A stretch of 64,000 nucleotides of DNA from Streptomyces sp. NBC_00224. GTDB lineage: Bacteria > Actinomycetota > Actinomycetes > Streptomycetales > Streptomycetaceae. Below, piece after piece: positions 1 to 64,000 of this stretch. The position numbers and the translations under genes are program-made. Location of the stretch: NCBI RefSeq assembly GCF_041435195.1, contig NZ_CP108106.1:8135001-8199000 (forward strand). The letters are read 5' to 3'. Each line of letters starts with the position of its first letter. Position 1 is the stretch's first letter. The notes beneath the pieces were generated by a model, which was not told where the DNA came from, did no database searches, and saw only the letters and a program-made list of their open reading frames with translations.

Positions 1-228
1 GTGGGCCTGGATGAAGTTCTGCGCCCCACGGGCCTTGAACGAGCCGGTGTGCTGCATGAACTCCAGCGCCAGCCACACCTTGGAGGCCTCTTCGGGGCGG
101 TCGCCGAGCGGGCCGCGACGGGCGGCGCGGACCTCCCCGGGATCGGCCGGGGCGAGGGCGACGGGCCGGACGCGTCCGGCGATGCGGTCGGCGGCCGCCT
201 TGACGTCGCCGTACGTGAGCTGGTGCAT
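1..228 (-). CDS. PLP-dependent threonine/serine dehydratase, N-terminal part (cut by window start)
   Basis: Only the first 76 residues are present; the rest lies left of base 1. The segment GSFKARGAQN is the classic fold-type II PLP lysine motif of threonine/serine dehydratases, where the Lys forms the Schiff base, and it is preceded by a substrate-side stretch (LALEFMQHT). The family deaminates Thr or Ser to 2-oxoacids, but related ammonia-lyases share this N-terminus, so substrate is open. I chose ATG at 228 because GGGAG stands 7 nt upstream; an in-frame ATG at 243 is possible. It is divergent from the TetR gene, which may control it. Confidence 0.8.
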   Translation of the reverse strand, partial: MHQLTYGDVKAAADRIAGRVRPVALAPADPGEVRAARRGPLGDRPEEASKVWLALEFMQHTGSFKARGAQNFIQAH

Positions 229-302
229 GTCGGGGACTCCCATGCGGAGGGGGCGCTCAGGACGAGGCGTGGCCCCGGGCGGTGACGATGACGATGACGT
301 TC

Positions 303-323
303 GATACGCTGTACCGTACGCTG
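303..323. promoter_or_regulatory. Candidate TetR operator between divergent genes
   Basis: TACGCTG occurs twice as a direct repeat (305-311 and 317-323), enclosing GTAC-C-GTAC. It lies between the dehydratase start and the ATG at 330 of the TetR gene, where an autoregulatory operator would be expected. Inference from position and symmetry only. Confidence 0.35.
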
Positions 324-329
324 GCTCAC

Positions 330-998
330 ATGCCCAGGCAATCCGCATCCCTCGACCTCGCGACCCCCGAGCGCATCGCCGAGGCCGCCCTGCTCATCGT
401 GGACCGGGAAGGCTCCGCGGCCCTGAGCTTCCGGACCCTGGCCGCCCGGCTCGGTATCGCCCACGCCACGCTCCAGCGCCGCTGCACGGACCTGGCCGGG
501 CTCCTCGACCTGTGCGTGGACCACCTCGCCGCATCTCTGCCCGACATCGGACCCGGCACTGCCTGGGCGGATGCCACCGAAGCCCGCTTCCGGCGCCTGT
601 ACGAGCTGCTGGCCGCCCATCCGGGCCTGATCGCCCTGCGCGGCGCCCGCCCCTGGCTCGGCCCCCAGATCCTCAAGCGCCTGGTCGAGCCGCAACTGGC
701 CGATTCCCTCGCGGCCGGGATGACGCCCCAGGAGGCGATCACCTGCTACCGGCGGATGTACCTGCTGACCCTGGGCAGCGCGAGCTTCGTCGACCACCAC
801 GACCCCGGCGCCGCCCAGGCCGCCACCCGCACCGCGCTGGCCGCGCTGGACCCCGCCGAGTTCCCGGTGCTGACCGGGCACCTTGCCGCCATCCTGCCCG
901 CCGTGGTCGACCACGAGGTCTTCTTCGGGGCGCTCCGCCAGCTCATCGACGCGGCCGACCCGACCCGGACTGCCGTGACTCCGGGCGGCGTTCGGTAA
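330..998 (+). CDS. TetR/AcrR-family transcriptional regulator
   Basis: A 222-residue one-component repressor. The N-terminal helix-turn-helix reads RIAEAALLIVD then LSFRTLAARLGIAHATLQRR, which fits the TetR family, followed by an all-helical ligand/dimer domain with no recognisable ligand class. The start is uncertain: GTG at 282 is in frame and adds 16 residues (MTMTMTF...), but the homologous region begins near ATG 330, the extra stretch overlaps the repeat at 303-323, and neither start has a clear ribosome binding site. The gene is divergent from the dehydratase, a usual arrangement for a TetR regulator and its target. A terminator follows. Confidence 0.85.
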   Translation: MPRQSASLDLATPERIAEAALLIVDREGSAALSFRTLAARLGIAHATLQRRCTDLAGLLDLCVDHLAASLPDIGPGTAWADATEARFRRLYELLAAHPGLIALRGARPWLGPQILKRLVEPQLADSLAAGMTPQEAITCYRRMYLLTLGSASFVDHHDPGAAQAATRTALAALDPAEFPVLTGHLAAILPAVVDHEVFFGALRQLIDAADPTRTAVTPGGVR

Positions 999-1026
999 CG
1001 GCCGCTCGGCACCGCCTGAGCCCGCA

Positions 1027-1055
1027 CGTGCTCCCGGATCTTGCCCGGGAGCACG
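1027..1055. terminator. Bidirectional hairpin terminator
   Basis: Perfect 11-bp arms CGTGCTCCCGG / CCGGGAGCACG with a 7-nt loop lie between the convergent TetR gene (ends 998) and the hydrolase gene (ends 1101). There is no T-run, as is common in high-GC actinomycetes. Confidence 0.7.
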
Positions 1056-1100
1056 CATCGGCGGTCGGGTTCCCCGTCGTACTTCTGCCCTGACGGGTGG

Positions 1101-2708
1101 TCAGAAGCGGCCGTGGACGGCCTCCGGGTCCGTGGGTGAGACCGCGGCCACGGAGGCCTTCGCGGCCGGGGTGGGCTCGACGTAGGTCGGTGCCGGGTCG
1201 GCCTCCGGGGCGCAGGTCTTGGCGATGGATCCCTTGCCGGTGGGCAGGGTTCCGTCGCGGAGGTAGGCGACGAAGGTGTCGTCCAGGCAGGCGTTGCCGT
1301 GGAAGAGGACCTCGTGGAAGCTGCCGCCGTTCTGGACGACCAGCTTGGAGCCGGGCAGCGCCTTGTGCATCGCGACCGCGCCGGGGTAGGGCGTGGCCGC
1401 GTCCTCGGTCGCCTGGAACAGCAGCACCGGCGGAAGGCCCTTGCCGGTGACCTTCAGTCGGCCCGGGCCGCCCTGGTAGGGCCAGAACATGCAGGCGGCG
1501 TTGTACCACATGTTGTTGTACGTGTAGAACGGCGCGACCGCGTTGACCTTGGCCTGGTCCTTCTTCCAGAACTCCCAGTCCCGGGGCCAGGCGCTCTCCG
1601 TGCACTGCGTGGCGTTGTAGTTCGGGAAGGCCCCGTCGTCGGCGCCCGGCGCGGCGTACCGGTTGTAGGCGATGTTCAGCGGCCGGGTGTCGTGCCGGGT
1701 GAGGTAGCCCGAGAGCACCGTGGCCATCCGGGGCCAGCGCAGGAAGTTGTAGCCGCCGCCGTAGAAGGTGTCCTCGAACTCTGCCGGGCCGATCTTGCCG
1801 GGAGCGGGCGCGGCGGACACCGGGGCGGTGCGCAGCGCGTCCTCCATGGCGTAGTACTTCTTGATCACGGCGTCCGCGTCGGTGCCGAGGTGGTAGACCG
1901 AGTCGGCTTTGGCCGTCCACTCCGCGAAGGCGCGGAAGCGCCGCTCGTGCTCCTTGTCCTGGAGGATGTTGTGGTCGTACCAGGAGATGGTGGGACCGAC
2001 GATGCTGTCCAGGACCATGCGCCGTACATGGGACGGGAACAGCTGGCCGTAGGTGGAGCCCAGCGAGGTGCCCCACGAGCCGCCGTAGAAGTTGATCTTC
2101 TTGGCGCCGAGCGCGCCGCGGATGCGGTCCATGTCCCGTGCACTGTCGACCGTCGTCATGTGCGGCAGGATCCAGCTCCAGTCCGCCGCGCAGTCGGCGG
2201 CGTACGTCGCGGCCCTGCCGAGCCACGCCTTCTCGGTGCCGTGGCCGACCTGGTAGTCGGGCCGTTCGCCGTCGAAGTAGTGCGCGTCGCAGACCACATG
2301 GGGTTCGCTGCCGTTGGTGCCACGGGGGTCGAAGCCGATCCAGTCGTACGTCGAGGCGACGTCGGCCGGGATCTGGCCGGTGATGTACGCGGGCATCCAC
2401 AGCCCGCTGGCGCCGGGGCCGCCGGGGTTGAGCAGGATCGGACCCTGCTGCTTGGCCTTGGGGGCGGTGGCGGGCAGCCGGTTGAGCTTGATCTTGATCT
2501 TCCGCCCGTCCGGGTGGGCGTAGTCCACCGGGACCTCCAGCATCGCGCACTGCAGCGCCGGGGTCGTGGTGTCACCGCAGGACGTCCAGGCGATCCGGCC
2601 CGCGCCGGTCTCGTGGCTTTCGCTGTCGGGGGCCGCGGCGACCGGGACCGCGCTGCCCAGTAGGACGGTCGAGACCGCAACGGCCAGCAGTGCCAATGGT
2701 CTTCGCAT
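1101..2708 (-). CDS. Secreted tripeptidyl aminopeptidase-like alpha/beta hydrolase
   Basis: A 535-residue exported serine peptidase of the Streptomyces TAP/SlpD/SlpE type, which removes short peptides from protein N-termini outside the cell. A Sec signal peptide covers about residues 1-26 (MRRPLALLAVAVSTVLLG, cleavage near VAAA). The oxyanion segment NPGGPGASG lies at about 94-102, the nucleophile elbow GGSWGTS places Ser at 211, and the C-terminal TAP-like domain has ATEDAATP (Asp) and GSFHEV (His). Length is right for the family. GAGGAGG precedes the ATG. The promoter region carries an inverted repeat (2760-2790) related to the sites before the peptide-use genes at 27-40 kb, so co-regulation with that set is my inference. 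Confidence 0.9.
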   Translation of the reverse strand: MRRPLALLAVAVSTVLLGSAVPVAAAPDSESHETGAGRIAWTSCGDTTTPALQCAMLEVPVDYAHPDGRKIKIKLNRLPATAPKAKQQGPILLNPGGPGASGLWMPAYITGQIPADVASTYDWIGFDPRGTNGSEPHVVCDAHYFDGERPDYQVGHGTEKAWLGRAATYAADCAADWSWILPHMTTVDSARDMDRIRGALGAKKINFYGGSWGTSLGSTYGQLFPSHVRRMVLDSIVGPTISWYDHNILQDKEHERRFRAFAEWTAKADSVYHLGTDADAVIKKYYAMEDALRTAPVSAAPAPGKIGPAEFEDTFYGGGYNFLRWPRMATVLSGYLTRHDTRPLNIAYNRYAAPGADDGAFPNYNATQCTESAWPRDWEFWKKDQAKVNAVAPFYTYNNMWYNAACMFWPYQGGPGRLKVTGKGLPPVLLFQATEDAATPYPGAVAMHKALPGSKLVVQNGGSFHEVLFHGNACLDDTFVAYLRDGTLPTGKGSIAKTCAPEADPAPTYVEPTPAAKASVAAVSPTDPEAVHGRF

Positions 2709-2759
2709 GTGCCCTCCTCAGTCGGCGCGCCATGGCGGCGCGACGGGGTCAGGCAAATC

Positions 2760-2790
2760 ATGTGACATGTGCAATGGCACATGTCACGTA
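2760..2790. promoter_or_regulatory. Inverted-repeat operator, GTGACATGTGC-N4-GCACATGTCAC
   Basis: Perfect 11-bp arms at 2762-2772 and 2777-2787 with AATG between. Each half also contains GTGA-CATG or CATG-TCAC, so the site can be read as two overlapping imperfect copies of the GTGA-N4-TCAC palindrome seen at 26957, 34056-34091, 34191 and 37383. It is about 50 bp upstream of the TAP-like start codon. The relation to the other sites is by eye, not by a scored matrix. Confidence 0.6.
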
Positions 2791-2840
2791 GTGGAATTAC
2801 TCGTTATGCAACCGTGATTGAGCGCCGGAGGAAGTACGGA

Positions 2841-2880
2841 AGGGGCGACCGCACCCCACTCGGTGGGTGCGGTCGCCCCT
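2841..2880. terminator. Strong hairpin terminator of the MMPL gene
   Basis: Perfect 16-bp arms (AGGGGCGACCGCACCC and its complement) around an 8-nt loop, 41 bp beyond the MMPL stop codon on the minus strand. It separates that gene from the TAP-like promoter region. Confidence 0.8.
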
Positions 2881-2920
2881 GGCTGTCGACCGGTCGTCGG
2901 CCCGGTCCGTGGCTCGCGTG

Positions 2921-5140
2921 TCAGTGGACCGTGACGCGGTCCTCGTGGGGCAGGGAGCCGGCCGGCTGATCGGCGTGGTGGCGGCCCTTGGTGCGGCCCG
3001 GGCGGACCGGCCACCAGATGCTCCGGCCGAGGAGGGCGGCGAGCGCGGGCACCAGCACGATGGACAGGACGAAGGCGGAGAGGAGGATGCCGAGCCCGGT
3101 CGCGAAGCCGATCTGCTGGGTGGCGGGCGCCGCGTTCACCGCGAGGCTGCCGAAGGAGGCGGCGAGGACCACACCGGCCGTGGCGATGGCGGGAGCGGTG
3201 TGGCGTACGGCGCGGGCGACGGCGGCCCGGGCCGGTCCCGGGCGTTCCATCTCTTCGCGGATCCGGTCGCTGATGAGGATGTTGTAGTCGGTGCCGAGGG
3301 CGACCACGAAGAGGAACAGCACCAGCGGCAGGACGAAGTTGACGCCCGGCTTGTCGAGCAGGTGCTGGAAGAAGAGCGCGGAGGCGCCCAGCGTCGCGGC
3401 GAAGCCGAGCCCCACGGCGATCATCAGGACGGCCGGGGCGAGCAGGCTCCTCAGCAGGACGATCAGGATGAGGGCGATCAAGCCCGCGGCGACCGGGAAC
3501 ACGGTCTTCAGATCGTGGTCGACGGCGGTGGAGATGTCCGCGAAGATCGCCGCCGTACCGCCGACATGGGCCTCCATACCGGCAGGCGTGTGGAGGGCGA
3601 CGGTGTCGCGGACCGGCCCCGAGACGAGGTCGCGGGCCTTCTTGCTCTGGGTGTCGGCGGTGAGGTAGACGTCGATGCGGGCCGCCGTACGGTCCTCGTT
3701 CAGCACGGTCTGGCCGACCTGGCCGACGCCTTGGACCTTGGTGAGGGCCTTGGGCAGTGCGTCGACGCTTCGGGTGGTGAGGGTACGGCCCCGGTCGGCC
3801 GTGACGTAGACGGTGGTCGGATCCGACACCCCGGCAGGCAGGGCGCGGTTGATCTCGGCGGCGGTGGCGGCCGCCGGGGTGTCCTCGTTACCGCCCGTCT
3901 GGTCGAAGTCCATGCGGATACCGGCGACTCCGGCCGCCAGCGCACCGAGCAGGGCCACGGAGGCCACCACGAGGGTGAGCGGGCGGCGGGCAACCAGGTC
4001 ACCGACGCGCCCGGCGGTGCCCGGGCGGGGTTCGCGCCGCAGCGCCCGGGAGGGCCAGAACATCTTGCGCCCGCTGACCGCGAGCAGCGCGGGCATCAGG
4101 GTGAGGCTGGCGAGCAGCATGACGAGCACGGACAGGGCGATGGCGGGGCCCAGGACGCGGAACTGCCCGAAGGTCGCGATGCCCAGGGTGGCGAAGGCGG
4201 CGACGATGGTGAGGGCCGCCGAGGTGATCGCGGTGCCGACCCGGCCGGTGACCTCCGCGGCCACGGCACGGGCGGGCAGGTCGGGATGGGCCCGCAGCTG
4301 TTCGCGGAAGCGGAAGAGAAGGAAGAGGAAGTAGTCGACACCGATGCCGATCAGTACGACGCTGATCAGGTTCGGAGTGGAGGTGTCGAGGTCGATGCCG
4401 GTGAGCAACGCGGCGCCCACGACCGCCCCGAGCGCGGCGCCGCTGATGATGGCGACCGCCAGCAGGGGCACGAACGCGGCCAGCACACTGCGGAACACCA
4501 GAATGTTGACCAGCACGATCAGGCCGACCATGAGCGCGCCGACGACGGTGGTGGTCGTCTCCTCCGCCTCCGTGGTGTCGACGAGGTCGGCGAGTCCGCC
4601 GGTGAAGCCGGTACGCATCTGGGCACCGGCGAACTCGTGCTTCACGTTGTCCCGGAAGGCCCGGTAGAGGTCGTGCATACCGGGGTCGGTGGAGTTGCCG
4701 GTCAGCTGCACGGAGAGCAGTTCGAAGCCCCGGTCGGGAGCGACCATGGCGGGACTGACCTTGGGCGTCTGGGAGTAGTCCTCGGCCAGGAACGCCGGCT
4801 TGTCCCCGCTGGGCTCGGGCATCTTGACGTGCCGTCGGCCCAGCTCCGCCGCGATGTCGCCGACGCGCCGCTGGTCGGCTCCGGTCAGCGCCTCGCCGTC
4901 CGTCCGGGCGACGAGCACGGTCACCGCGTTGGCGTCGGGCTTCGCCCCGAACTTCTCCTCGGCGACCTTGAGCGCGGCGGCCGAATCGTACTTCGCGGGC
5001 AGGAAGTCCCCGCTCTGGCTCTGGGTGACGCGGAAGAGCAGCGACTGGCCGAGCAGGGCGAGGAAGATGCCCACCACGGCCCAGAGGGCGATGACCTTCC
5101 ATGGGCTGCGGGTGGAGAACCCGGTCAGGGCGCGGATCAC
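2921..5140 (-). CDS. MMPL-family (RND superfamily) membrane transporter
   Basis: About 739 residues. Predicted proton-driven exporter of lipids or small hydrophobic compounds in the cytoplasmic membrane. It has the MmpL layout: one N-terminal helix (WKVIALWAVVGIFLALL), a large extracytoplasmic loop, a helix bundle with SVVLIGIGVDYFLFLLFRFRE, a second loop, and a second bundle with ALGTDYNILISDRIREE. The repeated GxxxDY motifs are the proton-relay signature. I chose GTG at 5140 because GGAGG lies 5 nt upstream and the protein then starts at the conserved N-terminal helix; a longer frame to 5368 adds only Pro/Ser-rich sequence. It is divergent from the two-component pair at 5410-7292, probably its regulator. 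The substrate is not visible. Confidence 0.9.
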   Translation of the reverse strand: MIRALTGFSTRSPWKVIALWAVVGIFLALLGQSLLFRVTQSQSGDFLPAKYDSAAALKVAEEKFGAKPDANAVTVLVARTDGEALTGADQRRVGDIAAELGRRHVKMPEPSGDKPAFLAEDYSQTPKVSPAMVAPDRGFELLSVQLTGNSTDPGMHDLYRAFRDNVKHEFAGAQMRTGFTGGLADLVDTTEAEETTTTVVGALMVGLIVLVNILVFRSVLAAFVPLLAVAIISGAALGAVVGAALLTGIDLDTSTPNLISVVLIGIGVDYFLFLLFRFREQLRAHPDLPARAVAAEVTGRVGTAITSAALTIVAAFATLGIATFGQFRVLGPAIALSVLVMLLASLTLMPALLAVSGRKMFWPSRALRREPRPGTAGRVGDLVARRPLTLVVASVALLGALAAGVAGIRMDFDQTGGNEDTPAAATAAEINRALPAGVSDPTTVYVTADRGRTLTTRSVDALPKALTKVQGVGQVGQTVLNEDRTAARIDVYLTADTQSKKARDLVSGPVRDTVALHTPAGMEAHVGGTAAIFADISTAVDHDLKTVFPVAAGLIALILIVLLRSLLAPAVLMIAVGLGFAATLGASALFFQHLLDKPGVNFVLPLVLFLFVVALGTDYNILISDRIREEMERPGPARAAVARAVRHTAPAIATAGVVLAASFGSLAVNAAPATQQIGFATGLGILLSAFVLSIVLVPALAALLGRSIWWPVRPGRTKGRHHADQPAGSLPHEDRVTVH

Positions 5141-5269
5141 TTTGTCCTCCGACGGTGGCTGGGGTGCGGCGCTTTCGGCCGATGACCAGCACATCAGCGC
5201 GGCGGGGCGCAGTCGTCCGAGCGCGGGAGGAGATACGGCCTGGGAGCTCGGGGTGGGCGTGGGCGAGGA

Positions 5270-5326
5270 CTGGGACCCTGGTCCCAGGGCGGGATCGGAC
5301 CGCGGGCCCGGTACGGGCCCGGTCCG
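5270..5326. promoter_or_regulatory. Palindromes in the MMPL / two-component divergent region
   Basis: CTGGGACC-CT-GGTCCCAG is a perfect 8+2+8 palindrome at 5270-5287, followed by GGGCCCG-GTA-CGGGCCC at 5304-5320. They sit roughly midway between the two divergent start codons, where a NarL-type regulator could bind. Function is inferred. Confidence 0.45.
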
Positions 5327-5409
5327 CGATGCGAGACTGGGATCATGGAACGAGGGCCACTGACACACCGTCGGCGGCCCGGATCGCCACTCACAGAATC
5401 AGGACCCTC

Positions 5410-6597
5410 ATGGTGACCACGCGCCCCGCGCCCCGGGCCCCCGCGACCCGGCAGGGCGGCGACGCGCCCTGGACGCGCAACGACGGCCTGGTCGCGGTCG
5501 GCGCCGGGGTCATGGACCTGCTCAGTTTCACCTTCGCCAGCCTGGCGGGACAGGGCGACGTTCCCGTGGTCGGATGCGTGCTGCTGGTGGTCGCCGCGCT
5601 GCCGCTGCTGGTGCGGCGCCGTGCGCCGGTGCTCGTACTCGCGGCCGTGCTGCTGCTGGGACTAGGGCTGAACCTGACCGTGCCCACGGCACTGCACTTC
5701 GGCGCCGCCGTGGTGGTCGCGCTCTACTCCGTCGTACGGTTCAGGAGCGCGCCCGTGGTGGTGGCGGCATCGCTGGCCGCGGTGGCGACGCTGGTGGACT
5801 GGACGAAGTGGCCGCGGCTGTCGCTGATGGAAATGGTGGGCAACGTGCTCGCCGCCGTGACCGTGATCATCGCGGGGGCGGTGATGAAACGCTGGCAGCG
5901 GGACATCGAGGCCAACCGCCGGCTGCTCGCGGACCGGGCCGTGGCGGCCGAACGGCGCCGCATCGCACGGGAGTTGCACGACATCGTGGCGCACCACATC
6001 ACCACCATGCAGCTGATGGCCGGGGGCGCCCGGGCCAACCTCGCCCGTGACCCGGAGGTGGCCAGGGAGGCGCTGGTCGAACTGGAGGGCTCCGGGCGCA
6101 TGGCGCTGCACGAGATGCGTCAACTCCTGGACGTACTGCGGGCCGGGGACGAGGCGGAGGACGAGCCGATCGCCCCGCAGCCCGGCATCGCCGACCTGGA
6201 GCGCATCGTCGCCGAGTCGTGCCGGGCCGGTCTCCCGACCGCACTCGACGTACGGGGCGGCGAGCGTCCGCTGCCGCCGAGCGTGGGTCTGACGGTGTTC
6301 CGGATCGTGCAGGAGTCGCTCACCAACGCGCGCAAGTACGCGGGCGAGGCGCGGGCCCAGGTGCGGTTGACCTACGAGCCGGACGGGGTGGCGGTGGAGG
6401 TCTCGGACGACGGGACGGGCGCCTGCGAGGGGCTCGTGCGGGCGGGCACCGCATCGGGTTCCGGCTACGGCCTGGTGGGGATGCGGGAGCGGGCCGCGCT
6501 GCACGGCGGGACGTTCGAGGCCGGTCCGCTGGACGAGGCCGGATTCAGGGTGGCGGCACGGCTGCCGCTGACGGCCGACGAGGGGGCGCTGCGGTGA
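5410..6597 (+). CDS. Sensor histidine kinase (NarL/DesK-type)
   Basis: A 395-residue membrane kinase. The N-terminal half holds about five membrane helices (residues about 30-158) and no large extracellular domain. The dimerisation/phosphoacceptor helix has RRRIARELHDIVAHHITTM with His at 190, the HisKA_3 signature, and the C-terminus has the HATPase signature (TNARKYAGEA, VSDDGTGA, GYGLVGMRER). ATG 5410 was chosen because the frame upstream reads through the MMPL promoter region. The response regulator follows with a GTGA overlap, so the two are translationally coupled. The likely output is the divergent MMPL exporter. The signal is unknown; a membrane-intrinsic stress is usual for this layout. 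Confidence 0.92.
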   Translation: MVTTRPAPRAPATRQGGDAPWTRNDGLVAVGAGVMDLLSFTFASLAGQGDVPVVGCVLLVVAALPLLVRRRAPVLVLAAVLLLGLGLNLTVPTALHFGAAVVVALYSVVRFRSAPVVVAASLAAVATLVDWTKWPRLSLMEMVGNVLAAVTVIIAGAVMKRWQRDIEANRRLLADRAVAAERRRIARELHDIVAHHITTMQLMAGGARANLARDPEVAREALVELEGSGRMALHEMRQLLDVLRAGDEAEDEPIAPQPGIADLERIVAESCRAGLPTALDVRGGERPLPPSVGLTVFRIVQESLTNARKYAGEARAQVRLTYEPDGVAVEVSDDGTGACEGLVRAGTASGSGYGLVGMRERAALHGGTFEAGPLDEAGFRVAARLPLTADEGALR

Positions 6598-7292
6598 ACG
6601 GGACGACGGACGACGTGACGCGAACACAGGCCATCAGAGTGCTGATCGCGGACGACCAGCCGCTCGTACGGCGCGGACTCGCTCTGATCCTCACCCCCGA
6701 CCCGGCCTTCGAGGTGGTGGGCGAGGCGGGCAACGGCGAGGAGGCCGTCGCCCTCGCCCACCGGCTGCGGCCCGACGTCGTGGTGATGGACATCCGGATG
6801 CCGGTGCTCGACGGCGTCGCCGCGACCGGCCGGCTCGCGGCGGAACTGCCCGGCTGCCGGGTGCTGGCGCTGAGCACCTTCGACATGGACGAGTACGTGG
6901 TGGCCGCGCTGCGCGCCGGGGCCTGCGGATTCCTGCCGAAGGACATCTCACCGGAGGAACTCGTGGCGGCGGTACGGGTGGTGCACACGGGCGAGGCGGC
7001 CGTCGCACCCCGGCTGCTGACCCGGTTGATCTCCACGTACGTCAGGGCCCCGGAGCGCCCCGGGCCGCCCCTCGCGCAGATCGGCGATCTGACCCCGCGC
7101 GAGGCGGAGGTGTGGCGGCTGATGGCCACGGGCCTCGACAACGCGGAGATCGCCGAGGCGATGAGCGTCAGCGGCTCCACCGTCAAGAACCACATCACCA
7201 GCCTCTTCGGCAAACTCGGCGTCCGCGACCGCGCCCAGGCGGTGATCGTGGCGTACGAGACGGGAGTGGTCGAGGTCGGTCGTACGGGCTGA
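6594..7292 (+). CDS. NarL/FixJ-family response regulator
   Basis: A 232-residue two-domain regulator. The receiver domain has the acidic pocket ADD at 19-21, phosphoacceptor Asp at 66 in VVVMDIRMP, and Lys in FLPKDISP. The C-terminal LuxR-type helix-turn-helix reads LTPREAEVWRLMATGLDNAEIAEAMSVS then STVKNHITSLFGKLG. The GTG start overlaps the kinase stop by 4 bp. It should bind DNA as a dimer, and the palindromes at 5270-5326 are candidate targets. Confidence 0.93.
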   Translation: MNGTTDDVTRTQAIRVLIADDQPLVRRGLALILTPDPAFEVVGEAGNGEEAVALAHRLRPDVVVMDIRMPVLDGVAATGRLAAELPGCRVLALSTFDMDEYVVAALRAGACGFLPKDISPEELVAAVRVVHTGEAAVAPRLLTRLISTYVRAPERPGPPLAQIGDLTPREAEVWRLMATGLDNAEIAEAMSVSGSTVKNHITSLFGKLGVRDRAQAVIVAYETGVVEVGRTG

Positions 7293-7323
7293 GCGTCGAC
7301 TCGTCGACTCGTCGGTTCCTCGA

Positions 7324-7857
7324 TCAGATGACGTGAGCGGCGATGGCGTGGGCGCACGTCAGGGACTCCGTGTGCGTCGTGTCCACCTCCACGTCGTAGA
7401 CGACGCCCTCGTGCGCCATGTGCGCTTGGGATGCGGCCATTCCCCGGGTCCGGTCGCCCCGCGCGGTCTCACGGGCCGCCGCGACCGCGCTCTCGCACCG
7501 GACGCCGACCCACAGCACGGCCAGGTCGCCAACAGCCTCGCGCCAGCGCTGCTGGGAGGCGGCTCCGCCGAGGAAGACGTCGTCGACGACGACCCTGGCG
7601 CCCGCCCGGGCCGTCGCCGCGACGCCTTCCATCCAGGCCGCCTCCAGCGCCCGGAAGTCGGCCCCGACGTTGACCGTGCCGTCCGCCTCGAACCCGATGC
7701 CGTCAGCTGACGTCTGCATGCTCACGGGCATGGCGTCGATGAGCGAGTCGATTCCGAACGCCAGCCACGGATGGGGCAGTACGGCCTGCAGGCACCGTAC
7801 GATCCCGGATTTACCAGAGCTGGAGCCGCCGTTGAGAATGATCATCTGAGTCGTCAC
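7324..7857 (-). CDS. cpt: Chloramphenicol 3-O-phosphotransferase-like kinase
   Basis: A 177-residue P-loop kinase matching the Streptomyces venezuelae Cpt family in length and motifs: Walker A GGSSSGKS at 10-17, the catalytic Asp at 37 in FGIDSL, and the lid/DxD stretch [10 protein letters not shown]. Cpt phosphorylates the 3-hydroxyl of chloramphenicol and gives self-resistance in producers. Here no chloramphenicol biosynthesis gene is nearby, so the role may be general resistance or another small-molecule kinase. GTG 7857 matches the family N-terminus ([11 protein letters not shown]); an ATG farther upstream would add unconserved residues. It converges with the response regulator; only 31 bp separate them. 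Confidence 0.87.
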
Positions 7858-8078
7858 CGCGACACAGTACGGTGCCTGCCCCCGCGGTACGGAATGAGTT
7901 TCCGGCCCGTCGTCACGCCGCGCGACGATGTTGCCGAGGCGGCGGGGCCATGATGCGGACATGAGCGACCGTGACGATTTGGTCCGGGTCCGTGGTGAGC
8001 TCCGCCCGGCACCCGCATGTCCGGATGTGACAGGGAACCGTCATTGCGGTCGTCGGTGGTGGCAGTGAGGATGGGTGC

Positions 8079-9065
8079 ATGCCCCTCACCCACCGGGTCG
8101 TCATCGCGGTCTTCCCCGATGTCGACCTCCTCGACGTCACCGGCCCGGCCGAGGTGTTCGCCCTGGCCAACCGGGAGACCGCGGGCCGCGCCGGCTACCA
8201 GGTCCGGCTGGCCGGGCCGGTCGCGGGCGAGGTGCGGACGTCGGCGGGCGTGCGGCTGCTGGCCGATCTGGGCTTCGCTGAGGTCGGCGGGCAGGTGGAC
8301 ACCCTGCTGGTGCCCGGCGCGGTCGACATGACCGACGACGGTCCCGTCGCCCGTATCGACACCGACGTGGTGGCCTGGGTGAAGGAGACCGCCCCGTACG
8401 CCCGGCGGGTCGCGTCCGTGTGTGTGGGCGCGCACCTGCTGGCGGCGGCCGGGCTGCTCGACGGGAAGACCGCGACCACCCACTGGTCGACCGCCGCCCA
8501 GCTCGCCGCCGATCATCCGGCCGTCACCGTCGACCCGGACCCGATCTTCGTACGCACCGACCGCGGCCGGGTGTGGACCGGGGCCGGGATCAGCGCGTGC
8601 CTGGACCTCGCGCTGGCCCTGGTGGCCGAGGACCTGGGGGAGGACGTCGCGCTGGCGGTGGCCAGGCAGCTGGTCATGTACCTCAAACGGCAGGGCGGGC
8701 AGAGCCAGTTCTCCGTCCCGCTCAGTCGGCCCGCCGCCTCCCGCCGTGACATCGACGAGCTGCGGCTGTGGATCTCCGAGCACCTCGACGAGGATCTGTC
8801 CGCGCAGGCCCTGGCTGCCCGGATGTGCCTGAGCGAGCGGCATTTCGCGCGTGTCTTCAAGCAGGAGACCGGCGCCAGCCCCGCCACGTACGTCGAGGCG
8901 GCCCGGGTGGAGGCGGCCCGGCGCCTGCTTGAGACCACGGACTGCCCCCTCGACCAAGTCGCGGCCACAGCCGGGTTGGGCTCGGCCGAGACCCTGCACC
9001 GGGCGTTCAAGCGACAGCTGGCCACCACGCCCGCGGCGTACCGCCGCCGCTTCCGTACCACCTGA
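8079..9065 (+). CDS. GlxA-family regulator (DJ-1/PfpI domain + AraC helix-turn-helix)
   Basis: 328 residues. The N-terminal half is a DJ-1/PfpI (glutamine amidotransferase-like) domain, with VASVCVGAHLLAAAG at about 110-124 carrying the nucleophile-elbow Cys. The C-terminal half is an AraC DNA-binding domain with two helix-turn-helices (LSAQALAARMCLSERHFARVFK, then LDQVAATAGLGSAETLHRAF). Proteins of this layout usually activate neighbouring catabolic genes. The isochorismatase gene starts 88 bp downstream on the same strand, a common pairing, so it is the likely target. The ATG start fits the family; the upstream 220 bp holds no gene. Confidence 0.92.
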   Translation: MPLTHRVVIAVFPDVDLLDVTGPAEVFALANRETAGRAGYQVRLAGPVAGEVRTSAGVRLLADLGFAEVGGQVDTLLVPGAVDMTDDGPVARIDTDVVAWVKETAPYARRVASVCVGAHLLAAAGLLDGKTATTHWSTAAQLAADHPAVTVDPDPIFVRTDRGRVWTGAGISACLDLALALVAEDLGEDVALAVARQLVMYLKRQGGQSQFSVPLSRPAASRRDIDELRLWISEHLDEDLSAQALAARMCLSERHFARVFKQETGASPATYVEAARVEAARRLLETTDCPLDQVAATAGLGSAETLHRAFKRQLATTPAAYRRRFRTT

Positions 9066-9153
9066 CCGAGTCCCGTCCCACTCACCCCGGACCCCGGCGC
9101 GCGAGCGCGACACGGCGCTTCGCCATGCCCGATTCACCCATGAAAGGCACCCG

Positions 9154-9804
9154 ATGAACCCGAACCAGCCCGCAACTCGGCCCGAGACGGCTCAGCCCTC
9201 CACGACCCTGCGCGACGTGATCGGCCTGGACGACCAGCCGCCCCGGCTGAGCGAGTCCGTCCTCATCATGATCGACTTCCAGAACACCTACCGCACCGGG
9301 GTGATGGCCCTCGACGGCGCGGACGAGGCCGTCGCGGCCGGTGCCCGCCTCCTGGCGCGTGCCCGCGCCGCCGGTACCCCGGTCGTCCACATCGTCAACG
9401 ACGGCGGCGAGAACACCCCGTACGACATCCGCGCCCACATCGGCGCCATCAGCGACGAGGTCGCTCCGGTGGACGGCGAGCCGGTCGTGGTCAAGCAGTT
9501 CCCCAACGCCTTCCACGCCACCGAACTGGAGAAGACCCTGGCCGACTTGGGCGCGGCCGCGGGCGGCGGCAAGGACCTGATCCTGGCCGGGTTCATGACG
9601 CACATGTGCGTCAACTACACCGCCCAGGGCGCCTTCAACCTCGGCTACCGCCCCACGGTCGTCGCCGAGACCACCGCGACGCGCGCCCTCACCACGCCCG
9701 ACGGCACGGTCCTGCCCGCGCCGACCCTCCAGGCCGCAGCCCTGACCACGATCACGGACCTGTTCGGCACGGTCGTCCCCACGGGCGAGGCCCTCCCTGT
9801 CTGA
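9154..9804 (+). CDS. Isochorismatase-family cysteine hydrolase
   Basis: 216 residues of the isochorismatase/nicotinamidase fold, which hydrolyses amide or enol-ether bonds through a Cys nucleophile. The triad is visible: Asp41 in IMIDFQNTY, Lys114 in VVVKQFPNAF and Cys152 in GFMTHMCVNYTA, with the cis-peptide region before it. The family covers nicotinamidase, N-carbamoyl hydrolases and others, and the sequence alone does not fix the substrate. An N-terminal extension of about 30 residues is less conserved. It follows the GlxA regulator and is probably regulated by it. Confidence 0.88.
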   Translation: MNPNQPATRPETAQPSTTLRDVIGLDDQPPRLSESVLIMIDFQNTYRTGVMALDGADEAVAAGARLLARARAAGTPVVHIVNDGGENTPYDIRAHIGAISDEVAPVDGEPVVVKQFPNAFHATELEKTLADLGAAAGGGKDLILAGFMTHMCVNYTAQGAFNLGYRPTVVAETTATRALTTPDGTVLPAPTLQAAALTTITDLFGTVVPTGEALPV

Positions 9805-9976
9805 CCCCCATCCGGCGGTGCGCGGCAGAACCTGCTTCCCTGCCGCGCGCTCGCCGTGCCAGGAGGCTCGGGGGTGTCCGAGCGCGCCGTATGGTGCGCT
9901 CCGGTACGGCAGGGAGCCCGGCGCGCATGCCTTCGCGCCCTGTCCGGCACCACGGCCCATCTGGTTGATTCACAGG

Positions 9977-10960
9977 GTGAATTCGGCAGCCGATACCGCC
10001 CTGCCCTATCCCTCCGGCTGGTTCTGCCTGGCCCCGTCCCACGAGCTGGCCGCGGGGGCCGTGCTGACCCGCAGGCTGGCCGGTGAGGACGTCGTCCTCT
10101 ACCGGACCCGGCCCGGTGCGGCCCACGCCGTACGGCCCTACTGCCCCCATCTGGGTGCCCATGTGGGCGTCGGCGGGACGGTCGAGGGTGAAAACCTCCT
10201 CTGCCCCTTCCACCGCTTCGCGTTCGCCCCGGACGGTACGTGTGTGAGCGCACCCGGCAGCCTGCCGCCGCGCGCCCGCCTCGCGCACCTGCCCGTACGA
10301 GAACGCAACGGCATGCTGTTCGTCTGGTACGGCCACGGTGGAGCCGCGCCCGGTTGGGAACTCCCGGACGAGCTCGGCACCGCGGCCCCCACCTCCTGGT
10401 GGACCCGCGACGTGGCCACCCATCCGCAGGAGGTCATCGAGAACATCGTCGACTACCGGCACCTGGCCGCCCTGCACGGCGCGTCAGCGCAGGAAGTGGC
10501 CCCGCCGGAGATCCAAGGGCCGTTTCTGCGCCTGCACTTGCGCTTCGGTGTGGAACGCCACCGCAGGGCGGAGCGCCTCTTCGACGGTACCCAGCAGGAG
10601 GTGCTCATGGGCGGACTCGGCATCCTGCTCACCCGGCTCCCGCTGCCCCGTTTCGGCCTGCTGTTCCACCTGTGGAGCCTGCCGACCCCCATCGGCCCCT
10701 GGGAGTCCCGGCTTCGCTGCGCCGCCTCCTGCACCGTGACCGACCGACGCCGCTTCCCCGGCCCCGGTCTCCTGCGCAGCCCACTCACCGGGATCGCGGC
10801 CCATGCCATGCGCAGGGCCGCGGTCGAACTGCTGGAGCAGGACATCCCGATCTGGAACCACAAGCGGTACCAGCCCCACCCCCGGCTGGCCCGCGGCGAC
10901 GAGATGATCAGCCGTTTCCGGCGCTGGGCCCGGCAGTTCTATCCGGACGGCTTGTCGTAG
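9977..10960 (+). CDS. Rieske non-heme iron oxygenase (KshA/DAF-36-like)
   Basis: About 327 residues. The N-terminal Rieske [2Fe-2S] domain has Cys56-x-His58 (YCPHLG) and Cys76-x2-His79 (LCPFHRF). The catalytic domain has the mononuclear iron motif ENIVDYRHLAALHG, with the Asp bridging residue and two His ligands, and QDIPIWNHKRY near the C-terminus, typical of the sterol/ketosteroid oxygenase branch. It would hydroxylate or desaturate a ring compound using electrons from a reductase, and no reductase or ferredoxin gene adjoins. GTG 9977 gives a family-like N-terminus, but the ribosome binding site is weak and the frame is open upstream to 9818. Confidence 0.85.
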   Translation: MNSAADTALPYPSGWFCLAPSHELAAGAVLTRRLAGEDVVLYRTRPGAAHAVRPYCPHLGAHVGVGGTVEGENLLCPFHRFAFAPDGTCVSAPGSLPPRARLAHLPVRERNGMLFVWYGHGGAAPGWELPDELGTAAPTSWWTRDVATHPQEVIENIVDYRHLAALHGASAQEVAPPEIQGPFLRLHLRFGVERHRRAERLFDGTQQEVLMGGLGILLTRLPLPRFGLLFHLWSLPTPIGPWESRLRCAASCTVTDRRRFPGPGLLRSPLTGIAAHAMRRAAVELLEQDIPIWNHKRYQPHPRLARGDEMISRFRRWARQFYPDGLS

Positions 10961-11136
10961 GGCCGGCGAAGCCGGGCGGACGCCTCCCCATGGCTGCGCC
11001 GGTGACATATCACGGCACCCGCCGGGAGCGGGCGTTTCCCGGCCGGTGCCGTAGCGCGGGAGGAAGGGAGGTCCTGCTGCCGCTACGGTGAGAGCCGGAG
11101 CTCTGGTTCTTTTGGCGGATCCGCAGGGAGGAACCA

Positions 11137-12906
11137 ATGGGTGGGGTCGGGCGGGACGGGGCGCGGCCGCTGTCGCGGCTGAGGCTGGATCAGCTGCTCG
11201 ATGAGCTCCAGGTGCGCATCGACACGGTGCGCAACACGCGTGACCGGTTGCACGCGCTGCTGGAGTCCGTTCTGGAGGTCGGCCAGGAGCTGGATCTGCC
11301 GCAGGTGTTGCGGAGGATCGTCGAGGCCGCGGTGGTGCTGGTCGACGCGGAGTACGGGGCGCTCGGCGTCATCGGACAGGGGCGGCGGCTGGCGCAGTTC
11401 CTGCCGGTGGGGATCGGCGACGAGACGCAACGCAGGATCGGTCATCTGCCGTCGGGACACGGGCTGCTGGGCGAGCTGATCCGCCACCCCGTGGCGCTTC
11501 GGCTCGCCGAGTTGTCGCAGCATCCGGCGTCCTCCGGCTTTCCGGCCGACCATCCGCCGATGCACTCGTTCCTGGGGGTCCCGATCCGGGTGGGGGAGGA
11601 GGTCTTCGGCAACCTCTATCTGACGGAGAAGCGCGGTGGCGCCGAGTTCGACGAGGAGGACGAGGCCGTCCTGTCGATGCTGGCGGTGGCCGCCGGGGTG
11701 GCGATCCAGAACGCCCGCCTCTACGAGGAGGTGCGGCTGAGGGAGCGGTGGCTGGAGGCCGGTGCCGAGGTCACCAGTGCACTGCTGTCGGGGGTGCCGG
11801 AGTCGCAGGTTCTGGAGGTGCTGGTCGAGCGTGCGCGTGAGATCACCTCGGCCGAGCTGGGCGTGGTGGACCTGGTGGAGGCGGCGACCGGCGAACTGCA
11901 AGGCGCCCTGGCCCTGGGCCGCGGGGCGGCGAAGCACCAGGGACTGGCCCTGCCGGTGGACGGGACGCTCGCGGGCGCGGCCATGAGCTCGGGTTCGGCC
12001 GTCGTCACCGCGGATGTGCGGAAGGACCCACGGGTGACGCACGGGCCCGACCGGTGGGAGGGGCTCGGGCCCGCGGTGGCGGTGCCGATGAGCACCCGGG
12101 ACGGTGTGCGGGGGGTGCTGCTGCTGGCGCGCGGGGCGGGGCAGCCGCCGTTCAGCGAGGCGGAGAGCAAGCCCCTGCGCGGGTTCGCCGACCAGGCGGC
12201 GCTCGCGCTGGAACTCTCCGACCGGCGCCGGGACGCGGAGCAGGTGAGCATCCTGGAGGACCGCGACCGTATCGCGCGGGACCTTCACGATCTCGCGATC
12301 CAGCGGCTGTTCGCCACGGGGATGACGCTGCAGAGCGCGCAGCGTTTCGTCCAGCATCCGGAAGCCATGGAACGGGTCGGCCGGGCGGTGGACGACCTCG
12401 ACACCACCATCAAGATCATTCGCTCGACGATCTTCGGGCTGCGTGCGCACGACGGGCCCGGGACGGGGCCGGGGCTGCGGATACGGATGGTGCGGGCGCT
12501 GGAGGGCGTCGCGCCCGCGCTCGGCTTCACGCCCGCACTGCGTATGGAGGGGCTGATCGATGTCGATGTGCCCGGCGACGTCGCCGAGGACGTGCTGGCG
12601 GTGCTGGGGGAGTCACTGACCAATGTGGCCCGCCACGCGAACGCCACGGCGGCCGAGGTGGTGCTGGTGGTGCGCGGCGGGGAGGTCGCGCTGACCGTCA
12701 CCGACAACGGGATCGGGATCCCCGTCGGGGCCGGGCGGCGCGGCGGTCTGCGCAACCTCGCGGAGCGGGCCGACGGGCGGGGCGGGACGTGTGTCGTGGA
12801 CGCGGCGGAGGGAGGGGGCACACGGCTGGAATGGCGAGTTCCGCTGGGTGGCCGGCGCCCCGGGGTCAACGGTGCCGGGCGTCCGGAGGGAGCTGGGCCG
12901 CGATGA
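11137..12906 (+). CDS. GAF-domain sensor histidine kinase (DevS/OsdK-like)
   Basis: 589 residues, soluble. Two GAF domains (about 48-200 and 215-360) are followed by a HisKA_3 helix with RIARDLHDLAIQRLFATG (His384) and an HATPase domain (ESLTNVARHANAT, DNGIGIP). This is the layout of mycobacterial DevS/DosT and Streptomyces OsdK, which sense oxygen or redox through heme in GAF-A. The first GAF keeps the HPPMHSFLGVPI stretch near the DevS heme pocket, but whether heme binds cannot be decided by eye. GGGAGG precedes the ATG. Its 3' end overlaps the convergent response regulator by 41 bp. The neighbours (CBS, Usp, phosphoketolase) fit a hypoxia/dormancy role. Confidence 0.9.
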   Translation: MGGVGRDGARPLSRLRLDQLLDELQVRIDTVRNTRDRLHALLESVLEVGQELDLPQVLRRIVEAAVVLVDAEYGALGVIGQGRRLAQFLPVGIGDETQRRIGHLPSGHGLLGELIRHPVALRLAELSQHPASSGFPADHPPMHSFLGVPIRVGEEVFGNLYLTEKRGGAEFDEEDEAVLSMLAVAAGVAIQNARLYEEVRLRERWLEAGAEVTSALLSGVPESQVLEVLVERAREITSAELGVVDLVEAATGELQGALALGRGAAKHQGLALPVDGTLAGAAMSSGSAVVTADVRKDPRVTHGPDRWEGLGPAVAVPMSTRDGVRGVLLLARGAGQPPFSEAESKPLRGFADQAALALELSDRRRDAEQVSILEDRDRIARDLHDLAIQRLFATGMTLQSAQRFVQHPEAMERVGRAVDDLDTTIKIIRSTIFGLRAHDGPGTGPGLRIRMVRALEGVAPALGFTPALRMEGLIDVDVPGDVAEDVLAVLGESLTNVARHANATAAEVVLVVRGGEVALTVTDNGIGIPVGAGRRGGLRNLAERADGRGGTCVVDAAEGGGTRLEWRVPLGGRRPGVNGAGRPEGAGPR

Positions 12907-13555
12907 CCGCGGCCTGGACGCGGCGCTCGACGCCCAGCTTCGACAGGAGCCGGGAAATGTTGTTCTTGACCGTCTTCTCGGAGAGGTAGAGGTGCTTTCC
13001 GATCTGGCGGTTGGTGAAGCCCTCGCCGATCAGATCGAGGATCTCGCGTTCGCGCTCGGACAGGCCCGCGAGCCGCTGGTCCCCGGCGGGAACATCCTCC
13101 GCCGAGGGGCCCCGCAGCGTGCTCATGAGCCGCGCGGTGGTGGCCGGATCGAGCATCGACTGCCCCGAGGCGACCGTACGCACCGCCGCGACGAGGTCGG
13201 TTCCCTTGATCTGCTTGAGGACGTAACCGGCCGCCCCCGCCATGATCGCGTCCAGGAGAGCGTCGTCGTCATCGAACGACGTCAGCATCAGGCAGGACAA
13301 CTCCGGTGTGCGGGACCTGAGTTCGCGGCAGACGGTGATGCCGTCGCCGTCGGGCAGGCGTACGTCCAGGATCGCCACGTCCGGCCGCAGGGCCGGGCCG
13401 CGCGCCAGGGCCTGCTCGCTGGTCGAGGCTTCGCCGAGGACGGTGATGTCGGGCTCGGCGTCCAGCAGGTCGTGCAGCCCGCGGCGCACCACCTCGTGGT
13501 CGTCGACCAGGAAGACCCCGATGGTAGGCCTGGAGTCGTGTTCCCTTGCGGCCAT
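12866..13555 (-). CDS. NarL-family response regulator (DevR/OsdR-like)
   Basis: 229 residues. The receiver has VDDH, phosphoacceptor Asp64 in AILDVRLPDG and the conserved Lys in GYVLKQIKGTD. The LuxR-type output domain reads LSEREREILDLIGEGFTNRQIGKHLYLSEKTVKNNISRLL, which is the DevR/DosR-like form (KTVKN). ATG 13555 begins the conserved segment; a longer frame to 14167 overlaps the next gene antisense-like and is not credible. A GGGCCG-AA-CGGTCC box stands about 70 bp upstream, consistent with autoregulation. The partner kinase is convergent rather than co-transcribed, which is unusual for a pair. Confidence 0.9.
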   Translation of the reverse strand: MAAREHDSRPTIGVFLVDDHEVVRRGLHDLLDAEPDITVLGEASTSEQALARGPALRPDVAILDVRLPDGDGITVCRELRSRTPELSCLMLTSFDDDDALLDAIMAGAAGYVLKQIKGTDLVAAVRTVASGQSMLDPATTARLMSTLRGPSAEDVPAGDQRLAGLSEREREILDLIGEGFTNRQIGKHLYLSEKTVKNNISRLLSKLGVERRVQAAVIAAQLPPDARHR

Positions 13556-13622
13556 GCCGCCCCCTGATGCGGTGTGGTTGCCTCTGTGTCCGATCGTGAC
13601 GTACAGGGCGGTGCGGGGAACA

Positions 13623-13636
13623 GGGCCGAACGGTCC
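13623..13636. promoter_or_regulatory. OsdR/DevR-type box 1 (GGGCCG-AA-CGGTCC)
   Basis: Palindrome with 5 of 6 matching arm bases, 68 bp upstream of the response regulator ATG. The same element recurs at 14211 and 15146 within 1.6 kb, always in gaps next to stress-type genes. Confidence 0.6.
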
Positions 13637-13647
13637 ACACGGCGTGG

Positions 13648-14112
13648 TCACCGTGCGGGTCCGCTTCCGTGGGGTGCGTACAGGTCGAGCAGCCGCATCC
13701 GTGCCTGTGTCAGCCGGTGGGCGAGGACCTGACCGACCCACTGGGCGACGGCCGCGCCCAGCTGGGGATCGTTGTCGCACATCAGCCGCACGGACAGGGC
13801 GTCGAACTCGTACGCGCGCACCGGTGTGGTCGCCTCGCCGCCGAAGTGCCACACGTGGGGAGCGAACAGCCAGGACCAGCCGACGAGTTCGCCGGCGACC
13901 AGGCTCTCGATCGCGGCCGAGCGGCGGCCCGGGACGTGCATGTCCAAGGTCACCTGGCCTGTGCGCACGACCCAGAAGCGGTCGGCCTTGCGGCCCTCTT
14001 CGAACAGGCGGGTGCCCACGTGGAAGCTCACCTCGCGAGCGGTGTTCATCAGCCGGCTCCGGTGCTTCGCGGGCAGCGCGACCGTCATCCGGACGGCTTG
14101 TTTGGTGTCCAT
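13648..14112 (-). CDS. Cyclic-nucleotide-binding (Crp-like sensor) domain protein without DNA-binding domain
   Basis: 154 residues. It consists of a single cNMP-binding beta-roll (FHVGTRLFEEGRKADRFWVVRTGQVTLDM, then SLVAGELVGWSWLF, the phosphate-binding-cassette position) plus a C-helix. The helix-turn-helix of Crp/Fnr proteins is absent, so it is a stand-alone sensor or protein-interaction module. Such proteins recur in actinomycete dormancy-type islands beside Usp and CBS proteins. It lies between the response regulator and CBS genes on the same strand with its own box upstream (14211). Ligand unknown. Confidence 0.8.
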   Translation of the reverse strand: MDTKQAVRMTVALPAKHRSRLMNTAREVSFHVGTRLFEEGRKADRFWVVRTGQVTLDMHVPGRRSAAIESLVAGELVGWSWLFAPHVWHFGGEATTPVRAYEFDALSVRLMCDNDPQLGAAVAQWVGQVLAHRLTQARMRLLDLYAPHGSGPAR

Positions 14113-14210
14113 TGCCGTGGTTCCTCTCGGGAGGTGGGCAACTCCGCCTGGAAGGCTGCCACTTCATGGGTGATGTCGATGCCGGACGGACGCCGGGAGC
14201 GGGGAGCCAG

Positions 14211-14224
14211 GGGCCGAACGGCCC
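14211..14224. promoter_or_regulatory. OsdR/DevR-type box 2 (perfect GGGCCG-AA-CGGCCC)
   Basis: Perfect 6-bp arms around AA, 98 bp upstream of the cNMP-binding protein ATG. This is the best copy of the repeated element in this island. Confidence 0.65.
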
Positions 14225-14284
14225 TCGCGCCGGGTTGGGCAGGTCGGATTACCGCCGCGCGGGCGGCGGTAATCACCGCCCCTC

Positions 14285-15016
14285 TCAGAGCTTGCGCAGC
14301 CAGTCGTCGGCGATGCCGTGCACGGCCGGTTCGTCCGGGTGCAGATGCGAATCGTCGAGCTGGTAGCCGAGCTCGTCGACGACGGCGACGACTCCGTCCA
14401 CCATGCGCGACATACGTACCGCGAGGGGGATCTCACTGCGCCGTTCCAGCTGCCCGGACAGGGTCACCACGCCCTCCCGCACGGTGATGTCGATCGTGCC
14501 GTGCGACAGCCACAGGGTCCCGACCAGCACGTCCCGGACGACCTCGGCGCGGATCTCGTCGTCCGAGCGCAGGAAGACCTGGAGGAGGTCGTGGCGGGTC
14601 ACGATGCCGACGAGCCGGTCCTCGGCGTCCAGCACGGGGAGGCGTTCGACGCGGTGCGCCGCCATGGTCCGGGCGGCGACGGCGATCGTGCCGTCGGCGC
14701 GCACGGTGATCGGCGGGCGGGACATCAGCTCACCCGCCGTCCGGGCCCGGGCCTTCTTCCTTCGGGCGCGTGCACCGCGCCCGAAGGAGGCGGGCCGGAA
14801 CCGGCGGGGCGGCTCGTACGGGTCCTCCGCCTCCGTCTGCCGGGCCATCAGGTCGGTCTCGGACAGGACGCCGACGACCTTGTCGTCGTCGTCCACCACC
14901 GGAAGCCCGCTGATGTGATGCTCTGCCAGCAGCCGGGCGATCTCCTTGAAGGGGACCGATGTGCGCGTGCTCACGACGTCGCTCGTCATGACCGAGCCGA
15001 CCTTGGCGTGTTTCAC
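14285..15016 (-). CDS. CBS-pair and BON domain protein
   Basis: 243 residues. A first CBS motif (VGSVMTSDVVSTRTSVPFKEIARLLAEHHISGLPVVD, about 7-45) and a second (AGELMSRPPITVRADGTIAVAARTM) form a nucleotide-sensing CBS pair separated by an Arg/Lys-rich linker (GRGARARRKKARAR). The C-terminal BON domain (about 180-235) may bind membrane or phospholipid. This architecture is common in Streptomyces hypoxia/stress regulons. GTG 15016 was chosen because GAGGAGG lies just upstream; the frame is open to 15076. The upstream region carries boxes shared with the divergent phosphoketolase gene. Confidence 0.88.
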   Translation of the reverse strand: MKHAKVGSVMTSDVVSTRTSVPFKEIARLLAEHHISGLPVVDDDDKVVGVLSETDLMARQTEAEDPYEPPRRFRPASFGRGARARRKKARARTAGELMSRPPITVRADGTIAVAARTMAAHRVERLPVLDAEDRLVGIVTRHDLLQVFLRSDDEIRAEVVRDVLVGTLWLSHGTIDITVREGVVTLSGQLERRSEIPLAVRMSRMVDGVVAVVDELGYQLDDSHLHPDEPAVHGIADDWLRKL

Positions 15017-15116
15017 GACTTCCTCCTCATCGCGGCCTTCGCGGGTACGGGTCGTGCGGACATCGAGGGCGGTCACCCCGCTCGGCCGGGCGAGAACCGT
15101 GTGGCCATGCGAGCAG

Positions 15117-15180
15117 CCTGTCCCGCCGGCACCGCGGCGGGACAGGGGCCGAATGACCCCTCCGCAGGGCCGGTTCGCCC
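15117..15180. promoter_or_regulatory. Divergent regulatory region: inverted repeat plus OsdR/DevR-type boxes 3 and 4
   Basis: A perfect 11-bp inverted repeat, CCTGTCCCGCC / GGCGGGACAGG (15117-15127, 15136-15146), is followed directly by box 3, GGGCCGAATGACCC (15146-15159), and a half-matching box, GGGCCGGTTCGCCC (15167-15180). They stand 100-165 bp upstream of the CBS-BON start and 140-205 bp upstream of phosphoketolase, and could serve both. The rest of the 305-bp gap 15017-15321 shows nothing else. Confidence 0.6.
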
Positions 15181-15321
15181 CTGTATCCCGCCACCGGCCC
15201 GGTGCCAGTCTCCGGGAGCGGGGCCGCGACGGCCGCCCACCCCGAGGTGAGCCGGACGACTGAGCACCCCCGTACGCGGTACCCCTACCGACGGCACGCC
15301 CCCGACGAAGCCGGAGACACC

Positions 15322-17664
15322 ATGACGAAGCACCGTCCGCCGAACCCGGCCGCCCTCGACGCCCACTGGCGCGCCGCGAACTACCTGTCCGCGGGGCAGA
15401 TCTATCTGCTGGACAACCCGCTGCTGACCGAGGAGCTGCGGCCCGAGCACATCAAACCGCGCCTGGTCGGCCACTGGGGCACCTCACCCGGCCTCAACCT
15501 CGTGCACACCCATCTGAACCGGGTGATCAGGGAGCGCTCGCTCGACGCGATCTGCGTGTGGGGTCCGGGGCACGGCGGCCCGGCGGTGCTGGCGAACTCC
15601 TGGCTGGACGGCTCGTATTCGCGCACCTATCCCGACGTCGGCCGGGACGCGGCGGGCATGGCGCGGCTGTTCCGGCAGTTCTCCTTCCCCGGCGGCGTGC
15701 CCAGCCATGTGGCTCCCGAGACCCCCGGCTCGATCCACGAGGGCGGCGAGCTCGGCTACTCCCTGGCGCACGCCTACGGGGCCGCGTTCGACAACCCCGG
15801 CCTGCTGGTCGCCTGTGTGATCGGCGACGGGGAGGCCGAGACCGGGCCGCTCGCCGCGTCCTGGCACTCGAACAAGTTCCTCGACCCCGTCCACGACGGC
15901 GCCGTACTGCCGATCCTGCACCTGAACGGCTACAAGATCGCCAACCCGACGGTCCTCGCCCGGCTGCCCGAGGCCGAACTCGACTCGCTGCTGCGGGGAT
16001 ACGGCCACGAGCCGCTCCACGTCACCGGCTCGGACCCGCTCAAGGTGCACGAGGCGATGGCCCGCGCCCTGGACCACGCCCTGGACCGTATCGACGAGAT
16101 CAAGCGGACCGGCGTACGGGCGTCCTGGCCGATGATCGTGCTCCGTACGCCGAAGGGCTGGACGGGCCCGGCTGTGGTCGACGGCGAACCGGTGGAGGGC
16201 ACCTGGCGCTCGCACCAGGTGCCGCTCGCCGCTGTCCGCGAAGACGCCGACCACCTGCGGCAGTTGGATGCGTGGCTGCGCTCCTACCGGCCTCGGGAGC
16301 TCTTCGACGCCGACGGCCGCCCCACCGAGCAGGTGCTGGCCTGCGTCCCGGACGGCGAGCGCCGGCTCGGCGCGAATCCGCACGCCAACGGCGGCCTGCT
16401 CACCCGCGACCTGCCGCTGCCGCCGCTGGAGCACTTCGCCGTCCCCGTCGACAAGCCGGGCGCGACCCTGCACGAGCCCACCCGGGTCCTCGGCGGTCTG
16501 CTGGCCCAGGTGATGGCCGACACCGCCGAGCGGCGCGACTTCCGCGTGGTCGGCCCCGACGAGACCGCCTCCAACCGGCTGGGCGCCCTCTTCGAGGTCA
16601 CCGGCAAGGCGTGGCAGGCGGAGATCCTGGAGACCGACGAGAACCTGGCCCGCGACGGCCGGGTGATGGAGATCCTGTCCGAACACCTCTGCCAGGGCTG
16701 GCTGGAGGGCTACAACCTCACCGGCCGCCACGGCCTGTTCTCCTGCTACGAGGCGTTCGTCCACATCGTCGACTCGATGGTCAACCAGCACATCAAGTGG
16801 CTGAAGACGTCGCGGGGCCTGTCGTGGCGCGCCCCCGTCCCCTCCCTCAACTACCTGCTCACCTCGCACGTCTGGCGCCAGGACCACAACGGCTTCTCGC
16901 ACCAGGACCCCGGCTTCGTCGACCATGTGCTGAACAAGAGCCCCGAGGTCGTACGGGTCTACCTCCCGCCGGACGCCAACACCCTGCTGTCCGTGGCGGA
17001 CCACGTCCTGCGCTCGCGCGACTACGTCAACGTGGTCGTCGCCGGCAAGCAGCCCTGCTTCGACTGGCTCTCCCTGGAGGAGGCCCGCGGCCACTGCGCG
17101 CGCGGCGCGGGCATCTGGGAGTGGGCCGGTACCGAGGGCCGCGACCGCGAGCCCGACGTCGTTCTGGCCTGCGCCGGAGACGTGCCCACCCAGGAGGTCC
17201 TGGCCGCCGCCGGGCTGCTGCGCCGCCACCTCCCGGACCTCGCCGTCCGCGTCGTCAACGTCGTCGACATGACGAAGCTGCTGCCCCACGAGGAACACCC
17301 GCACGGAATGGCCGACTTCGAGTACGACGCGCTGTTCACCCGCGACAAGCCGGTGATCTTCGCTTACCACGGCTACCCGTGGCTGATCCACCGGCTCACC
17401 TACCGCCGCGGCGGCCACGGCCAGCTCCATGTGCGCGGCTACAAGGAGTCCGGCACCACCACGACGCCCTTCGACATGGTCGTCCGCAACGACCTCGACC
17501 GGTACCGGCTCGTCATGGACGTCATCGACCGCGTCCCCGGCCTCGCCGTGCGCGCGGCCGGCGTCCGCCAGACCATGGCCGACACCCGCACCCGCCACCA
17601 CGCCTGGATCCGCGACCACGGCACCGATCTGCCCGAGGTCGCCGACTGGACCTGGACCGGCTGA
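15322..17664 (+). CDS. xfp: Phosphoketolase (xylulose-5-phosphate/fructose-6-phosphate)
   Basis: 780 residues, full length for the family. A TPP-dependent cytoplasmic enzyme that cleaves xylulose 5-phosphate or fructose 6-phosphate with phosphate to acetyl phosphate plus glyceraldehyde 3-phosphate or erythrose 4-phosphate. Signature stretches include [10 protein letters not shown] at about 50-59, GPGHGGPA, the [16 protein letters not shown] region and the TPP/Mg motif [11 protein letters not shown]. It gives ATP (through acetate kinase) without respiration, which fits the neighbouring hypoxia-type genes and the boxes upstream. Universal stress protein follows 19 bp later, probably co-transcribed. 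Confidence 0.96.
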
Positions 17665-17683
17665 CCCCCACTGGAGGTGGATC

Positions 17684-18535
17684 ATGCATCGCCACATCAC
17701 GGCCGGTATCGACGGCTCGCGCGAGAGCCTCGACGCCGCCGACTGGGCCGCCCGCGAAGCCGTACTGCGCGGCCTTCCCCTGCACCTGCTCCACGTGGAC
17801 GAGGAACCCGCGGACCGGACCTTCCTCCCCGAACCGGACGTGCCCGCCGAGCGCGGGCACACGGCCCTGGACCGGGCCGCCGTCCAACTCGCCTACTGCC
17901 ACCCCGCCTTGGAGATCCGGCCCGCCCACGCCCTCGGCCGGCCCGCCGACACCCTGGTGGAGGCGGCCGAGACCTCCGAGGCCCTGGTCCTGGGCTCGCG
18001 TGGCTTGACCGGACTGGCCGCGTTCATGGTCGGCTCGGTCGCCCTCGACGCCACCGCGCGGGCCGCGTGCCCGGTCGTTCTGGTGCGCGCGGGGGAGCGG
18101 CCCGAGGACGAGCGGCAGGGGTTGGCGGGCAACGGCCCGTACCGGCCCGTGGTCCTCGGACTCGACCTGGGCCGCCCGTGCGACGAACTGCTCGCGTACG
18201 CCTTCGACGCGGCGGCGAGCCGGCACGCGGCGCTGCACGTCCTGCACGCCTGGAGCGTGCCGCTGGTGCCGTCGGCGGACGCGGACGACCCGGCGGAGGA
18301 GAAGGCCCGCGCACTGTCCGGGATGCTGTCCGCGTGGCGGCACAAGTTCCCCGACATCGACGTACTGGAGCACGCGCTCCACGGCCGGGCGGGCCACCAC
18401 CTGCTGCTGGCCTCCACCCGGGCCGGCCTGCTGGTCATCGGCCGCCGCACCGGCATGGGCGACCACCTGGGCCCGGTCGCCCACTCGGTGATCCACCACG
18501 TGCTGTGCCCGGTGGCCGTGGTGCCGCACTGCTGA
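17684..18535 (+). CDS. Tandem universal stress protein
   Basis: 283 residues with two UspA domains (about 1-145 and 155-283). Both keep the family fold, with ATP-type glycine motifs GSRGLTGLAAFMVGSV and GRRTGMGDHLGPVAHSV, each followed by the CPVVLV or CPVAVV strand. Tandem Usp proteins are a hallmark of the DevR/OsdR dormancy regulon. GGAGG lies 9 nt before the ATG. It sits 19 bp behind phosphoketolase and shares its promoter region; a hairpin terminator follows. Confidence 0.93.
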   Translation: MHRHITAGIDGSRESLDAADWAAREAVLRGLPLHLLHVDEEPADRTFLPEPDVPAERGHTALDRAAVQLAYCHPALEIRPAHALGRPADTLVEAAETSEALVLGSRGLTGLAAFMVGSVALDATARAACPVVLVRAGERPEDERQGLAGNGPYRPVVLGLDLGRPCDELLAYAFDAAASRHAALHVLHAWSVPLVPSADADDPAEEKARALSGMLSAWRHKFPDIDVLEHALHGRAGHHLLLASTRAGLLVIGRRTGMGDHLGPVAHSVIHHVLCPVAVVPHC

Positions 18536-18551
18536 CCGGAGGAGAGAGGCC

Positions 18552-18578
18552 CGGGCGGACAGACACGGTGTCCGCCCG
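18552..18578. terminator. Bidirectional hairpin terminator
   Basis: CGGGCGGACA / TGTCCGCCCG, 10-bp perfect arms with a 7-nt loop, between the convergent Usp and DyP genes. Confidence 0.7.
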
Positions 18579-18600
18579 CGATCGAAGCCGCCGCCGGTGC

Positions 18601-19692
18601 CTACAGGACGGTGCTGCCAAGCGGCCGGTCCGGGCCCCCGCCCGGCGGGACGAAGAACAGGGCGGAGCCGAAGTGTTCGACGAACGGGCCGAGTGCGTCG
18701 TGGCCCGCGAGGCGGCGTTGTACGCGGGTGAACAGGTTGGGGTCGTTCATGTACGCGAGGAAGAGCAGACCCTGGTCGTCGGGGGCGTTGTCGTAGGAGT
18801 ATCCGCGGCGCAGCATCCGGGCCCCGCCGTCGAATCGGGGGTGGGCGAGGCGGACGTGGGCGTCGGCCGGGAGCAGGTAGCTGCCCTGTGACGTCTTGGC
18901 GAAGAGATCGGCTTCGGTGTGTTCGGGGCCGCCCTGGAGGGGGCCGCCGTGCGGTTTGCGGCGGCCCATGACGCGTTCTTGGCGTTCTACGGGCAGATTG
19001 CCGAACTCGGCCGTCGCCAGCCGGATGCGGCGCACCACCAGGTAGGTGGCGTTGTGGTGGGGCCCGGGGCCGAGCCACACCCATCGTTCGGCCTCCTTGG
19101 CGCTCGGGTTGGCGGTGCCGTCCTTGAAGCCGAACAGGTTGCGGGGGGTCTCTCCTGGCGTCGTCGCGGGCAGGAAGCCCGCCTGGTGCCAGCGCGGGCG
19201 CAACACGCCCGGCACGGCCCGCTCCAGCCGCCGCGCGAGATCGGTGCAGACGGCCGGGGTGCCGGCGCAGATCTGCAGGAACACCTGGCCGCCCCCGGCT
19301 TCGGGGCGCAGCCGGTCACCGGCGAAGGCGGGGAGGTCGCGGAGCGCCTCCGGTGTCCGTGAGCCGAGGCGGGTGAAGAAGGCGGGGCCGAAACCGACCG
19401 TGACGGTCGGGCCGTCGCGCGCGGTGGACGGGCGGGCGGTGAGCAGGGGCGTCCACGCGGCGAACATACGCCGGACGGCGTCCCGGCCCGACGGACCGTG
19501 GGTGCCGGGGCTCAAGTCGTAGGAAAGCAGGAGCACACGGGGAGGCTGCGGGTCCGTCACGCCCGGCTGGCGGCCGGGCTGGGAGGACGGGGCGGGGGCG
19601 GGGGTGCGGGATCCCTGGCAGCCGGTCACGGCGGCGGCCGTGCCGAGGGCGGCCAGCCCGCCGAGCAGGCCGCGCCGGGCGGGCCCGTTCAT
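18601..19692 (-). CDS. Exported DyP-type heme peroxidase (EfeB-like)
   Basis: About 363 residues. The twin-arginine-type N-terminus ARRGLLGGLAALGTAAAVTGC also ends in a possible lipobox, so it may be Tat-exported and lipid-anchored. The DyP distal-site motif GFKDGTANP is present, and the C-terminal region (LFFVPPGG) fits the family. DyP enzymes use peroxide to oxidise dyes, lignin-like phenols or porphyrins. EfeU and EfeO are not adjacent, so an iron-transport role is not supported here. ATG 19692 places RR at residues 6-7; ATG 19764 is in frame and would add 24 polar residues. It is divergent from the beta-helix lipoprotein. Confidence 0.88.
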   Translation of the reverse strand: MNGPARRGLLGGLAALGTAAAVTGCQGSRTPAPAPSSQPGRQPGVTDPQPPRVLLLSYDLSPGTHGPSGRDAVRRMFAAWTPLLTARPSTARDGPTVTVGFGPAFFTRLGSRTPEALRDLPAFAGDRLRPEAGGGQVFLQICAGTPAVCTDLARRLERAVPGVLRPRWHQAGFLPATTPGETPRNLFGFKDGTANPSAKEAERWVWLGPGPHHNATYLVVRRIRLATAEFGNLPVERQERVMGRRKPHGGPLQGGPEHTEADLFAKTSQGSYLLPADAHVRLAHPRFDGGARMLRRGYSYDNAPDDQGLLFLAYMNDPNLFTRVQRRLAGHDALGPFVEHFGSALFFVPPGGGPDRPLGSTVL

Positions 19693-19839
19693 GTCGGGGC
19701 CCCCGGCGGGACCGCCGTCCGACGAGCTTCGTGCGGAAGAGGCACGCTGTTCATCCCCCTTCATGCCCCTCGCGGGGCAAGTAGTCGTATAAGGGGCGTA
19801 GTTCGCATTCGCGGCGCTTCGCACGATACACCTGGCGCC

Positions 19840-21159
19840 GTGCTCGCTCTCGTTTCTCGCCTTCTGCCGCGGCGTCGGCTCGGCCTGCCCGTCGCCGCGC
19901 TGCTCCTGCTCGTTCCGGCGTGTTCCGGCCCGGTGGACGACTCCGCCCCGCCCGGTCGCGGCCCGGCCGCCACCCTGCGCGTGCCGCGGGACTTCGGGTC
20001 CATCCAACAGGCGGTGGACCACGCGCGCCCCGGCGATCTGGTGCTGGTCGCGCCCGGCGTCTACCGGGAGAGCGTCACGGTCGCCGTGCCCCGCGTCGTC
20101 CTGCGCGGCGCGGATCGCAACGGCACGGTCATCGACGGCGAGTTCCGCCGCGCCAACGGCGTCACCGTGACCGGGGCGGGGTCGGCCGTGGAGAATCTGA
20201 CGGTCCGCAACCACCTCGCCAACGGCGTGCTGTTCACCGGCGTGACCGACGCGTCCCGGCACACCGGCGGCGCCGGGGGAGCGGGGTACGAACGGCTCGA
20301 CACCAAGGCGTACCCCCCGCTCAAGGGCTTCCGGGCGTCCTACGTCACGGCTCACAACAACGCGCTGTACGGCATCTACGCGTTCGACGCCCGCGAGGGG
20401 ATCATCGAGGACTCGTACGCCTCCGGCCAAGCCGACTCCGGGATCTATGTGGGCCAGTGCCGTCCGTGTCTCACCACCGTGCGGCGCAACACCGTCGAGC
20501 ACAACGCCGTGGGCATCGAAGTCACCAACGCCTCCGAGGAGTTGTACGTCCTCGGCAACACGGCCCGCCACAACCGCGTCGGGGCGACCGTGAACTCCAA
20601 CGACCTGGAGGCCCTGGCCCCCCAGCACCGCGCGATGTTCACCGGCAACGCCTTCACCGACAACAACGACGACGGCAGCCCCGAGCAGGCCGACGGCGGC
20701 TACGGCATCGGGATCGGCCTGGGCGGAGGCACGGACAACACCGTCGAGCGCAACCTGATCAGCGGCAACCGCCGGGCCGGGGTGCTGCTGACCGATGTCG
20801 CCGGGTATCCGGCGGCCCGTAACGCGGTCCGGGACAACCGGGTCACCGGCAACGGGACCGACCTGGTGCTCGCCACCTCCGCCGTCGCGGGCAACTGCTT
20901 CGACGCCAACACGCCCGACCGGGTGTCCCCGGCGGACCTCACCGACGCGGCGCGCTGCGGGCGGCCGGCGGGGCGGTGGCGGGTGCCCGGGTCGGTGCCC
21001 GTCGTCGCCGCACCGGCGGGACTGTCCTTCCGGCTGGTGCCCGCTCCGCCGCCGCAGCCGTCCATGCCCCGGGCGTCCTCCACGCCCGCGCGGGCGGCCG
21101 TGGGTCTGCCCGGGCGCCCGGAGGCGCAGAGCTATCCGCTGCCGTCCGGGTCCGCGTAG
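19840..21159 (+). CDS. Right-handed parallel beta-helix lipoprotein
   Basis: 439 residues. A signal sequence with lipobox (LPVAALLLLVPACSG) suggests a lipid-anchored extracellular protein. The body has PbH1-type repeats: an N-terminal cap (DFGSIQQAVDHARPGDLVLVAPGVY) followed by rungs with Asn ladders (VRNHLANGV, AHNNALYGIYAF, VRRNTVEHNAVGIEV, TDNNDDGS, VERNLISGNRRAGV). Similar folds occur in pectate lyases, alginate epimerases and nitrous-oxide accessory NosD proteins; no catalytic set could be assigned. The last 60 residues are Pro/Ala-rich. It converges with the next lipoprotein gene with 7 bp between them. Confidence 0.8.
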   Translation: MLALVSRLLPRRRLGLPVAALLLLVPACSGPVDDSAPPGRGPAATLRVPRDFGSIQQAVDHARPGDLVLVAPGVYRESVTVAVPRVVLRGADRNGTVIDGEFRRANGVTVTGAGSAVENLTVRNHLANGVLFTGVTDASRHTGGAGGAGYERLDTKAYPPLKGFRASYVTAHNNALYGIYAFDAREGIIEDSYASGQADSGIYVGQCRPCLTTVRRNTVEHNAVGIEVTNASEELYVLGNTARHNRVGATVNSNDLEALAPQHRAMFTGNAFTDNNDDGSPEQADGGYGIGIGLGGGTDNTVERNLISGNRRAGVLLTDVAGYPAARNAVRDNRVTGNGTDLVLATSAVAGNCFDANTPDRVSPADLTDAARCGRPAGRWRVPGSVPVVAAPAGLSFRLVPAPPPQPSMPRASSTPARAAVGLPGRPEAQSYPLPSGSA

Positions 21160-21166
21160 CCGCGCG

Positions 21167-21910
21167 TCACGCCCGTGTCGAGGCCGCCGGGGAGGGCCAC
21201 GGGCCCGGCGGCAGCGGTGAGCGGCGCCCGGTGAAGTCGACCGTCACGGGGTCGCCCCCGCTGGTGAGCACCGCCTCGACCCGGCCGAGCACGCCCGTCT
21301 CGTCGATCCAGTACGTCACCGGCGAGGTGGGCGGGCCCGACGGCTTCGCGCCGCCGGCAGTACGGGTGGTGGGGCGGGGCCCGGCGAACAGCGTGTAGGT
21401 GTGGCCCCGCAGCCGCTTCTCGCCCAGCCACTGGGGGCCCGACTGCGCCAGGAGCTGGGCGTTCTCGGGGCGGTCGCTGCCGAGGGCCAGTACCAGGCGC
21501 AGCGCGCGGTCCACCGGGTCGCGGGTGTAGGAGCGCCTGGACCAGCGGGATGCGGCGCCCGGCCGTTCCAGGTGGCCCCCGCCGGGCGCCACCGATACGC
21601 CGGCCGCGTCCCAGGCGACCCGGCCGTCCCGGCCGAGGGCGCGGTAGCTGCCGAGAGCACGGTGGGCGGCGTAGTCGACCACGGCCTCGACACCGACGTC
21701 GGTGTCCGCCGCGGGCACCCGCAGCCGGACCGAGGCCGGGCCGCTCTCGTACACCGACAGGCGGGCCAGAGCCAGCCGCTGGGCCTCCTCCAGGGTGACC
21801 GGCCGACGCCGGTCCGGTGCACCGCAGGCCGTCGTCCCCATGAGCAGCGCCGCCGTGAGCAGCGCGGCGCAGCCGCCGTGGCGCAGCGCCCGGCGTGCCG
21901 TATGTCCCAT
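21167..21910 (-). CDS. Lipoprotein of unknown function
   Basis: 247 residues. The N-terminal lipobox region GCAALLTAALLMGTTACGA predicts a lipid-modified Cys at about 29. The mature part has alternating strands (ASVRLRVPAADTDVGVEAVVDY, GRVAWDAAGVSV, YWIDETGVLGRVEAVL, DPVTVDFTGRR), reminiscent of LolA/LppX-like barrels that carry hydrophobic ligands, but I do not recognise a family with certainty. ATG 21910 starts directly at the signal peptide. It converges with the beta-helix gene, and the L,D-transpeptidase gene starts divergently 195 bp away. Confidence 0.7.
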   Translation of the reverse strand: MGHTARRALRHGGCAALLTAALLMGTTACGAPDRRRPVTLEEAQRLALARLSVYESGPASVRLRVPAADTDVGVEAVVDYAAHRALGSYRALGRDGRVAWDAAGVSVAPGGGHLERPGAASRWSRRSYTRDPVDRALRLVLALGSDRPENAQLLAQSGPQWLGEKRLRGHTYTLFAGPRPTTRTAGGAKPSGPPTSPVTYWIDETGVLGRVEAVLTSGGDPVTVDFTGRRSPLPPGPWPSPAASTRA

Positions 21911-22105
21911 CACCGGGTCAGCACACCACCGGCCGGGCGCGGCGGACGGCCGTGACACGGTCGGGTGGGCCGTTCAGGCGCAGCAGTCGTTGCGGCGGTG
22001 ACACCCGGATGGCCCCTTCGCCACGGTGGGCCCCGGCCCGACGTGCTCGAATGGCGGCCAGGGCGCCGGTGCCCGATGCCGTCGCCGCAGCCAGCAGGAG
22101 CCGCC

Positions 22106-22798
22106 GTGACGCCGCTCATACGCCGCCCGCGTTCGCCGATACTCGTGGGCGCCCTCGCCGCCCTTCTGGTCGCGGTGGCCGCCCCGACCCCCGCCGCCGC
22201 GCCCGCACCCGCGTGCACCGTGGACACCGGCCCGTACCAGTGGCAGCTGGAGCAGTATCTGCGCCTGCCCGCCGACGGACGTCAGTCCAGCGCCGACTGC
22301 GTGGCGATCCGCGCCTTCCAGGAACTCCACGGCATCCTCCCCGCCGACGGCTCCGCGAGCCTGGCCACCTATCGCACCACCCTGGTGATCGAGGAACGCC
22401 GCGCCCCCAACAAGAACGGGACCTGTCCGCACCGGGAGGAGCGGCTCGTCTGCGTCGACCTCGCGCGCCAGCTCCTGTGGGTGCAGCGCGACGGCCAGGT
22501 CGTCTACCCGGCGGTCGCGGTCCGCACCGGGCGCTGGGGCCAGCAGACCCGCAACGGCTGGCACGAGATCACCGAGCGCCGCATCGACGACCACTCCGAG
22601 CTGTACGACAACGCGCCCATGCCGTACTCCCAGTACTTCTCCGGCGGCCAGGCCTTCCACGGCGTCTACGGCGACCTGTTCAACGGCGGCGGCTCGGCCG
22701 GCTGCATCAACCTCCGCCTCCAGGACGCCCAGCTCCTGTGGAACACCACCGACCTCGGCGACCCCGTCTTCATCTGGGGCCGCAAACCCGCGACGTGA
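22106..22798 (+). CDS. Secreted L,D-transpeptidase (YkuD domain)
   Basis: 230 residues. A signal peptide (about 1-32, ending in an Ala/Pro-rich stretch) is followed by a peptidoglycan-binding-like helical region (QWQLEQYLRLPADGRQSSADCVAIRAFQELHGI) and a YkuD catalytic domain with the HG...GGGSAGCINL signature that carries the nucleophilic Cys. The family makes 3-3 peptidoglycan crosslinks or links proteins to the wall. The usual SHGC(V/I)R reads SAGCINL here, so the Ser-His and Arg positions differ; activity is likely but that variation is notable. AGCAGGAG precedes the GTG. Confidence 0.87.
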   Translation: MTPLIRRPRSPILVGALAALLVAVAAPTPAAAPAPACTVDTGPYQWQLEQYLRLPADGRQSSADCVAIRAFQELHGILPADGSASLATYRTTLVIEERRAPNKNGTCPHREERLVCVDLARQLLWVQRDGQVVYPAVAVRTGRWGQQTRNGWHEITERRIDDHSELYDNAPMPYSQYFSGGQAFHGVYGDLFNGGGSAGCINLRLQDAQLLWNTTDLGDPVFIWGRKPAT

Positions 22799-22933
22799 AG
22801 GACCGCCCGGGTGAATCCGCCGTGGCGCACGGGTGAGTCCTCGGCATGATCACTTCTGTCGATCACGAGGGACCGGCGGTGTGATGTTCATTCAATTCGT
22901 CGTATCAGGTGACGGCGGAAATGAGACATCACC

Positions 22934-25825
22934 ATGCACCATCCCCCACGGCCCCCCTCGGGCCGGATCCGATTCTGGGCGGCAGGCGGCGCCGCCCTCA
23001 TGCTGGCCGCGCCCCTCATCGCCGCCACCACGGCGGCGCACGGCCCGTCGGCCCGCGCCGACGGCACGGTCGACGTCACCGTGGTACGGGACGTGGACTC
23101 CGACGGCAGCTGGACCCCGGCGCTGGAAGTCGGGGAGAGGGGCATCCCCGTCACGATCACCGATGCGGCGGGCACGGCCCGTACCTCGGTCACCGCGGAC
23201 GACGGCAAGGCGCGGTTCGCGCCCTCGGCCCTCGGGCTGACCGGCGGGCGCTACCGGGTCGAGGCGGTCATCCCGCCCGACAAGCGGTTCCTGCGCCCGG
23301 CGCAGGCGGGCGGGCCCGCCCCGTCGCTGTCGTCCCTGGTCGAATTCGTCGACGTGACCGACGGGAAGAACGCCTCCGTCGTGACCGGCGTCCACGTCCC
23401 GGCCGACTACTGCCAGGCCAACCCGACCCTGGCCACGCCCTGTTCGCATCAGAGCGCACCCGGCACGGTGGGCACCAAGGCCCTGGTGTCCTGGCCGTAC
23501 GACCGCACCGGCGACGGCCCGGCACCGGACGACGAAGCAACCTTCGAGCAGATCGGCGCCACCTACGGCCTCGCCCACAAGCGCGACACCGACCAGCTCT
23601 TCGTCGGCGCGCTCACCAAGCGTCTGATGCCGTACGGGCCCGCCGGACCCGGCGGCATCTACGTCGTCGACCGCAAGACGAAGCAGACCTCGCTGTTCGC
23701 GACCGTCCCGGACGCCGGGGACGCCAAGCACTCCGCGGACCTCACCCGCGACACCCTGGAGATCAACAACGCGGTCGGCAAGGAGGCCCTGGGCGACCTC
23801 GACCTGGCCGACGACGGCCACACCCTGTACGCGGTGGGGCTCAAGGCCAAGAGCCTCTACGTCTACGACACCACCGGCGCCGGACCCGGCAAACCGGCGG
23901 CCCAACCCCAGCGGACCATCGCGATCCCGGACCCCGGCTGCCCGAGCGGCGCGGACGACTGGCGCCCCTACGGTCTCGGCTTCCACGACGGCGCCCTGTA
24001 CGTGGGCGGCACGTGCAGCGCCGAGTCGTCCCAGAAGGACGCGGACCTGCGCGCGTACGTGCTGAAGCTGGGCGGCACCTCGTTCTCGACCGTCGTCTCC
24101 CACGACCTCGCCTTCGAGCGGGGCATGGGCTACTCGTCGGTCAAGGGCGACACCCACTGGCGGCACTGGCTCAGGAGCTGGGACCCGTACGCCTGGTTCC
24201 TCCAGGCCAACTACCCCCAGCCGATGCTGTCCGACATCGTCTTCGACCGCGACGGCTCGATGATGCTCGGCTTCCGGGACCGGCTCGGCGACCAGGCCGG
24301 CTACGAGGCCCTGCCGCCCGAGGGCGCCACCAACGACACCGCGCAGCGCTCGCTGTTCCCGGCGATGGGCGACATCACCCGGGTGTGCAGGAAGGGCGCC
24401 GAGTGGGTGTGGGACAGCACCTCGGCGGACTGCCCCAACCACTTCGTCAACGGCAGTGCGCCGCCGCAGCAGGACGGGGTGAAGGAGTACTACTACGGCG
24501 ACTCCACGCTCGGCCAGCTCGCGGAGTCGCTCCAGGGCGGCCTCGCGTTCGCTCCCCGCTTCACCAAGACCGTGGCGACCATCGTCGATCCGCTGACGAT
24601 CTTCTCCGGCGGTGTGCGGAAGCTCGACAACACCACGGGCGCGGGCTCCGACGACTACCAAGTGGACGGCGGAACCGGCTCCTTCGGCAAGGCCAACGGC
24701 CTGGGCGACCTGGAGCTCCTGTGCGACGAGGCGCCGGTGCAGATCGGCAACCGGGTCTGGTTCGACCGCGACCGCGACGGCATCCAGGGCCCGGCGGAGG
24801 AGCCCATCCCCGGCGCTACGGTGACGCTGCTCGACAAGGACGGCAAGGTCGTCCACAGCACGAGGACCAATGAGCGCGGCGAGTACTACTTCCAGGTCGA
24901 GCCGCACACCGAGTACCGGATCAAGTTCGATGTGACCACGGCCGACACCGGCGGCATCCCCGAGAAACCCGCACCCGGGGACCTCGTGCCCACGGAGAGG
25001 GACCAGGGGCGCAACCGCTCCATCGACTCCGACCCGGACCCGCGCACCCAGATCGACCGGCTCACCACCGGGGCGGCGGGCGACAACGACCACACCCACG
25101 ACGCCGGTTACTACATCCCGCCCAAGGGGCAGGTGAGCGTCGTCAAGCACGACGCCAGGACGGGCAGGCCGCTGCCCGGAGCGGTCTTCCAGCTGTGGCG
25201 GGAGACCAACGGACACGACGGTCTGCAGACCACCGGGGACAGGCCCGACACCCGGCAGGGCGCCGCGTGCACGACCGGCGCCGACGGCACGTGCACGGTC
25301 GAGGATCTGCCGCTCGGGTCGTACTACTGGCAGGAGACCAAGGCCCCGGACGGCCATGTCCTGCCCGTACCAGGCGTCTTCGGACCGCTGCGCCTGACGG
25401 CCGGTGACGCCGAGAAGGGGGTCTCGGTCACCGTCGACAACCAGCCCGTCCAGGGCAAGCTCAAGATCCTCAAGCGGGACGCCACCTCCCACGAGCCCCT
25501 GCGGGGCGCGGTGTTCGAGCTGTGGCAGGAGACGAACGGGACGGGCGGCCTGCAGACCGGCGGAACCACCCCGGACACCAAGCACGGTGCGGCGTGCGCC
25601 TCCGACGGGCAGGGCCACTGCACCTTCACCGGCCTCCCGCTGGGCACCTACTACCTGCGGGAGACCGCGGTGCCCGAGGGCTACCGTCTGCCCGCGCAGC
25701 CGGTGACCGGCCCGTACTCGGTGACGGCCGCCAACGCCGAGCAGGGCATCGAGATCAGCCTCGTGAACCAGAGAGGCGAACCGGACAAGGGAAAGGGCAA
25801 GGGAGGCAAGGGCGGGCCCCGTTGA
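22934..25825 (+). CDS. Large secreted SdrD/SpaA-type surface protein
   Basis: 963 residues. After a signal peptide (about 1-42) comes an Ig/SdrD-like B domain (about 45-130), a long central propeller-like region (about 190-600) with calcium-type and strand repeats, another SdrD B-like domain (IGNRVWFDRDRDGIQGPAEEPIPGATVTLLD), then two tandem SpaA/Cna-B domains of about 105 residues each (SVVKHDARTG...YYWQETKAPDG and KILKRDATSH...YYLRETAVPEG). Lys in the first strand and Glu in the last are placed as in isopeptide-forming folds. There is no LPxTG, only a Lys/Gly tail (KGKGKGGKGGPR), so sortase anchoring is not predicted. Probably an adhesin or sheath-like envelope protein. Confidence 0.88.
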   Translation: MHHPPRPPSGRIRFWAAGGAALMLAAPLIAATTAAHGPSARADGTVDVTVVRDVDSDGSWTPALEVGERGIPVTITDAAGTARTSVTADDGKARFAPSALGLTGGRYRVEAVIPPDKRFLRPAQAGGPAPSLSSLVEFVDVTDGKNASVVTGVHVPADYCQANPTLATPCSHQSAPGTVGTKALVSWPYDRTGDGPAPDDEATFEQIGATYGLAHKRDTDQLFVGALTKRLMPYGPAGPGGIYVVDRKTKQTSLFATVPDAGDAKHSADLTRDTLEINNAVGKEALGDLDLADDGHTLYAVGLKAKSLYVYDTTGAGPGKPAAQPQRTIAIPDPGCPSGADDWRPYGLGFHDGALYVGGTCSAESSQKDADLRAYVLKLGGTSFSTVVSHDLAFERGMGYSSVKGDTHWRHWLRSWDPYAWFLQANYPQPMLSDIVFDRDGSMMLGFRDRLGDQAGYEALPPEGATNDTAQRSLFPAMGDITRVCRKGAEWVWDSTSADCPNHFVNGSAPPQQDGVKEYYYGDSTLGQLAESLQGGLAFAPRFTKTVATIVDPLTIFSGGVRKLDNTTGAGSDDYQVDGGTGSFGKANGLGDLELLCDEAPVQIGNRVWFDRDRDGIQGPAEEPIPGATVTLLDKDGKVVHSTRTNERGEYYFQVEPHTEYRIKFDVTTADTGGIPEKPAPGDLVPTERDQGRNRSIDSDPDPRTQIDRLTTGAAGDNDHTHDAGYYIPPKGQVSVVKHDARTGRPLPGAVFQLWRETNGHDGLQTTGDRPDTRQGAACTTGADGTCTVEDLPLGSYYWQETKAPDGHVLPVPGVFGPLRLTAGDAEKGVSVTVDNQPVQGKLKILKRDATSHEPLRGAVFELWQETNGTGGLQTGGTTPDTKHGAACASDGQGHCTFTGLPLGTYYLRETAVPEGYRLPAQPVTGPYSVTAANAEQGIEISLVNQRGEPDKGKGKGGKGGPR

Positions 25826-25840
25826 CCCGACCCACCTCGT

Positions 25841-25860
25841 CTGACCTGACCTGACCTGAC
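25841..25860. repeat. CTGAC x4 pentanucleotide repeat
   Basis: Four exact tandem copies of CTGAC just after the surface protein stop codon and before its terminator. Noncoding microsatellite; no function seen. Confidence 0.8.
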
Positions 25861-25886
25861 CCGGGCCGTACCGGTCCGCCGACCGC

Positions 25887-25923
25887 ACGGGCCCCCGAGC
25901 GCATCCGCGCCCCGGGGGCCCGT
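25887..25923. terminator. Bidirectional hairpin terminator
   Basis: ACGGGCCCCCG / CGGGGGCCCGT, perfect 11-bp arms with a 15-nt loop, between the convergent surface protein and LysR genes. Confidence 0.75.
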
Positions 25924-25925
25924 CG

Positions 25926-26897
25926 TCATGGCTCCACCGGCCCCGGCGCCTCGCACGACCCGTGCTTCAGCCACCGCGTGTACGCCGGGCTGTCGGCGCG
26001 GGCGTTCGCGTAACCGGTCTGCACACGGCGGAGGATCTCGGTGCCGTGCGGGGCGAGCGGCCCGTCGCGGCGCCAGGCCAGAACATGGCGGTAGTGGAGG
26101 GGATTTCCGGTCAGTGGGCGCACGGCGACACCGGGAACCTCGATGAACGTGGCCTGGCACAGGCTGACGGCCAGTCCGGCCCGCACGATCTCGATCAGCT
26201 GGCGCCCCTCGGCCTCGTACGGGGCCGAGGGGCGGCGGTGTGTCAGGGCGCAGACCGACGACCAGTACTCGCGGGTGCGGTCCCGGTCCGGGCCCGGCAC
26301 CGCCCAGTCCTCGTCGAGGAGCTGGGCCAGGGCCACTTCCCGCTGGGCGGCCAGCGGATGGGCAGCGGGCAGCAGCGCGAACACGGGCTCGGTGGCGAAC
26401 GGGACGAGGACCACCCCGTCACGCGGCAGGAGCTCGTCGTGGGGGTTGTCGCCGAGGACGGCGGCTTCCAGGCGGCCCGCGACCACGTCTTCCAGGAGCG
26501 CCACGGGGGAGGGGTGCGAGCGGGCGGTGACCTCGGTGCCGGGCAGCGACTCCCGTACCGCCAGGATGAGATGGCCGAGGAGGGGGCCGCCGACGGAGCC
26601 GAGGCGGACGCGGTGGGGGGCCGACATCCGGCGGGCGGCGCGGGTGGTGTCCGCGAGCAGGCCGTCGACTCCGGGCAGGATCGACTGGGCGCGGGTGAGG
26701 ACCAGTTCACCGAAGCCGGTGGGGACCGCGCCGTCCCGTCTGCGGTCGAAGAGGGCGCCGCCGAGCATGGTCTCGATACGGCGGAGCTGCGCGCTGAGCC
26801 CGGGCTGGGTCATGCGCAGCGCGGCGGCCGCCTTGGTGAGGCTCCCGGCCTCCGCGATCGCGCACACCACCCGCAGGTGCCGCAGCTCCAGATCCAT
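25926..26897 (-). CDS. LysR-family transcriptional regulator
   Basis: About 323 residues. The N-terminal winged helix (LELRHLRVVCAIAEAGSLTKAAAALRMTQPGLSAQLRRIE) is followed by a periplasmic-binding-type effector domain (VRLGSVGGPLLGHLILAVRE onward). It is divergent from the M6-type protease gene, with the palindrome ATGTGA-N4-TCACAT between them, so it may control that gene. It is the only regulator inside the 26-42 kb peptide/hydroxyproline region. The site is not a typical LysR T-N11-A box, so assigning it to this protein is only a hypothesis. An in-frame ATG at 26924 is an alternative start. Confidence 0.9.
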   Translation of the reverse strand: MDLELRHLRVVCAIAEAGSLTKAAAALRMTQPGLSAQLRRIETMLGGALFDRRRDGAVPTGFGELVLTRAQSILPGVDGLLADTTRAARRMSAPHRVRLGSVGGPLLGHLILAVRESLPGTEVTARSHPSPVALLEDVVAGRLEAAVLGDNPHDELLPRDGVVLVPFATEPVFALLPAAHPLAAQREVALAQLLDEDWAVPGPDRDRTREYWSSVCALTHRRPSAPYEAEGRQLIEIVRAGLAVSLCQATFIEVPGVAVRPLTGNPLHYRHVLAWRRDGPLAPHGTEILRRVQTGYANARADSPAYTRWLKHGSCEAPGPVEP

Positions 26898-26956
26898 GGC
26901 GCGGATGTTATGGAGCGACGACATCTTTCGGACAGGGCTGGGACCCCTCCACTCTT

Positions 26957-26972
26957 ATGTGAAATGTCACAT
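26957..26972. promoter_or_regulatory. Palindromic operator ATGTGA-AATG-TCACAT
   Basis: Perfect 6-bp arms with a 4-bp spacer, 27 bp before the M6 protease ATG and 60 bp before the LysR start. This is the best copy of the element that recurs before the ABC operon, the oxidase, the DHDPS-like gene and, weakly, the aminopeptidase gene. Confidence 0.7.
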
Positions 26973-26998
26973 GCCATTCATCTGGAGGTCGCGAGTCC

Positions 26999-28213
26999 AT
27001 GAGAAGCACCGCTCCTGTCCCTTCCCCCAAGTCCGCGCGCGCCGCGCGCCGGACGCTGCCATTGCCCGTCCTGGCCCTCACCGTGCTGCTCCTCCTGCTT
27101 GGCGTGGCGCCGGCCCCCGCGCAGGCCGACGCCGCCTCCGACTGCGCACTGCGCGGCACCACCGGCTGGTCGGACGAGGGGCACAGCACCGACCGCACTG
27201 TCTTCCAGCGCTCGACCGGCACCCGCAAGGTCGCCATGATCTTCGTGGACTTCCCGGACGCGGCGGCCACCGAGGCTCCGGCCGATGACGCGGCGCAGCT
27301 CACGCCTGGCGCGAACTGGCTGTGGAACGCCTCGTACGGCAAGGCGTGGCTCGCCATCAGCCAGCACCGGTGGTGGGTGCGCATGCCGCACGACTCCACC
27401 TCGTACGGCTTCGCGCGCGGACTGAGCCACGAAGCCCACGAGGCGTACCTCAGGGACGCGGTGAGGGCCGCCGACCCGGCGGTGGACTTCTCCGGGTACG
27501 ACATGGTCTACGTCGTCCCCACCAGGAATGCGACGGCCATCTCTTTCACGCCGACCTATGTGTACCAGCCGGGCACCGCGGGCGTCGTCGCCGACGGTAC
27601 GACCGTGAAGTGGGCGGTCACGTTCGGCCAGGACATGTGGAACTGGGGCCCCAAGCTGGTCGGCCACGAGACGGCGCACACCTTCGGCCTGCCCGACCTG
27701 TACGCCTTCGAGGCGGGCAGCGACGCACACCGGTTCGTCGGCGGCTGGGACGTCATGGGCCTGATAGGCGGGAAGGCGCCGCAGTACTTCGGGTGGGAGT
27801 CGTGGAAGCTCGGCTGGACCGACGACGGCCAGGTCGCCTGCCAGGCGTCGCGCGGCACCCGCACGGTGGACCTCACCGCCGTCGAGTACGGCGGCGGGAC
27901 CAAGATCGCCGTGGTGCCGACCGGGCCGACGACCGCGTACGTCGTCGAATCGCGCCGGGCGGTCCAGGCGGATACGGCGGTCTGCTCGACCGGCGCGCTC
28001 ATCTACAAGGTCGACACGTCCGTGCCGACCGGATACGGGCCGATCCGCGTCGTGGACGCCAAGCCCGCCGCCACTCCGGCCGGCGGCTGCCGTCCGCTGG
28101 ACGACGCGCCGTACTGGTCCGGCGAGTCGTTCACGGACCCCGCGGCCGGGGTACGGATCGACGTGCTGAGCGCCGACGGGTACGGGGAGCGGGTCCGGAT
28201 CACCAAGTCGTAG
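26999..28213 (+). CDS. Secreted M6-like zinc metalloprotease (copy 1)
   Basis: 404 residues. A basic N-region and a long hydrophobic core (VLALTVLLLLLGVAPAP) ending in AQA give a Sec signal peptide cleaved near residue 42. The zinc motif HETAHTFGLPD has His223, Glu224, His227 and Asp233, the metzincin-like HExxHxxGxxD form seen in immune inhibitor A (M6) proteases. A Cys-containing C-terminal domain follows. The protein is close to a second copy at 41359 along its full length (shared DEGH-TDRT-FQ-STGT, VKW-VTFGQDMW-WGPK, GGWDVMG). GGAGG precedes the ATG and the shared palindrome lies just upstream. Predicted to degrade extracellular protein to peptides for the adjacent transporter. Confidence 0.88.
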   Translation: MRSTAPVPSPKSARAARRTLPLPVLALTVLLLLLGVAPAPAQADAASDCALRGTTGWSDEGHSTDRTVFQRSTGTRKVAMIFVDFPDAAATEAPADDAAQLTPGANWLWNASYGKAWLAISQHRWWVRMPHDSTSYGFARGLSHEAHEAYLRDAVRAADPAVDFSGYDMVYVVPTRNATAISFTPTYVYQPGTAGVVADGTTVKWAVTFGQDMWNWGPKLVGHETAHTFGLPDLYAFEAGSDAHRFVGGWDVMGLIGGKAPQYFGWESWKLGWTDDGQVACQASRGTRTVDLTAVEYGGGTKIAVVPTGPTTAYVVESRRAVQADTAVCSTGALIYKVDTSVPTGYGPIRVVDAKPAATPAGGCRPLDDAPYWSGESFTDPAAGVRIDVLSADGYGERVRITKS

Positions 28214-28232
28214 ACGGGGGAGAGGATCGCAA

Positions 28233-28272
28233 GGGTGTGCCCCGGAACCGTTCGTGGTTCCGGGGCACACCC
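28233..28272. terminator. Very strong bidirectional terminator
   Basis: Perfect 17-bp arms (GGGTGTGCCCCGGAACC and its complement) with loop GTTCGT, between the convergent protease gene and the last gene of the ABC operon, 4 bp from its stop codon. Confidence 0.9.
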
Positions 28273-28276
28273 GCCG

Positions 28277-29257
28277 TCAGGCCGCCTCGGGGAAGTGACA
28301 GGCGACCTGGCGTGCCTCGCCCGGCGCGGCGATCCGCAGCACGGGCGCCTCGCTGCGGCACCGTTCCTGTGCCTTGGGGCAGCGGGGGTGGAAGGAGCAG
28401 CCCGGTGGGGGCGCGGCCGGGCTCGGCGGGTCGCCCAGGAGCGTGATGCGCTCGCGGGCCCGCTCGGCGGCCGGGTCGGGCAGCGGGACGGCGGAGAGCA
28501 GTGCGCGGGTGTAGGGGTGGGCCGGGGCTGCGTACACCCGCTCCTTCGCGCCGATCTCCACGATCCGGCCCAGGTACATGACTGCGACCCGGTCGCAGAC
28601 CCGCTTGACCACCGACAGGTCGTGGGCGATGAAGAGGTAGGCCAGCCCCAGTTCCCGCTGCAGGCGTTCCATCAGGTTGACGATCTGGGCCTGGACGGAG
28701 ACGTCGAGGGCCGAGACGGGCTCGTCCGCGATGACGAGCCGGGGCCGGGTGGCCAGCGCGCGGGCGATGCCGATGCGCTGGGCCTGGCCGCCGGAGAACT
28801 CGTGCGGGAAGCGGTCGATCTGCTCGGGTATGAGCCCCACCAGCTCCATCAGCTCGGCGGCCCGCCGACGCGCGTCCGCCGCCGAACTCCCTTGCACAAG
28901 CAGGGGGTCGGAGATGATCCGTGCGACGGTCTGGCGCGGGTTGAGTGAGGAGTGCGGGTCCTGGAAGACCATCTGGATCTCGCGGCGCAGCGGCTTGAGC
29001 TCGCGCTGGGAGAGATGGCTGATGTCGTGGCCGTCGTAGGCGATCGACCCGCTTGAGGGCTCCAGCAGACGCACGATGGTGCGGCCGGTGGTGGACTTGC
29101 CGCAGCCGGACTCGCCGACCAGGCCGAGCGTTTCGCCGGGTGCCACGTCGAAGCTGATGCCGTCGACCGCCCGTACGGGAGCCGAGCCGCGCCGCCGGGC
29201 GGGGTAGACCTTGGTCATGTCCCGTACGGACAGCAGGGGTTGGGTCGCTGTGGTCAT
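28277..29257 (-). CDS. Oligopeptide ABC transporter ATP-binding protein (DppF/OppF type)
   Basis: 326 residues, last gene of a five-gene operon. Walker [13 protein letters not shown]-loop [16 protein letters not shown] signature [15 protein letters not shown] and Walker [15 protein letters not shown] are intact. The C-terminal oligopeptide extension ([17 protein letters not shown]) carries the Cys cluster that binds an iron-sulfur cluster in some Dpp ATPases. Together with the upstream ATPase it forms the hetero-dimeric motor of the importer. The start overlaps the preceding stop by 4 bp (ATGA-type), so translation is coupled. Confidence 0.96.
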
Positions 29258-30312
29258 GAAGGGGCGCCTTCGTACGTGGGGAGGTGGCAGGCGGACGCGT
29301 GGCCGGCGGGCCCCGACAGCAGGGGCAGTTCGGTCTCGCAGCGCAGCCGCTCGCTCGCGGCGGCCGACGCGGCCCGGGAGCAGCGGGGCGCGAACGCGCA
29401 GCCGGGAGCCGGGGTGAGCAGGGAGGGCGGGCTGCCGGGGATGGCCCGCAGCGGTGCGTCGTCGGGGTCGTCGAGCCGGGGCAGTGAGTCGAGCAGGCCG
29501 CGGGTGTAGGGGTGGGCCGGGGCCGCGAACAGGGTGTCCACGGGGGCCTGTTCGACGGCCCGGCCGCCGTACATCACCAGGACCTCGTGGGCGACGCGCG
29601 CCACCACCCCCAGATCGTGGGTGATCATGACGACGGCGAGCCCCCGCTCCTGCTGCAGGCGGGCGATCAGTTCCAGGATCTGGGCCTGCACGGTGACGTC
29701 GAGCGCGGTGGTCGGCTCGTCCGCGATCAGCAGCTCGGGCTCGCAGGCCAGCGCCATCGCTATCATCACGCGCTGGCGCATACCGCCCGAGAACTGGTGC
29801 GGGTACTCGCCCACCCGGCGCCGCGGCTCCGGGATGCCGACCTCGGCGAGCATCTCCACCGCACGTCGGCGGGCCACCGCGCGGCCGGAGCGGAAGTGGA
29901 CGCGGTGGTGTTCGGCGATCTGCTCGCCGACCGTGTAGTAGGGGTGGAGGCTGGAGAGCGGGTCCTGGAAGATCATCGCCATCCGGCGGCCGCGCAGCCG
30001 GTTCAGCTCACGCTCCGTCAGGCCCACCAGCTCCTCGCCGTCGAGCGCGATGGAGCCGGTGACCTGGGCGCCGGTGTGCAGGCCGAGGACGGCCATGGAG
30101 GTGACGGACTTGCCGGAGCCGGACTCTCCCACGATGCCCAGGGTGCGGCCCCGGTGGACGTCGAAGTCGAGGGAGTCGACGGCCCGTACGGGACCGTGCC
30201 GCGTGGGGAAGGTGACGCTCAGGTTCCGCACGGACAGCAGGGGCTCGCGCGCGTCCCGCGGGGGCGCGGCTGGGGGTGCGAGTGCGGGCGAGGTGGGGCG
30301 GGGCGCGTCCAT
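29254..30312 (-). CDS. Oligopeptide ABC transporter ATP-binding protein (DppD/OppD type)
   Basis: 352 residues. Walker A GESGSGKSVTSM, Q-loop FQDPLSSLHPYYT, signature FSGGMRQRVMIAMAL, Walker B LLIADEPTTALDVT and H-loop THD are present, and the C-terminal peptide-family extension has PAPGCAFAPRCSRA. The first 22 residues are Pro/Ala-rich. ATG 30312 overlaps the stop of the upstream permease (TGATG). Second of two ATPases, as required for a DppBCDF-type importer. Confidence 0.96.
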   Translation of the reverse strand: MDAPRPTSPALAPPAAPPRDAREPLLSVRNLSVTFPTRHGPVRAVDSLDFDVHRGRTLGIVGESGSGKSVTSMAVLGLHTGAQVTGSIALDGEELVGLTERELNRLRGRRMAMIFQDPLSSLHPYYTVGEQIAEHHRVHFRSGRAVARRRAVEMLAEVGIPEPRRRVGEYPHQFSGGMRQRVMIAMALACEPELLIADEPTTALDVTVQAQILELIARLQQERGLAVVMITHDLGVVARVAHEVLVMYGGRAVEQAPVDTLFAAPAHPYTRGLLDSLPRLDDPDDAPLRAIPGSPPSLLTPAPGCAFAPRCSRAASAAASERLRCETELPLLSGPAGHASACHLPTYEGAPS

Positions 30313-31298
30313 CAGTACCTCACTCGCGGGTCGACGACGGCGTAGAGCAGGTCGACGGCCAGGTTGGCGACGACGATGAAGGCGGCGGCGAGCAGGGTCA
30401 CGCCGAGGATGACGGGCTGGTCGCCGCTGGACAGGGCGCCGTAGAAGAGCCGTCCGATGCCCGGCAGCCCGAAGATGGACTCGGTGATCACCGCGCCCGC
30501 GAGCAGTCCGCCCAGGTCCATCCCGAAGATGGTCAGGATCGGCGTCATCCCCGCCCGCAGCCCGTGCTTGACCACGACGGTGCGGCGGGGCAGGCCCTTG
30601 GCGCGGGCGGTGCGGATGTACGGCTCCGCCATGGTCTCGATCATCGAACTGCGGCTCTGGCGCGCGTACATGGCCGCGTACAGGACGGCGAGCGCCAGCC
30701 AGGGCAGGAGCAGGTTGGACGCCCAGTGGACCGGGTCCGAGCCGAAGGACACGTACTGCGGATAAGGCAGCAGTCCGGCGGTTCTGATCAGGCCGTAGAT
30801 CAGCATGATGGAGGTGAAGTAGACGGGCAGTGAGGCCGCGGCGACCGCGCCGACCATCAGGACCTTGTCGGTGAGGGTGTCCTTGCGCAGCGCCGCGGTG
30901 ACTCCGGCGGACAGACCGAGCACCAGCCACAGGACCGCCGAGCCGAGTGCGAGCGAGGCGGAGACGGGCAGGCGGTCCATGAGCAGGCCCCACACCGATT
31001 CGCTGTTCTCGTACGAGTAGCCCAGGCACGGGAAGTCGCAGTGCAGCGCGTACTGGCCGCTGCCCATGGTGCGGCCGGTGAAGATGCCGGAGGCGAACTC
31101 CCAGAACTGCTTCCAGATCGGCTCGTCCAGACCCATGTGGGTGCGGATCGCCGCCAGGCGTTCGACGCTGCACGACTTGCCGCACGCGGCGGCGGCCGGG
31201 TCGGAGGGCAGGACGTAGAAGATGGTGAAGGTGACGGCGGCGATCGCGATCAGGACGCCGGTCACCCCGAGCAGCCGGCGGCCGATGTAGAGGATCAT
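30312..31298 (-). CDS. Oligopeptide ABC transporter permease (DppB type)
   Basis: 328 residues with six membrane helices and the EAA-type loop (MIETMAEPYIRTARAKGLPRRTVVVKHGLRAG) that contacts the ATPases. The N-terminus ILYIGRRLLGVTGVLIAIAAVTF is characteristic of DppB/OppB. A short Cys-bearing extracellular loop (CGKSCSVERL) is unusual. The ATG overlaps the previous gene's stop by 4 bp. Confidence 0.95.
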   Translation of the reverse strand: MILYIGRRLLGVTGVLIAIAAVTFTIFYVLPSDPAAAACGKSCSVERLAAIRTHMGLDEPIWKQFWEFASGIFTGRTMGSGQYALHCDFPCLGYSYENSESVWGLLMDRLPVSASLALGSAVLWLVLGLSAGVTAALRKDTLTDKVLMVGAVAAASLPVYFTSIMLIYGLIRTAGLLPYPQYVSFGSDPVHWASNLLLPWLALAVLYAAMYARQSRSSMIETMAEPYIRTARAKGLPRRTVVVKHGLRAGMTPILTIFGMDLGGLLAGAVITESIFGLPGIGRLFYGALSSGDQPVILGVTLLAAAFIVVANLAVDLLYAVVDPRVRY

Positions 31299-32227
31299 GA
31301 GCGGCTTCCCCTCGGGTCGAGGATGTCCCGCAGCGCGTCGCCGAGCAGGGTGAAGGCGAGCACCGTGAGGAAGAGGCAGGTGCTCGGGATGACGAAGTAC
31401 ATGGGGTCCGTGTCGTAGAAGGCGACGCTCTCGGCGATCATCTGGCCCCAGGAGGGGGTGGGCGGGCGGACACCGACGCCGAGATAGCTGAGGGCCGCCT
31501 CGGTGGCGATCATGCCGGGGATGATCAGGGTGGTGTACGCGATGACGGGCCCCGCGACGCCCGGCAGGATGTCCCGGGTGAGGATCCGCCAGGAGCCCGA
31601 GCCGTTGACCCGCGCCGCGTCGACGTACTCGCGGTGCTTGAGCGAGAGGGTCTGGCCGCGGACGACCCGGGCGATGCCCGGCCAGCCGAACAGGCCGATC
31701 ACGGCGGTCATCAGCGCGATGCGGTTGACGTCCTTGGCCACCGACATCATCGCGATCATGAAGATGAGGGAGGGGAAGGACATGGTGAGGTCCATGAGCC
31801 GGCTGAGGACCGCGTCGGTGCGCCCGCCGAAGTAGCCGGCCGCGATCCCGGCGGCCGTGCCCGCGACCACGACGATCGCGGTCGCGGTGAAGGCGATCAG
31901 GAGGGAGACCTGGGCGCCGTGCACGACCCGGGCGAACAGGTCGCGCCCGGTGACGGGTTCCACGCCCAGCCAGTGGTCGGCGGAGACGCCGCCGAGGGTC
32001 CCGAGCGGCTGACCGCCCAGGTACGGGTCGACGGCGGTCTTGTCGAACTCCTCGGGCGACCAGCCGCCGAGCCTGCTCAGCAAGGGGGCGGCGGCCGCCA
32101 TGACGACGAAGAGCGCCACGACGGCGAGGGAGATCTTGACGGAGGTGCGGCGGCGCAGTTCCGCGCGGGCCAGCTGCCAGGGGCCGCGGCCCGTCGGCGC
32201 GGCCGCCGGTGCGAGGGTGGTGGTCAT
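31295..32227 (-). CDS. Oligopeptide ABC transporter permease (DppC type)
   Basis: 310 residues. One N-terminal helix (ISLAVVALFVVMAAAAPLL), a periplasmic loop with HWLGVEPVTGRDLFARVVHG (the DppC/OppC signature) and five further helices, with EAA loop REYVDAARVNGSGSWRILTRDILPG. It pairs with the DppB-type subunit. The gap to the substrate-binding protein gene is 14 bp. Confidence 0.95.
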   Translation of the reverse strand: MTTTLAPAAAPTGRGPWQLARAELRRRTSVKISLAVVALFVVMAAAAPLLSRLGGWSPEEFDKTAVDPYLGGQPLGTLGGVSADHWLGVEPVTGRDLFARVVHGAQVSLLIAFTATAIVVVAGTAAGIAAGYFGGRTDAVLSRLMDLTMSFPSLIFMIAMMSVAKDVNRIALMTAVIGLFGWPGIARVVRGQTLSLKHREYVDAARVNGSGSWRILTRDILPGVAGPVIAYTTLIIPGMIATEAALSYLGVGVRPPTPSWGQMIAESVAFYDTDPMYFVIPSTCLFLTVLAFTLLGDALRDILDPRGSRS

Positions 32228-32241
32228 GATCCGGCAGACCC

Positions 32242-33993
32242 TCAGCCCTGGCTCTTCGAGGGGTCCTTGAGGCCGGCCGTGGCGTAGTCGAGCTGACCGC
32301 CGAAGGAGGTCTGGCCGTAGGCGCCCGCGATGTTGGTGCCGAGCACCAGCGGCCAGCGGCGCACCAGGACCGGTACGGTCGGGGCCTTGGCGAGGATCTC
32401 GCCGTCCAGCTGCTGCCATGCGGCGTTGGCCTGCTTGGCGTCCGTCATGGCGGCGATCTCGTCCATCTTCTTCATGGTGGCGTCGTCGCGGAAGAGCGAG
32501 TGGTTGCCGGAGTTGCCCTTCTCCTTGATGTAGCGGCCGTCGAAGACGAAGGGCAGGAAGGTGGATCCTGACGGGTAGTCAGGACACCAGCCCGTGTAGA
32601 CCATGTCGGTCCGGTTCTTGGTGTCACCGATCGTCGCGTAGAACGCGGACGGGTCGACGGTCTCGATGGTGACCTTGATCCCGGCCTTGCCGAGCGCCTG
32701 CTGGATCGCCTCGGCGCGGCCCTTGTCGCCGGTCGAGACGGTCATCTTGGTCGTGAACCCGTCCGGCTTGTCCGCCTCCTTGAGGAGCTGCTTGGCCTTG
32801 GCCACGTCGCCGGCCACGGGCACCTTCACAGTGTCGGGCTGCTTGCCGCCGAAGAGGGAGGCGGGCATGTACGCGGTGGAGGGGTCGTTGAAGGCGGGGC
32901 CGCCGGACGCGGTGAGGACGGAGTCCTTGTCGAGGGCGTACTGCACGGCCTGACGGACCTTCACGTTGTCGAACGGGGCGTGCCCGGTGTTCATCTGGAC
33001 CATGTCGGTGCAGTTGGTGGACTCGGCGATCAGCCGCTTGCGGATCTCGGCGCTGGGCAGCACCTTGGCCGCGCTCTCCGGCCGCAGGGCGCCCCAGGAG
33101 ACGGCGGAGGCGTCGGCGCCCTGGGAGGCGATGAGCCGGTCGTCGATCTGGTTGGGCTTGAGCCCCATGACCACAACGAGCTTGTCCGGGTACGCCTTGC
33201 GCACCTGGTCGGTGGCGGCGTCCCAGTGGGTGTTGCGGACCAGCACCATCTTCTTGCCGCGCTCGTACGACTCGATCTTGTACGGGCCCGAGGAGTACGG
33301 CCGGTTGTCGTACTGGGGTCCCTTGTCCTGGGCCTGGGGGACCGGCGCGAAGGTCGGCATCACGGTGGCGTTGGGGAACTCCGCGAAGGGCTTGCGCAGT
33401 TCGAAGACGATCGTGTGGTCGTCCGGCGTCTTGACGGAGTCCAGGTGCTTGCCCTGGGCCGGGCCCTGGTAGCCCTCGGCGCCGGCGAGGTAGCGGGCCG
33501 CGTAGTCGGCGCCGCCGGGCAGGTCGGGCGAGAAGGACCGCTCCACGTTGTACTTGACGTCCTTGGCGGTGACGGGGCTGCCGTCCTCGTACTTGACCCC
33601 CGGCTTGAGGTGGAAGGTCCAGGTCTTCGCGCCGTTGGAGGAGGTGCCCAGATCGGTGGCCAGGTCGGGTACGAGCTCACCGCCGCCGGTGCCGGGGGCG
33701 GCCTTGTAGGTGACCAGGGTGCGGTAGAGCAGCCGGGTGCCGAAGTCCATGTCGTTCATGACCCAGTTGCGGGCCGGGTCGAGGTGGGTGAAGTCCTGGT
33801 TGGACAGGACGGTCAGGGTGCCGCCCTTCTGGGGAGTGCCGCCCACGACGGTGCCCGCGTTGGCGGTCGCCGGGTTCTTGCCCCCGGCGTCCGGGCCCGC
33901 GTCCGAGTGCTTGGTCTTCGAGCAGCCGGTCGCCCCGAGGGCGAGGGACGCCGCCAGGGCGGTGGCGAGGGCGGTGAGGGTGCGCTTGTTCAT
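32242..33993 (-). CDS. Oligopeptide ABC transporter substrate-binding lipoprotein
   Basis: 583 residues, SBP_bac_5 family. Signal peptide with lipobox (ALAASLALGATGCSKT) predicts lipid anchoring outside the membrane. The family signature region DVKYNVERSFSPDLPG and the conserved lobe-closing YDNRPYSSGPYKIESYERG are visible. It is the first gene of the operon 33993-28277. Its promoter region (34056-34095) has two copies of the shared palindrome on the -10 and spacer. Adjacent hydroxyproline catabolic genes suggest Pro/Hyp-containing peptides as ligands; that is inference from context. Confidence 0.95.
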   Translation of the reverse strand: MNKRTLTALATALAASLALGATGCSKTKHSDAGPDAGGKNPATANAGTVVGGTPQKGGTLTVLSNQDFTHLDPARNWVMNDMDFGTRLLYRTLVTYKAAPGTGGGELVPDLATDLGTSSNGAKTWTFHLKPGVKYEDGSPVTAKDVKYNVERSFSPDLPGGADYAARYLAGAEGYQGPAQGKHLDSVKTPDDHTIVFELRKPFAEFPNATVMPTFAPVPQAQDKGPQYDNRPYSSGPYKIESYERGKKMVLVRNTHWDAATDQVRKAYPDKLVVVMGLKPNQIDDRLIASQGADASAVSWGALRPESAAKVLPSAEIRKRLIAESTNCTDMVQMNTGHAPFDNVKVRQAVQYALDKDSVLTASGGPAFNDPSTAYMPASLFGGKQPDTVKVPVAGDVAKAKQLLKEADKPDGFTTKMTVSTGDKGRAEAIQQALGKAGIKVTIETVDPSAFYATIGDTKNRTDMVYTGWCPDYPSGSTFLPFVFDGRYIKEKGNSGNHSLFRDDATMKKMDEIAAMTDAKQANAAWQQLDGEILAKAPTVPVLVRRWPLVLGTNIAGAYGQTSFGGQLDYATAGLKDPSKSQG

Positions 33994-34055
33994 CAGTGGT
34001 CACTCCGAGAGCGCGAGGCAGTCTGACAGCCAGCTGACAGCCGGGGCTGGCTGGA

Positions 34056-34095
34056 ATGTGACCTGTAACATAGTAATGTGAAATTGTACTGACAA
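34056..34095 (-). promoter_or_regulatory. Promoter of the ABC operon with two overlapping operators
   Basis: On the minus strand, -35 TTGTCA (34095-34090) and -10 TATGTT (34072-34067) are separated by 17 bp. The palindrome copy ATGTGA-CCTG-TAACAT (34056-34071) covers the -10 and expected start point; a weaker copy, ATGTGA-AATT-GTACTG (34076-34091), covers the spacer and part of -35. This placement suggests a repressor. The 5' leader would be about 65 nt with a GGAG site before the ATG. Confidence 0.65.
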
Positions 34096-34173
34096 CCCAT
34101 TGGCCACTCCTTTACCTACTCGTGTCCCAACGGGCCGCCAGGAAGTACCTCTTGGCTTCTCCTGGCTCACCTC

Positions 34174-34208
34174 TTGGCCAACGCAGTGCAATGTGAAATA
34201 TTACTGCT
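34174..34208 (+). promoter_or_regulatory. Promoter of the hydroxyproline oxidase gene, operator on -10, likely leaderless
   Basis: -35 TTGGCC (34174-34179), 17-bp spacer, -10 AATATT (34197-34202). The expected transcription start falls at about 34209, the GTG start codon, and no ribosome binding site exists, so a leaderless mRNA is likely. The palindrome copy ATGTGA-AATA-TTACTG (34191-34206) covers the -10. The rest of the 215-bp gap 33994-34208 holds the ABC promoter. Confidence 0.55.
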
Positions 34209-35366
34209 GTGCCCACGAGAACATCCTCGGACGTCATCGTCATCGGTGCGGGCGTGGTCGGCGCGGCCTGCGCCTACTACGCCGCACGCGCCGGCCTCAC
34301 CGTCACCGTCGTCGACCGCGGCCCCGTCGCGGGCGGCACCACCGGCGCCGGCGAGGGCAACCTCCTGCTCTCCGACAAGGAGCCCGGCCCCGAACTCTCC
34401 CTCGCCCTCGCCTCCGCCGAGTTGTGGCGCGAGCTGGCCGAACTGCTCCCGCCGCAGATCGAGTACGAACCCAAGGGCGGCCTGGTCGTCGCCTCCGGCG
34501 AGGCCGGGATGGCGGCCCTGCGCGGCTTCGCGGCCCGGCAGGAGAGCGCCGGTGTACGGGTCAAGGAGGTCCCGGCGGACCGCTTGAACGACCTGGAGCC
34601 CCACCTGGCCCCGGGCCTGGCGGGCGGCTACCACTACCCGCAGGACGCCCAGGTCATGCCCGCCCTCGCCGCGGCCCATCTGCTGCGCGCGGGCGGCGAC
34701 CGCATCCGCCTGCGGCTAGGCGAGGACGTCACGGATCTGCTCACCGGGGAAGGCGGCGAGGTGAGAGGGGTGCGCACGGCGAGCGGCGCGCGGATCCACG
34801 CCCCGTACGTGGTGAACGCGGCGGGCACCTGGGGCGGCCAGATCGCCCGGCTCGCGGGCGTGGAGCTGCCCGTCCTGCCGCGCCGCGGCTTCGTCCTGGT
34901 CACCGAGCCGCTGCCCCGTGTGGTGCGGCACAAGGTGTACGCGGCGGACTACGTCGCCGACGTCGCCAGCGACTCCGCGGCGCTCCAGACCTCGGCGGTG
35001 GTCGAGGGCACCGCCGCGGGCCCGGTCCTGATCGGCGCCAGCCGGGAGCGGGTCGGCTTCGACCGCACCCTGTCCACCGAGGCGCTGCGTCGTCTCGCCG
35101 CCCAGGCCGTCGCCCTCTTCCCGGTCCTGGGCACGGTGCGGGCGCTGCGTACGTACGCGGGTTTCCGCCCCTATCTGCCCGACCATCTGCCCGCCATCGG
35201 CCCCGACCCCGCGGTGCCCGGCCTCCTGCACGCCTGCGGCCACGAAGGAGCGGGGGTCGGGCTCGCCCCGGTCACCGGGCTGATCGTGGCGGCGTGCGTG
35301 ACGGGCGGCCAACTGCCGCTGGACATCGCCCCGTTCGCCCCCGGCCGGTTCGCGTCGAAGGGCTGA
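34209..35366 (+). CDS. FAD-dependent D-amino-acid oxidoreductase, probable D-hydroxyproline dehydrogenase large subunit
   Basis: 385 residues of the DAO family. The N-terminal FAD-binding Rossmann motif VIVIGAGVVGAACAYYAARAG is at 8-28, GAGEGNLLLSDK follows, and the C-terminal FAD site reads GHEGAGVGLAPVTG. It matches the catalytic subunit of multi-subunit D-hydroxyproline dehydrogenases (the LhpB/HypO/HcnC-like type), which oxidise cis-4-hydroxy-D-proline to 1-pyrroline-4-hydroxy-2-carboxylate. The genes for the [2Fe-2S] and second FAD subunits follow on the same strand (35546, 35841), exactly the partners that type needs. Another D-amino acid is the main alternative substrate. Confidence 0.85.
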   Translation: MPTRTSSDVIVIGAGVVGAACAYYAARAGLTVTVVDRGPVAGGTTGAGEGNLLLSDKEPGPELSLALASAELWRELAELLPPQIEYEPKGGLVVASGEAGMAALRGFAARQESAGVRVKEVPADRLNDLEPHLAPGLAGGYHYPQDAQVMPALAAAHLLRAGGDRIRLRLGEDVTDLLTGEGGEVRGVRTASGARIHAPYVVNAAGTWGGQIARLAGVELPVLPRRGFVLVTEPLPRVVRHKVYAADYVADVASDSAALQTSAVVEGTAAGPVLIGASRERVGFDRTLSTEALRRLAAQAVALFPVLGTVRALRTYAGFRPYLPDHLPAIGPDPAVPGLLHACGHEGAGVGLAPVTGLIVAACVTGGQLPLDIAPFAPGRFASKG

Positions 35367-35400
35367 GCCGAGCCCGGCTCGCCCTCCGCGCGAGCCTCCT

Positions 35401-35463
35401 CCCGGACCTCCCGGACCTCCCGGACCTCCCGGACCTCCCGGGCTTCCCGGGCTTCCTGGAGGA
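35401..35463. repeat. 9-bp tandem repeat (CCCGGACCT x4, CCCGGGCTT x2)
   Basis: Four exact CCCGGACCT units (35401-35436), two CCCGGGCTT units (35437-35454) and a decayed unit, in the 179-bp gap between the oxidase and ferredoxin-like genes. Noncoding on the gene strand; the GGAG at its end is too far from the next start to be its ribosome binding site. Confidence 0.85.
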
Positions 35464-35545
35464 GCGCCCCTGCCATCCCCCTTGTCCGTCCGCTCCGTAC
35501 TCCTGCGGATGGACCGACCCCGCCCGCCGCACAAGGAGGCTTCCC

Positions 35546-35857
35546 GTGGCCCGAACCCCCGCCGACCTGGTCGGGACGCGCACCGGCCCATCGTTCGAGA
35601 TCACCTTCGAGGACCAGCCCGTGCCCGCTCTGCCCGGCCAGTCCGTCGCCGCCGCGCTGTGGGGCGCGGGCATCCTCGCCTGGCGGACCACCCGCACCAC
35701 CGGCCGCCCGCGCGGCGTGTTCTGCGGCATCGGGCAGTGCTACGACTGCCTCGCCACCATCAACGGGCAGCCCAACCGCAGGGCCTGTCTGGTGCCCGCC
35801 CGTCCCGGAGACACGGTGGTCACCCAGGAAGGACACGGACATGCGTCCCTCGGCTGA
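35546..35857 (+). CDS. [2Fe-2S]-binding subunit of the D-hydroxyproline dehydrogenase
   Basis: 103 residues, HcnA-like. The ferredoxin motif FCGIGQCYDCLATING gives three Cys in C-x5-C-x2-C spacing, and the fourth is in NRRACLVPA. It carries electrons between the two FAD subunits. AAGGAGG lies 6 nt before the GTG. It overlaps the next gene by 17 bp, a sign of coupled translation and a fixed complex. Identified by motif, size and neighbours rather than by a long homologous stretch. Confidence 0.87.
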   Translation: MARTPADLVGTRTGPSFEITFEDQPVPALPGQSVAAALWGAGILAWRTTRTTGRPRGVFCGIGQCYDCLATINGQPNRRACLVPARPGDTVVTQEGHGHASLG

Positions 35858-37325
35858 GACGCCCGCGGCGCCCGAGGCGAGCGACCCGTACGATCTCGCG
35901 GTGATCGGCGCCGGCTGCGCCGGGCTCGCCGGCGCCGTCACCGCCTCCGAACTCGGCCTGTCCGTCGCCCTGCTGGACGCCTCGCCGCAGATCGGCGGGC
36001 AGTTCTTCCGGCACCCGGCACCGGCCACCGGAGCGGCCCGCCCCGAGGCCCTCCACCACGACTGGTCCCTCTTCACCGGGCTCCGCCGTCGCCTGGAGGC
36101 GAGCGCGGTGGACCGTCTCGGCGGCCACCACGTGTGGACCGTCACCCGCGACGGCGACGGCGGCCCCTGGGCGGTGCACGCCGTCACCGGGGCCGACGGA
36201 GGCGAGGAGCGCGCGGTGCGGGTGCGAGCCCGGGCGGTGCTGCTGGCGACTGGCGCGTACGAGCGCCAACTGCCCTTTCCCGGCTGGACGGTGCCCGGTG
36301 TCGTGGGCGCCGGAGGGGCCCAGGCCATGCTCAAGTCCGGCCTCGTGCTCCCCGGCCGACGCGTCGTCGTGGCGGGCAGCGGCCCCCTGCTGCTCGCGGT
36401 CGCCTCCTCGCTGGCCGCCGCCGGGGCGCGGGTGCCCGCCGTCATCGAGGCGTCCGGCTACCTGGGTTACGCCCGACACCCATACGCGCTCGCGGCCAAC
36501 CCGCGCAAACTCGCCGAGGCGGCCGTGCACGGCGGAGCGCTGCTGCGCCACCGGGTACGGCTGCGCACCCGCAGCGCCGTCACCGAGGTGCACGGCACCG
36601 ACCGCGTGGAGGCGGTCACCGTGTCCCGGCTCGACCGCGACTGGCGGCCCGTGCCCGGCAGCGGCCGCCGGATCGAGTGCGACGCGCTGGCCGTGGGCCA
36701 CGGCCTGGCACCGCAGATCGAACTCGCCACGACCCTGGGGTGCGCCACCCGCACCACCCCCGACCGGACCACCGCCCTGGCCCTGGACGCCTCCCAGGAG
36801 ACCTCGGTACGAGACCTGTGGGCGGCGGGGGAGCCCGGCGGCGTCGGCGGGGCCCGACTGGCGGGCGTGGAAGGGGAGTTGGCCGCACTCGCGATCGCCG
36901 CCCGGCTGCGCGGGCGCCCCGCCCGTCGCGGCCGCGTCCGGGAACTGGAGCGCCGCCGGGACCGGATGCGCGTCTTCGCCGACGCCATGGCCGCCGCGCA
37001 CGCGCCGGGTACCGGCTGGCAGCAGTGGCTCGCCGACGACACCGAGGTGTGCCGGTGCGAGGAGGTGACCGCGCGGAGCGTCCGCGCGGCGGTCACCGAC
37101 CTCGGGGCGCGCGACGCGCGCAGCGTCAAGCTGTTCACCAGGGCCGGGATGGGCTGGTGCCAGGGCCGGATGTGCGGTGCGGCCGTGGCCTGTCTGGCCG
37201 CGCCGCACGGCGACGCGGACCCGCTCGCGGATCCGGCCCCCGAGCGGCGGCCCTTCGCCGTGCCGGTACCGCTCCGCGCACTCGGCTCGCTCGACGCCCC
37301 CGATTCCGCCCCGCACACGGACTGA
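35841..37325 (+). CDS. FAD/NAD(P)-binding subunit with BFD-like [2Fe-2S] domain
   Basis: 494 residues, HcnB-like. Two nucleotide-binding motifs, VIGAGCAGLAGAVTASELGL near the start and VVVAGSGPLLLAVASSLAAAG in the middle, plus the segment ATGAYERQLPFPGWTVPGV. The C-terminal BFD-like domain has CRCEEVT and MGWCQGRMCG, four Cys for another [2Fe-2S] cluster. In heterotrimeric amino-acid dehydrogenases this subunit passes electrons toward quinone or another acceptor. A terminator-like hairpin follows, so the next gene has its own promoter. Confidence 0.9.
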   Translation: MRPSAETPAAPEASDPYDLAVIGAGCAGLAGAVTASELGLSVALLDASPQIGGQFFRHPAPATGAARPEALHHDWSLFTGLRRRLEASAVDRLGGHHVWTVTRDGDGGPWAVHAVTGADGGEERAVRVRARAVLLATGAYERQLPFPGWTVPGVVGAGGAQAMLKSGLVLPGRRVVVAGSGPLLLAVASSLAAAGARVPAVIEASGYLGYARHPYALAANPRKLAEAAVHGGALLRHRVRLRTRSAVTEVHGTDRVEAVTVSRLDRDWRPVPGSGRRIECDALAVGHGLAPQIELATTLGCATRTTPDRTTALALDASQETSVRDLWAAGEPGGVGGARLAGVEGELAALAIAARLRGRPARRGRVRELERRRDRMRVFADAMAAAHAPGTGWQQWLADDTEVCRCEEVTARSVRAAVTDLGARDARSVKLFTRAGMGWCQGRMCGAAVACLAAPHGDADPLADPAPERRPFAVPVPLRALGSLDAPDSAPHTD

Positions 37326-37329
37326 CCCA

Positions 37330-37360
37330 GGTGCGGGCCCCTCCAGGGGCTCCCCGCACC
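37330..37360 (+). terminator. Hairpin terminator after the dehydrogenase genes
   Basis: GGTGCGGG / CCCGCACC arms with an inner CCCCT / AGGGG stem. It separates the dehydrogenase genes from the deaminase gene, which then starts under its own operator. Confidence 0.55.
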
Positions 37361-37382
37361 ACCTGCTGCCCCTTGCGCCCAT

Positions 37383-37398
37383 CAATGAAATGTCACAT
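37383..37398. promoter_or_regulatory. Operator copy CAATGA-AATG-TCACAT
   Basis: The right half and the spacer match the 26957 site exactly; the left half keeps ATGA. It lies 20 bp before the DHDPS-like ATG, overlapping the expected -10 zone (a -35-like TTGCGC is at 37373-37378). Confidence 0.55.
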
Positions 37399-37418
37399 CA
37401 CATAGAGAGGTTGCCGAC

Positions 37419-38327
37419 ATGGCCACCACCACCTGGAACCCCACCCGTCCCTGGCGCGGCATCATGGTCGCCACCGCCCTGCCCCTGCGTGACGACCTGT
37501 CCGTCGACTACGACGCCTACGCCGCCCATGTGCGCTGGCTGATCGACAACGGCTGCGACGGTGTCGTGCCGAACGGCTCCCTCGGTGAGTACCAGACCCT
37601 CACCGACGAGGAGCGCGCCCGGGTGGTCCGCACCGCCGTGGAGGCGGCGGGCGACGGCGCCCGGGTGATGCCCGGCGTCGCCGCGTACGGCAGCGCCGAG
37701 AGCCGCCGCTGGGCCGAGCAGGCCGCCGAGGCGGGCGCGGGCTCGGTCCTGCTGCTCCCGCCCAACGCCTACCGGGCGGACGAACAGTCCGTGCGCGCCC
37801 ACTACGCCGAGGTGGCGCGGGCCGGAGTGCCGGTCGTCGCTTACAACAACCCCATCGACACCAAGGTCGACCTGACGCCCCCGCTCCTCGCCGCGCTGCA
37901 CCAGGAGGGCAGCATCGTCGCGGTCAAGGAGTTCAGCGGCGATGTGCGCCGGGCGTACGAGATCGCCGAACTCGCCCCGGAGCTCGACCTGTTGATCGGC
38001 GCCGACGACGTGCTCCTCGAACTCGCCCTCGCGGGCGCGGTCGGCTGGATCGCCGGATACCCCAACGCCTTCCCCGCCTCCTGCGCCGAGCTCTACCATG
38101 CCGCCGTCGCCGGTGACCTGGCCACGGCCGTGCCGCTCTACCGCTCCCTGCACTCGCTGCTGCGCTGGGACTCGAAGACCGAGTTCGTCCAGTCCATCAA
38201 GCTGTCCATGGACATCGCGGGCCGGCCCGGCGGCCCGGTCCGCCCGCCGCGCGCCCCGCTCTCCGGGGAGATCGAGGTGGGGGTGCGGCTGGCCACCGAG
38301 AAGGCCGTGGCCGACGGCCACCGCTGA
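37419..38327 (+). CDS. DHDPS-family lyase, probable 1-pyrroline-4-hydroxy-2-carboxylate deaminase
   Basis: 302 residues, TIM-barrel class I lyase. The Schiff-base Lys is at 170 in IVAVKEFSGD and the catalytic Tyr at 142 in VVAYNNPIDT. The phosphate/carboxylate loop reads NGSLGEYQTL rather than the GTTGE of true dihydrodipicolinate synthases. This variant loop and the neighbours (D-hydroxyproline dehydrogenase, semialdehyde dehydrogenase) support the HypD/LhpC role: deamination and ring opening of 1-pyrroline-4-hydroxy-2-carboxylate to 2-oxoglutarate semialdehyde. GAGAGG precedes the ATG. A diaminopimelate role is unlikely in this context. Confidence 0.85.
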   Translation: MATTTWNPTRPWRGIMVATALPLRDDLSVDYDAYAAHVRWLIDNGCDGVVPNGSLGEYQTLTDEERARVVRTAVEAAGDGARVMPGVAAYGSAESRRWAEQAAEAGAGSVLLLPPNAYRADEQSVRAHYAEVARAGVPVVAYNNPIDTKVDLTPPLLAALHQEGSIVAVKEFSGDVRRAYEIAELAPELDLLIGADDVLLELALAGAVGWIAGYPNAFPASCAELYHAAVAGDLATAVPLYRSLHSLLRWDSKTEFVQSIKLSMDIAGRPGGPVRPPRAPLSGEIEVGVRLATEKAVADGHR

Positions 38328-38510
38328 TCCGTCCGGCGCGCCGCCGGTCGGGCGTTGCCAGCTCGCGGGCAGGCGGCGCGGTTCTCCCGCCGCCTGCCCG
38401 CGCGCCGCGGCGCCCGTCACCGGCCGGGCCCGGCTCACCTCAACTGCCCAGTACTTCCTCGGCAGTTCCCCGACCCGCACGTCCGTCCCTTTCCTTGGAG
38501 GACCCCTCCC

Positions 38511-39893
38511 GTGACCGCTGACGTCACTCACCTCATCTCCCGCAACCCGGCCGACCCCGCCGACGTCCTCGTCCGGATCCCGGCTCCCGGGGCACGTGCC
38601 GCCGCCGACGCCGTGGAGCGGGCCCGTGCGGTCCAGCCGGGATGGCTGCTCGGCGGGGCGGCCGCGCGTTCGGCCGCGCTCGGCGCCGCCGCCGGCGCGG
38701 TCGAGGCCGCGGCGGACGAACTGGCGGCGCTCGCCGTGCGCGAGGTGGGCAAGCCGCTCACCGAGGCCCGGGCCGAGGTCGCCCGTACCGTCGCCATCTG
38801 GCGGTACTACGCCCAGGCCCCCTACGAACCCGTCGGCGCGGTCCACGAACCCGCCGCCGGATCCGGGCTGCTGCTCACCCGCCGCAGGCCGCACGGCGTC
38901 GCCGGGCTCATCACCCCGTGGAACTTCCCCTTCGCCATCCCGAGTTGGAAGGCCGCCCCCGCGCTCGCCGTGGGCAACACGGTGGTGCTCAAGCCCGCGC
39001 CCGAAGCCACGGCCTGTGCCCAGCGCCTGGCCGAGATCCTCCAACACGCCCTTCCGGCCGGGGTGTTCACGGTGCTGCCCGGTGGGGCCACTGAAGGAGA
39101 CGCGCTCGTCCGCTGCGCCGATGTCGTCTCGTTCACCGGCTCGACCGGCGTCGGCCGGGCGGTGGCGCGTGCCGCCACCGAGAGGGGCATCGCGGTCCAG
39201 GCGGAGATGGGCGGCCTGAACGCCGCGATCGTCCTGCCGGACGCCGACATCGCGCGGTCCGCCGCCCACATAGCCGCCGCCATCGCCGGATACGCGGGCC
39301 AGAAGTGCACCGCCACCAGCCGTGTCATCGCCGTCGGCGCTGCCCTCGACCCGCTGCGCGAGGCCCTCGCCGAAGCGCTCCGGGCGCTCCCGGTCGGCGA
39401 CCCGGCCTCGGCGGACACCGTATGCGGGCCGCTCATCAGCGAGCGCGCCCGCGACCGGGTGGGCGAGGCCTCCCGCGGCCTGGACGTGCTCGCGGGCGGG
39501 ACCGCGCCCCGGCACCCCGGCTGGTACACCGCCCCCACCCTGGTGGAAAAGGTCTCCCCGGCCCATCCCCTGCTGCGCGAGGAGGTCTTCGGCCCCATCG
39601 CCGCCCTGCTGCCCGCCGACGACCTCGCCCACGCGGTACGGATCACCAACTCGGTCCCGTACGGCCTGGTCACCTCGGTGCACACCGCCGACCTGGACAC
39701 CGCCTTGCACGGATTCGACCGGCTCGACACCGGGATGATCCGCGTCAACGCCCCCTCCACCGGCGTCGACTTCCACCTCCCGTTCGGCGGCACCAAGGAA
39801 TCCAGCCACGGGCCGCGTGAACAGGGCCGGGCCGCCCTGGAGTTCTACACCTCCAGCCGCACCTACACCCTGTCGCCCTCACGAGCGATGTGA
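38511..39893 (+). CDS. Aldehyde dehydrogenase, probable 2-oxoglutarate semialdehyde dehydrogenase
   Basis: 460 residues of the NAD(P)-dependent ALDH superfamily. The conserved TPWNFPFAIPSWKAAPAL is at 135-152, the general base Glu232 in AEMGGLNA, the nucleophile Cys266 in GQKCTAT and the C-terminal PFGGTKESSHG. It would oxidise 2-oxoglutarate (2,5-dioxovalerate) semialdehyde to 2-oxoglutarate and so complete hydroxyproline breakdown. Length is slightly short of the typical 480-500. TTGGAGG precedes GTG 38511; an open frame upstream is not conserved. It follows the deaminase by 183 bp with no obvious terminator. Confidence 0.9.
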   Translation: MTADVTHLISRNPADPADVLVRIPAPGARAAADAVERARAVQPGWLLGGAAARSAALGAAAGAVEAAADELAALAVREVGKPLTEARAEVARTVAIWRYYAQAPYEPVGAVHEPAAGSGLLLTRRRPHGVAGLITPWNFPFAIPSWKAAPALAVGNTVVLKPAPEATACAQRLAEILQHALPAGVFTVLPGGATEGDALVRCADVVSFTGSTGVGRAVARAATERGIAVQAEMGGLNAAIVLPDADIARSAAHIAAAIAGYAGQKCTATSRVIAVGAALDPLREALAEALRALPVGDPASADTVCGPLISERARDRVGEASRGLDVLAGGTAPRHPGWYTAPTLVEKVSPAHPLLREEVFGPIAALLPADDLAHAVRITNSVPYGLVTSVHTADLDTALHGFDRLDTGMIRVNAPSTGVDFHLPFGGTKESSHGPREQGRAALEFYTSSRTYTLSPSRAM

Positions 39894-39940
39894 CCTCGTA
39901 CGCGCGCGGTCCGCTCCGGCGGGACCAGCCCCCGGCCTCC

Positions 39941-40018
39941 ATAACGCGACGTTATGCGGGAACGAGGGCTCCTCGCCGGGGGGCCGCCCGCGCCATGCTC
40001 CCTCAAGAAACGTCACAC
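39941..40018. promoter_or_regulatory. Operator-like sites before the aminopeptidase gene
   Basis: ATAACG-CGA-CGTTAT is a perfect inverted repeat at 39941-39955, unlike the others in the region. At 40003-40018, TCAAGA-AACG-TCACAC resembles the shared palindrome in its right half and spacer only. Both are in the 160-bp gap after the aldehyde dehydrogenase gene. Confidence 0.35.
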
Positions 40019-40053
40019 AGCACACGGCGGCGCCCGCGCCGCGAAAGGCATCC

Positions 40054-41319
40054 ATGAACCCGGCGTACGCAACCGTCGACCACGTCTTCACCGTCCCCCT
40101 CGACCACGCGGCCCCGCACGGCCCGACCCTCCAGGTCTTCGCCCGCGAGGTCGTCGACCGCGCCCGGGCGGGCGAGCGACTGCCCTGGCTCCTGTATCTC
40201 CAGGGCGGCCCGGGCGGCAAGTCGCCCCGCCCGTCCGCCGGTTCGCCCGGGTGGCTGGACCACGCCCTGAAGACCCACCGGGTGCTCCTGCTCGACCAGC
40301 GCGGCACCGGCCGCTCCACTCCCGTAACGGGTCGGACGGCCGCGAAGTTCCCGTCCCCGGCCGCCTTCGCGGACCACCTGGCCCACTTCCGCGCCGACGC
40401 GATCGTCGCCGACGCCGAGCTGATCCGGCGCCGCCTGTGCGGCGACGAACCCTGGGAGACCCTCGGCCAGAGCTACGGCGGCTTCCTCACCCTCACCTAT
40501 CTGTCGCAGGCCCCCGAGGGGCTGCGCGCCTGCTACGTCGCCGGTGGACTGCCGGGTCTCGCGGCCACCGCCGACGACGTGTACGCCCGCACCTACCCCC
40601 GGGTGCGCGATCGCGTCCTCGACTTCTACGCCCGCTACCCCGACGACGCCGCCCGTCTGCGCGAGATCGCGGACCTCCTCTCGGCCACCGACGTACGGCT
40701 GCCCGACGGGGACCGGCTCACCCCCCGTCGCCTGCGCGCCCTCGGCCTCGCCCTCGGCATGGGCGACGGCCACGAGCGGATCCACTGGCTGCTCGACGAA
40801 GCCCTGGACGCGGAGGGGGAGTTGACCGACACGTTCCTCCACCAGATGATGAGCATGACCGGCTTCACCGGCAACCCCCTCTTCGCCGTTCTGCAGGAGA
40901 CCCTCTACGGCCAGGGCGCCTCGGCCACCGGCTGGGCCGCCGCCCGTGCCCTCGGCGACTTCCCCGAATTCGCCGACGACGCCGACCCGTTCCTCCTCAC
41001 CGGCGAGATGATCTACCCCTGGATGTTCCAGGAGATCGCGGCCCTGCGTCCCTTCGCCGGGGCCGCGGACCTGCTGGCCCGACGCACCGACTGGCCGCCG
41101 CTGTACGACATGGACCGCCTCGCCGCCAACGAGGTCCCGCTCGCCGCGATCGTCTACCACGACGACATGTACGTGGACGCGGGGCTCTCACTGCGCACCG
41201 CGCGCGAGGTCGGAGCCTGCCGCGTCTGGGTCACCAACGAGTGGGAGCACGACGGGCTCACCGCCTCGGGCGGCCGGGTCCTCGCCCGCCTGATGGACCT
41301 GGCCGCCGGCCGCGCCTGA
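40054..41319 (+). CDS. Prolyl-aminopeptidase-like alpha/beta hydrolase (S33)
   Basis: 421 residues, no signal peptide, so cytoplasmic. The oxyanion motif YLQGGPGGKSPRP (about 49-61), LLLDQRGTGRSTP (the DQRGxGRS signature of prolyl iminopeptidases) and the nucleophile elbow GQSYGGFLT are present; a helical cap follows and WEHDGL near the C-terminus supplies the His. The family removes N-terminal Pro (often also Hyp) from peptides. Placed between hydroxyproline catabolism and a secreted protease gene, it would process peptides after import. ATG 40054 was chosen; the frame is open upstream to 39817 but that part overlaps the aldehyde dehydrogenase end. Confidence 0.9.
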   Translation: MNPAYATVDHVFTVPLDHAAPHGPTLQVFAREVVDRARAGERLPWLLYLQGGPGGKSPRPSAGSPGWLDHALKTHRVLLLDQRGTGRSTPVTGRTAAKFPSPAAFADHLAHFRADAIVADAELIRRRLCGDEPWETLGQSYGGFLTLTYLSQAPEGLRACYVAGGLPGLAATADDVYARTYPRVRDRVLDFYARYPDDAARLREIADLLSATDVRLPDGDRLTPRRLRALGLALGMGDGHERIHWLLDEALDAEGELTDTFLHQMMSMTGFTGNPLFAVLQETLYGQGASATGWAAARALGDFPEFADDADPFLLTGEMIYPWMFQEIAALRPFAGAADLLARRTDWPPLYDMDRLAANEVPLAAIVYHDDMYVDAGLSLRTAREVGACRVWVTNEWEHDGLTASGGRVLARLMDLAAGRA

Positions 41320-41358
41320 CCGGCCCCACCCCTTCCGCCCGCCTCCAGGAGGAGAGCC

Positions 41359-42543
41359 ATGTCCGCCCCCTCGCTCCGACCGCGCCCCCTCGCCACCGCT
41401 GCCGTCGCCCTCACCATGTGCCTGGCCGGGAGCAGCGCGGCGAGCGCCGCACCCCGGCCGCACCCGGCCGCCCCCGCCGCCTGTGCGCTGCCCGGCCGGA
41501 CGGGCTGGACCGACGAGGGCCACGACACCGACCGCACCCAGTTCCAGCCGTCCACCGGCACCCACCGCGTCCTCACCCTGTTCGTCGACTTCCCCGACGC
41601 ACCGGAGACCGGCTCCACCGCGCCCTACGCGGCCCAACTCGCCCCGGCCGCCCAGTGGATGCGAGCGGCGAGCTACGGCCGCTCCCGTCTCGCCCTCACC
41701 CCACTGCGCCGCTGGATACGGATGCCCGCCGCCTCCACCTCGTACGACTTCGCGCGCGGCATCACCTTCGAGGCGCACGAGAAGTACGTACGCGACGCGG
41801 TCACCGCAGCCGACCCCTACGCCGACTTCTCGCGCTACGACATGGTGTACATCGTCCCCACCAAGGCGGCGACGGCCGTCCCCTTCTCCCCGACCTACCT
41901 CTACGACCCGGCCACCGCGGGCATCACGGCGGACGGCACCCGGGTGAAGTGGGGTGTCACCTTCGGCCAGGACATGTGGCGCTGGGGCCCCAAGGTCGCC
42001 GACCACGAGACCGCCCACACCTTCGGTCTCCCGGACCTGTACTCCTTCACCGGGGACACCCATCAGTACGTCGGCGGCTGGGACGTCATGGGCAACATCG
42101 CCGGGGCCGCCCCCCAGTACCTCGGCTGGCACTCCTGGAAACTCGGCTGGATCCGTGACGACCAGGTCGCCTGCCTGGCCGCACCGGGGCAGCGCACCGT
42201 GCGCCTCACCCCGGTGGAACGCCCCGGCGGCACGAAGATCGCCGTCCTGCGCACCGGCGGGACGACCGCGTACGTGGCGGAGTCGCGCCGCGCCGAGGGC
42301 AACGACACGGCCGCCTGCTCCACCGGCGTCCTCGTCTACAAGGTCGACTCGGCCGCCGCGACCGGCGAGGGCCCGGTCCGGATCGCCCCGACGCACCCCA
42401 CCACCGTGCCCACCGGCTGCACCGCCCTGGACCTGGCGGCCCGGACCGCAGGACAGAGCTTCACCGACCCCGACACCGGCGCCCGCATCGACGTCCTCGC
42501 GGGCGGTCCGGCGGGGGACACGGTACGGATCAGCAAGGGGTGA
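41359..42543 (+). CDS. Secreted M6-like zinc metalloprotease (copy 2)
   Basis: 394 residues. Signal peptide MSAPSLRPRPLATAAVALTM... with an SAASA cleavage region at about 30. The zinc motif HETAHTFGLPD has His216, Glu217 and His220. It is a full-length paralogue of the protease at 26999 with the same two Cys-containing C-terminal segments (CSTGVLVYKVD, GCTALDL). It starts 39 bp after the aminopeptidase stop with GGAGGAG before the ATG, so the two are probably one transcript. The pair of proteases bracketing the catabolic genes suggests duplication inside one functional island. Confidence 0.88.
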   Translation: MSAPSLRPRPLATAAVALTMCLAGSSAASAAPRPHPAAPAACALPGRTGWTDEGHDTDRTQFQPSTGTHRVLTLFVDFPDAPETGSTAPYAAQLAPAAQWMRAASYGRSRLALTPLRRWIRMPAASTSYDFARGITFEAHEKYVRDAVTAADPYADFSRYDMVYIVPTKAATAVPFSPTYLYDPATAGITADGTRVKWGVTFGQDMWRWGPKVADHETAHTFGLPDLYSFTGDTHQYVGGWDVMGNIAGAAPQYLGWHSWKLGWIRDDQVACLAAPGQRTVRLTPVERPGGTKIAVLRTGGTTAYVAESRRAEGNDTAACSTGVLVYKVDSAAATGEGPVRIAPTHPTTVPTGCTALDLAARTAGQSFTDPDTGARIDVLAGGPAGDTVRISKG

Positions 42544-42571
42544 GCCGCCGACGAGGCAAGGCTGTACGTCC

Positions 42572-43063
42572 TTATGACCCGATCGGGACGCGGAGGACCT
42601 GTCCGGGCACGATCTTGTCGGGGTCGGAGATCTGTGCCGGGTTGGCCCGCACGATGCGCGAGTAGAGGGAGGCGTCGCCGTAGTACGACTTGGCGATGGC
42701 CGACAGCGTGTCGCCCTTCACCACCTTGTGCTCGCGGTAGCCGTAGTAACCGGGCACGATGCGCGGCCCGTAGATGACCGGAACGGTGACGGCGTTGATC
42801 TCGCTGCCGTCCCTGGCGCTCGCTTCGAAGACCTGGACGAGCAGTCGGTCGACCTGGAAGGACGCGTGGCCGACGTCGACGGCGAGATGGAACTGCCCGT
42901 GCTCACCGGTGCCGCCTCCCACGCTGAACGTGCCGGTCACCTGGTGGTGGCCGTCACTGATGCGGTACTCCAGGGCGGCCTCGAATCCGGTGGCGACCCC
43001 GCCGACGTGGATCGGGTTGCCGACCAGATCGAGGGCGCGCGGTTGGTCCATGCGGTTGGTCAT
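42572..43063 (-). CDS. Gmad2 immunoglobulin-like + LysM domain protein
   Basis: 163 residues without a signal peptide or membrane helix. The N-terminal part (about 10-95; IHVGGVATGFEAALEYRI, GQFHLAVDVG, VQVFEASARDGSEIN) fits the Gmad2 Ig-like fold. The C-terminal LysM (about 112-160) reads HKVVKGDTLSAIAKSYYGDASLYSRIVRANP. LysM normally binds peptidoglycan, so the lack of an export signal is notable; cytoplasmic LysM proteins occur in tail-like particles. CTGGGAGG precedes the ATG. It lies 112 bp behind the CHAT protease gene on the same strand and may be co-expressed. Confidence 0.83.
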   Translation of the reverse strand: MTNRMDQPRALDLVGNPIHVGGVATGFEAALEYRISDGHHQVTGTFSVGGGTGEHGQFHLAVDVGHASFQVDRLLVQVFEASARDGSEINAVTVPVIYGPRIVPGYYGYREHKVVKGDTLSAIAKSYYGDASLYSRIVRANPAQISDPDKIVPGQVLRVPIGS

Positions 43064-43175
43064 GAAGCCTCCCAGGTCGTGAATCGTTCGGCACTCGCAG
43101 CTTCGGCGGCCGAACGGCGGAAGACAATGGCACCCGTCGGCCGATTTCGCGGGCGTCGCGCATCCCGGCTGCCCA

Positions 43176-46100
43176 CTACGCGCCGGAATGCAGATGGGCC
43201 GCCCACGTGTCGGGGCGGTCGGGCATACGGTCGCGCAGGTGGCGGACCGCGTCGTGCAGTGCCCGGGCGGCCCGGTCGGGAGTGAGGCCGGACGGGCTGC
43301 CCAGGGCCGTGTAGAACAGCCGGGCGAGTTCGGACGCGTGGCTGTCGTACACGGGCCAGAGCGTGGCCACCACACCGCGGAAGCCCGCGAGTTGGAACGC
43401 GGTGGCGAGGTTGACGAACTCGTCGGCCAGGTGCGGCACGCCCGTGGAGGCGGTGCTGCACGCGGAGAGGAAGGCCAGCCCGGCATGGTCGAGGTCCAGG
43501 GCGGCCAGGCCACTCACCGTGAGCGGGGCGTCCTGCAGCAGGAGACGGCTGCGGGACGGGTCGACGGGGTCGCTGACGGCGTGACAGGCGAAATGGACCA
43601 GGGAGCAGTCGCCCATCGCCGACATCACGTCCTCGCGCATGCTCGGGGCGGTTTCCTGCGTCGAGGCGTCCGGGTGGCTGCGCCGCCGCGCGGTGAGCAC
43701 CAGCGGATCCGGCGTATGGGTGCGTACGTACCCCTCCTCCTCGGCCGTGTGCGGCAGCGGAGGGGCGCCGGGGGTGAGCGGCATCGTGACGACGAGCGCG
43801 CGGTGCGGGGAGCGCGGGGGCAGGGGACGGCGGGCATGGCGCAGTGCGCGCAGGGTCGGCGTGTAGGAGGAGACCACGCGGTCCATGACGGTCGCCCCTG
43901 AACTGCCCGTGGCGCCCCGGTGGTATCCGGCGGCGTGCAGCGGGAGCAGGCCGAGCAACCCGCCGGGGCTCCACCACACGCGGGGAGCCCGGTGTCCCGG
44001 AGGCGGGGGAGAGGTGAGACCGAGCGCGGTCAGGACGGGCTCCGCCGCGACGTCCCACAGCCACTCCAGGGTGGAGTTGAGGGTGTGCAGGGCCGGTTCG
44101 CTGCGGGCGGGAGTGGGACTCGGCGCCCACCTCAGCGCCGCGGTGAAGTCCTGAGCCCTCTGCCTCACGGTGTCCCGGTCCAGGCCGGGCAGGGGCAGCG
44201 CGGTGACGGCGTCGGGGCGGATCAGCAGGGCGTGGCTGCCGTGGCCGCTCACGGCGAAGACCACCACCGGCCCGTACGCGGCCTGGGCCAGCAGGTCCGG
44301 CAGCTCCATCGGCAGCAGGAACCGGTCGAAGCCGGGCCGGGACCTGATCTCGTCCAGGACGGCGGAGAACCGCGCGGCGAGGTCGCGGCGGGCTTCCGTG
44401 GCCGGGTACCAGGGCTCGGCGGACGCCCATACGCCGGGGGCGTCGTCCGCGTAGGCCGCGTTGAGCCGTTCGCGTATCGCGAGGAAGCGCGTGGCGAGTT
44501 CGGGCAGTCGGCGGCGCAGGTCGGTGACCTCGCCCCGGGTGTCGAGTGCCTGGCCGAGCATGACGCCGCGCCCCGCCTCCGTCAGCCGCAGAGCCCTGGA
44601 CGCGGCCGGGTCGGCGGCCGGGGGAGGCGTCGTCGGTTCGTCGCCCGCGGTGAGGACGAGCGCGGCGGCGTCGGCGGCGAGTTCGAAGCAGGTGCCGAGC
44701 AGACTCTGCTGATCGGTACGGGCCAGCATGCGCGGGGTGAGCGCGGGCAGAACGTCCACGGCCGCCTCCAGCAGCTCCGCCGCCCGGGCCGGCTGCCGGT
44801 GGGACAGCAGGCGTGCGGCGGCGCGTACGGCGCTGAGGCGGCGCAGGGGCGCGGTCCCGGTCAGCTCCCAGGCCTCGGTGAACGCGCTGACGGCCGCCGA
44901 CTCGGCGGGTTCCGCTTCCTGGTCCGTGGCAGCGGTCAGGACGAGCAACTGCCCGAGGTTGACGAGCGGATAGGTCCGTGAGGGAGCGCCTGCCGGAAGG
45001 ATGTCCAGGACTTCGCGGAAGGCGCGGGCGGCTTCGTCGCGTACGGCGGTGTCCGTGGGGTCCTGGAAGGCCCGGGCCAGCAGACTGTAGCCGAGGTTGT
45101 TGAGGTGGGTGGCACGCGCCGGATTGCCTGAGGCAGTCGCCGCGACGGCTCGGCGGCCGACGGCGATCGCCTCGTCCAGGTCGGCCGGTGCGGCCGTGAG
45201 GTCGAAGCGGTCGCGCAGCGCCAGGCACAGATTGGACAGGCATCCGGGCAGCCGGGGGTCGACGGGTGCCATCAGTTCCGCGGCGCTCCGGGTGCTGTCG
45301 ATGGCCGCGTCGAGCTCGGCGGCCGACCGGGTGCGGTGGTACCGGGTCAGCAGCGCGTACCCCTCGTTGTTGAGCAGTTGGGGGTGGGCGGGATGGCCGG
45401 GCTCCAGTCGGCTGCTCGCGTCGCGTACCGAGGCGAGGCACGCGTCGATGTCCTCCAGTGCGCCGCTGTGCTCGTACCGGGTGAGGAACGCCAGCGCGTT
45501 GTTCGCGATGATCGTCACCCAGTCGGGATGGTCGCGCGGAGTGTCGGCGAGGGCCGCGCGGCCCAGTTCGACGGCCTCGTCCAGATCGTCCGGGCGGCCC
45601 TCGGCGGATGAACGCCTGACGAGGCAGAGCGCGAGCTGCTGCCGGGCCCGGGCACGGTGACGCGGGTCGGCGGCGTGTACGGCGGCCGACTCGGCGGCCT
45701 CGATCGCCCGGGCGATGTCGGCGGGCTCACCCGAGCGCAGGAAGCGGGCGCGGTACATGAGGCTCAGGTTGGACAGATCGAGGGAGGGAGCGTGCCCGGC
45801 GCCCGGCGCGTCATGGAGCTCACGGCTGAGAGCGAGCGCGCGGTCGAGGTCTTCGAGGTGTCCGTCGCTCTGGAAGCGATGGGCGAGCGCGCCGCCGAGG
45901 GCGCGCAGCGCCATGTCCCGGTCGGCGTGTCCGGCGGGCGCCGCGGCGAGCGCCGTCTCGCCCAGTTCGACGGCGACGTCGAGGTCGTCGCGAATACCGG
46001 TGTGCGCATGGGCGGAGAGCGCGGTGAGGGAGGCGTTGGCCAGGTGGCGGGCCCGCCCGGCGGACTCGGGGGACAGCGCGCGGGCGTGCCGTACCGCGAG

Positions 46101-47249
46101 ATCCCTCGCCGTCTTGAGAGCCGTCGGATCCCCGGTGTGCTCGAAGAGCGTGTGCCAGACCCCCGCGACGGCGAGCTGGGCCTGCGCGTCGTCGTCCGGC
46201 GCCGCGGCGGCGGCGCGTCGCGCGGTCTCGGCGGCCTCGTCCATGACCCGGGTGTCCTGGGTCCGCGCCGCGCGGATGGCGAGCCACTCGCCCAGCATGG
46301 CCAGCAGCCGGGCGAGCAGAGGATCTTCGGGGACGGTCGCCGCGACCAGCCGGCGCATCCAGTTGATCGACTCGTCCAGATCGCCGAGTGACCGCGACCG
46401 CTCGTAGCGCAAGTGCAGGAGCTGTGCGGCGAGTTGCACGCCGTTCGGGTGCAGGGGGTCCTCGGAGTGGCCGGCGCGTGCACAGGCGCGTGCGGCCTCC
46501 ACTGCCGCGTCCAGGTCCTCCGGGGCGGCCGTGTACTCGTACCGGGACCACAGGGCGGTCGCCATGATGCCCATCGCCGCCGGCCGCTGCGGTTCGTCGT
46601 CGGCCATCGTCGTGACGGCGTGGCGGGCGGTGTCGACGGCCCGGTCGAGGTTTTCGGCGCCACCGCCCCGCTCGCCCGACAGCCTTAGGGCAACGCTCAG
46701 ATTGGCGAGTGCGCCCGCGCTCGCGGGGCCCACCGGGAGGTGGCCGACGATACGCATCCAGGCCCAGGCGGCCCTGGTGGCCGGATCCAGGGTCGCCTTG
46801 TCACCGGCGTCCTGAAGCATCCGTATAGCCGGCTGCATCGCGGCCTCTGCCAGCTTCGGGAGCAACTCCTGGGGCAGCGACGCACTGGGCACGTATGCCT
46901 CTCCGGCGAGGAAGGCGGGCAGGAGGCACAGCACAGCGAACGTCTCATGGAACTGCGCGACCTCGCCCGCGGAGGCCCGCGCACGGTGCCATTCCACCCA
47001 CCCCAGGGCGAGGACGCCGCCCATCGTCCGGTTCCCGGGGAACTGCTCCTCCAGACGTGCCACGTCGGCCGCCACGTCCCGGCCGAGGATCGAGGACGGA
47101 TCTCCCGTGTCGGCGATCGTCTTGAGGTGCCCCTGTACCGCGCCGAGCGCTTCCGGCTCGCCCGGCCCGTTCTCCGCCGCCCCGTTCTCCGCCACCCGGC
47201 CCGCCCCTCCGCTGCCCGCCCCGGTTGCTCCTGCGTCTTCGAGTGTCAT
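43176..47249 (-). CDS. TPR-repeat CHAT-domain (caspase-like) protein
   Basis: 1357 residues, cytoplasmic. Residues about 130-1000 are helical TPR-type repeats with a recurring RYE/RFE-hydrophobic, DLDEAVELGRxAL pattern at about 50-residue spacing. The C-terminal CHAT peptidase domain (about 1080-1357) has both catalytic segments: HFACHAV with His near 1223 and FLSACSTA with Cys near 1264, so it is probably an active cysteine protease of the separase/caspase clan. TPR-CHAT proteins cleave partner proteins after a signal binds the repeats; in type III-E CRISPR the same fold is the RNA-controlled protease. No CRISPR gene is near. Its substrate may be a neighbour such as the Gmad2-LysM protein, but nothing in the sequence proves this. 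Confidence 0.92.
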   Translation of the reverse strand: MTLEDAGATGAGSGGAGRVAENGAAENGPGEPEALGAVQGHLKTIADTGDPSSILGRDVAADVARLEEQFPGNRTMGGVLALGWVEWHRARASAGEVAQFHETFAVLCLLPAFLAGEAYVPSASLPQELLPKLAEAAMQPAIRMLQDAGDKATLDPATRAAWAWMRIVGHLPVGPASAGALANLSVALRLSGERGGGAENLDRAVDTARHAVTTMADDEPQRPAAMGIMATALWSRYEYTAAPEDLDAAVEAARACARAGHSEDPLHPNGVQLAAQLLHLRYERSRSLGDLDESINWMRRLVAATVPEDPLLARLLAMLGEWLAIRAARTQDTRVMDEAAETARRAAAAAPDDDAQAQLAVAGVWHTLFEHTGDPTALKTARDLAVRHARALSPESAGRARHLANASLTALSAHAHTGIRDDLDVAVELGETALAAAPAGHADRDMALRALGGALAHRFQSDGHLEDLDRALALSRELHDAPGAGHAPSLDLSNLSLMYRARFLRSGEPADIARAIEAAESAAVHAADPRHRARARQQLALCLVRRSSAEGRPDDLDEAVELGRAALADTPRDHPDWVTIIANNALAFLTRYEHSGALEDIDACLASVRDASSRLEPGHPAHPQLLNNEGYALLTRYHRTRSAAELDAAIDSTRSAAELMAPVDPRLPGCLSNLCLALRDRFDLTAAPADLDEAIAVGRRAVAATASGNPARATHLNNLGYSLLARAFQDPTDTAVRDEAARAFREVLDILPAGAPSRTYPLVNLGQLLVLTAATDQEAEPAESAAVSAFTEAWELTGTAPLRRLSAVRAAARLLSHRQPARAAELLEAAVDVLPALTPRMLARTDQQSLLGTCFELAADAAALVLTAGDEPTTPPPAADPAASRALRLTEAGRGVMLGQALDTRGEVTDLRRRLPELATRFLAIRERLNAAYADDAPGVWASAEPWYPATEARRDLAARFSAVLDEIRSRPGFDRFLLPMELPDLLAQAAYGPVVVFAVSGHGSHALLIRPDAVTALPLPGLDRDTVRQRAQDFTAALRWAPSPTPARSEPALHTLNSTLEWLWDVAAEPVLTALGLTSPPPPGHRAPRVWWSPGGLLGLLPLHAAGYHRGATGSSGATVMDRVVSSYTPTLRALRHARRPLPPRSPHRALVVTMPLTPGAPPLPHTAEEEGYVRTHTPDPLVLTARRRSHPDASTQETAPSMREDVMSAMGDCSLVHFACHAVSDPVDPSRSRLLLQDAPLTVSGLAALDLDHAGLAFLSACSTASTGVPHLADEFVNLATAFQLAGFRGVVATLWPVYDSHASELARLFYTALGSPSGLTPDRAARALHDAVRHLRDRMPDRPDTWAAHLHSGA

Positions 47250-47499
47250 GAAGCCGGACGCTCCTCGCAGGGGTTCGCGTGGATTGCCCTCGGCGGGCCG
47301 GATGATGCAGCAGCGGGCCGATCAGGTACCGGCCGCAGGCCGCTCGACCGCTTGCTGTCCACGTCATGGAATCCCCCGCCCCGTACCGCGCCGGGCAACA
47401 GGGTGTAGCAGCATGTGAGGCCTGTTGTGCGGAGTGATAGAAAGAGCCCCGAGTGGTCAAGGTAGTGATTTCGTTAGCGAATTCGGGGGGAATGTCGCT

Positions 47500-49209
47500 G
47501 TGAGCCAGCCGCCCAGTCAACAGCCGTCGCAGGAGCCGGTTCCGGGCAACCCGTATGCACAGCCCGGCGGTTACGGTCAGCCAGGGCCGGTGCAGCCCGG
47601 TGGCTACGGCCAACCCCCGGGCGGCGCCGGCTACCCGCCGCAGCCGCCGTACCCCGGTGGCTACGGCCCGCCGAGCCCGGCACCGTACGCCCAGACTCCG
47701 CCACCTGTCCCGCCGACCCCGCCGACCCCGCCGGGCAACGGCGGTCAAGGCCCCTTCCGCCGCAAGCCCGTGGTGATCGTGGCTGCGGTGGTCGCGGGCC
47801 TCCTGGCCATCGGCGGCGGTGTGTACGTCGCCACTGGCGACGACGACAAGCCCGCCAAACCTGCCGCGCGGGCAAGCGACCCCGCCACGCCCTCCACTTC
47901 CCCCTCGGCCGACCTCGGCGACGGCACCGGCAGCGGCAATGGCGGTGCGAGCGGCGGTGACGGATTCAACGACGGGATCAAAGCGGGCGAGGCACGCGTC
48001 TGGGTGCGCGAGAACGAGACCCAGCTGACCTCGGCGGGCGGCAAGCAGTTCGGCCCGTGGCGGCTCGGCGACCTCGTGGCCAGGGCCATGTACAAGGAGG
48101 TCACCGGTCACGCGGTGGCCGACGGCGCGCCGAAGTGGAGCGTGTCGCTGGAGACACCCGTGTGCGGCGCCGCGCAGGCACCGACCGCCCACGGCAAGCT
48201 GGTCATCGCGACCTTGGAGAACAACACCGCCCGCGCCCACTGCAAGTACCTCCAGCAGATCGATCTGGCCACGGGCAAGGTGGGCTGGAAGATCGAGGTG
48301 CCGCAGGAGTCCTCGTACGACACCACGAACGAGTTCCGGCTCGCGGTCACCGGCGATACCGTCGCCGTCAGCCACAGCGCCTACGCGAGCGGTTTCTCGG
48401 CCGTCGACGGCAAGAAGCTCTTCGGCACGTGGAAGACCGTCGGTTGCAGCCCCTACTCCGTCGGCGGCGGCACCAGGCTGATCGGTGTCGGCCTGTGCCC
48501 GGGCTCCGGTGACGTCACCAAGACGCAGCAACTGATCGAGGAACTCGACCCGGCCACCGGCAAGTCCAAGTGGAACTACAAGTTCGCGCCGGGCTGGACG
48601 GTCGGCCGGATCTACTCCACCGACCCGTTGGTCGTCGCCGCCCGCAACAGCGACACCAAGGCGTGGAACATCACGACGTTCGCGCCGGACGGAAGGGTCC
48701 GCTGGCAGGTCGAACCGAAGTTCAAGGTCACCGGCGCGTGCGACGGCTTCGGCGACGGCAGCGGAGACCTCCACGCCTGCACCTTCGCGGCGACCGACGC
48801 GGCCACCCTCTACCTCGGCACCGCGGGCTCGGAGGGGGCCGTGCTCGGCGAACCGGAGACCAACGAGGTCGTAGCCGTCGACCTTGGCAACGGCAAGGAG
48901 AAGTGGCGTACGAAGGAGTCCCACGGCCGTGCCATGCGGCCGCTGGCCGTCGAGGGCGGCAAGGCCGTGGTGTACGTCCAGCCCGGCAAGGGTCCGGACG
49001 ACTCCGCCGCGGTCGCCACCATCGCGGCGACCGGAGGCGCTCCCCAGACCCTCCTGCAGACCCCGGCAGCGGCGGCCGGCGCCGAACGCACCTTCTACCT
49101 CACCCCCCGCATGATCTGGTCCGGCGGCCGTTTCTTCCTGCTCAACGGCCGTGTCCACAGCCCCACGGCCCAGAAGAAGGACCGCACGCTCCTGTCCTTC
49201 GGCAAGTGA
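47500..49209 (+). CDS. Membrane-anchored PQQ-like beta-propeller protein
   Basis: 569 residues. A Pro/Gly/Gln/Tyr-rich cytoplasmic N-terminus (about 1-90) with GGYGQP-type repeats precedes one membrane helix (PVVIVAAVVAGLLAIGGGVYV), a Ser/Gly/Asp linker, and an extracellular PQQ-type propeller (repeats such as IDLATGKVGWKIEV, LDPATGKSKWNYKF, VDLGNGKEKWRTKE). Several Cys in the propeller may form disulfides. Proteins of this form are frequent in Streptomyces and often sit beside regulatory kinases; the role is unknown. GTG 47500 has GGGGGA upstream. Divergent from the CHAT gene across 250 bp that hold no other gene. Confidence 0.85.
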   Translation: MSQPPSQQPSQEPVPGNPYAQPGGYGQPGPVQPGGYGQPPGGAGYPPQPPYPGGYGPPSPAPYAQTPPPVPPTPPTPPGNGGQGPFRRKPVVIVAAVVAGLLAIGGGVYVATGDDDKPAKPAARASDPATPSTSPSADLGDGTGSGNGGASGGDGFNDGIKAGEARVWVRENETQLTSAGGKQFGPWRLGDLVARAMYKEVTGHAVADGAPKWSVSLETPVCGAAQAPTAHGKLVIATLENNTARAHCKYLQQIDLATGKVGWKIEVPQESSYDTTNEFRLAVTGDTVAVSHSAYASGFSAVDGKKLFGTWKTVGCSPYSVGGGTRLIGVGLCPGSGDVTKTQQLIEELDPATGKSKWNYKFAPGWTVGRIYSTDPLVVAARNSDTKAWNITTFAPDGRVRWQVEPKFKVTGACDGFGDGSGDLHACTFAATDAATLYLGTAGSEGAVLGEPETNEVVAVDLGNGKEKWRTKESHGRAMRPLAVEGGKAVVYVQPGKGPDDSAAVATIAATGGAPQTLLQTPAAAAGAERTFYLTPRMIWSGGRFFLLNGRVHSPTAQKKDRTLLSFGK

Positions 49210-49292
49210 CGACAGGGCTGACCCGGGGTGGCTTCGTGTGAATCAGTTTCAGGGGGTGGGCGGCCCGTACGGCGACGCCGGCAGCCGGGAGT

Positions 49293-49685
49293 TCACGGCG
49301 TCGCCTTCGGTGTGTGCCACCCCGCCATCTGCTCCCGGAACTTCGGGCACCTGACGATGTCGTCCTCGCTGCACTTGACGGCATGCGTCAGGAGCTGGTG
49401 GGCGTGGTCGAGATCGACCATGCGCTGCTCGATCTCGGTGATCTTGGCGCGGATCATCGCCTCTCTGTGCGGCTGGTCCCGCTGGAACTCGCTGATCTCG
49501 GCCAGGGTCAGCCCGGCTTGCTGGCACTTGCGCAGCACCGTGATCCGCTCGGCGGCCTCCGGCGGATAGCGCCGCTGCCTGCTCTCGCGTTCGGGTGCGG
49601 GCAGCAGGCTGTGCCGCTCCCAGTACCGGATGGCCGAAGCGGGCACTCCGGTGATCTCGGCGAGTTGGCCGATCGTCATGCGCAC
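49293..49685 (-). CDS. MerR-family transcriptional regulator
   Basis: 130 residues. The N-terminal winged helix (IGQLAEITGVPASAIRYWERHSLLP) is typical of MerR proteins, a coiled-coil dimer helix follows, and the C-terminus has two Cys (VKCSEDDIVRCPKF) that could bind metal or sense redox. GTG 49685 was chosen because GAGGAG lies 6 nt upstream; ATG 49679 is two codons in. The perfect palindrome at 49724-49743 between it and the divergent aldolase gene is its likely operator. Confidence 0.92.
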   Translation of the reverse strand: MRMTIGQLAEITGVPASAIRYWERHSLLPAPERESRQRRYPPEAAERITVLRKCQQAGLTLAEISEFQRDQPHREAMIRAKITEIEQRMVDLDHAHQLLTHAVKCSEDDIVRCPKFREQMAGWHTPKATP

Positions 49686-49723
49686 GTTCCGCTCCTCGTG
49701 CTTCTCGTCGGTGCCGGCATTTG

Positions 49724-49743
49724 ACTTGAACCTTAGTTCAAGT
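49724..49743. promoter_or_regulatory. MerR-type operator ACTTGAAC-CTTA-GTTCAAGT
   Basis: A perfect 8+4+8 palindrome in the MerR/aldolase divergent gap, preceded by TTGACT that could be a -35 for the aldolase direction. The size and the TTGAAC arms fit MerR-family operators. Confidence 0.7.
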
Positions 49744-49811
49744 TGGAGAGTGGTCGGCACGTGGACAGCGGCGAACGAGCCGCCGCTGGCAGCACACTTG
49801 GGAGATGCGGT

Positions 49812-50477
49812 ATGAGCGACACGTACCTGGTGAAAGAGCGGGCCGACCAGCTGGTGGAGGCCGCGGAGAAGCTCTTCGCGGCCGGGGTGATGTCCCACTC
49901 CGGGCACGCCAACCTGAGCGCCAGGCTCGACGGTGAAAGCCTCCTGCTGACGCCGGGGTTCGTCCACGGACTGCGGCCCGAGCAACTGGCGACGGTGAGT
50001 TTCGACGGGCAGGTCCTGGCGGGCGAACTGCAGTCCGTCAGCGCCGAGATCATCGCGATGCACAGCGCCGTGTACAGGGCCCGGCCCCACGTGGGCGCGA
50101 TCATCCACACCCACTCGCCCTCCGCCACCGCCTTCGCCGTCGCCCACCGGCCGCTGCCGTGCCGCACCGAGCCGATGCTGCGCTTCGGGCAGGCCGAGGA
50201 CGTCCCGGTGGTTCCCTGGGGACCTCGTGGGTCGGACGTGTCGGTGCGCGGAATCGCCGACGTCCTGGAGCGGTGCCCGACGACGTCCGCGGTCCTGCTG
50301 GCCAACCACGGCCTCCTGGTGTTCGGCCCGGATTCGGCGGCCACCGCCCACCTCGTGGTGGCGATCGAGGAGAGCGCCGAGGCCGAGATCGCCGCGGCGG
50401 CGATCGGCGGAGCCGTGGACTTCCCTCCGGGCGCCCAGGAGGCGGTACGCGCCGCGATCGCGAAGGCCACGGCATGA
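49812..50477 (+). CDS. Class II aldolase/adducin-family protein
   Basis: 221 residues. The zinc-binding His pair HTHS is at about 97-99, the third His in LLANHGLLV, and Glu/Asp positions follow the fuculose-phosphate aldolase fold (SHSGHANLSAR is the substrate loop). These enzymes cleave sugar phosphates or decarboxylate hydroxy acids; the exact substrate cannot be read. It is controlled by the divergent MerR gene, by position. Its 3' end overlaps the next gene by 4 bp. Confidence 0.88.
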   Translation: MSDTYLVKERADQLVEAAEKLFAAGVMSHSGHANLSARLDGESLLLTPGFVHGLRPEQLATVSFDGQVLAGELQSVSAEIIAMHSAVYRARPHVGAIIHTHSPSATAFAVAHRPLPCRTEPMLRFGQAEDVPVVPWGPRGSDVSVRGIADVLERCPTTSAVLLANHGLLVFGPDSAATAHLVVAIEESAEAEIAAAAIGGAVDFPPGAQEAVRAAIAKATA

Positions 50478-50914
50478 CCGACGAGACCCTCGCCTCCCGT
50501 ACGGAAGCCGTACGCGACCGCTACCGCTCCACCCTCGGAACCGTTCCGAGCGGGGTACAGGAGCGGCTGCGCCTGGCCCAGGAATTCGACCGGCTCCCGA
50601 CCGAAGAGGCGATCGCGGCACTGCGCCACATCGTGCTGACCGACAATCCGCTGGGAGCGCGGGTGCAGCAACTCGTCCACTTCGGACAGCTGCTGGCCCT
50701 CGGCCGGGCACACCCCGCCCGGATCCACGCCCAGGGCGCACTCCACGCCGGAGCCGGCATCGCCGACCTCATCGGCGTCGCCGAGACCGCGCTCATCACC
50801 GCGGGCGTGCCGGCGTACGCACTCGGCACCGAGATCATCGCCGAACTCCTGCCGCCTGGCGAGGGTGACGAGGACGGGCCAACCCATCCACCCGGTGGCC
50901 GGGTTCCGCTCTGA
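50474..50914 (+). CDS. Small helical protein, carboxymuconolactone decarboxylase-like
   Basis: 146 residues, mostly helical. The segment IHAQGALHAGAGIADLIGVAETALITAGVPAYALG resembles the CMD/AhpD fold's helix pair, where His and Glu positions are conserved, but the CxxC of AhpD is absent. The translational overlap with the aldolase gene (ATGA) suggests one pathway. The C-terminal 20 residues are Gly/Pro-rich and may reflect the nearby deletion junction. Family assignment is tentative. Confidence 0.65.
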   Translation: MTDETLASRTEAVRDRYRSTLGTVPSGVQERLRLAQEFDRLPTEEAIAALRHIVLTDNPLGARVQQLVHFGQLLALGRAHPARIHAQGALHAGAGIADLIGVAETALITAGVPAYALGTEIIAELLPPGEGDEDGPTHPPGGRVPL

Positions 50915-50983
50915 ACCACGACTCGCTCCGCAACGGGCGGGGCCGTCACCGCGGTATGCGCGCGGTGACGGCCCTCGGTCGTG

Positions 50984-51139
50984 CGACGTGTGGCTGTGGC
51001 CAGGTCGGATATACGTGCCCGAGATGAACACCAGCGGAAACAGGACGAACTGCACGACCGACACCGCGCCGTACCGCTTGTGCAGGTCTTCGACCACGAC
51101 CGGGCTGGACAAGGCGGACTGCCGCGCGCCGGTGCACAT
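50984..51139 (-). pseudogene. ABC drug-exporter remnant: ATPase start fused to permease fragment
   Basis: Reading 51139 downward, residues VVVEDLHKRYGA are the N-terminus of a drug-type ABC ATPase, which jumps directly to VVQFVLFPLVFISGTYI, an ABC-2 permease segment. Everything between (about 270 residues of ATPase and most of the permease) is missing, so an internal deletion has joined two genes. The frame then runs into antisense sequence. It lies next to a kinase/regulator pair (51855-53704) of the kind that normally controls such exporters. By pattern only; low sequence length limits certainty. Confidence 0.6.
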
Positions 51140-51148
51140 CTGACGGTG

Positions 51149-51676
51149 TTACGCGAGTACGCACGTGACGTCCAGCGTCAGGCCGAGATGACGCCCCGCC
51201 AGCCCGCGGGCGGCGGTCACCGCGAAGTCGGTGCGGTCCACCCGGGTGGTGGCACGGACGGTCAACGAGGCCGTACGTATCTCCGTGCGCACGATCGCAA
51301 GGCTCGCGGGCCGGGAGATCCCGCACACGGTGAGCGTGCCGGAGACGGACGTGGTGTCCACCCGCTCGGCGACGAACGTGATCAGCGGGTGCCGGTCGGT
51401 GTCCAGGAACCTCGCCGACCGTACGTCGGTGTCCCGGCGGTCGTTGCCCGTGCCGAAGCTCGCCGCCTCGACCTCGACGCGCACCCGCGAACCGGACAGC
51501 GGCTCGGCCACGTCGACCGTGCCGCCGAGGATCGCGAACGTGCCGCGCACGGGCAGGAGACCGAAGAGGTGTCGGCTCTTGAAGGTGATGGACGAACGGT
51601 CCGTGCTGATCGTGTAGCGGCCGAGCCGGGGAGTCGTCGGCGTGGGTTCGGCGGTGGGTTTGTCTGTCGCATCCAT
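51149..51676 (-). CDS. YceI-family protein
   Basis: 175 residues, lipocalin-like barrel that binds isoprenoid-type lipids in characterised homologues. Strand signatures are RYTISTDRSSITFKSRHLFGLLPVRGTF at the start, VEVEAASFGTGNDRRDTDVRSARFLD in the middle and SVSGTLTVCGISRPASL. No signal peptide is present, so it is cytoplasmic, as in many actinomycete copies. It is divergent from the histidine kinase gene, and the palindrome at 51765-51777 lies between them. Confidence 0.9.
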   Translation of the reverse strand: MDATDKPTAEPTPTTPRLGRYTISTDRSSITFKSRHLFGLLPVRGTFAILGGTVDVAEPLSGSRVRVEVEAASFGTGNDRRDTDVRSARFLDTDRHPLITFVAERVDTTSVSGTLTVCGISRPASLAIVRTEIRTASLTVRATTRVDRTDFAVTAARGLAGRHLGLTLDVTCVLA

Positions 51677-51764
51677 GGCCCCATTCCACGGCAGCGGGCC
51701 CGTGATCCGGCAGGGCGAGCGGTCGGCTCCCGAAGCGACCAACGGCTGGTCGTCGCGCTCGGCA

Positions 51765-51777
51765 TACGACTTTCGTA
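51765..51777. promoter_or_regulatory. Candidate response-regulator site TACGA-CTT-TCGTA
   Basis: A perfect 5+3+5 palindrome 78 bp before the histidine kinase ATG and 89 bp before the YceI start. Such short palindromes are usual targets of NarL-type regulators. Confidence 0.45.
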
Positions 51778-51854
51778 GGGTCCGTACGGGCCGGAAGCAG
51801 GGCCTGATCCGGGCGCGGGCGGGGCGGCGGGACGCATGCCCTACCGTAAGCGTC

Positions 51855-53051
51855 ATGACAGACGGACCGTGCCACCGTCGGCACCGGGTGGCCGTGGACG
51901 TGGCGATCGCGGTCGCCTTCGTCGTACTCGACACCGGCGCCACGCTGATCGGCCTCAGCTGGTGGCCGGACCACCCGGGCGCCCTCGCCTGGGTGATGCT
52001 GGGCGCGCAGGCGCTCGCCTGTGCCTCGCTGGCCTTCCGCCGCGTCGCCCCGCTCGCCGTCGTCGGGGTGCTCGGCGCGTTCACGCTCGCGGTGACGCTG
52101 CTGAACTCACCGGCCGGCGCGCTGACACCCGCCACCGACACGAACGTATGGGCCCCCTACGCGACCATGGTGGCCGCCTACGGCCCGTTCTTCTGCCGCA
52201 ACGACCGCCGCACGGCGTTCCTCGTACTCGCCGCCTTCACCCTCGTCATCATGCGGCCCTGGGAGCCGTCGGTCACCGTCATGACGAACGGGTTGCTGCG
52301 CACCGCGGTCGGACCGCTGCTGGCTCTGTACTTCGACGCCCGCCGGCGGATGGTCCTGGCCCTGGTCGAACGCGCCGAGCGGGCCGAGCGGGAACGCCAC
52401 CTGCTCGCCGAACAGGCCCGCGCCGAGGAGCGCGCCCGGCTCGCCGGGGAGATGCACGACGTCGTCACGCACCGGGTGAGCCTGATGGTGCTGCAGGCCG
52501 GAGCCCTGCGGGTGACAGCAGGGGACGAGGCGACCCGGCAGGCGGCGGAGGAACTGCGTGCCGCGGGCTGCCAGGCCCTGGAAGAACTGCGGGACCTGGT
52601 CGGCATTCTGCGCACCGCGCCCGAGGGCGACCACACGCCCTCGGTGGCGGCGTTCGCCGACCTGGTCGCCGAGTCCGTCGCGGTGGGCACACCGACAGAA
52701 CTGATCGAGGACGGCGACCCGGCCCTCGCCTCACCGGTGGTCGGCCGCACCGCCTACCGCGTACTGCGCGAGGCGTTGACCAACGTACGCAAGCACGCGC
52801 CCGGCGCCCGGGTGACCGTACGGGCGCGGTACGAGGAGACGCGGGTGCGCATCACGGTCCACAACACGGCCCCGACGGGCAGCCCCCGCAGCGCCCTCGC
52901 GGCCACCGGCTCCGGCCTGGGCATCGAGCATCTGCGCCGACGCATCGATCTCGTCCAGGGCACACTGCGCGCGGGACCTGCCCCCGACGGCGGCTTCAGC
53001 GTCGAGGCAATGCTGCCCGCATACGTCCCGACGCCTGAACGGGCGGTATGA
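51855..53051 (+). CDS. Sensor histidine kinase (NarL/DesK-type)
   Basis: 398 residues. About four to five membrane helices (about 12-160) with little extracellular sequence, then a coiled-coil (ERAERAERERHLLAEQARAEER), the phosphoacceptor segment RLAGEMHDVVTHRVSLMVLQAG (His201) and an HATPase domain (ALTNVRKHAPGA, GSGLGIEHLRRR). The response regulator overlaps by 4 bp. Kinases of this class usually control an adjacent ABC exporter; here only a remnant of one is left at 50984-51139, so the pair may be orphaned. Confidence 0.92.
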   Translation: MTDGPCHRRHRVAVDVAIAVAFVVLDTGATLIGLSWWPDHPGALAWVMLGAQALACASLAFRRVAPLAVVGVLGAFTLAVTLLNSPAGALTPATDTNVWAPYATMVAAYGPFFCRNDRRTAFLVLAAFTLVIMRPWEPSVTVMTNGLLRTAVGPLLALYFDARRRMVLALVERAERAERERHLLAEQARAEERARLAGEMHDVVTHRVSLMVLQAGALRVTAGDEATRQAAEELRAAGCQALEELRDLVGILRTAPEGDHTPSVAAFADLVAESVAVGTPTELIEDGDPALASPVVGRTAYRVLREALTNVRKHAPGARVTVRARYEETRVRITVHNTAPTGSPRSALAATGSGLGIEHLRRRIDLVQGTLRAGPAPDGGFSVEAMLPAYVPTPERAV

Positions 53052-53704
53052 CCGTGGTGCGCATAGTGGTGGTGGACGACGAACCCATGGTGTGCGTGTT
53101 CCTGCGCACCATTCTCGACTCGGCCGATGACCTGGAGGTCGTCGACCAGGCACACGACGGCGCGTCCGGCGTCGAGGCCGTCCGGCGCAGCCGCCCGGAC
53201 GTCGTCCTGATGGATCTGCGCATGCCGGGCATGGACGGGCTGACCGCGATCGAGCACATCAACGCGTTCGCGCAGCCACCGCACATCGTGGTGCTGACGA
53301 CCTTCGACGCCGACCAGTACGTGCTGCGCGCCCTGCGGGCCGGGGCTTCGGGCTTCTTGGTCAAGTCGACCCCGCCGGAGGAGCTGATCGGCCTCGTACG
53401 GACGGCCGCCCAGGGCCACACCGTCCTCTCCCCGTCCGCCGCCCGCCGCCTGATCGCCGCCTCCACGGACAGCCTCTCGACCCGCGACCGAGCCCGCGAC
53501 CTGGTCGCCACGCTCACCGAACGCGAACTCCAGGTCCTGACCGGCCTCGGCGAGGGCCTCTCGAACGCGCAGATCGCGTCCCGCCTGTTCCTCTCCGAGG
53601 CCACGATCAAGGGCTACGTGTCGCGAACGCTGGACAAACTCAACTGCACCAACCGCACCCAGGCGGGCCTGCTGGCCCATGACGCGGGGATCGTGGGGGC
53701 GTAG
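53048..53704 (+). CDS. NarL/FixJ-family response regulator
   Basis: 218 residues. The receiver has VVDDEP, phosphoacceptor Asp56 in VVLMDLRMP and Lys in FLVKSTPP. The LuxR-type domain reads LTERELQVLTGLGEGLSNAQIASRLFLSEATIKGYVSRTLDKL. ATGA overlap with the kinase gene gives coupled translation. The target gene may be YceI or the lost exporter. Confidence 0.93.
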   Translation: MTVVRIVVVDDEPMVCVFLRTILDSADDLEVVDQAHDGASGVEAVRRSRPDVVLMDLRMPGMDGLTAIEHINAFAQPPHIVVLTTFDADQYVLRALRAGASGFLVKSTPPEELIGLVRTAAQGHTVLSPSAARRLIAASTDSLSTRDRARDLVATLTERELQVLTGLGEGLSNAQIASRLFLSEATIKGYVSRTLDKLNCTNRTQAGLLAHDAGIVGA

Positions 53705-54040
53705 GGACCTGGCGTGGCACCTGGCATGGCGGACGGGCATGCTCAGGTCGCTCGGTACGTTTCGGGGAAGCACGCGGCGTTGCCCGCGTGAGGGCAGGGT
53801 TGGGCCTCAGTCCTGACGGGCCGCCCCCAGGGTCACAGTCGCGCCGCTGTGGGTACGGCCCAGACAGGGACTCACACCGGATCGGGCAGGTCCATCAGTC
53901 CATCAGTGCGAGCTTGGCCGGGTCGACCACGGCCGTGATCTCCGTGAGCGGGGCGGGACGCCATACGCCGGGCTCCGATCGAGGCGATGGCATCCCCCGC
54001 GAGGTATGAACTCAAGCCTCGGCCAGGGTGCTTGGGGTGG
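53705..54040. other. 336-bp gap with a possible C-terminal gene remnant
   Basis: No complete gene is seen. On the minus strand from about 53970 to the TGA at 53897-53895 a short frame reads GVWRPAPLTEITAVVDPAKLALMD, which looks like the C-terminal end of a protein (perhaps an ECF sigma factor with SnoaL-like tail) but is too short to assign. TCCATCAG is directly repeated at its end. Confidence 0.3.
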
Positions 54041-54682
54041 TCAGGTGTGGCTGGCTGGGTGCTGGCGGAGGTGGGCGGGTGTTTGGCTGATGCGGACGAG
54101 GCGGTCGAAGTCGACTGCCGCGCCGCGCAGGAGGAGGTCGACGGTGTCGGCTGCGGACGGACGGGCCGTGGTGGTGTCGCCCAGGAGCGCGCGCTGGTAG
54201 ACGGAGGCGGCGAGGAGGTCGACGAGAACGTGCGGGTCGACGTCGGGGCGCAGGTCGCCGCGGCTGACGGCCTGTTCGACGGCTGTGGTGGCGGCCTGCC
54301 TGCTGGGTTGGACGAGCACCTCCATCAGTCGCCGGTGCAACTCCGGTACGCGGGCGCAGTCGGCGACCAGCGGTGCCAGGACGCCGCGTGGCAGCCGCTC
54401 GTGCAGGGCCTCGTCCAGCAACCTCACGCTCTGCATGAGGTCGCAGCGGGTGCAGTTGTTGTCCGGCACGGGCGGGATGGCGAGTATCGAGGCGAGCGCG
54501 TCGATGAGGAGGTTCTGGCGCAGCGGCCAGCGGCGGCGCATGGCCGCTTTGGTCGTGCCCGCCCGTGCGGCGACCGCCTCCAGGGCGAAGCCCGTGTAGC
54601 CGTCCGTACGCAGGATCTCCAGAGTGGCGGCCAGGACGGCGGCGTCGATCGCCGGGTCGCGCGGGCGCCCGGCCGCACTCAC
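54041..54682 (-). CDS. TetR/AcrR-family transcriptional regulator
   Basis: 213 residues. Helix-turn-helix: ILRTDGYTGFALEAVAARAGTTKAAMRRRWPLR. The C-terminal domain is of the TetR_C_16-like helical type (LVADCARVPELHRRLMEVLVQPSRQAATTAVEQAV). The GTG start overlaps the stop of the VOC gene by 4 bp, so the two are translated together. Its likely site is the palindrome TTGAACGCGTTCAA at 55492, across the divergent gap, which also covers the -35 of the epimerase promoter. Confidence 0.9.
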   Translation of the reverse strand: MSAAGRPRDPAIDAAVLAATLEILRTDGYTGFALEAVAARAGTTKAAMRRRWPLRQNLLIDALASILAIPPVPDNNCTRCDLMQSVRLLDEALHERLPRGVLAPLVADCARVPELHRRLMEVLVQPSRQAATTAVEQAVSRGDLRPDVDPHVLVDLLAASVYQRALLGDTTTARPSAADTVDLLLRGAAVDFDRLVRISQTPAHLRQHPASHT

Positions 54683-55065
54683 TCGGCGTCCTGCGGGTAC
54701 CACCGCAGCTCGACGGTGTTGCCTTCCGGGTCCTGGACGTACACGGAGGTGGCACTGCCCCGCGCGCCGAAGCGCGGCACGGGGCCCTCCAGCACGGTGA
54801 AGGTGCCCGAGTCGATGACCTGCTGCCAGTCCAGCGGGTCCACGACGAGGCAGATGTGGTCGACGTTCGACTCGCCGCGCGGACGGTCGAACAGGTCGAT
54901 GATCATCGTGGGGCTGACCCGGACGGAGGGGAAGGGCACCTTGCCGGCCCGCCATTCCTCGACGCGGACCGGTTCGAGGCCGAGGGGGCCGGTGTAGAAG
55001 TCGAGGGCGCGCTCGACGTTCTGGACGTTGAGGACGAGGTGGTCGAAGTCCTTGACGCGCAGCAT
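54679..55065 (-). CDS. VOC-superfamily (glyoxalase/bleomycin resistance-like) protein
   Basis: 128 residues with two beta-alpha-beta-beta-beta modules (FDHLVLNVQNVERALDFYTGPLGLEP, then NVDHICLVVDPLDWQQVI). Metal ligands are plausible: His9, His in VDHICLV and Glu in NTVELRWY. VOC proteins include glyoxalase I, extradiol dioxygenases and drug-binding resistance proteins; nothing picks one. It is co-translated with the TetR gene, so its expression and the regulator's are tied. Confidence 0.9.
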   Translation of the reverse strand: MLRVKDFDHLVLNVQNVERALDFYTGPLGLEPVRVEEWRAGKVPFPSVRVSPTMIIDLFDRPRGESNVDHICLVVDPLDWQQVIDSGTFTVLEGPVPRFGARGSATSVYVQDPEGNTVELRWYPQDAE

Positions 55066-55491
55066 GAGGTCGGAGCCTTTCGGTCAGGGGTTGGTGGGTC
55101 AGCGGGGCCGGTCGTTATTTCGATTCGGTCCGGATCGGATCGTAACAGGGGGAGAGGTTGTTGGGGAAGGGGGTTCGGTGCCTCATCTGCTCTGTGGGGA
55201 GAGCTGGTTGGGGATTTTTTGTTGCGCATGGCGGGGGCTCGGGTTTGGTCCGGCGGCGGGGTGCGCATGGAGGTGCTGGCCGGTTTGGGGGCCGGGGTGT
55301 TTCTTCGGGTTACGGTGTGCAGCCACTGTCCGGGGCTCGCGGGCGGCCTTTCGGGTGTGACCGGCTGTCCGGTGTCGCTGGCGTCGGGCCGGGCTGGGGG
55401 CGTCGGGGTGCGTGCCGCGCCCACGGGCTCAGGCGGCGTTCGCCCGCCCACCGGGCTTCCCATCCGATCCCGCATTTGCCCGACCTCGCAT
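55066..55491. other. 426-bp gap without a recognised gene
   Basis: Both strands have long open frames here (for example 55158-55517 on the plus strand), but their translations are low-complexity Gly/Arg/Pro sequence with no family resemblance and poor starts. It probably only holds the promoter of the TetR/VOC unit. Base composition is more G/T-rich than the neighbouring genes. Confidence 0.5.
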
Positions 55492-55520
55492 TTGAACGCG
55501 TTCAAGTCCTGCTCTAGGCT
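55492..55520 (+). promoter_or_regulatory. Promoter of the epimerase gene with palindromic operator on -35
   Basis: TTGAACGCGTTCAA (55492-55505) is a perfect 14-bp palindrome. Its left half TTGAAC is also a -35, 17 bp before a -10-like TAGGCT (55515-55520). Start of transcription would fall near 55527, leaving a 25-nt leader with GAGGGAGGGG before the ATG at 55553. Bound repressor would block RNA polymerase; the TetR protein at 54041 is the nearest candidate. Confidence 0.65.
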
Positions 55521-55552
55521 CAGACTCAAGGCAACAGAGGGAGGGGAAGTCG

Positions 55553-56506
55553 ATGAAGGTAGTCATTCCCGGCGGAACCGGGCAGGTCGGCGCTGTGCTG
55601 GACCGTGCTCTGACCGCCGCGGGCCATGAGGTCGTGATCCTCACCCGGCGGCCCGTGCGCGAGCGCGAGGTCTATTGGGACGGGGAGAGCGCGGGGCCGT
55701 GGATCGAGGAGATCGACGGCAGTGACGTGGTGATCAACCTGGCCGGCCGAAGTGTCAGCTGCCGGTACACCCCGGCCAACCTGCAGGCCATGATGGACTC
55801 GCGCGTGCGCTCGACGGAGGTCGTGGGCCGCGCGATCGCGGACGCCGCCCGGCCGCCCCGCCTCTGGCTGCAGATGAGTACCGCCACCATCTACGCCCAC
55901 CGCTACGACGCGGCCCACGACGAGGCCACCGGTGTGATCGGCGGCGCCGAAGCGGGCGCTCCGGCCTACTGGGGCTACAGCGTCGAGATCGCCAAGGCCT
56001 GGGAGCAGGCGCAGCAACAGGCCGACACCCCGCACACGCGCAAGGTCGCGCTGCGTTCCGCCATGGTGATGAGCCCCGACCGAGGCGGGGTCTTCGACGT
56101 GATGTCGTGGATGGTACGGCTCGGCCTCGGCGGGCCCGTCGCGGGCGGCGCGCAGTACGTGTCGTGGATCCACGAGTACGACTTCGTCCGCGCGGTCCAG
56201 TTCCTGGTTGACCGGGACGACATCTCAGGCCCGGTCAACCTCGCCGCCCCCGCCCCGCTTCCCCACCGCGCCTTCATGCGCGCCCTGCGCGCCGCCTGGC
56301 GGGTCCCGGTGGGCCTGCCCGCCACGAAGGGCATGGCCGAACTCGGCGCGTTCGTACTGCGCTCGGACACCGAACTCCTGCTGAAGAGCCGCCGCGTCGT
56401 CCCCGGCCGCCTCCTCGATACGGGCTTCACCTTCGACCACGGTGAGTGGCCGGATGCCGCCCGGGACCTTGCCGAGCGTCGACGTCAGCGCCGGCGCGAG
56501 GGGTGA
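55553..56506 (+). CDS. TIGR01777-family NAD-dependent epimerase/SDR protein
   Basis: 317 residues. N-terminal NAD-binding motif VVIPGGTGQVG (Gly-rich), then DVVINLAGRSV, the substrate region LWLQMSTATIYAHRYD and the C-terminal DUF1731-type helix (FVLRSDTELLLKSRRVVPGRLLDTGF), all typical of the SulA/YfcH-like TIGR01777 family. Their substrate is generally unknown. The ATG has a strong GGGAGG site. It is controlled by the palindrome-bearing promoter. The last 22 bp overlap the convergent MFS gene. Confidence 0.9.
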   Translation: MKVVIPGGTGQVGAVLDRALTAAGHEVVILTRRPVREREVYWDGESAGPWIEEIDGSDVVINLAGRSVSCRYTPANLQAMMDSRVRSTEVVGRAIADAARPPRLWLQMSTATIYAHRYDAAHDEATGVIGGAEAGAPAYWGYSVEIAKAWEQAQQQADTPHTRKVALRSAMVMSPDRGGVFDVMSWMVRLGLGGPVAGGAQYVSWIHEYDFVRAVQFLVDRDDISGPVNLAAPAPLPHRAFMRALRAAWRVPVGLPATKGMAELGAFVLRSDTELLLKSRRVVPGRLLDTGFTFDHGEWPDAARDLAERRRQRRREG

Positions 56507-57780
56507 CGCCGGGCCTGGGTTACAGGTGTGGTGGTGTCACCGGTCGGCCGGGGCGGTCCCGTCTGGCTGATGAGCGGTTTGCCGATGATGAGTGGTTTGA
56601 CGATGAGGAGTTGTGCGGCGGCGAGGGCCAGGGCGAGGCATGCGGTGGCCGCCCATAGGGTCGTGACGCCGGTGTGTTCGAGTATCTGCGTGGCGGTGAC
56701 GGGGGCGGCGGTGGTGGCGATGCCCCAGCTGATGCCGTACGCGGCGAGGTAGCGGTCGGTGGCGCCGGCCGGGGCCAGGTCGGCCACGACGCTGATGGCC
56801 CGGCCCAGGATGATGACGTCCCCCAGGCTCCAGACGGCGGTCGCGATCAGGAACGCGGGCAGGGTGTGCGCGATCGCGTAACCGGCCAGCCCGATGGCCA
56901 GCAGGGTGTAGCCGAGGGCGAGGGCAACTGGGGCGGCAAGCACTGTGAGGCGGCGCAGGCGCAGTGCGGGCTGGGCCGCTATGACGGTCACGGCCGAGGC
57001 GGTGAACAGCAGCCCGGCGTCGGCGGCCTCGTGGCCGCGCCGGTCCAGGGTGAGTGGCAGCGCCATGACGATCTGCATGGAGATGAGCGCGAACGCGGTG
57101 CCGGACGTGAACATCGCCCACAGCGCGCGGTCGCGCCAGGGGCGGACCGGTGCGCCGAGTTCGCGGTCGTGGGCGGCGGGAGGGTGAGGATGGTCCGTGG
57201 CCGGAGGAGGTAGCTGGTCCGCCGCCGGTGGGTGGGGGTGGTCCGCGGGCAGCGCGATGCGCAGCGCCAGCGCGCAGGCCAGGCAGGTGAGTGCGTCGAC
57301 GACGAAGAGCCAGCGCAGGTCGTAGCGGCCCAGAGCGGCCGCGATGAGGCCGGCGCCCGTGCCGCCGGCGGCGAGCGCGGCATTGAGCAGGCCGTACGCG
57401 CGTACTCGCTCGGCGGGAGGAACGGTGTCGGCGATGATCGCCTGGCTCGGCGGCTCGTAGAGCTCGAAGGCAAGGCCGAGCAGGATCGCGAAGCAGGCCA
57501 CCGCGACCAGGGAACCGGCGGCGGCGATGCCCAGTTGTGCGAGGGCGCAGCCGGTGAGGCCGACGACGATCGTACGGCGGCGTCCGAGGCGGGCCGCCAG
57601 GTGGCCGCCCGCGAGCCGGGAGGGGATCGTCGCGAGGCCGAAGGCTGCCGAGAGCAGGCCCGCCGTCGTGGTGCTCGCACCGAAGTCGGCGCTGATCAGG
57701 ACCGTCAGGAAGGGCAGGGAGAAGGCACCCAGCCGGTTGATCGCCCGTGCCGCCACCAGCAGCCATACGGTCCGCGGCAT
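56485..57780 (-). CDS. Major facilitator superfamily exporter
   Basis: About 431 residues with 12 predicted membrane helices in two halves. The conserved loop 2-3 motif GHLAARLGRRRTIVVGL fits drug:proton antiporters. A His/Pro/Ala-rich central loop (ADHPHPPAADQLPPPATDHPHPP) separates the halves and is unusually His-rich. ATG 57780 was chosen for the GAGGGG 8 nt upstream; GTG 57789 is also in frame. Divergent from the CGNR regulator, which may control it. Substrate unknown. Confidence 0.88.
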   Translation of the reverse strand: MPRTVWLLVAARAINRLGAFSLPFLTVLISADFGASTTTAGLLSAAFGLATIPSRLAGGHLAARLGRRRTIVVGLTGCALAQLGIAAAGSLVAVACFAILLGLAFELYEPPSQAIIADTVPPAERVRAYGLLNAALAAGGTGAGLIAAALGRYDLRWLFVVDALTCLACALALRIALPADHPHPPAADQLPPPATDHPHPPAAHDRELGAPVRPWRDRALWAMFTSGTAFALISMQIVMALPLTLDRRGHEAADAGLLFTASAVTVIAAQPALRLRRLTVLAAPVALALGYTLLAIGLAGYAIAHTLPAFLIATAVWSLGDVIILGRAISVVADLAPAGATDRYLAAYGISWGIATTAAPVTATQILEHTGVTTLWAATACLALALAAAQLLIVKPLIIGKPLISQTGPPRPTGDTTTPVTQARRHPSRRR

Positions 57781-57796
57781 GGCCGCCACCCCTCGT

Positions 57797-57876
57797 GTAA
57801 CTGTCGAATCGAGTAATGTCAGTCACGCACGCTAACCATCGAAGGAGTGACTGGTCAAGTGATGTTCGACAGTCAC
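57797..57876. promoter_or_regulatory. Inverted pair GTAACTGTCGAA ... TTCGACAGTCAC
   Basis: Two 12-bp elements at 57797-57808 and 57865-57876, in opposite orientation (11 of 12 bases complementary), bracket the divergent MFS/CGNR promoter region; the second lies within the first CGNR codons. Candidate looped operator for the CGNR protein. Confidence 0.35.
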
Positions 57877-58440
57877 GTCGCGGTGCTGCTGGACCAAGCC
57901 GTATCGCTCGTGAACACGTTGACCGACGGACAGGCGCGCGGTCGCCCCTACGCCGCGCCACGCGGCGCGGAGCTGGCGGACGCCATCGACGCCGCGATAC
58001 CGCGCACCGCGTCCTCGCTTCCGCGCGCCATCGACGCCGAACAGGCCGCATACCTGGCCAGGATGGCACGGCGTATGCGCGAGGTCTTCCAGGCCATGCA
58101 GGACGGCAGGACGGATGCCGCCGCCGAAGTCGTCAATGCCCTACTGCGCGACACCGGCGCCCGGCCTCGGCTGGACCGGAGCGGGGCCGATCCCTGGCAG
58201 ATGCACTTCCACGGCGCCAACGACTCGTTCGCGGCAGGCTGTAGCGCCAGCTGCGCCACCGCACTCGCCCTGGCGGTGGGCGGCGGTCTCGCGGGCCGGC
58301 TGGGCGTGTGCCGGGCCGAGCGCTGCGACCGCGTGTACGTCGACACGTCCCGTAACGCCGCCCGCCAGTTCTGCTCCACCGCCTGCCAGAACCGCACCAA
58401 AGCCGCGGCCTTCCGCGCCCGCAAAGACGCCGACGGCTGA
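57862..58440 (+). CDS. CGNR zinc-finger regulator (ABATE domain)
   Basis: 192 residues. The N-terminal ABATE-like region (FDSHVAVLLDQAVSLVNTLTDG) is a putative stress-sensing fold, and the C-terminal CGNR-type zinc finger has CRAERCDRVYVDTSRNAARQFCSTACQNRTKAAAFRAR, with four Cys for zinc and basic DNA-contact residues. AAGGAG is 16 nt before ATG 57862; GTG 57859 and GTG 57847 are also in frame. Probably regulates the divergent MFS gene. Confidence 0.87.
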   Translation: MFDSHVAVLLDQAVSLVNTLTDGQARGRPYAAPRGAELADAIDAAIPRTASSLPRAIDAEQAAYLARMARRMREVFQAMQDGRTDAAAEVVNALLRDTGARPRLDRSGADPWQMHFHGANDSFAAGCSASCATALALAVGGGLAGRLGVCRAERCDRVYVDTSRNAARQFCSTACQNRTKAAAFRARKDADG

Positions 58441-58448
58441 CGCCAACG

Positions 58449-58504
58449 CAAGATCCTCCAGGGGCTCCAGGGGCTCCAGGGGCTCCAGGGGCTCCAGGGT
58501 CTTG
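58449..58504. repeat. 9-bp tandem repeat (GGGGCTCCA x4) inside a hairpin
   Basis: Four exact GGGGCTCCA units (58461-58496) with partial copies at each end, in the gap between the CGNR and NmrA-type genes. Flanks CAAGATCCT (58449-58457) and AGGGTCTTG (58496-58504) are complementary at 8 of 9 positions, so the array forms the loop of a possible bidirectional terminator. Confidence 0.7.
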
Positions 58505-58531
58505 AATGACCAGCGACCTTGCCGGCCCTTG

Positions 58532-59407
58532 TCACCCCTCCAGCAGCGGGCGCAGATGGGCATGCGCCCAGCCACTGAGCGGCGTGGGCGTGGTGGTGAG
58601 CAGGTCGCGGGGCTGTTCGGGCACCAAGTCGCGCGATCCGGCGGTCATTCCGACCATGCCCTCCACCGCCGATGGCGGCAGCCCGGCCGCGCGCAGCGCG
58701 TCCCGCGTCGCGTCGTCGCTGACGTGGTTGAGCCGAACCGGGCGCCCGAGCGCCTCGGTGAGGATTTGTGCGACCTGACGGAAGGTGAGGTCCTCCGGCC
58801 CGTGTACGGCCTGCACCACCCGGCCCTGCCAGGCGTCGCTCAGCAGCCGGGCCGCGACCACGTCTCCGATGTCGCGCGGATCTGCCCAGGGCATCGGGTG
58901 GTCGGGGTCGAACGCTGTGGTCAGGACGCCTTGGGCGAGTCCTTCGAGGTCGAACAGCAGGTTGGTGAAGAAGTACGCGCACCGCAGATGCAGTACGTCC
59001 GCTCCGGTGACGTCGAGTTGTTCCTCGATCCCGGCCAGGGCGTCGATGTGCCCGACCCCGTGCCGCTTCTCCGCCCCGATACTGCTCAACAGCACCACCC
59101 GCCCCACATCACCGGCCCGGGCGGCCTCTGTCAACGGCGCCGCAGTCCGCAGCGAGGTCTCGATCGGATCTGCCGTCGTGTGGGGCGTGGGATCCACCCA
59201 TAGGACAGTCCCTGTCCCCGCCACCGAGTCGCGTACGAACTCGGCGTCCGTCAGGTCACCCCGGCGCACATCGACCCGCGCCCGGGTCGCGTCGTCCAGG
59301 CGGGCAGGGTCACGAACCAGAACGCGGGGACGGACGCCGGCCTGGAGCAGCAGCCGCACCACGCGCGATCCCACGTGTCCGGTCGGTGTAGTGACCACGA
59401 TGGTCAT
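58532..59407 (-). CDS. NmrA-like NAD(P)-binding protein
   Basis: 291 residues. The Rossmann motif VVTTPTGHVGSRVVRLLLQAG starts at residue 4, GDLTDAEFV and VVLLSSIGAEKRHG follow, and the SDR Tyr-x3-Lys is absent, so it is an atypical short-chain dehydrogenase of the NmrA/HSCARG type: an NADP-sensing regulator or quinone reductase. GGGAC is near the ATG. It converges with the CGNR gene across the 9-bp repeat. Confidence 0.88.
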   Translation of the reverse strand: MTIVVTTPTGHVGSRVVRLLLQAGVRPRVLVRDPARLDDATRARVDVRRGDLTDAEFVRDSVAGTGTVLWVDPTPHTTADPIETSLRTAAPLTEAARAGDVGRVVLLSSIGAEKRHGVGHIDALAGIEEQLDVTGADVLHLRCAYFFTNLLFDLEGLAQGVLTTAFDPDHPMPWADPRDIGDVVAARLLSDAWQGRVVQAVHGPEDLTFRQVAQILTEALGRPVRLNHVSDDATRDALRAAGLPPSAVEGMVGMTAGSRDLVPEQPRDLLTTTPTPLSGWAHAHLRPLLEG

Positions 59408-59494
59408 CGGGGCGTCCCTTTCGTGGACTCCACTGGCACATCGCACTCTAGGACCCCGCGTGTACGCAGTCGCCTCATCGAGTCAGCCAAAAAA

Positions 59495-59734
59495 GTGACC
59501 TGCACCGGCTTAGACGCTCTCCTCACCCGCGCCGCCGAGGCCGAGACCTGTGCCGACCCGAGCAGCGTGATGACGCTGTTGGCCGACACGGACGCGCCGG
59601 GCGGCGGATTCACCGCCTACCGCTCCACCTTCGCCAAGGCAGCCGTCGGTGCTCCCGCGCACCTCCACACCAAAGCCACGGAGCTCTACGTCGACAGCCC
59701 CGCCCGGCACGACGCACTCGCCGCGTCGTCGTGA
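59495..59734 (+). pseudogene. Cupin-domain protein gene with an internal deletion
   Basis: 79 residues remain. The start (GLDALLTRAAEAETCADPSSV, then GGGFTAYRSTFAKAAVGAPAHLHTKATEL) is the normal N-terminus of a Streptomyces cupin family of about 150-170 residues, including the first metal-site His pair (HLH). Right after ATEL it jumps to VDSPARHDALAASS, which resembles the family's C-terminal end, so the barrel centre is deleted in frame. GTG 59495 start; no good ribosome binding site. Probably non-functional. Confidence 0.65.
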
Positions 59735-59841
59735 GCCGGCAGGCACGCCACCCGGGTCGTTGCTGAGCCCCGTTGTCAGTGCCCCCGGTTAAGGTCCCCT
59801 TCAAGAGCCGCACATCATGGTCCTCAAGGGGTAGATGCGTC

Positions 59842-60294
59842 ATGAGCAGCACCGACAGCAGTGGGTACGAGGGGTTCACGGCCGAGGAGCGGGCCGCGAT
59901 GAAGGATCACGCCAAGGAGCTGAAGGCGGCGGGGCGTCGCAAGTCGCGCGCGGACAAGGCGGCGGAGGCGGAGCAGGACGTGCTCGCGAAGATCGCCGAG
60001 ATGCCGGACCCGGACCGGATCATGGCCGAGCGCGTCCACGCCGTCATCACCGCCAACGCCCCGGCGCTCGCGCCGAAGCTCTGGTACGGGATGCCCTCGT
60101 ACGCGCTGGACGGAAAGGTCGTCTGCTTCTTCCAGAGCGCGGAGAAGTTCAAGACGCGCTACGCCACCCTCGGCTTCAGCGACCAGGCCAAGCTCGACGA
60201 GAGCCCGATGTGGGCGTCCGCCTTCGCCCTGACCGAGGTGACGGCTGAGGTGGAGGCACGGATCGCCGCGCTCGTGAAGCAGGCGGTGAGCTGA
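59842..60294 (+). CDS. DUF1801-family (YdhG/iron-chaperone-like) protein
   Basis: 150 residues. A charged N-terminal helix ([38 protein letters not shown]) precedes the DUF1801 fold ([39 protein letters not shown]). Members are small cytoplasmic proteins of unclear role, similar to frataxin-like YdhG. No operon partner. Confidence 0.88.
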
Positions 60295-60378
60295 TCGCCG
60301 CGACGATCCGGTCCATGGCGAGCCTCTACGGCTGAAGCCCGCCGGTCTCAGCCCGTCGGCCCATGGCCTCTGCGCCCG

Positions 60379-61137
60379 TTACCGCTGCACGACCAACAAG
60401 TCCACGACGTACGTCTCTTCGACCATGCCGTCCGGGAAGAGCGCGCCGAGCAGCGCGCGTTCCTCTGCCAGGAAGTCCTGGGTCCTGGCCTCGCCCAGAA
60501 CCAGAAACGCCGAGTGGCTGGTGATGTTCGCCAGGTGCGTGTCGAGTGGCACGGTCCGGCTCCAGCGCAGCAGGCGGCGGGTGTAGGGGAGGCCGGACAG
60601 ACCCGCGAGGCGGCCGGCCCGGATGTCGTCGGGGCGAGGGCGGTCCGCGGGGGCGACGCCGCACCAGTGCGCGACGCGCTCGTCCTGGGCCTCGGCCCAG
60701 GGAACACCGGCGGCACCGGTGTTCCACCACAGGGCGAGCGCGCCGTCGGGCCGCAGCACCCGGAGTGCCTCCGGCACGGAGCGGCTGGTGTCCGTCCAGT
60801 GCCAGGACTGGGCGTACGCGATCAGATCGCAGGAGCGGTCGGCGAGCGGCAGGGCGTTGCCGTCGCCCCGGACGATCGGCACTTCGGGCAGGGCGCGTTG
60901 GAACTCGGCGGCCATGCCGTCGCCCGGCTCCACGGCGATGACATCGGCGCCCCGCTCCCGCAGCAGCGTGGTGGCGATGCCCGTGCCCGCGCCGACATCC
61001 GCGACGCGGGCTCCCGCGAGCGGGCGCCCGGTGATCTCCTCGATGGTGCTGAAAAGGCTGGGCGGGTAGGAGGGGCGATTCGCGGCGTACTGGGCGGCGG
61101 CCGCGTTGAAGGAGAGGGCGCGGGAGGCAGAAGTCAT
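60379..61137 (-). CDS. Class I SAM-dependent methyltransferase
   Basis: 252 residues. SAM-binding motif I VADVGAGTGIATTLL at 45-59, acidic residue in VIAVEPGDGM, motif II/III CDLIAYAQSWHWTD and post-region LRPDGALALWWN fit the UbiE/Methyltransf_11 family. The substrate is a small molecule of unknown type. ATG 61137 follows a GGGAGG-poor region; upstream frame is not conserved. Stand-alone gene. Confidence 0.9.
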   Translation of the reverse strand: MTSASRALSFNAAAAQYAANRPSYPPSLFSTIEEITGRPLAGARVADVGAGTGIATTLLRERGADVIAVEPGDGMAAEFQRALPEVPIVRGDGNALPLADRSCDLIAYAQSWHWTDTSRSVPEALRVLRPDGALALWWNTGAAGVPWAEAQDERVAHWCGVAPADRPRPDDIRAGRLAGLSGLPYTRRLLRWSRTVPLDTHLANITSHSAFLVLGEARTQDFLAEERALLGALFPDGMVEETYVVDLLVVQR

Positions 61138-61516
61138 GCGTTCATCCTCTCCCGCACGGCCCCACGGCACCCCGCCCGGCCAGGATTTGCCCCTGCGGTG
61201 CCACGTCCGCCACGCGCAGCGCGACGCGGGCGTGAGCCCCGGCTCCGCGTCGGCACGGATGAGCGGCGGCACCCGGCGCGCGTCGGCCACGGTCGGGGAT
61301 TTGTTGGCTGAGGGGGTGCTGTTTAGCCGGGGGCAGCGGCTGTCACGCTCGTTTCAGCCCTTGTGGCTCCGGCGAAGCGGCTTTCTCCTGGCCCGGTCGC
61401 CGGTGCGGTGAACGCGGAGGTCCCCCGTCTCGGCGTCCACCGCGGGTGTCTGCCCGCCCATCGGGCGGCGGGCAGACACCCCCTCCGCGTAGCGCGTATC
61501 GAGGCGATGCCGCTGC
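61138..61516. other. 379-bp gap without a recognised gene
   Basis: Apart from the terminator at 61444-61481, no gene or clear regulatory site was seen. It holds the methyltransferase promoter region. Confidence 0.5.
61444..61481. terminator. Hairpin terminator of the SRPBCC gene
   Basis: Perfect 15-bp arms (GGGTGTCTGCCCGCC and its complement) with an 8-nt loop, 36 bp past the SRPBCC stop codon on the minus strand. Confidence 0.8.
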
Positions 61517-61981
61517 TCACGCCCGCTCTGGCCGGGGCAGTTGGGTCAACGCCGCGTCGGCGGTGTCGAGGATGTTGCGGAAGGTGCGAGTGATGATCGG
61601 CCGTGCGAGGTGTCGGGTCAGGAAGGCACCGACGAGCGGGACGGGGATCTCGGCGCGGGTGGTCCAGCGCACCAGGGTGCCGCCGTCGACCTCGCTGAGC
61701 TCCACACGGCCCAGTTCGTGCCGCGACGGCGGCAGGCTGCGCTCGACGACGTACTCGGTGGCGTACGGCGGGTCGTAGCGCGTGATGCGCTCCCGGAACC
61801 AGCCGATCAGCCAGAGGTGACTGCGCACCGCGCCGACGCCGTAAGGCGCGCCCTTGCCGTGGACGGCCAGACGGCAGCGCAGCACGAGGGGGGAAGCGGT
61901 GTAGTTGGTGGTCGTGGTGAGCCAGGCGAACACCTCGTCGATCGGCGCGTCGATGACGCGTTCAACGGTCATGGTTTCCAC
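61517..61981 (-). CDS. SRPBCC-family (polyketide cyclase/START-like) protein
   Basis: 154 residues. Helix-grip fold: TVERVIDAPIDEVFAWLTTTTNY at the start, ELSEVDGGTLVRWTTRAEIPVP in the middle and the long C-terminal helix ARPIITRTFRNILDTADAAL. Binds hydrophobic ligands; role unknown. GTG 61981 chosen because GAGGAGG stands about 10 nt upstream; ATG 61972 is three codons in. Confidence 0.87.
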   Translation of the reverse strand: METMTVERVIDAPIDEVFAWLTTTTNYTASPLVLRCRLAVHGKGAPYGVGAVRSHLWLIGWFRERITRYDPPYATEYVVERSLPPSRHELGRVELSEVDGGTLVRWTTRAEIPVPLVGAFLTRHLARPIITRTFRNILDTADAALTQLPRPERA

Positions 61982-62215
61982 GGCTGGTGACCTCCTCTGG
62001 TCAGCGGGTGCGCCGCGTCGGCGCTGTGCGGCTTGTCCGGGACGTCCATGGGGACAACCCGCACAGGTGAACCGTGACAGTTCGCCACTGTGATCCACTT
62101 CACGCCCGCGTGGTGGTTCCAGCATGACCTGACTGCCGGGCGGGGGTCGGTGGCGGCCGGCCGGCGCGGGGCCCGCGGGTTGGCCTTCGGCCACTGCGGA
62201 GGGCAGGGTGAGGGA

Positions 62216-62743
62216 ATGACGTGGAGAGCACCGCAGGTGGAACGTACGACGCAGTTGGGTGGCCTGGGCGTCGAGCCCGAGCGGCGGATGCTGGAGGGCT
62301 GGCTGAACTGGCACCGGGAAACACTGCTGGCCAAATGCGCCGGGCTGGAGCCGGGCGAGTTGGCGCGGGCGACCGTCGAGCCGTCGAACCTCACCCTTCT
62401 CGGTCTGGTGAGGCACATGGCGGAGGTGGAGCGCTGGTGGTTTCGGCGGAGCTTCGCGGGCGAGGAGATCGGCGGGGTGTTCACCGGTTCGGCGGACGGT
62501 GACGAGGGACTCGTCGGTGTCGATCCGGCCGGCGCCGAGCGGGACTTCGCCCTGTTCCGGGCTGAGGTACGAGCGTGCGACGCGGCGGTCGCGGGACACG
62601 GTCTCGACGAGACGTTCGTGTCCACGGGGGGCAAGCCGCTCAGTTTGCGGTGGGTCCATGTGCTGCTGATCCAGGAGTACGCCCGGCACAACGGCCACGC
62701 CGACTTCCTGCGGGAGCGGACCGACGGGGCAACAGGTGACTGA
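62216..62743 (+). CDS. DinB-family (DUF664) metal-binding protein
   Basis: 175 residues. Four-helix bundle typical of DinB/YfiT: ERRMLEGWLNWHRETLLAKCAGL, LGLVRHMAEVERWWFRR (first His) and LLIQEYARHNGHADFLRE (two further His), giving the three-His metal site. Such proteins are thiol-dependent S-transferases or hydrolases, often for mycothiol. GGGTGAGGG is just before the ATG. Not evidently linked to the lanthipeptide genes that follow. Confidence 0.87.
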   Translation: MTWRAPQVERTTQLGGLGVEPERRMLEGWLNWHRETLLAKCAGLEPGELARATVEPSNLTLLGLVRHMAEVERWWFRRSFAGEEIGGVFTGSADGDEGLVGVDPAGAERDFALFRAEVRACDAAVAGHGLDETFVSTGGKPLSLRWVHVLLIQEYARHNGHADFLRERTDGATGD

Positions 62744-63025
62744 CGTACACGATCCCGGGTCGCCTGCCATCGCGGAGCCCGGTCCGAACGTCAAGGCGCA
62801 ATGCAGCCACGCGACTGGATCAAGTTGCGGCCGATAAACCCTTCTTGAGGCACGTGGGGCAGCCCCCTCGCTCGGCGTGGTGCCGTAGACCGTCGCCCCA
62901 CGCAGCTCGATACCGCGCACGAACACCCCAGGACTGTGGCTGGATTAGTCGTCTGACAGGTGTTCGGATCCGGCAATACTCGGGACTGGGCAATCCGTCC
63001 CAATTCCTATGTCCGGAGGCCGCAG
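62744..63025. promoter_or_regulatory. Leader region of the lanthipeptide precursor gene
   Basis: 282 bp with no convincing gene on either strand. CTGACA (62953-62958) and CAATAC (62974-62979), 15 bp apart, are a weak promoter candidate; GGAGG lies 6 nt before the precursor ATG. Its GC is lower than that of the surrounding genes. Confidence 0.35.
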
Positions 63026-63226
63026 ATGCCCCAGACCAGTGTTCCCGCAACCGCCGTGCTCAACGCCTGGCTGTCGGGCGCCGAGAGTGCGTACGGTCAG
63101 TCCAACCCCGCCGGGCCGCTCTACGTCGGCGGCGCCGCTGCCGAGGCCGCGCTCACGGACCCGAGCGACGCCCTCTACGGCTTCTGCTCCAGCCCCAGCG
63201 GGTCGCGCGGCAGCTGGTGTTGCTGA
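63026..63226 (+). CDS. lanA: Class II lanthipeptide precursor peptide (LanA)
   Basis: 66 residues. The leader (1-36, MPQTSVPATAVLNAWLSGAE...) ends near GPLYVGG, a double-Gly-type site, or later near DALYG; the C-terminal part SDALYGFCSSPSGSRGSWCC has three Cys (54, 65, 66) and a run of Ser (47, 55, 56, 58, 60, 63) that could give up to three (methyl)lanthionine rings. The GGAGG site 6 nt upstream is strong. The gene for a LanM-type synthetase starts 236 bp downstream, which supports the assignment. The exact cleavage point and the ring pattern cannot be read from sequence. I do not recognise the core from known lantibiotics. Confidence 0.75.
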   Translation: MPQTSVPATAVLNAWLSGAESAYGQSNPAGPLYVGGAAAEAALTDPSDALYGFCSSPSGSRGSWCC

Positions 63227-63320
63227 TCACCGACGGCTGTTGACCGTCCTGCGGAGTGCGCCTGTCGGGGGCACCGCCGCTGAGTGACGTTCGCAGACAG
63301 GAGAGTACGGACACACGAGT

Positions 63321-63383
63321 GGGGAACCGCTCACCAGGCCACGGCGCGCGTGCCGCGTCCGGAGGCTGGTCGCGCGGTTCCCC
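63321..63383 (+). promoter_or_regulatory. Long hairpin between precursor and LanM genes
   Basis: GGGGAACCGC (63321-63330) pairs perfectly with GCGGTTCCCC (63374-63383), and the inner ACCAG / CTGGT extends the stem. Such partial terminators commonly set a high precursor-to-enzyme ratio in lanthipeptide operons; that role is inferred. Confidence 0.55.
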
Positions 63384-63461
63384 ACGCCCTGTGCAGGCAC
63401 CCAGCACCCTGTGGAGCGCCTCGATGGCGCCAACGTGCGACGGATTGGGGAGGGGCGGACC

Positions 63462-64000
63462 GTGGACGGATCGGCGCCGGACAACAGGGACGAGGCGGAG
63501 TGGTTCGACCGCCCGGTACGTAACATCGCCCGCCCATGGCGGGAGGAGCTGGCCCGGCGGCTGGGCGCCGTGGACGCGCTGGAGAGCGCGGAGCGGGACG
63601 CGGTGCTGGACGCCGGGCACACCGCCCTGATCAGGTCCTTGCACGCGAAGCTGTCCCGTCTGTTCTTGATCGAACTGCACGCACTGCGCATGGCGGAAGG
63701 CGCTGGGCGGCCCGGCGCCGCTGCCGGGGCCGGGCGGGCCGGGCCCGACACCGCGACGTGGGCCGCGTTCATCGAACAGGCCGATGACGAGGGCTATCTC
63801 GACCGGCTGGCCGACCGGTACCCGACCCTCGGGCGGCGGATCGCGTCGGTGGCACGGCTGTCGGTGGCGGCCACGGCCGGTTTCGCCGCACGGCTCGCCT
63901 CGGACCGCGAACTGCTGCGGCCGCTGCTGGGAGCACCCGCGGGGGAGCTACGGGCCGTCGCGTTCGGGGCGGGCGACAGCCACCGCGGCGGTCTGACGGT
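63462..64000 (+). CDS. lanM: Class II lanthipeptide synthetase LanM, N-terminal part (cut by window end)
   Basis: 179 residues of a protein expected to be near 1000. The dehydratase-domain start is visible: a helical N-terminus (WREELARRLGAVDALESAERDAVLDAGHTALIRSL), SRLFLIELHALRMAEG, TWAAFIEQADDEGYLDRLADRYPTLGRRI and the LanM signature GAGDSHRGGLTV. LanM phosphorylates and dehydrates Ser/Thr in the precursor and then closes the rings with its cyclase domain, which is off the window. GGGGAGGGG stands 6 nt before GTG 63462; GTG 63435 and 63411 are in frame but have no such site. Confidence 0.88.
   Translation, partial: MDGSAPDNRDEAEWFDRPVRNIARPWREELARRLGAVDALESAERDAVLDAGHTALIRSLHAKLSRLFLIELHALRMAEGAGRPGAAAGAGRAGPDTATWAAFIEQADDEGYLDRLADRYPTLGRRIASVARLSVAATAGFAARLASDRELLRPLLGAPAGELRAVAFGAGDSHRGGLT

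Follow-up and report, generated by a model that had tools for sequence, protein, structure and literature searches.

A precursor gene and a LanM gene at the end of the window

The window that we analyzed, a stretch of 64,000 nucleotides of Streptomyces sp. NBC_00224 (G000:C1:8135001-8199000, in a genome of 9.18 Mb and three contigs), ends within a lanM gene, and a short gene for a DUF6229 precursor peptide, lanA, lies before it on the same strand. The following features were assigned, in window coordinates:

62953..62980, + strand: promoter-like element of lanA, namely CTGACA (62953-62958), a 16-base spacer and AATACT (62975-62980), by resemblance to consensus only
63015..63019, + strand: ribosome-binding site of lanA, GGAGG, from the sequence and conserved in relatives
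63026..63226, + strand: lanA, DUF6229 precursor of 66 aa, by its PF19740 match (E 5.5e-22) and homologues
63319..63385, + strand: inverted repeat between lanA and lanM, with perfect arms of 12 bp (63319-63330 and 63374-63385) and a 43-base loop, from the sequence
63462..64000, + strand: 5' part of lanM (947 aa; likely start GTG 63462), continuing to L002:11305, that is, window position 66305, by sequence, tblastn and Pfam

The lanA ORF, from ATG 63026 to TGA 63224-63226, encodes the peptide MPQTSVPATAVLNAWLSGAESAYGQSNPAGPLYVGGAAAEAALTDPSDALYGFCSSPSGSRGSWCC, which scores 77.9 bits against PF19740 (DUF6229, Pfam), above the curated cut-off of 25 bits, whereas an NCBIfam search with the same peptide gave no match. 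Its cysteines are confined to positions 54, 65 and 66, and it ends in SPSGSRGSWCC. The first-pass annotation had described just such a 66-residue peptide with three Cys ahead of a LanM, and with six or seven Ser/Thr candidates; both points are borne out, the ORF having seven Ser/Thr from residue 44 on (T44, S47, S55, S56, S58, S60 and S63), the last 13 residues holding five of these. We infer that a leader-like part of about residues 1-50 is followed by a core of about residues 51-66. The Gly-Gly pair at positions 35-36 was also considered as a cleavage site and judged less likely: in 19 aligned peptides E40 is invariant and L43 nearly so, both on the C-terminal side of the pair, and conservation past it favours leader, not core, for that stretch.

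The sequences TCTGAC and ATACTC, read from the consensus line of an alignment of 39 same-core genes (our own included), are conserved at 80% or more upstream of these genes. Of 49 loci, 34 have perfect stems of at least 10 bp in the first 110 nt past lanA, as compared with 12 of 490 shuffled sequences, 1 of 49 stretches of coding DNA and 4 of 48 taken from upstream of lanA; our own inverted repeat lies partly past the 110-nt limit and was found separately. The stem sequences differ between loci, and therefore the stem, rather than its letters, seems to be what is kept. It is possible that the repeat acts as an attenuator or as an mRNA stabilizer, and an attenuator would serve to set LanA above LanM. 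An Rfam search of positions 62500-64000 gave no match.

For LanM, the reading frame is already open at GTG 63411, but we favour GTG 63462 as the start, because GGGGAGG precedes it (63447-63453) and because, for 21 of the 37 loci L049-L085, the tblastn match starts between residues 12 and 18 in longer-frame numbering, residue 18 being GTG 63462. The complete gene was read from the window's own genome, to the right of position 64000. Its product carries the GDSHRGG motif (63972-63992) and two full-length domains: DUF4135, with E 2.7e-92, and LANC_like, with E 5.6e-37. When it is aligned with nine further LanMs linked to DUF6229, the YKPR, D-x-H-x-x-N and D-x-E motifs of the dehydratase and the GFAHG, WCHG and LCHG motifs of the cyclase are present, and K193, D273, H275, N278, D290, E292, H764, C828, C873 and H874 (947-aa numbering; the last four in the cyclase) are kept in it and in the other nine, positions that we take, from work on CylM and LctM, to be catalytic or zinc-ligand sites. 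The cyclase domain that had been expected right of position 64000 is therefore there, as LANC_like in the 947-aa protein, and with full-length domains and the examined positions kept, the downstream protein has its LanM kinase/lyase and cyclase residues. Together with the PF19740 match, these domains agree with the initial call of a class II lanthipeptide precursor and its LanM. The precursors and gene clusters of the class II synthetases LicM2 and CylM differ from the lanA-lanM module. LanM itself is of the same enzyme family as these synthetases (6st5, 5dzt), and its alignment to LicM2 (6st5) spans residues 104-964 in longer-frame numbering, with E 1.7e-49.

Distribution and conservation of the DUF6229 precursors

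Homologues of LanA numbered 32 by protein search and 162 by profile search, and one pattern scan of contigs of GTDB species gave 82 relatives, 80 of which were kept as loci. Their hosts include Streptomyces, Amycolatopsis, Streptacidiphilus, Kitasatospora, Embleya, Catenulispora, Myxococcota and Pseudomonadota, among others; among the matches listed, the closest relatives are those of S. melanogenes and Streptomyces sp. ERV7. DUF6229 was found in 23 of 394 genomes sampled from the same bacterial family and in 6 of 394 sampled from the class, our own genome being counted in both. A search of the source genome gave no second DUF6229 match beyond lanA, and phage records gave no match. Relatives also occur on two multi-megabase plasmid records of Embleya (NZ_CP108785.1 and NZ_CP108777.1), with no annotated feature under the match, and as a tandem pair of DUF6229 peptides in a genome of another family (G447:C14:322516-322929).

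NCBI names these relatives 'DUF6229 family protein', and in UniRef one entry has a name that opens with 'Mersacidin/lichenicidin family type 2'. Papers of 2022 and 2024 have presented DUF6229 peptides as precursors of class II lanthipeptides (PMC9576775, PMC11451712). The earlier study describes a precursor (rhodanocin) that its own LanM modified in E. coli and whose rings were determined by NMR, and it distinguishes at least two ring groups in the family (PMC9576775). It also describes LanII-56 of Streptomyces sp. NRRL S-350, with three rings, which might share the core type of LanA (PMC9576775). The later one reports that 21 of 27 unique class II precursors of Lysobacter are annotated DUF6229, sorts the precursors into six groups that presumably differ in ring pattern, and terms them uncharacterised; DUF6229 precursors are thus common to Lysobacter and to our locus, but the cores differ (PMC11451712). 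Since DUF6229 peptides have already been published as class II precursors, the locus is an uncharacterised member of a known precursor family. Neither our core strings nor PF19740 were found in the literature searched, nor was a characterized product with this core, in line with the remark that the core matched no familiar lantibiotic. To our knowledge, no product of the CSSP core type, that of LanA, has been described. The cluster had been called unrecognised, which stands for the core but not for the family, named by NCBI and published in 2022 and 2024.

A LanM match follows lanA on the same strand in 77 of the 80 related loci (tblastn); L104 and L108 end at contig ends, and L110 has no LanM match in the available DNA. 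At two other loci, L092 and L115, the LanM matches come in four and three pieces, respectively, and the gene may be broken or misassembled. With regard to selection, the last 13 codons of the 39 same-core genes occur in 29 DNA variants but only 8 peptide variants, and lanA has pairwise dN of 0.007-0.104 against dS of 0.108-0.629 (34 relatives of equal length). Judged from these comparisons, the lanA core is nearly invariant and under purifying selection. Given the PF19740 score, the LanM that follows in 77 of 80 loci and the low dN relative to dS, the lanA-lanM pair is not a chance association.

Core types and predicted rings

To describe the cores we used 188 distinct proteins, for which 120 of the 162 profile matches were taken, and which gave 136 distinct 22-residue tails. 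Among tails from the matches listed, 95 are of type A, built around C-S-x-[C/P]-[ST]-[GA]-[SC]-x4-C-C, 32 are of type B, C-G-[TS]-x-C-[ST]-x-S-x4-C-C, and nine are neither, two of the latter (P0029 and P0032) having ends that look out of frame. The sorting rule demands the CC end, Ser/Thr at position 5 and Ser/Cys at position 7, so that constancy at these positions is built in. All 95 type A tails among the matches listed have Ser2 of the core, and Ser at core position 10 is constant in the 39 same-core genes.

Rhodanocin, from Dyella sp. 333MFSha ('LanII'), derives like our locus from a DUF6229 precursor and a LanM, and its reported rings are Thr6-Cys11, Cys8-Ser14 and Thr12-Cys23, with Thr18 as dehydrobutyrine (PMC9576775). 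When compared through these published ring positions, its Thr6-x-Cys8-x-x-Cys11-Thr12-x-Ser14 fits the type A arrangement T(-1)-x-C1-x-x-C4-[ST]5-x-S7, whereas LanA has Gly52 and Pro57 in place of the Thr and the second Cys, and a Cys-Cys end, with Cys1, Ser5 and Ser7 kept (PMC9576775). LanA therefore lacks the half-core T-x-C-x-x-C-[ST]-x-S of the rhodanocin subgroup; its LanM is 40% identical to that of L124, the sole Dyella locus in the set. Closer to LanA are the CSSC-type DUF6229 peptides of other Streptomyces and of Kitasatospora (L087-L099), with the same leader and LanMs 52-55% identical, but these keep Thr(-1) and Cys4 and hence have four Cys, as against three in LanA.

In the type A tails of the matches listed, 57 have both Ser/Thr(-1) and Cys4 and 31, LanA among them, have neither; Cys4 stands alone in seven and Ser/Thr in none; in six of those seven, a Ser/Thr lies one residue to either side. 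Fisher's test for this association gives p of about 1e-18 with kinship ignored, 30 of the 31 double losses carrying CSSP. We therefore turned to a tree of 43 of 81 LanMs (our own and those of the 80 loci; 68 had a single open frame of at least 850 aa with CHG), from which 25 CSSP-type rows were omitted as near-duplicates. In this tree the LanM of Streptacidiphilus pinicola, whose core is AFCSSPTGSYHSYCC, groups with the CSSC-type enzymes, apart from the main CSSP group, and a single CSSP clade is rejected (p-AU 0.013, in a test chosen after the tree was seen). Because of this placement, the paired change of Thr and Cys4 probably happened twice, or else lanA was exchanged. Mapped on the tree, Cys4 changes twice and Ser/Thr(-1) five times, and in three of the five independent contrasts for Ser/Thr(-1) Cys4 is unchanged; the sign test is not significant, and with these numbers cannot reach 0.05. 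The sequences fit a joint loss of both partners of one ring, a reading that draws on two events.

Family membership, linkage to LanM, intact motifs, purifying selection and the lack of a recurrent neighbour (see below) are read from sequence; the modification itself, ring order, cleavage site, export and function we infer, as follows. First, LanM, whose gene lies 235 nt downstream, would bind the DUF6229 leader of LanA. Second, within the core, GFCSSPSGSRGSWCC, it would phosphorylate and then eliminate Ser residues, and the LanC-like domain of LanM would add the three Cys onto the resulting dehydroalanines, with up to three rings predicted by analogy. Third, by transfer from rhodanocin, one ring would join Cys54 and Ser60, with the Cys on the N-terminal side, a second would run from Ser58 to Cys65 or Cys66, and the remaining Cys would close a third with Ser63 or with Ser55/56; the first rhodanocin ring, from the Thr two before Cys1 to Cys4, would be missing. 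A small C-terminal ring is suggested by the constant Ser10 together with the second terminal Cys. Cys1 and Ser7 do not co-vary, Wenjunlia without Cys1 keeping Ser7 and some Corallococcus having Cys7 along with Cys1, which counts against a simple transfer of the whole rhodanocin pattern, and we hold the ring order obtained in this way as tentative, its being wrong seeming to us somewhat the likelier outcome. As for the Corallococcus cores of L101, L103 and L104, such as CSACTGCADAHCC, they have Cys for Ser7, five Cys in all and few Ser/Thr, and therefore perhaps not all of their Cys are in thioether rings.

A two-gene module and its possible roles

When the 80 related loci were searched for eleven genes at and around the pair, LanM was found in 76 at E 1e-10. 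On the downstream side, the FAD monooxygenase and the HAD phosphatase were found in S. melanogenes and ERV7, the former also with one weak match elsewhere; on the upstream side, the methyltransferase and SRPBCC genes were found in S. melanogenes alone. The LysE and MFS genes had no match in the 80 loci, and the remaining neighbours had scattered single matches, in at most one locus each (names were assigned by eye, except for methyltransferase and MST, which come from Pfam). An all-versus-all comparison of ORFs outside lanA-lanM in 38 CSSP loci likewise showed no neighbour in more than five. ORFs of at least 180 aa and of at least 220 aa were inspected by eye over 26 kb beyond the window, and neither a LanT nor an immunity gene, both of which had been anticipated right of position 64000, was recognized near the pair, nor any protease or exporter, a result that also draws on up to 14 ORFs from each of 17 representative related loci. 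Homologues of the ABC exporters of other DUF6229 clades were found beside lanM in 8 of 10 type B loci and 3 of 23 remaining non-CSSP loci, but in none of 36 CSSP loci, all with at least 5 kb downstream. In the source genome, the only exporter-like matches near the pair are ABC genes 33 kb upstream (window 28526-30237, - strand; 26-32% identity), which are probably unrelated to it. In the five loci scanned (L105, L111, L122, L123 and L127), the ABC exporters beside lanM, of the kind found with many type B pairs, have no C39 domain, and therefore leader removal in the type B loci seems to be by another protease.

With no LanT or immunity gene near, no recurrent neighbour and no exporter homologue, the module appears to consist of lanA and lanM alone, rather than being the edge of a larger cluster as first proposed. 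We consider that the locus is very probably a minimal class II lanthipeptide pair. What is newly described is this two-gene module, its near-invariant core and the loss of both partners of the first ring of rhodanocin. The pair could instead be the decayed remnant of a larger cluster that lost its transporter and protease, for which the exporters of the type B and other non-CSSP loci provide a precedent; yet 36 of 36 CSSP loci lack the exporter, even though purifying selection acts on lanA and LanM keeps its motifs, which makes decay very improbable.

For the minimal pair, leader removal and export would depend on host or distant functions, neither being recognizably encoded nearby. A C39 search of the whole genome gave a strong match 6.3 Mb away, in a long ORF (G000:C1:1883310), and a weak match 4.4 Mb away, in a frame of 189 aa; no C39 peptidase-ABC protein lies in the cluster, as it would in a LanT-type (C39) lantibiotic cluster. 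The presence of these two matches in the same genome leaves room for a secreted antibiotic (lantibiotic) exported and freed of its leader in trans, for instance by the C39 peptidase-ABC protein 6.3 Mb away, and an AspN-cut rhodanocin core is reported to inhibit K. pneumoniae at 126 μM, a weak effect (PMC9576775). Nevertheless, the strong C39 gene adjoins a different GG-leader peptide, LahT150 is described as not cutting rhodanocin despite a possible GG motif (PMC9576775), and the residues after GG35-36 of LanA are conserved as in a leader rather than a core. Moreover, no immunity gene was recognized near the pair, and a core near-invariant between species is unlike the product of an arms race. 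An antibiotic is thus plausible, if somewhat short of probable. We entertain with more reserve the idea that Streptomyces has conserved the peptide as a signal or as a surface-active, morphogen-like molecule, not as a weapon. This would agree with the 8 distinct 13-residue cores against 29 DNA variants in 39 genes and dN far below dS, and with the persistence of the pair as its surroundings change (no neighbour in more than 5 of 38 loci), but the patchy occurrence, with matches in 23 of the 394 genomes sampled from the family, is unlike that of a core developmental gene.

Whatever its role, the minimal pair, with two genes in about 3.3 kb, offers a small and testable system for the evolution of ring patterns, in which, within one leader and LanM family, paired changes of Thr and Cys seem to have removed a complete ring. 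It also raises the questions of how a lanthipeptide matures without a recognized dedicated protease or exporter, and why its core hardly varies between species.

The strong C39 match lies at L146:4068-10306 (+), at about 1.88 Mb of C1, beside the GG-leader peptide MNITPQVETREISDADLDNVSGG..., after which come ORFs of 268 aa, 757 aa (the one with the C39 match) and 952 aa; the group looks like a peptide-export system of its own. The source genome also has one further LanM dehydratase match, far from lanA (G000:C1:271284-272423, - strand). The gene calls listed around it have a third-position GC of 0.78-0.93, as compared with 0.84-0.97 at L146, and this DNA may have been acquired.

Relatives with Cys-free repeat cores

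Four of the 25 DUF6229 matches from the search of genomes of the bacterial family are peptides of 167-276 aa in which the DUF6229 leader precedes Cys-free Thr/Glu repeats, namely, L045:9488-10291 (-), L046:9312-10139 (-), L047:9950-10450 (+) and L048:9616-10116 (-). The repeats are VTTEALxDxx in L045 and L047, FVTIEDA in L048 and ITIEEPS in L046, whose sole Cys is in the leader, and the units vary at synonymous sites. A LanM follows each of these precursor genes (4/4). Its dehydratase residues are kept, but the Glu before the Asn is changed; the zinc ligands Cys, Cys and His are also kept, the His of GFAHG is lost in three of four, and WCHG has become WCRG in all four. From these sequences, the repeat-core loci look like a dehydration-only LanM system.

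A protein search with a Cys-free repeat peptide gave no match, and a genome search with one repeat peptide gave matches in 12 of 293 genomes, mostly to ordinary DUF6229 leaders. No dehydration-only system of this kind was found in the literature searched. A mining study of 2020 describes discarding ORFs without Cys or longer than 120 aa (PMC7268733), and mining rules that need Cys and at most 120 residues may hide a class of LanM substrates. These Cys-free relatives may be more unusual than the lanA-lanM pair itself. It is tempting to speculate that the exporter-less pair, in many Streptomyces, makes a near-invariant, three-ring lanthipeptide serving as a conserved signal or surface peptide and not as a weapon, and that the DUF6229 leader is a general tag for recruiting LanM, also used on Cys-free Thr/Glu repeats that would only be dehydrated, by a LanM with a degraded cyclase; taken as a whole, we regard this proposal as unlikely.

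After lanM, L046, L047 and L048 share a like order of aminotransferase-like, MFS-like and further enzyme genes, the identities in L046 being given by likeness of ORF starts. Pfam searches with eight neighbours identified class III aminotransferases in L045 and L047, MFS proteins in L047 and L048, ATP-grasp amino-acid ligases (LAL_C2) in L047 and L048, a P450 in L048 and an AMP-binding protein in L047.
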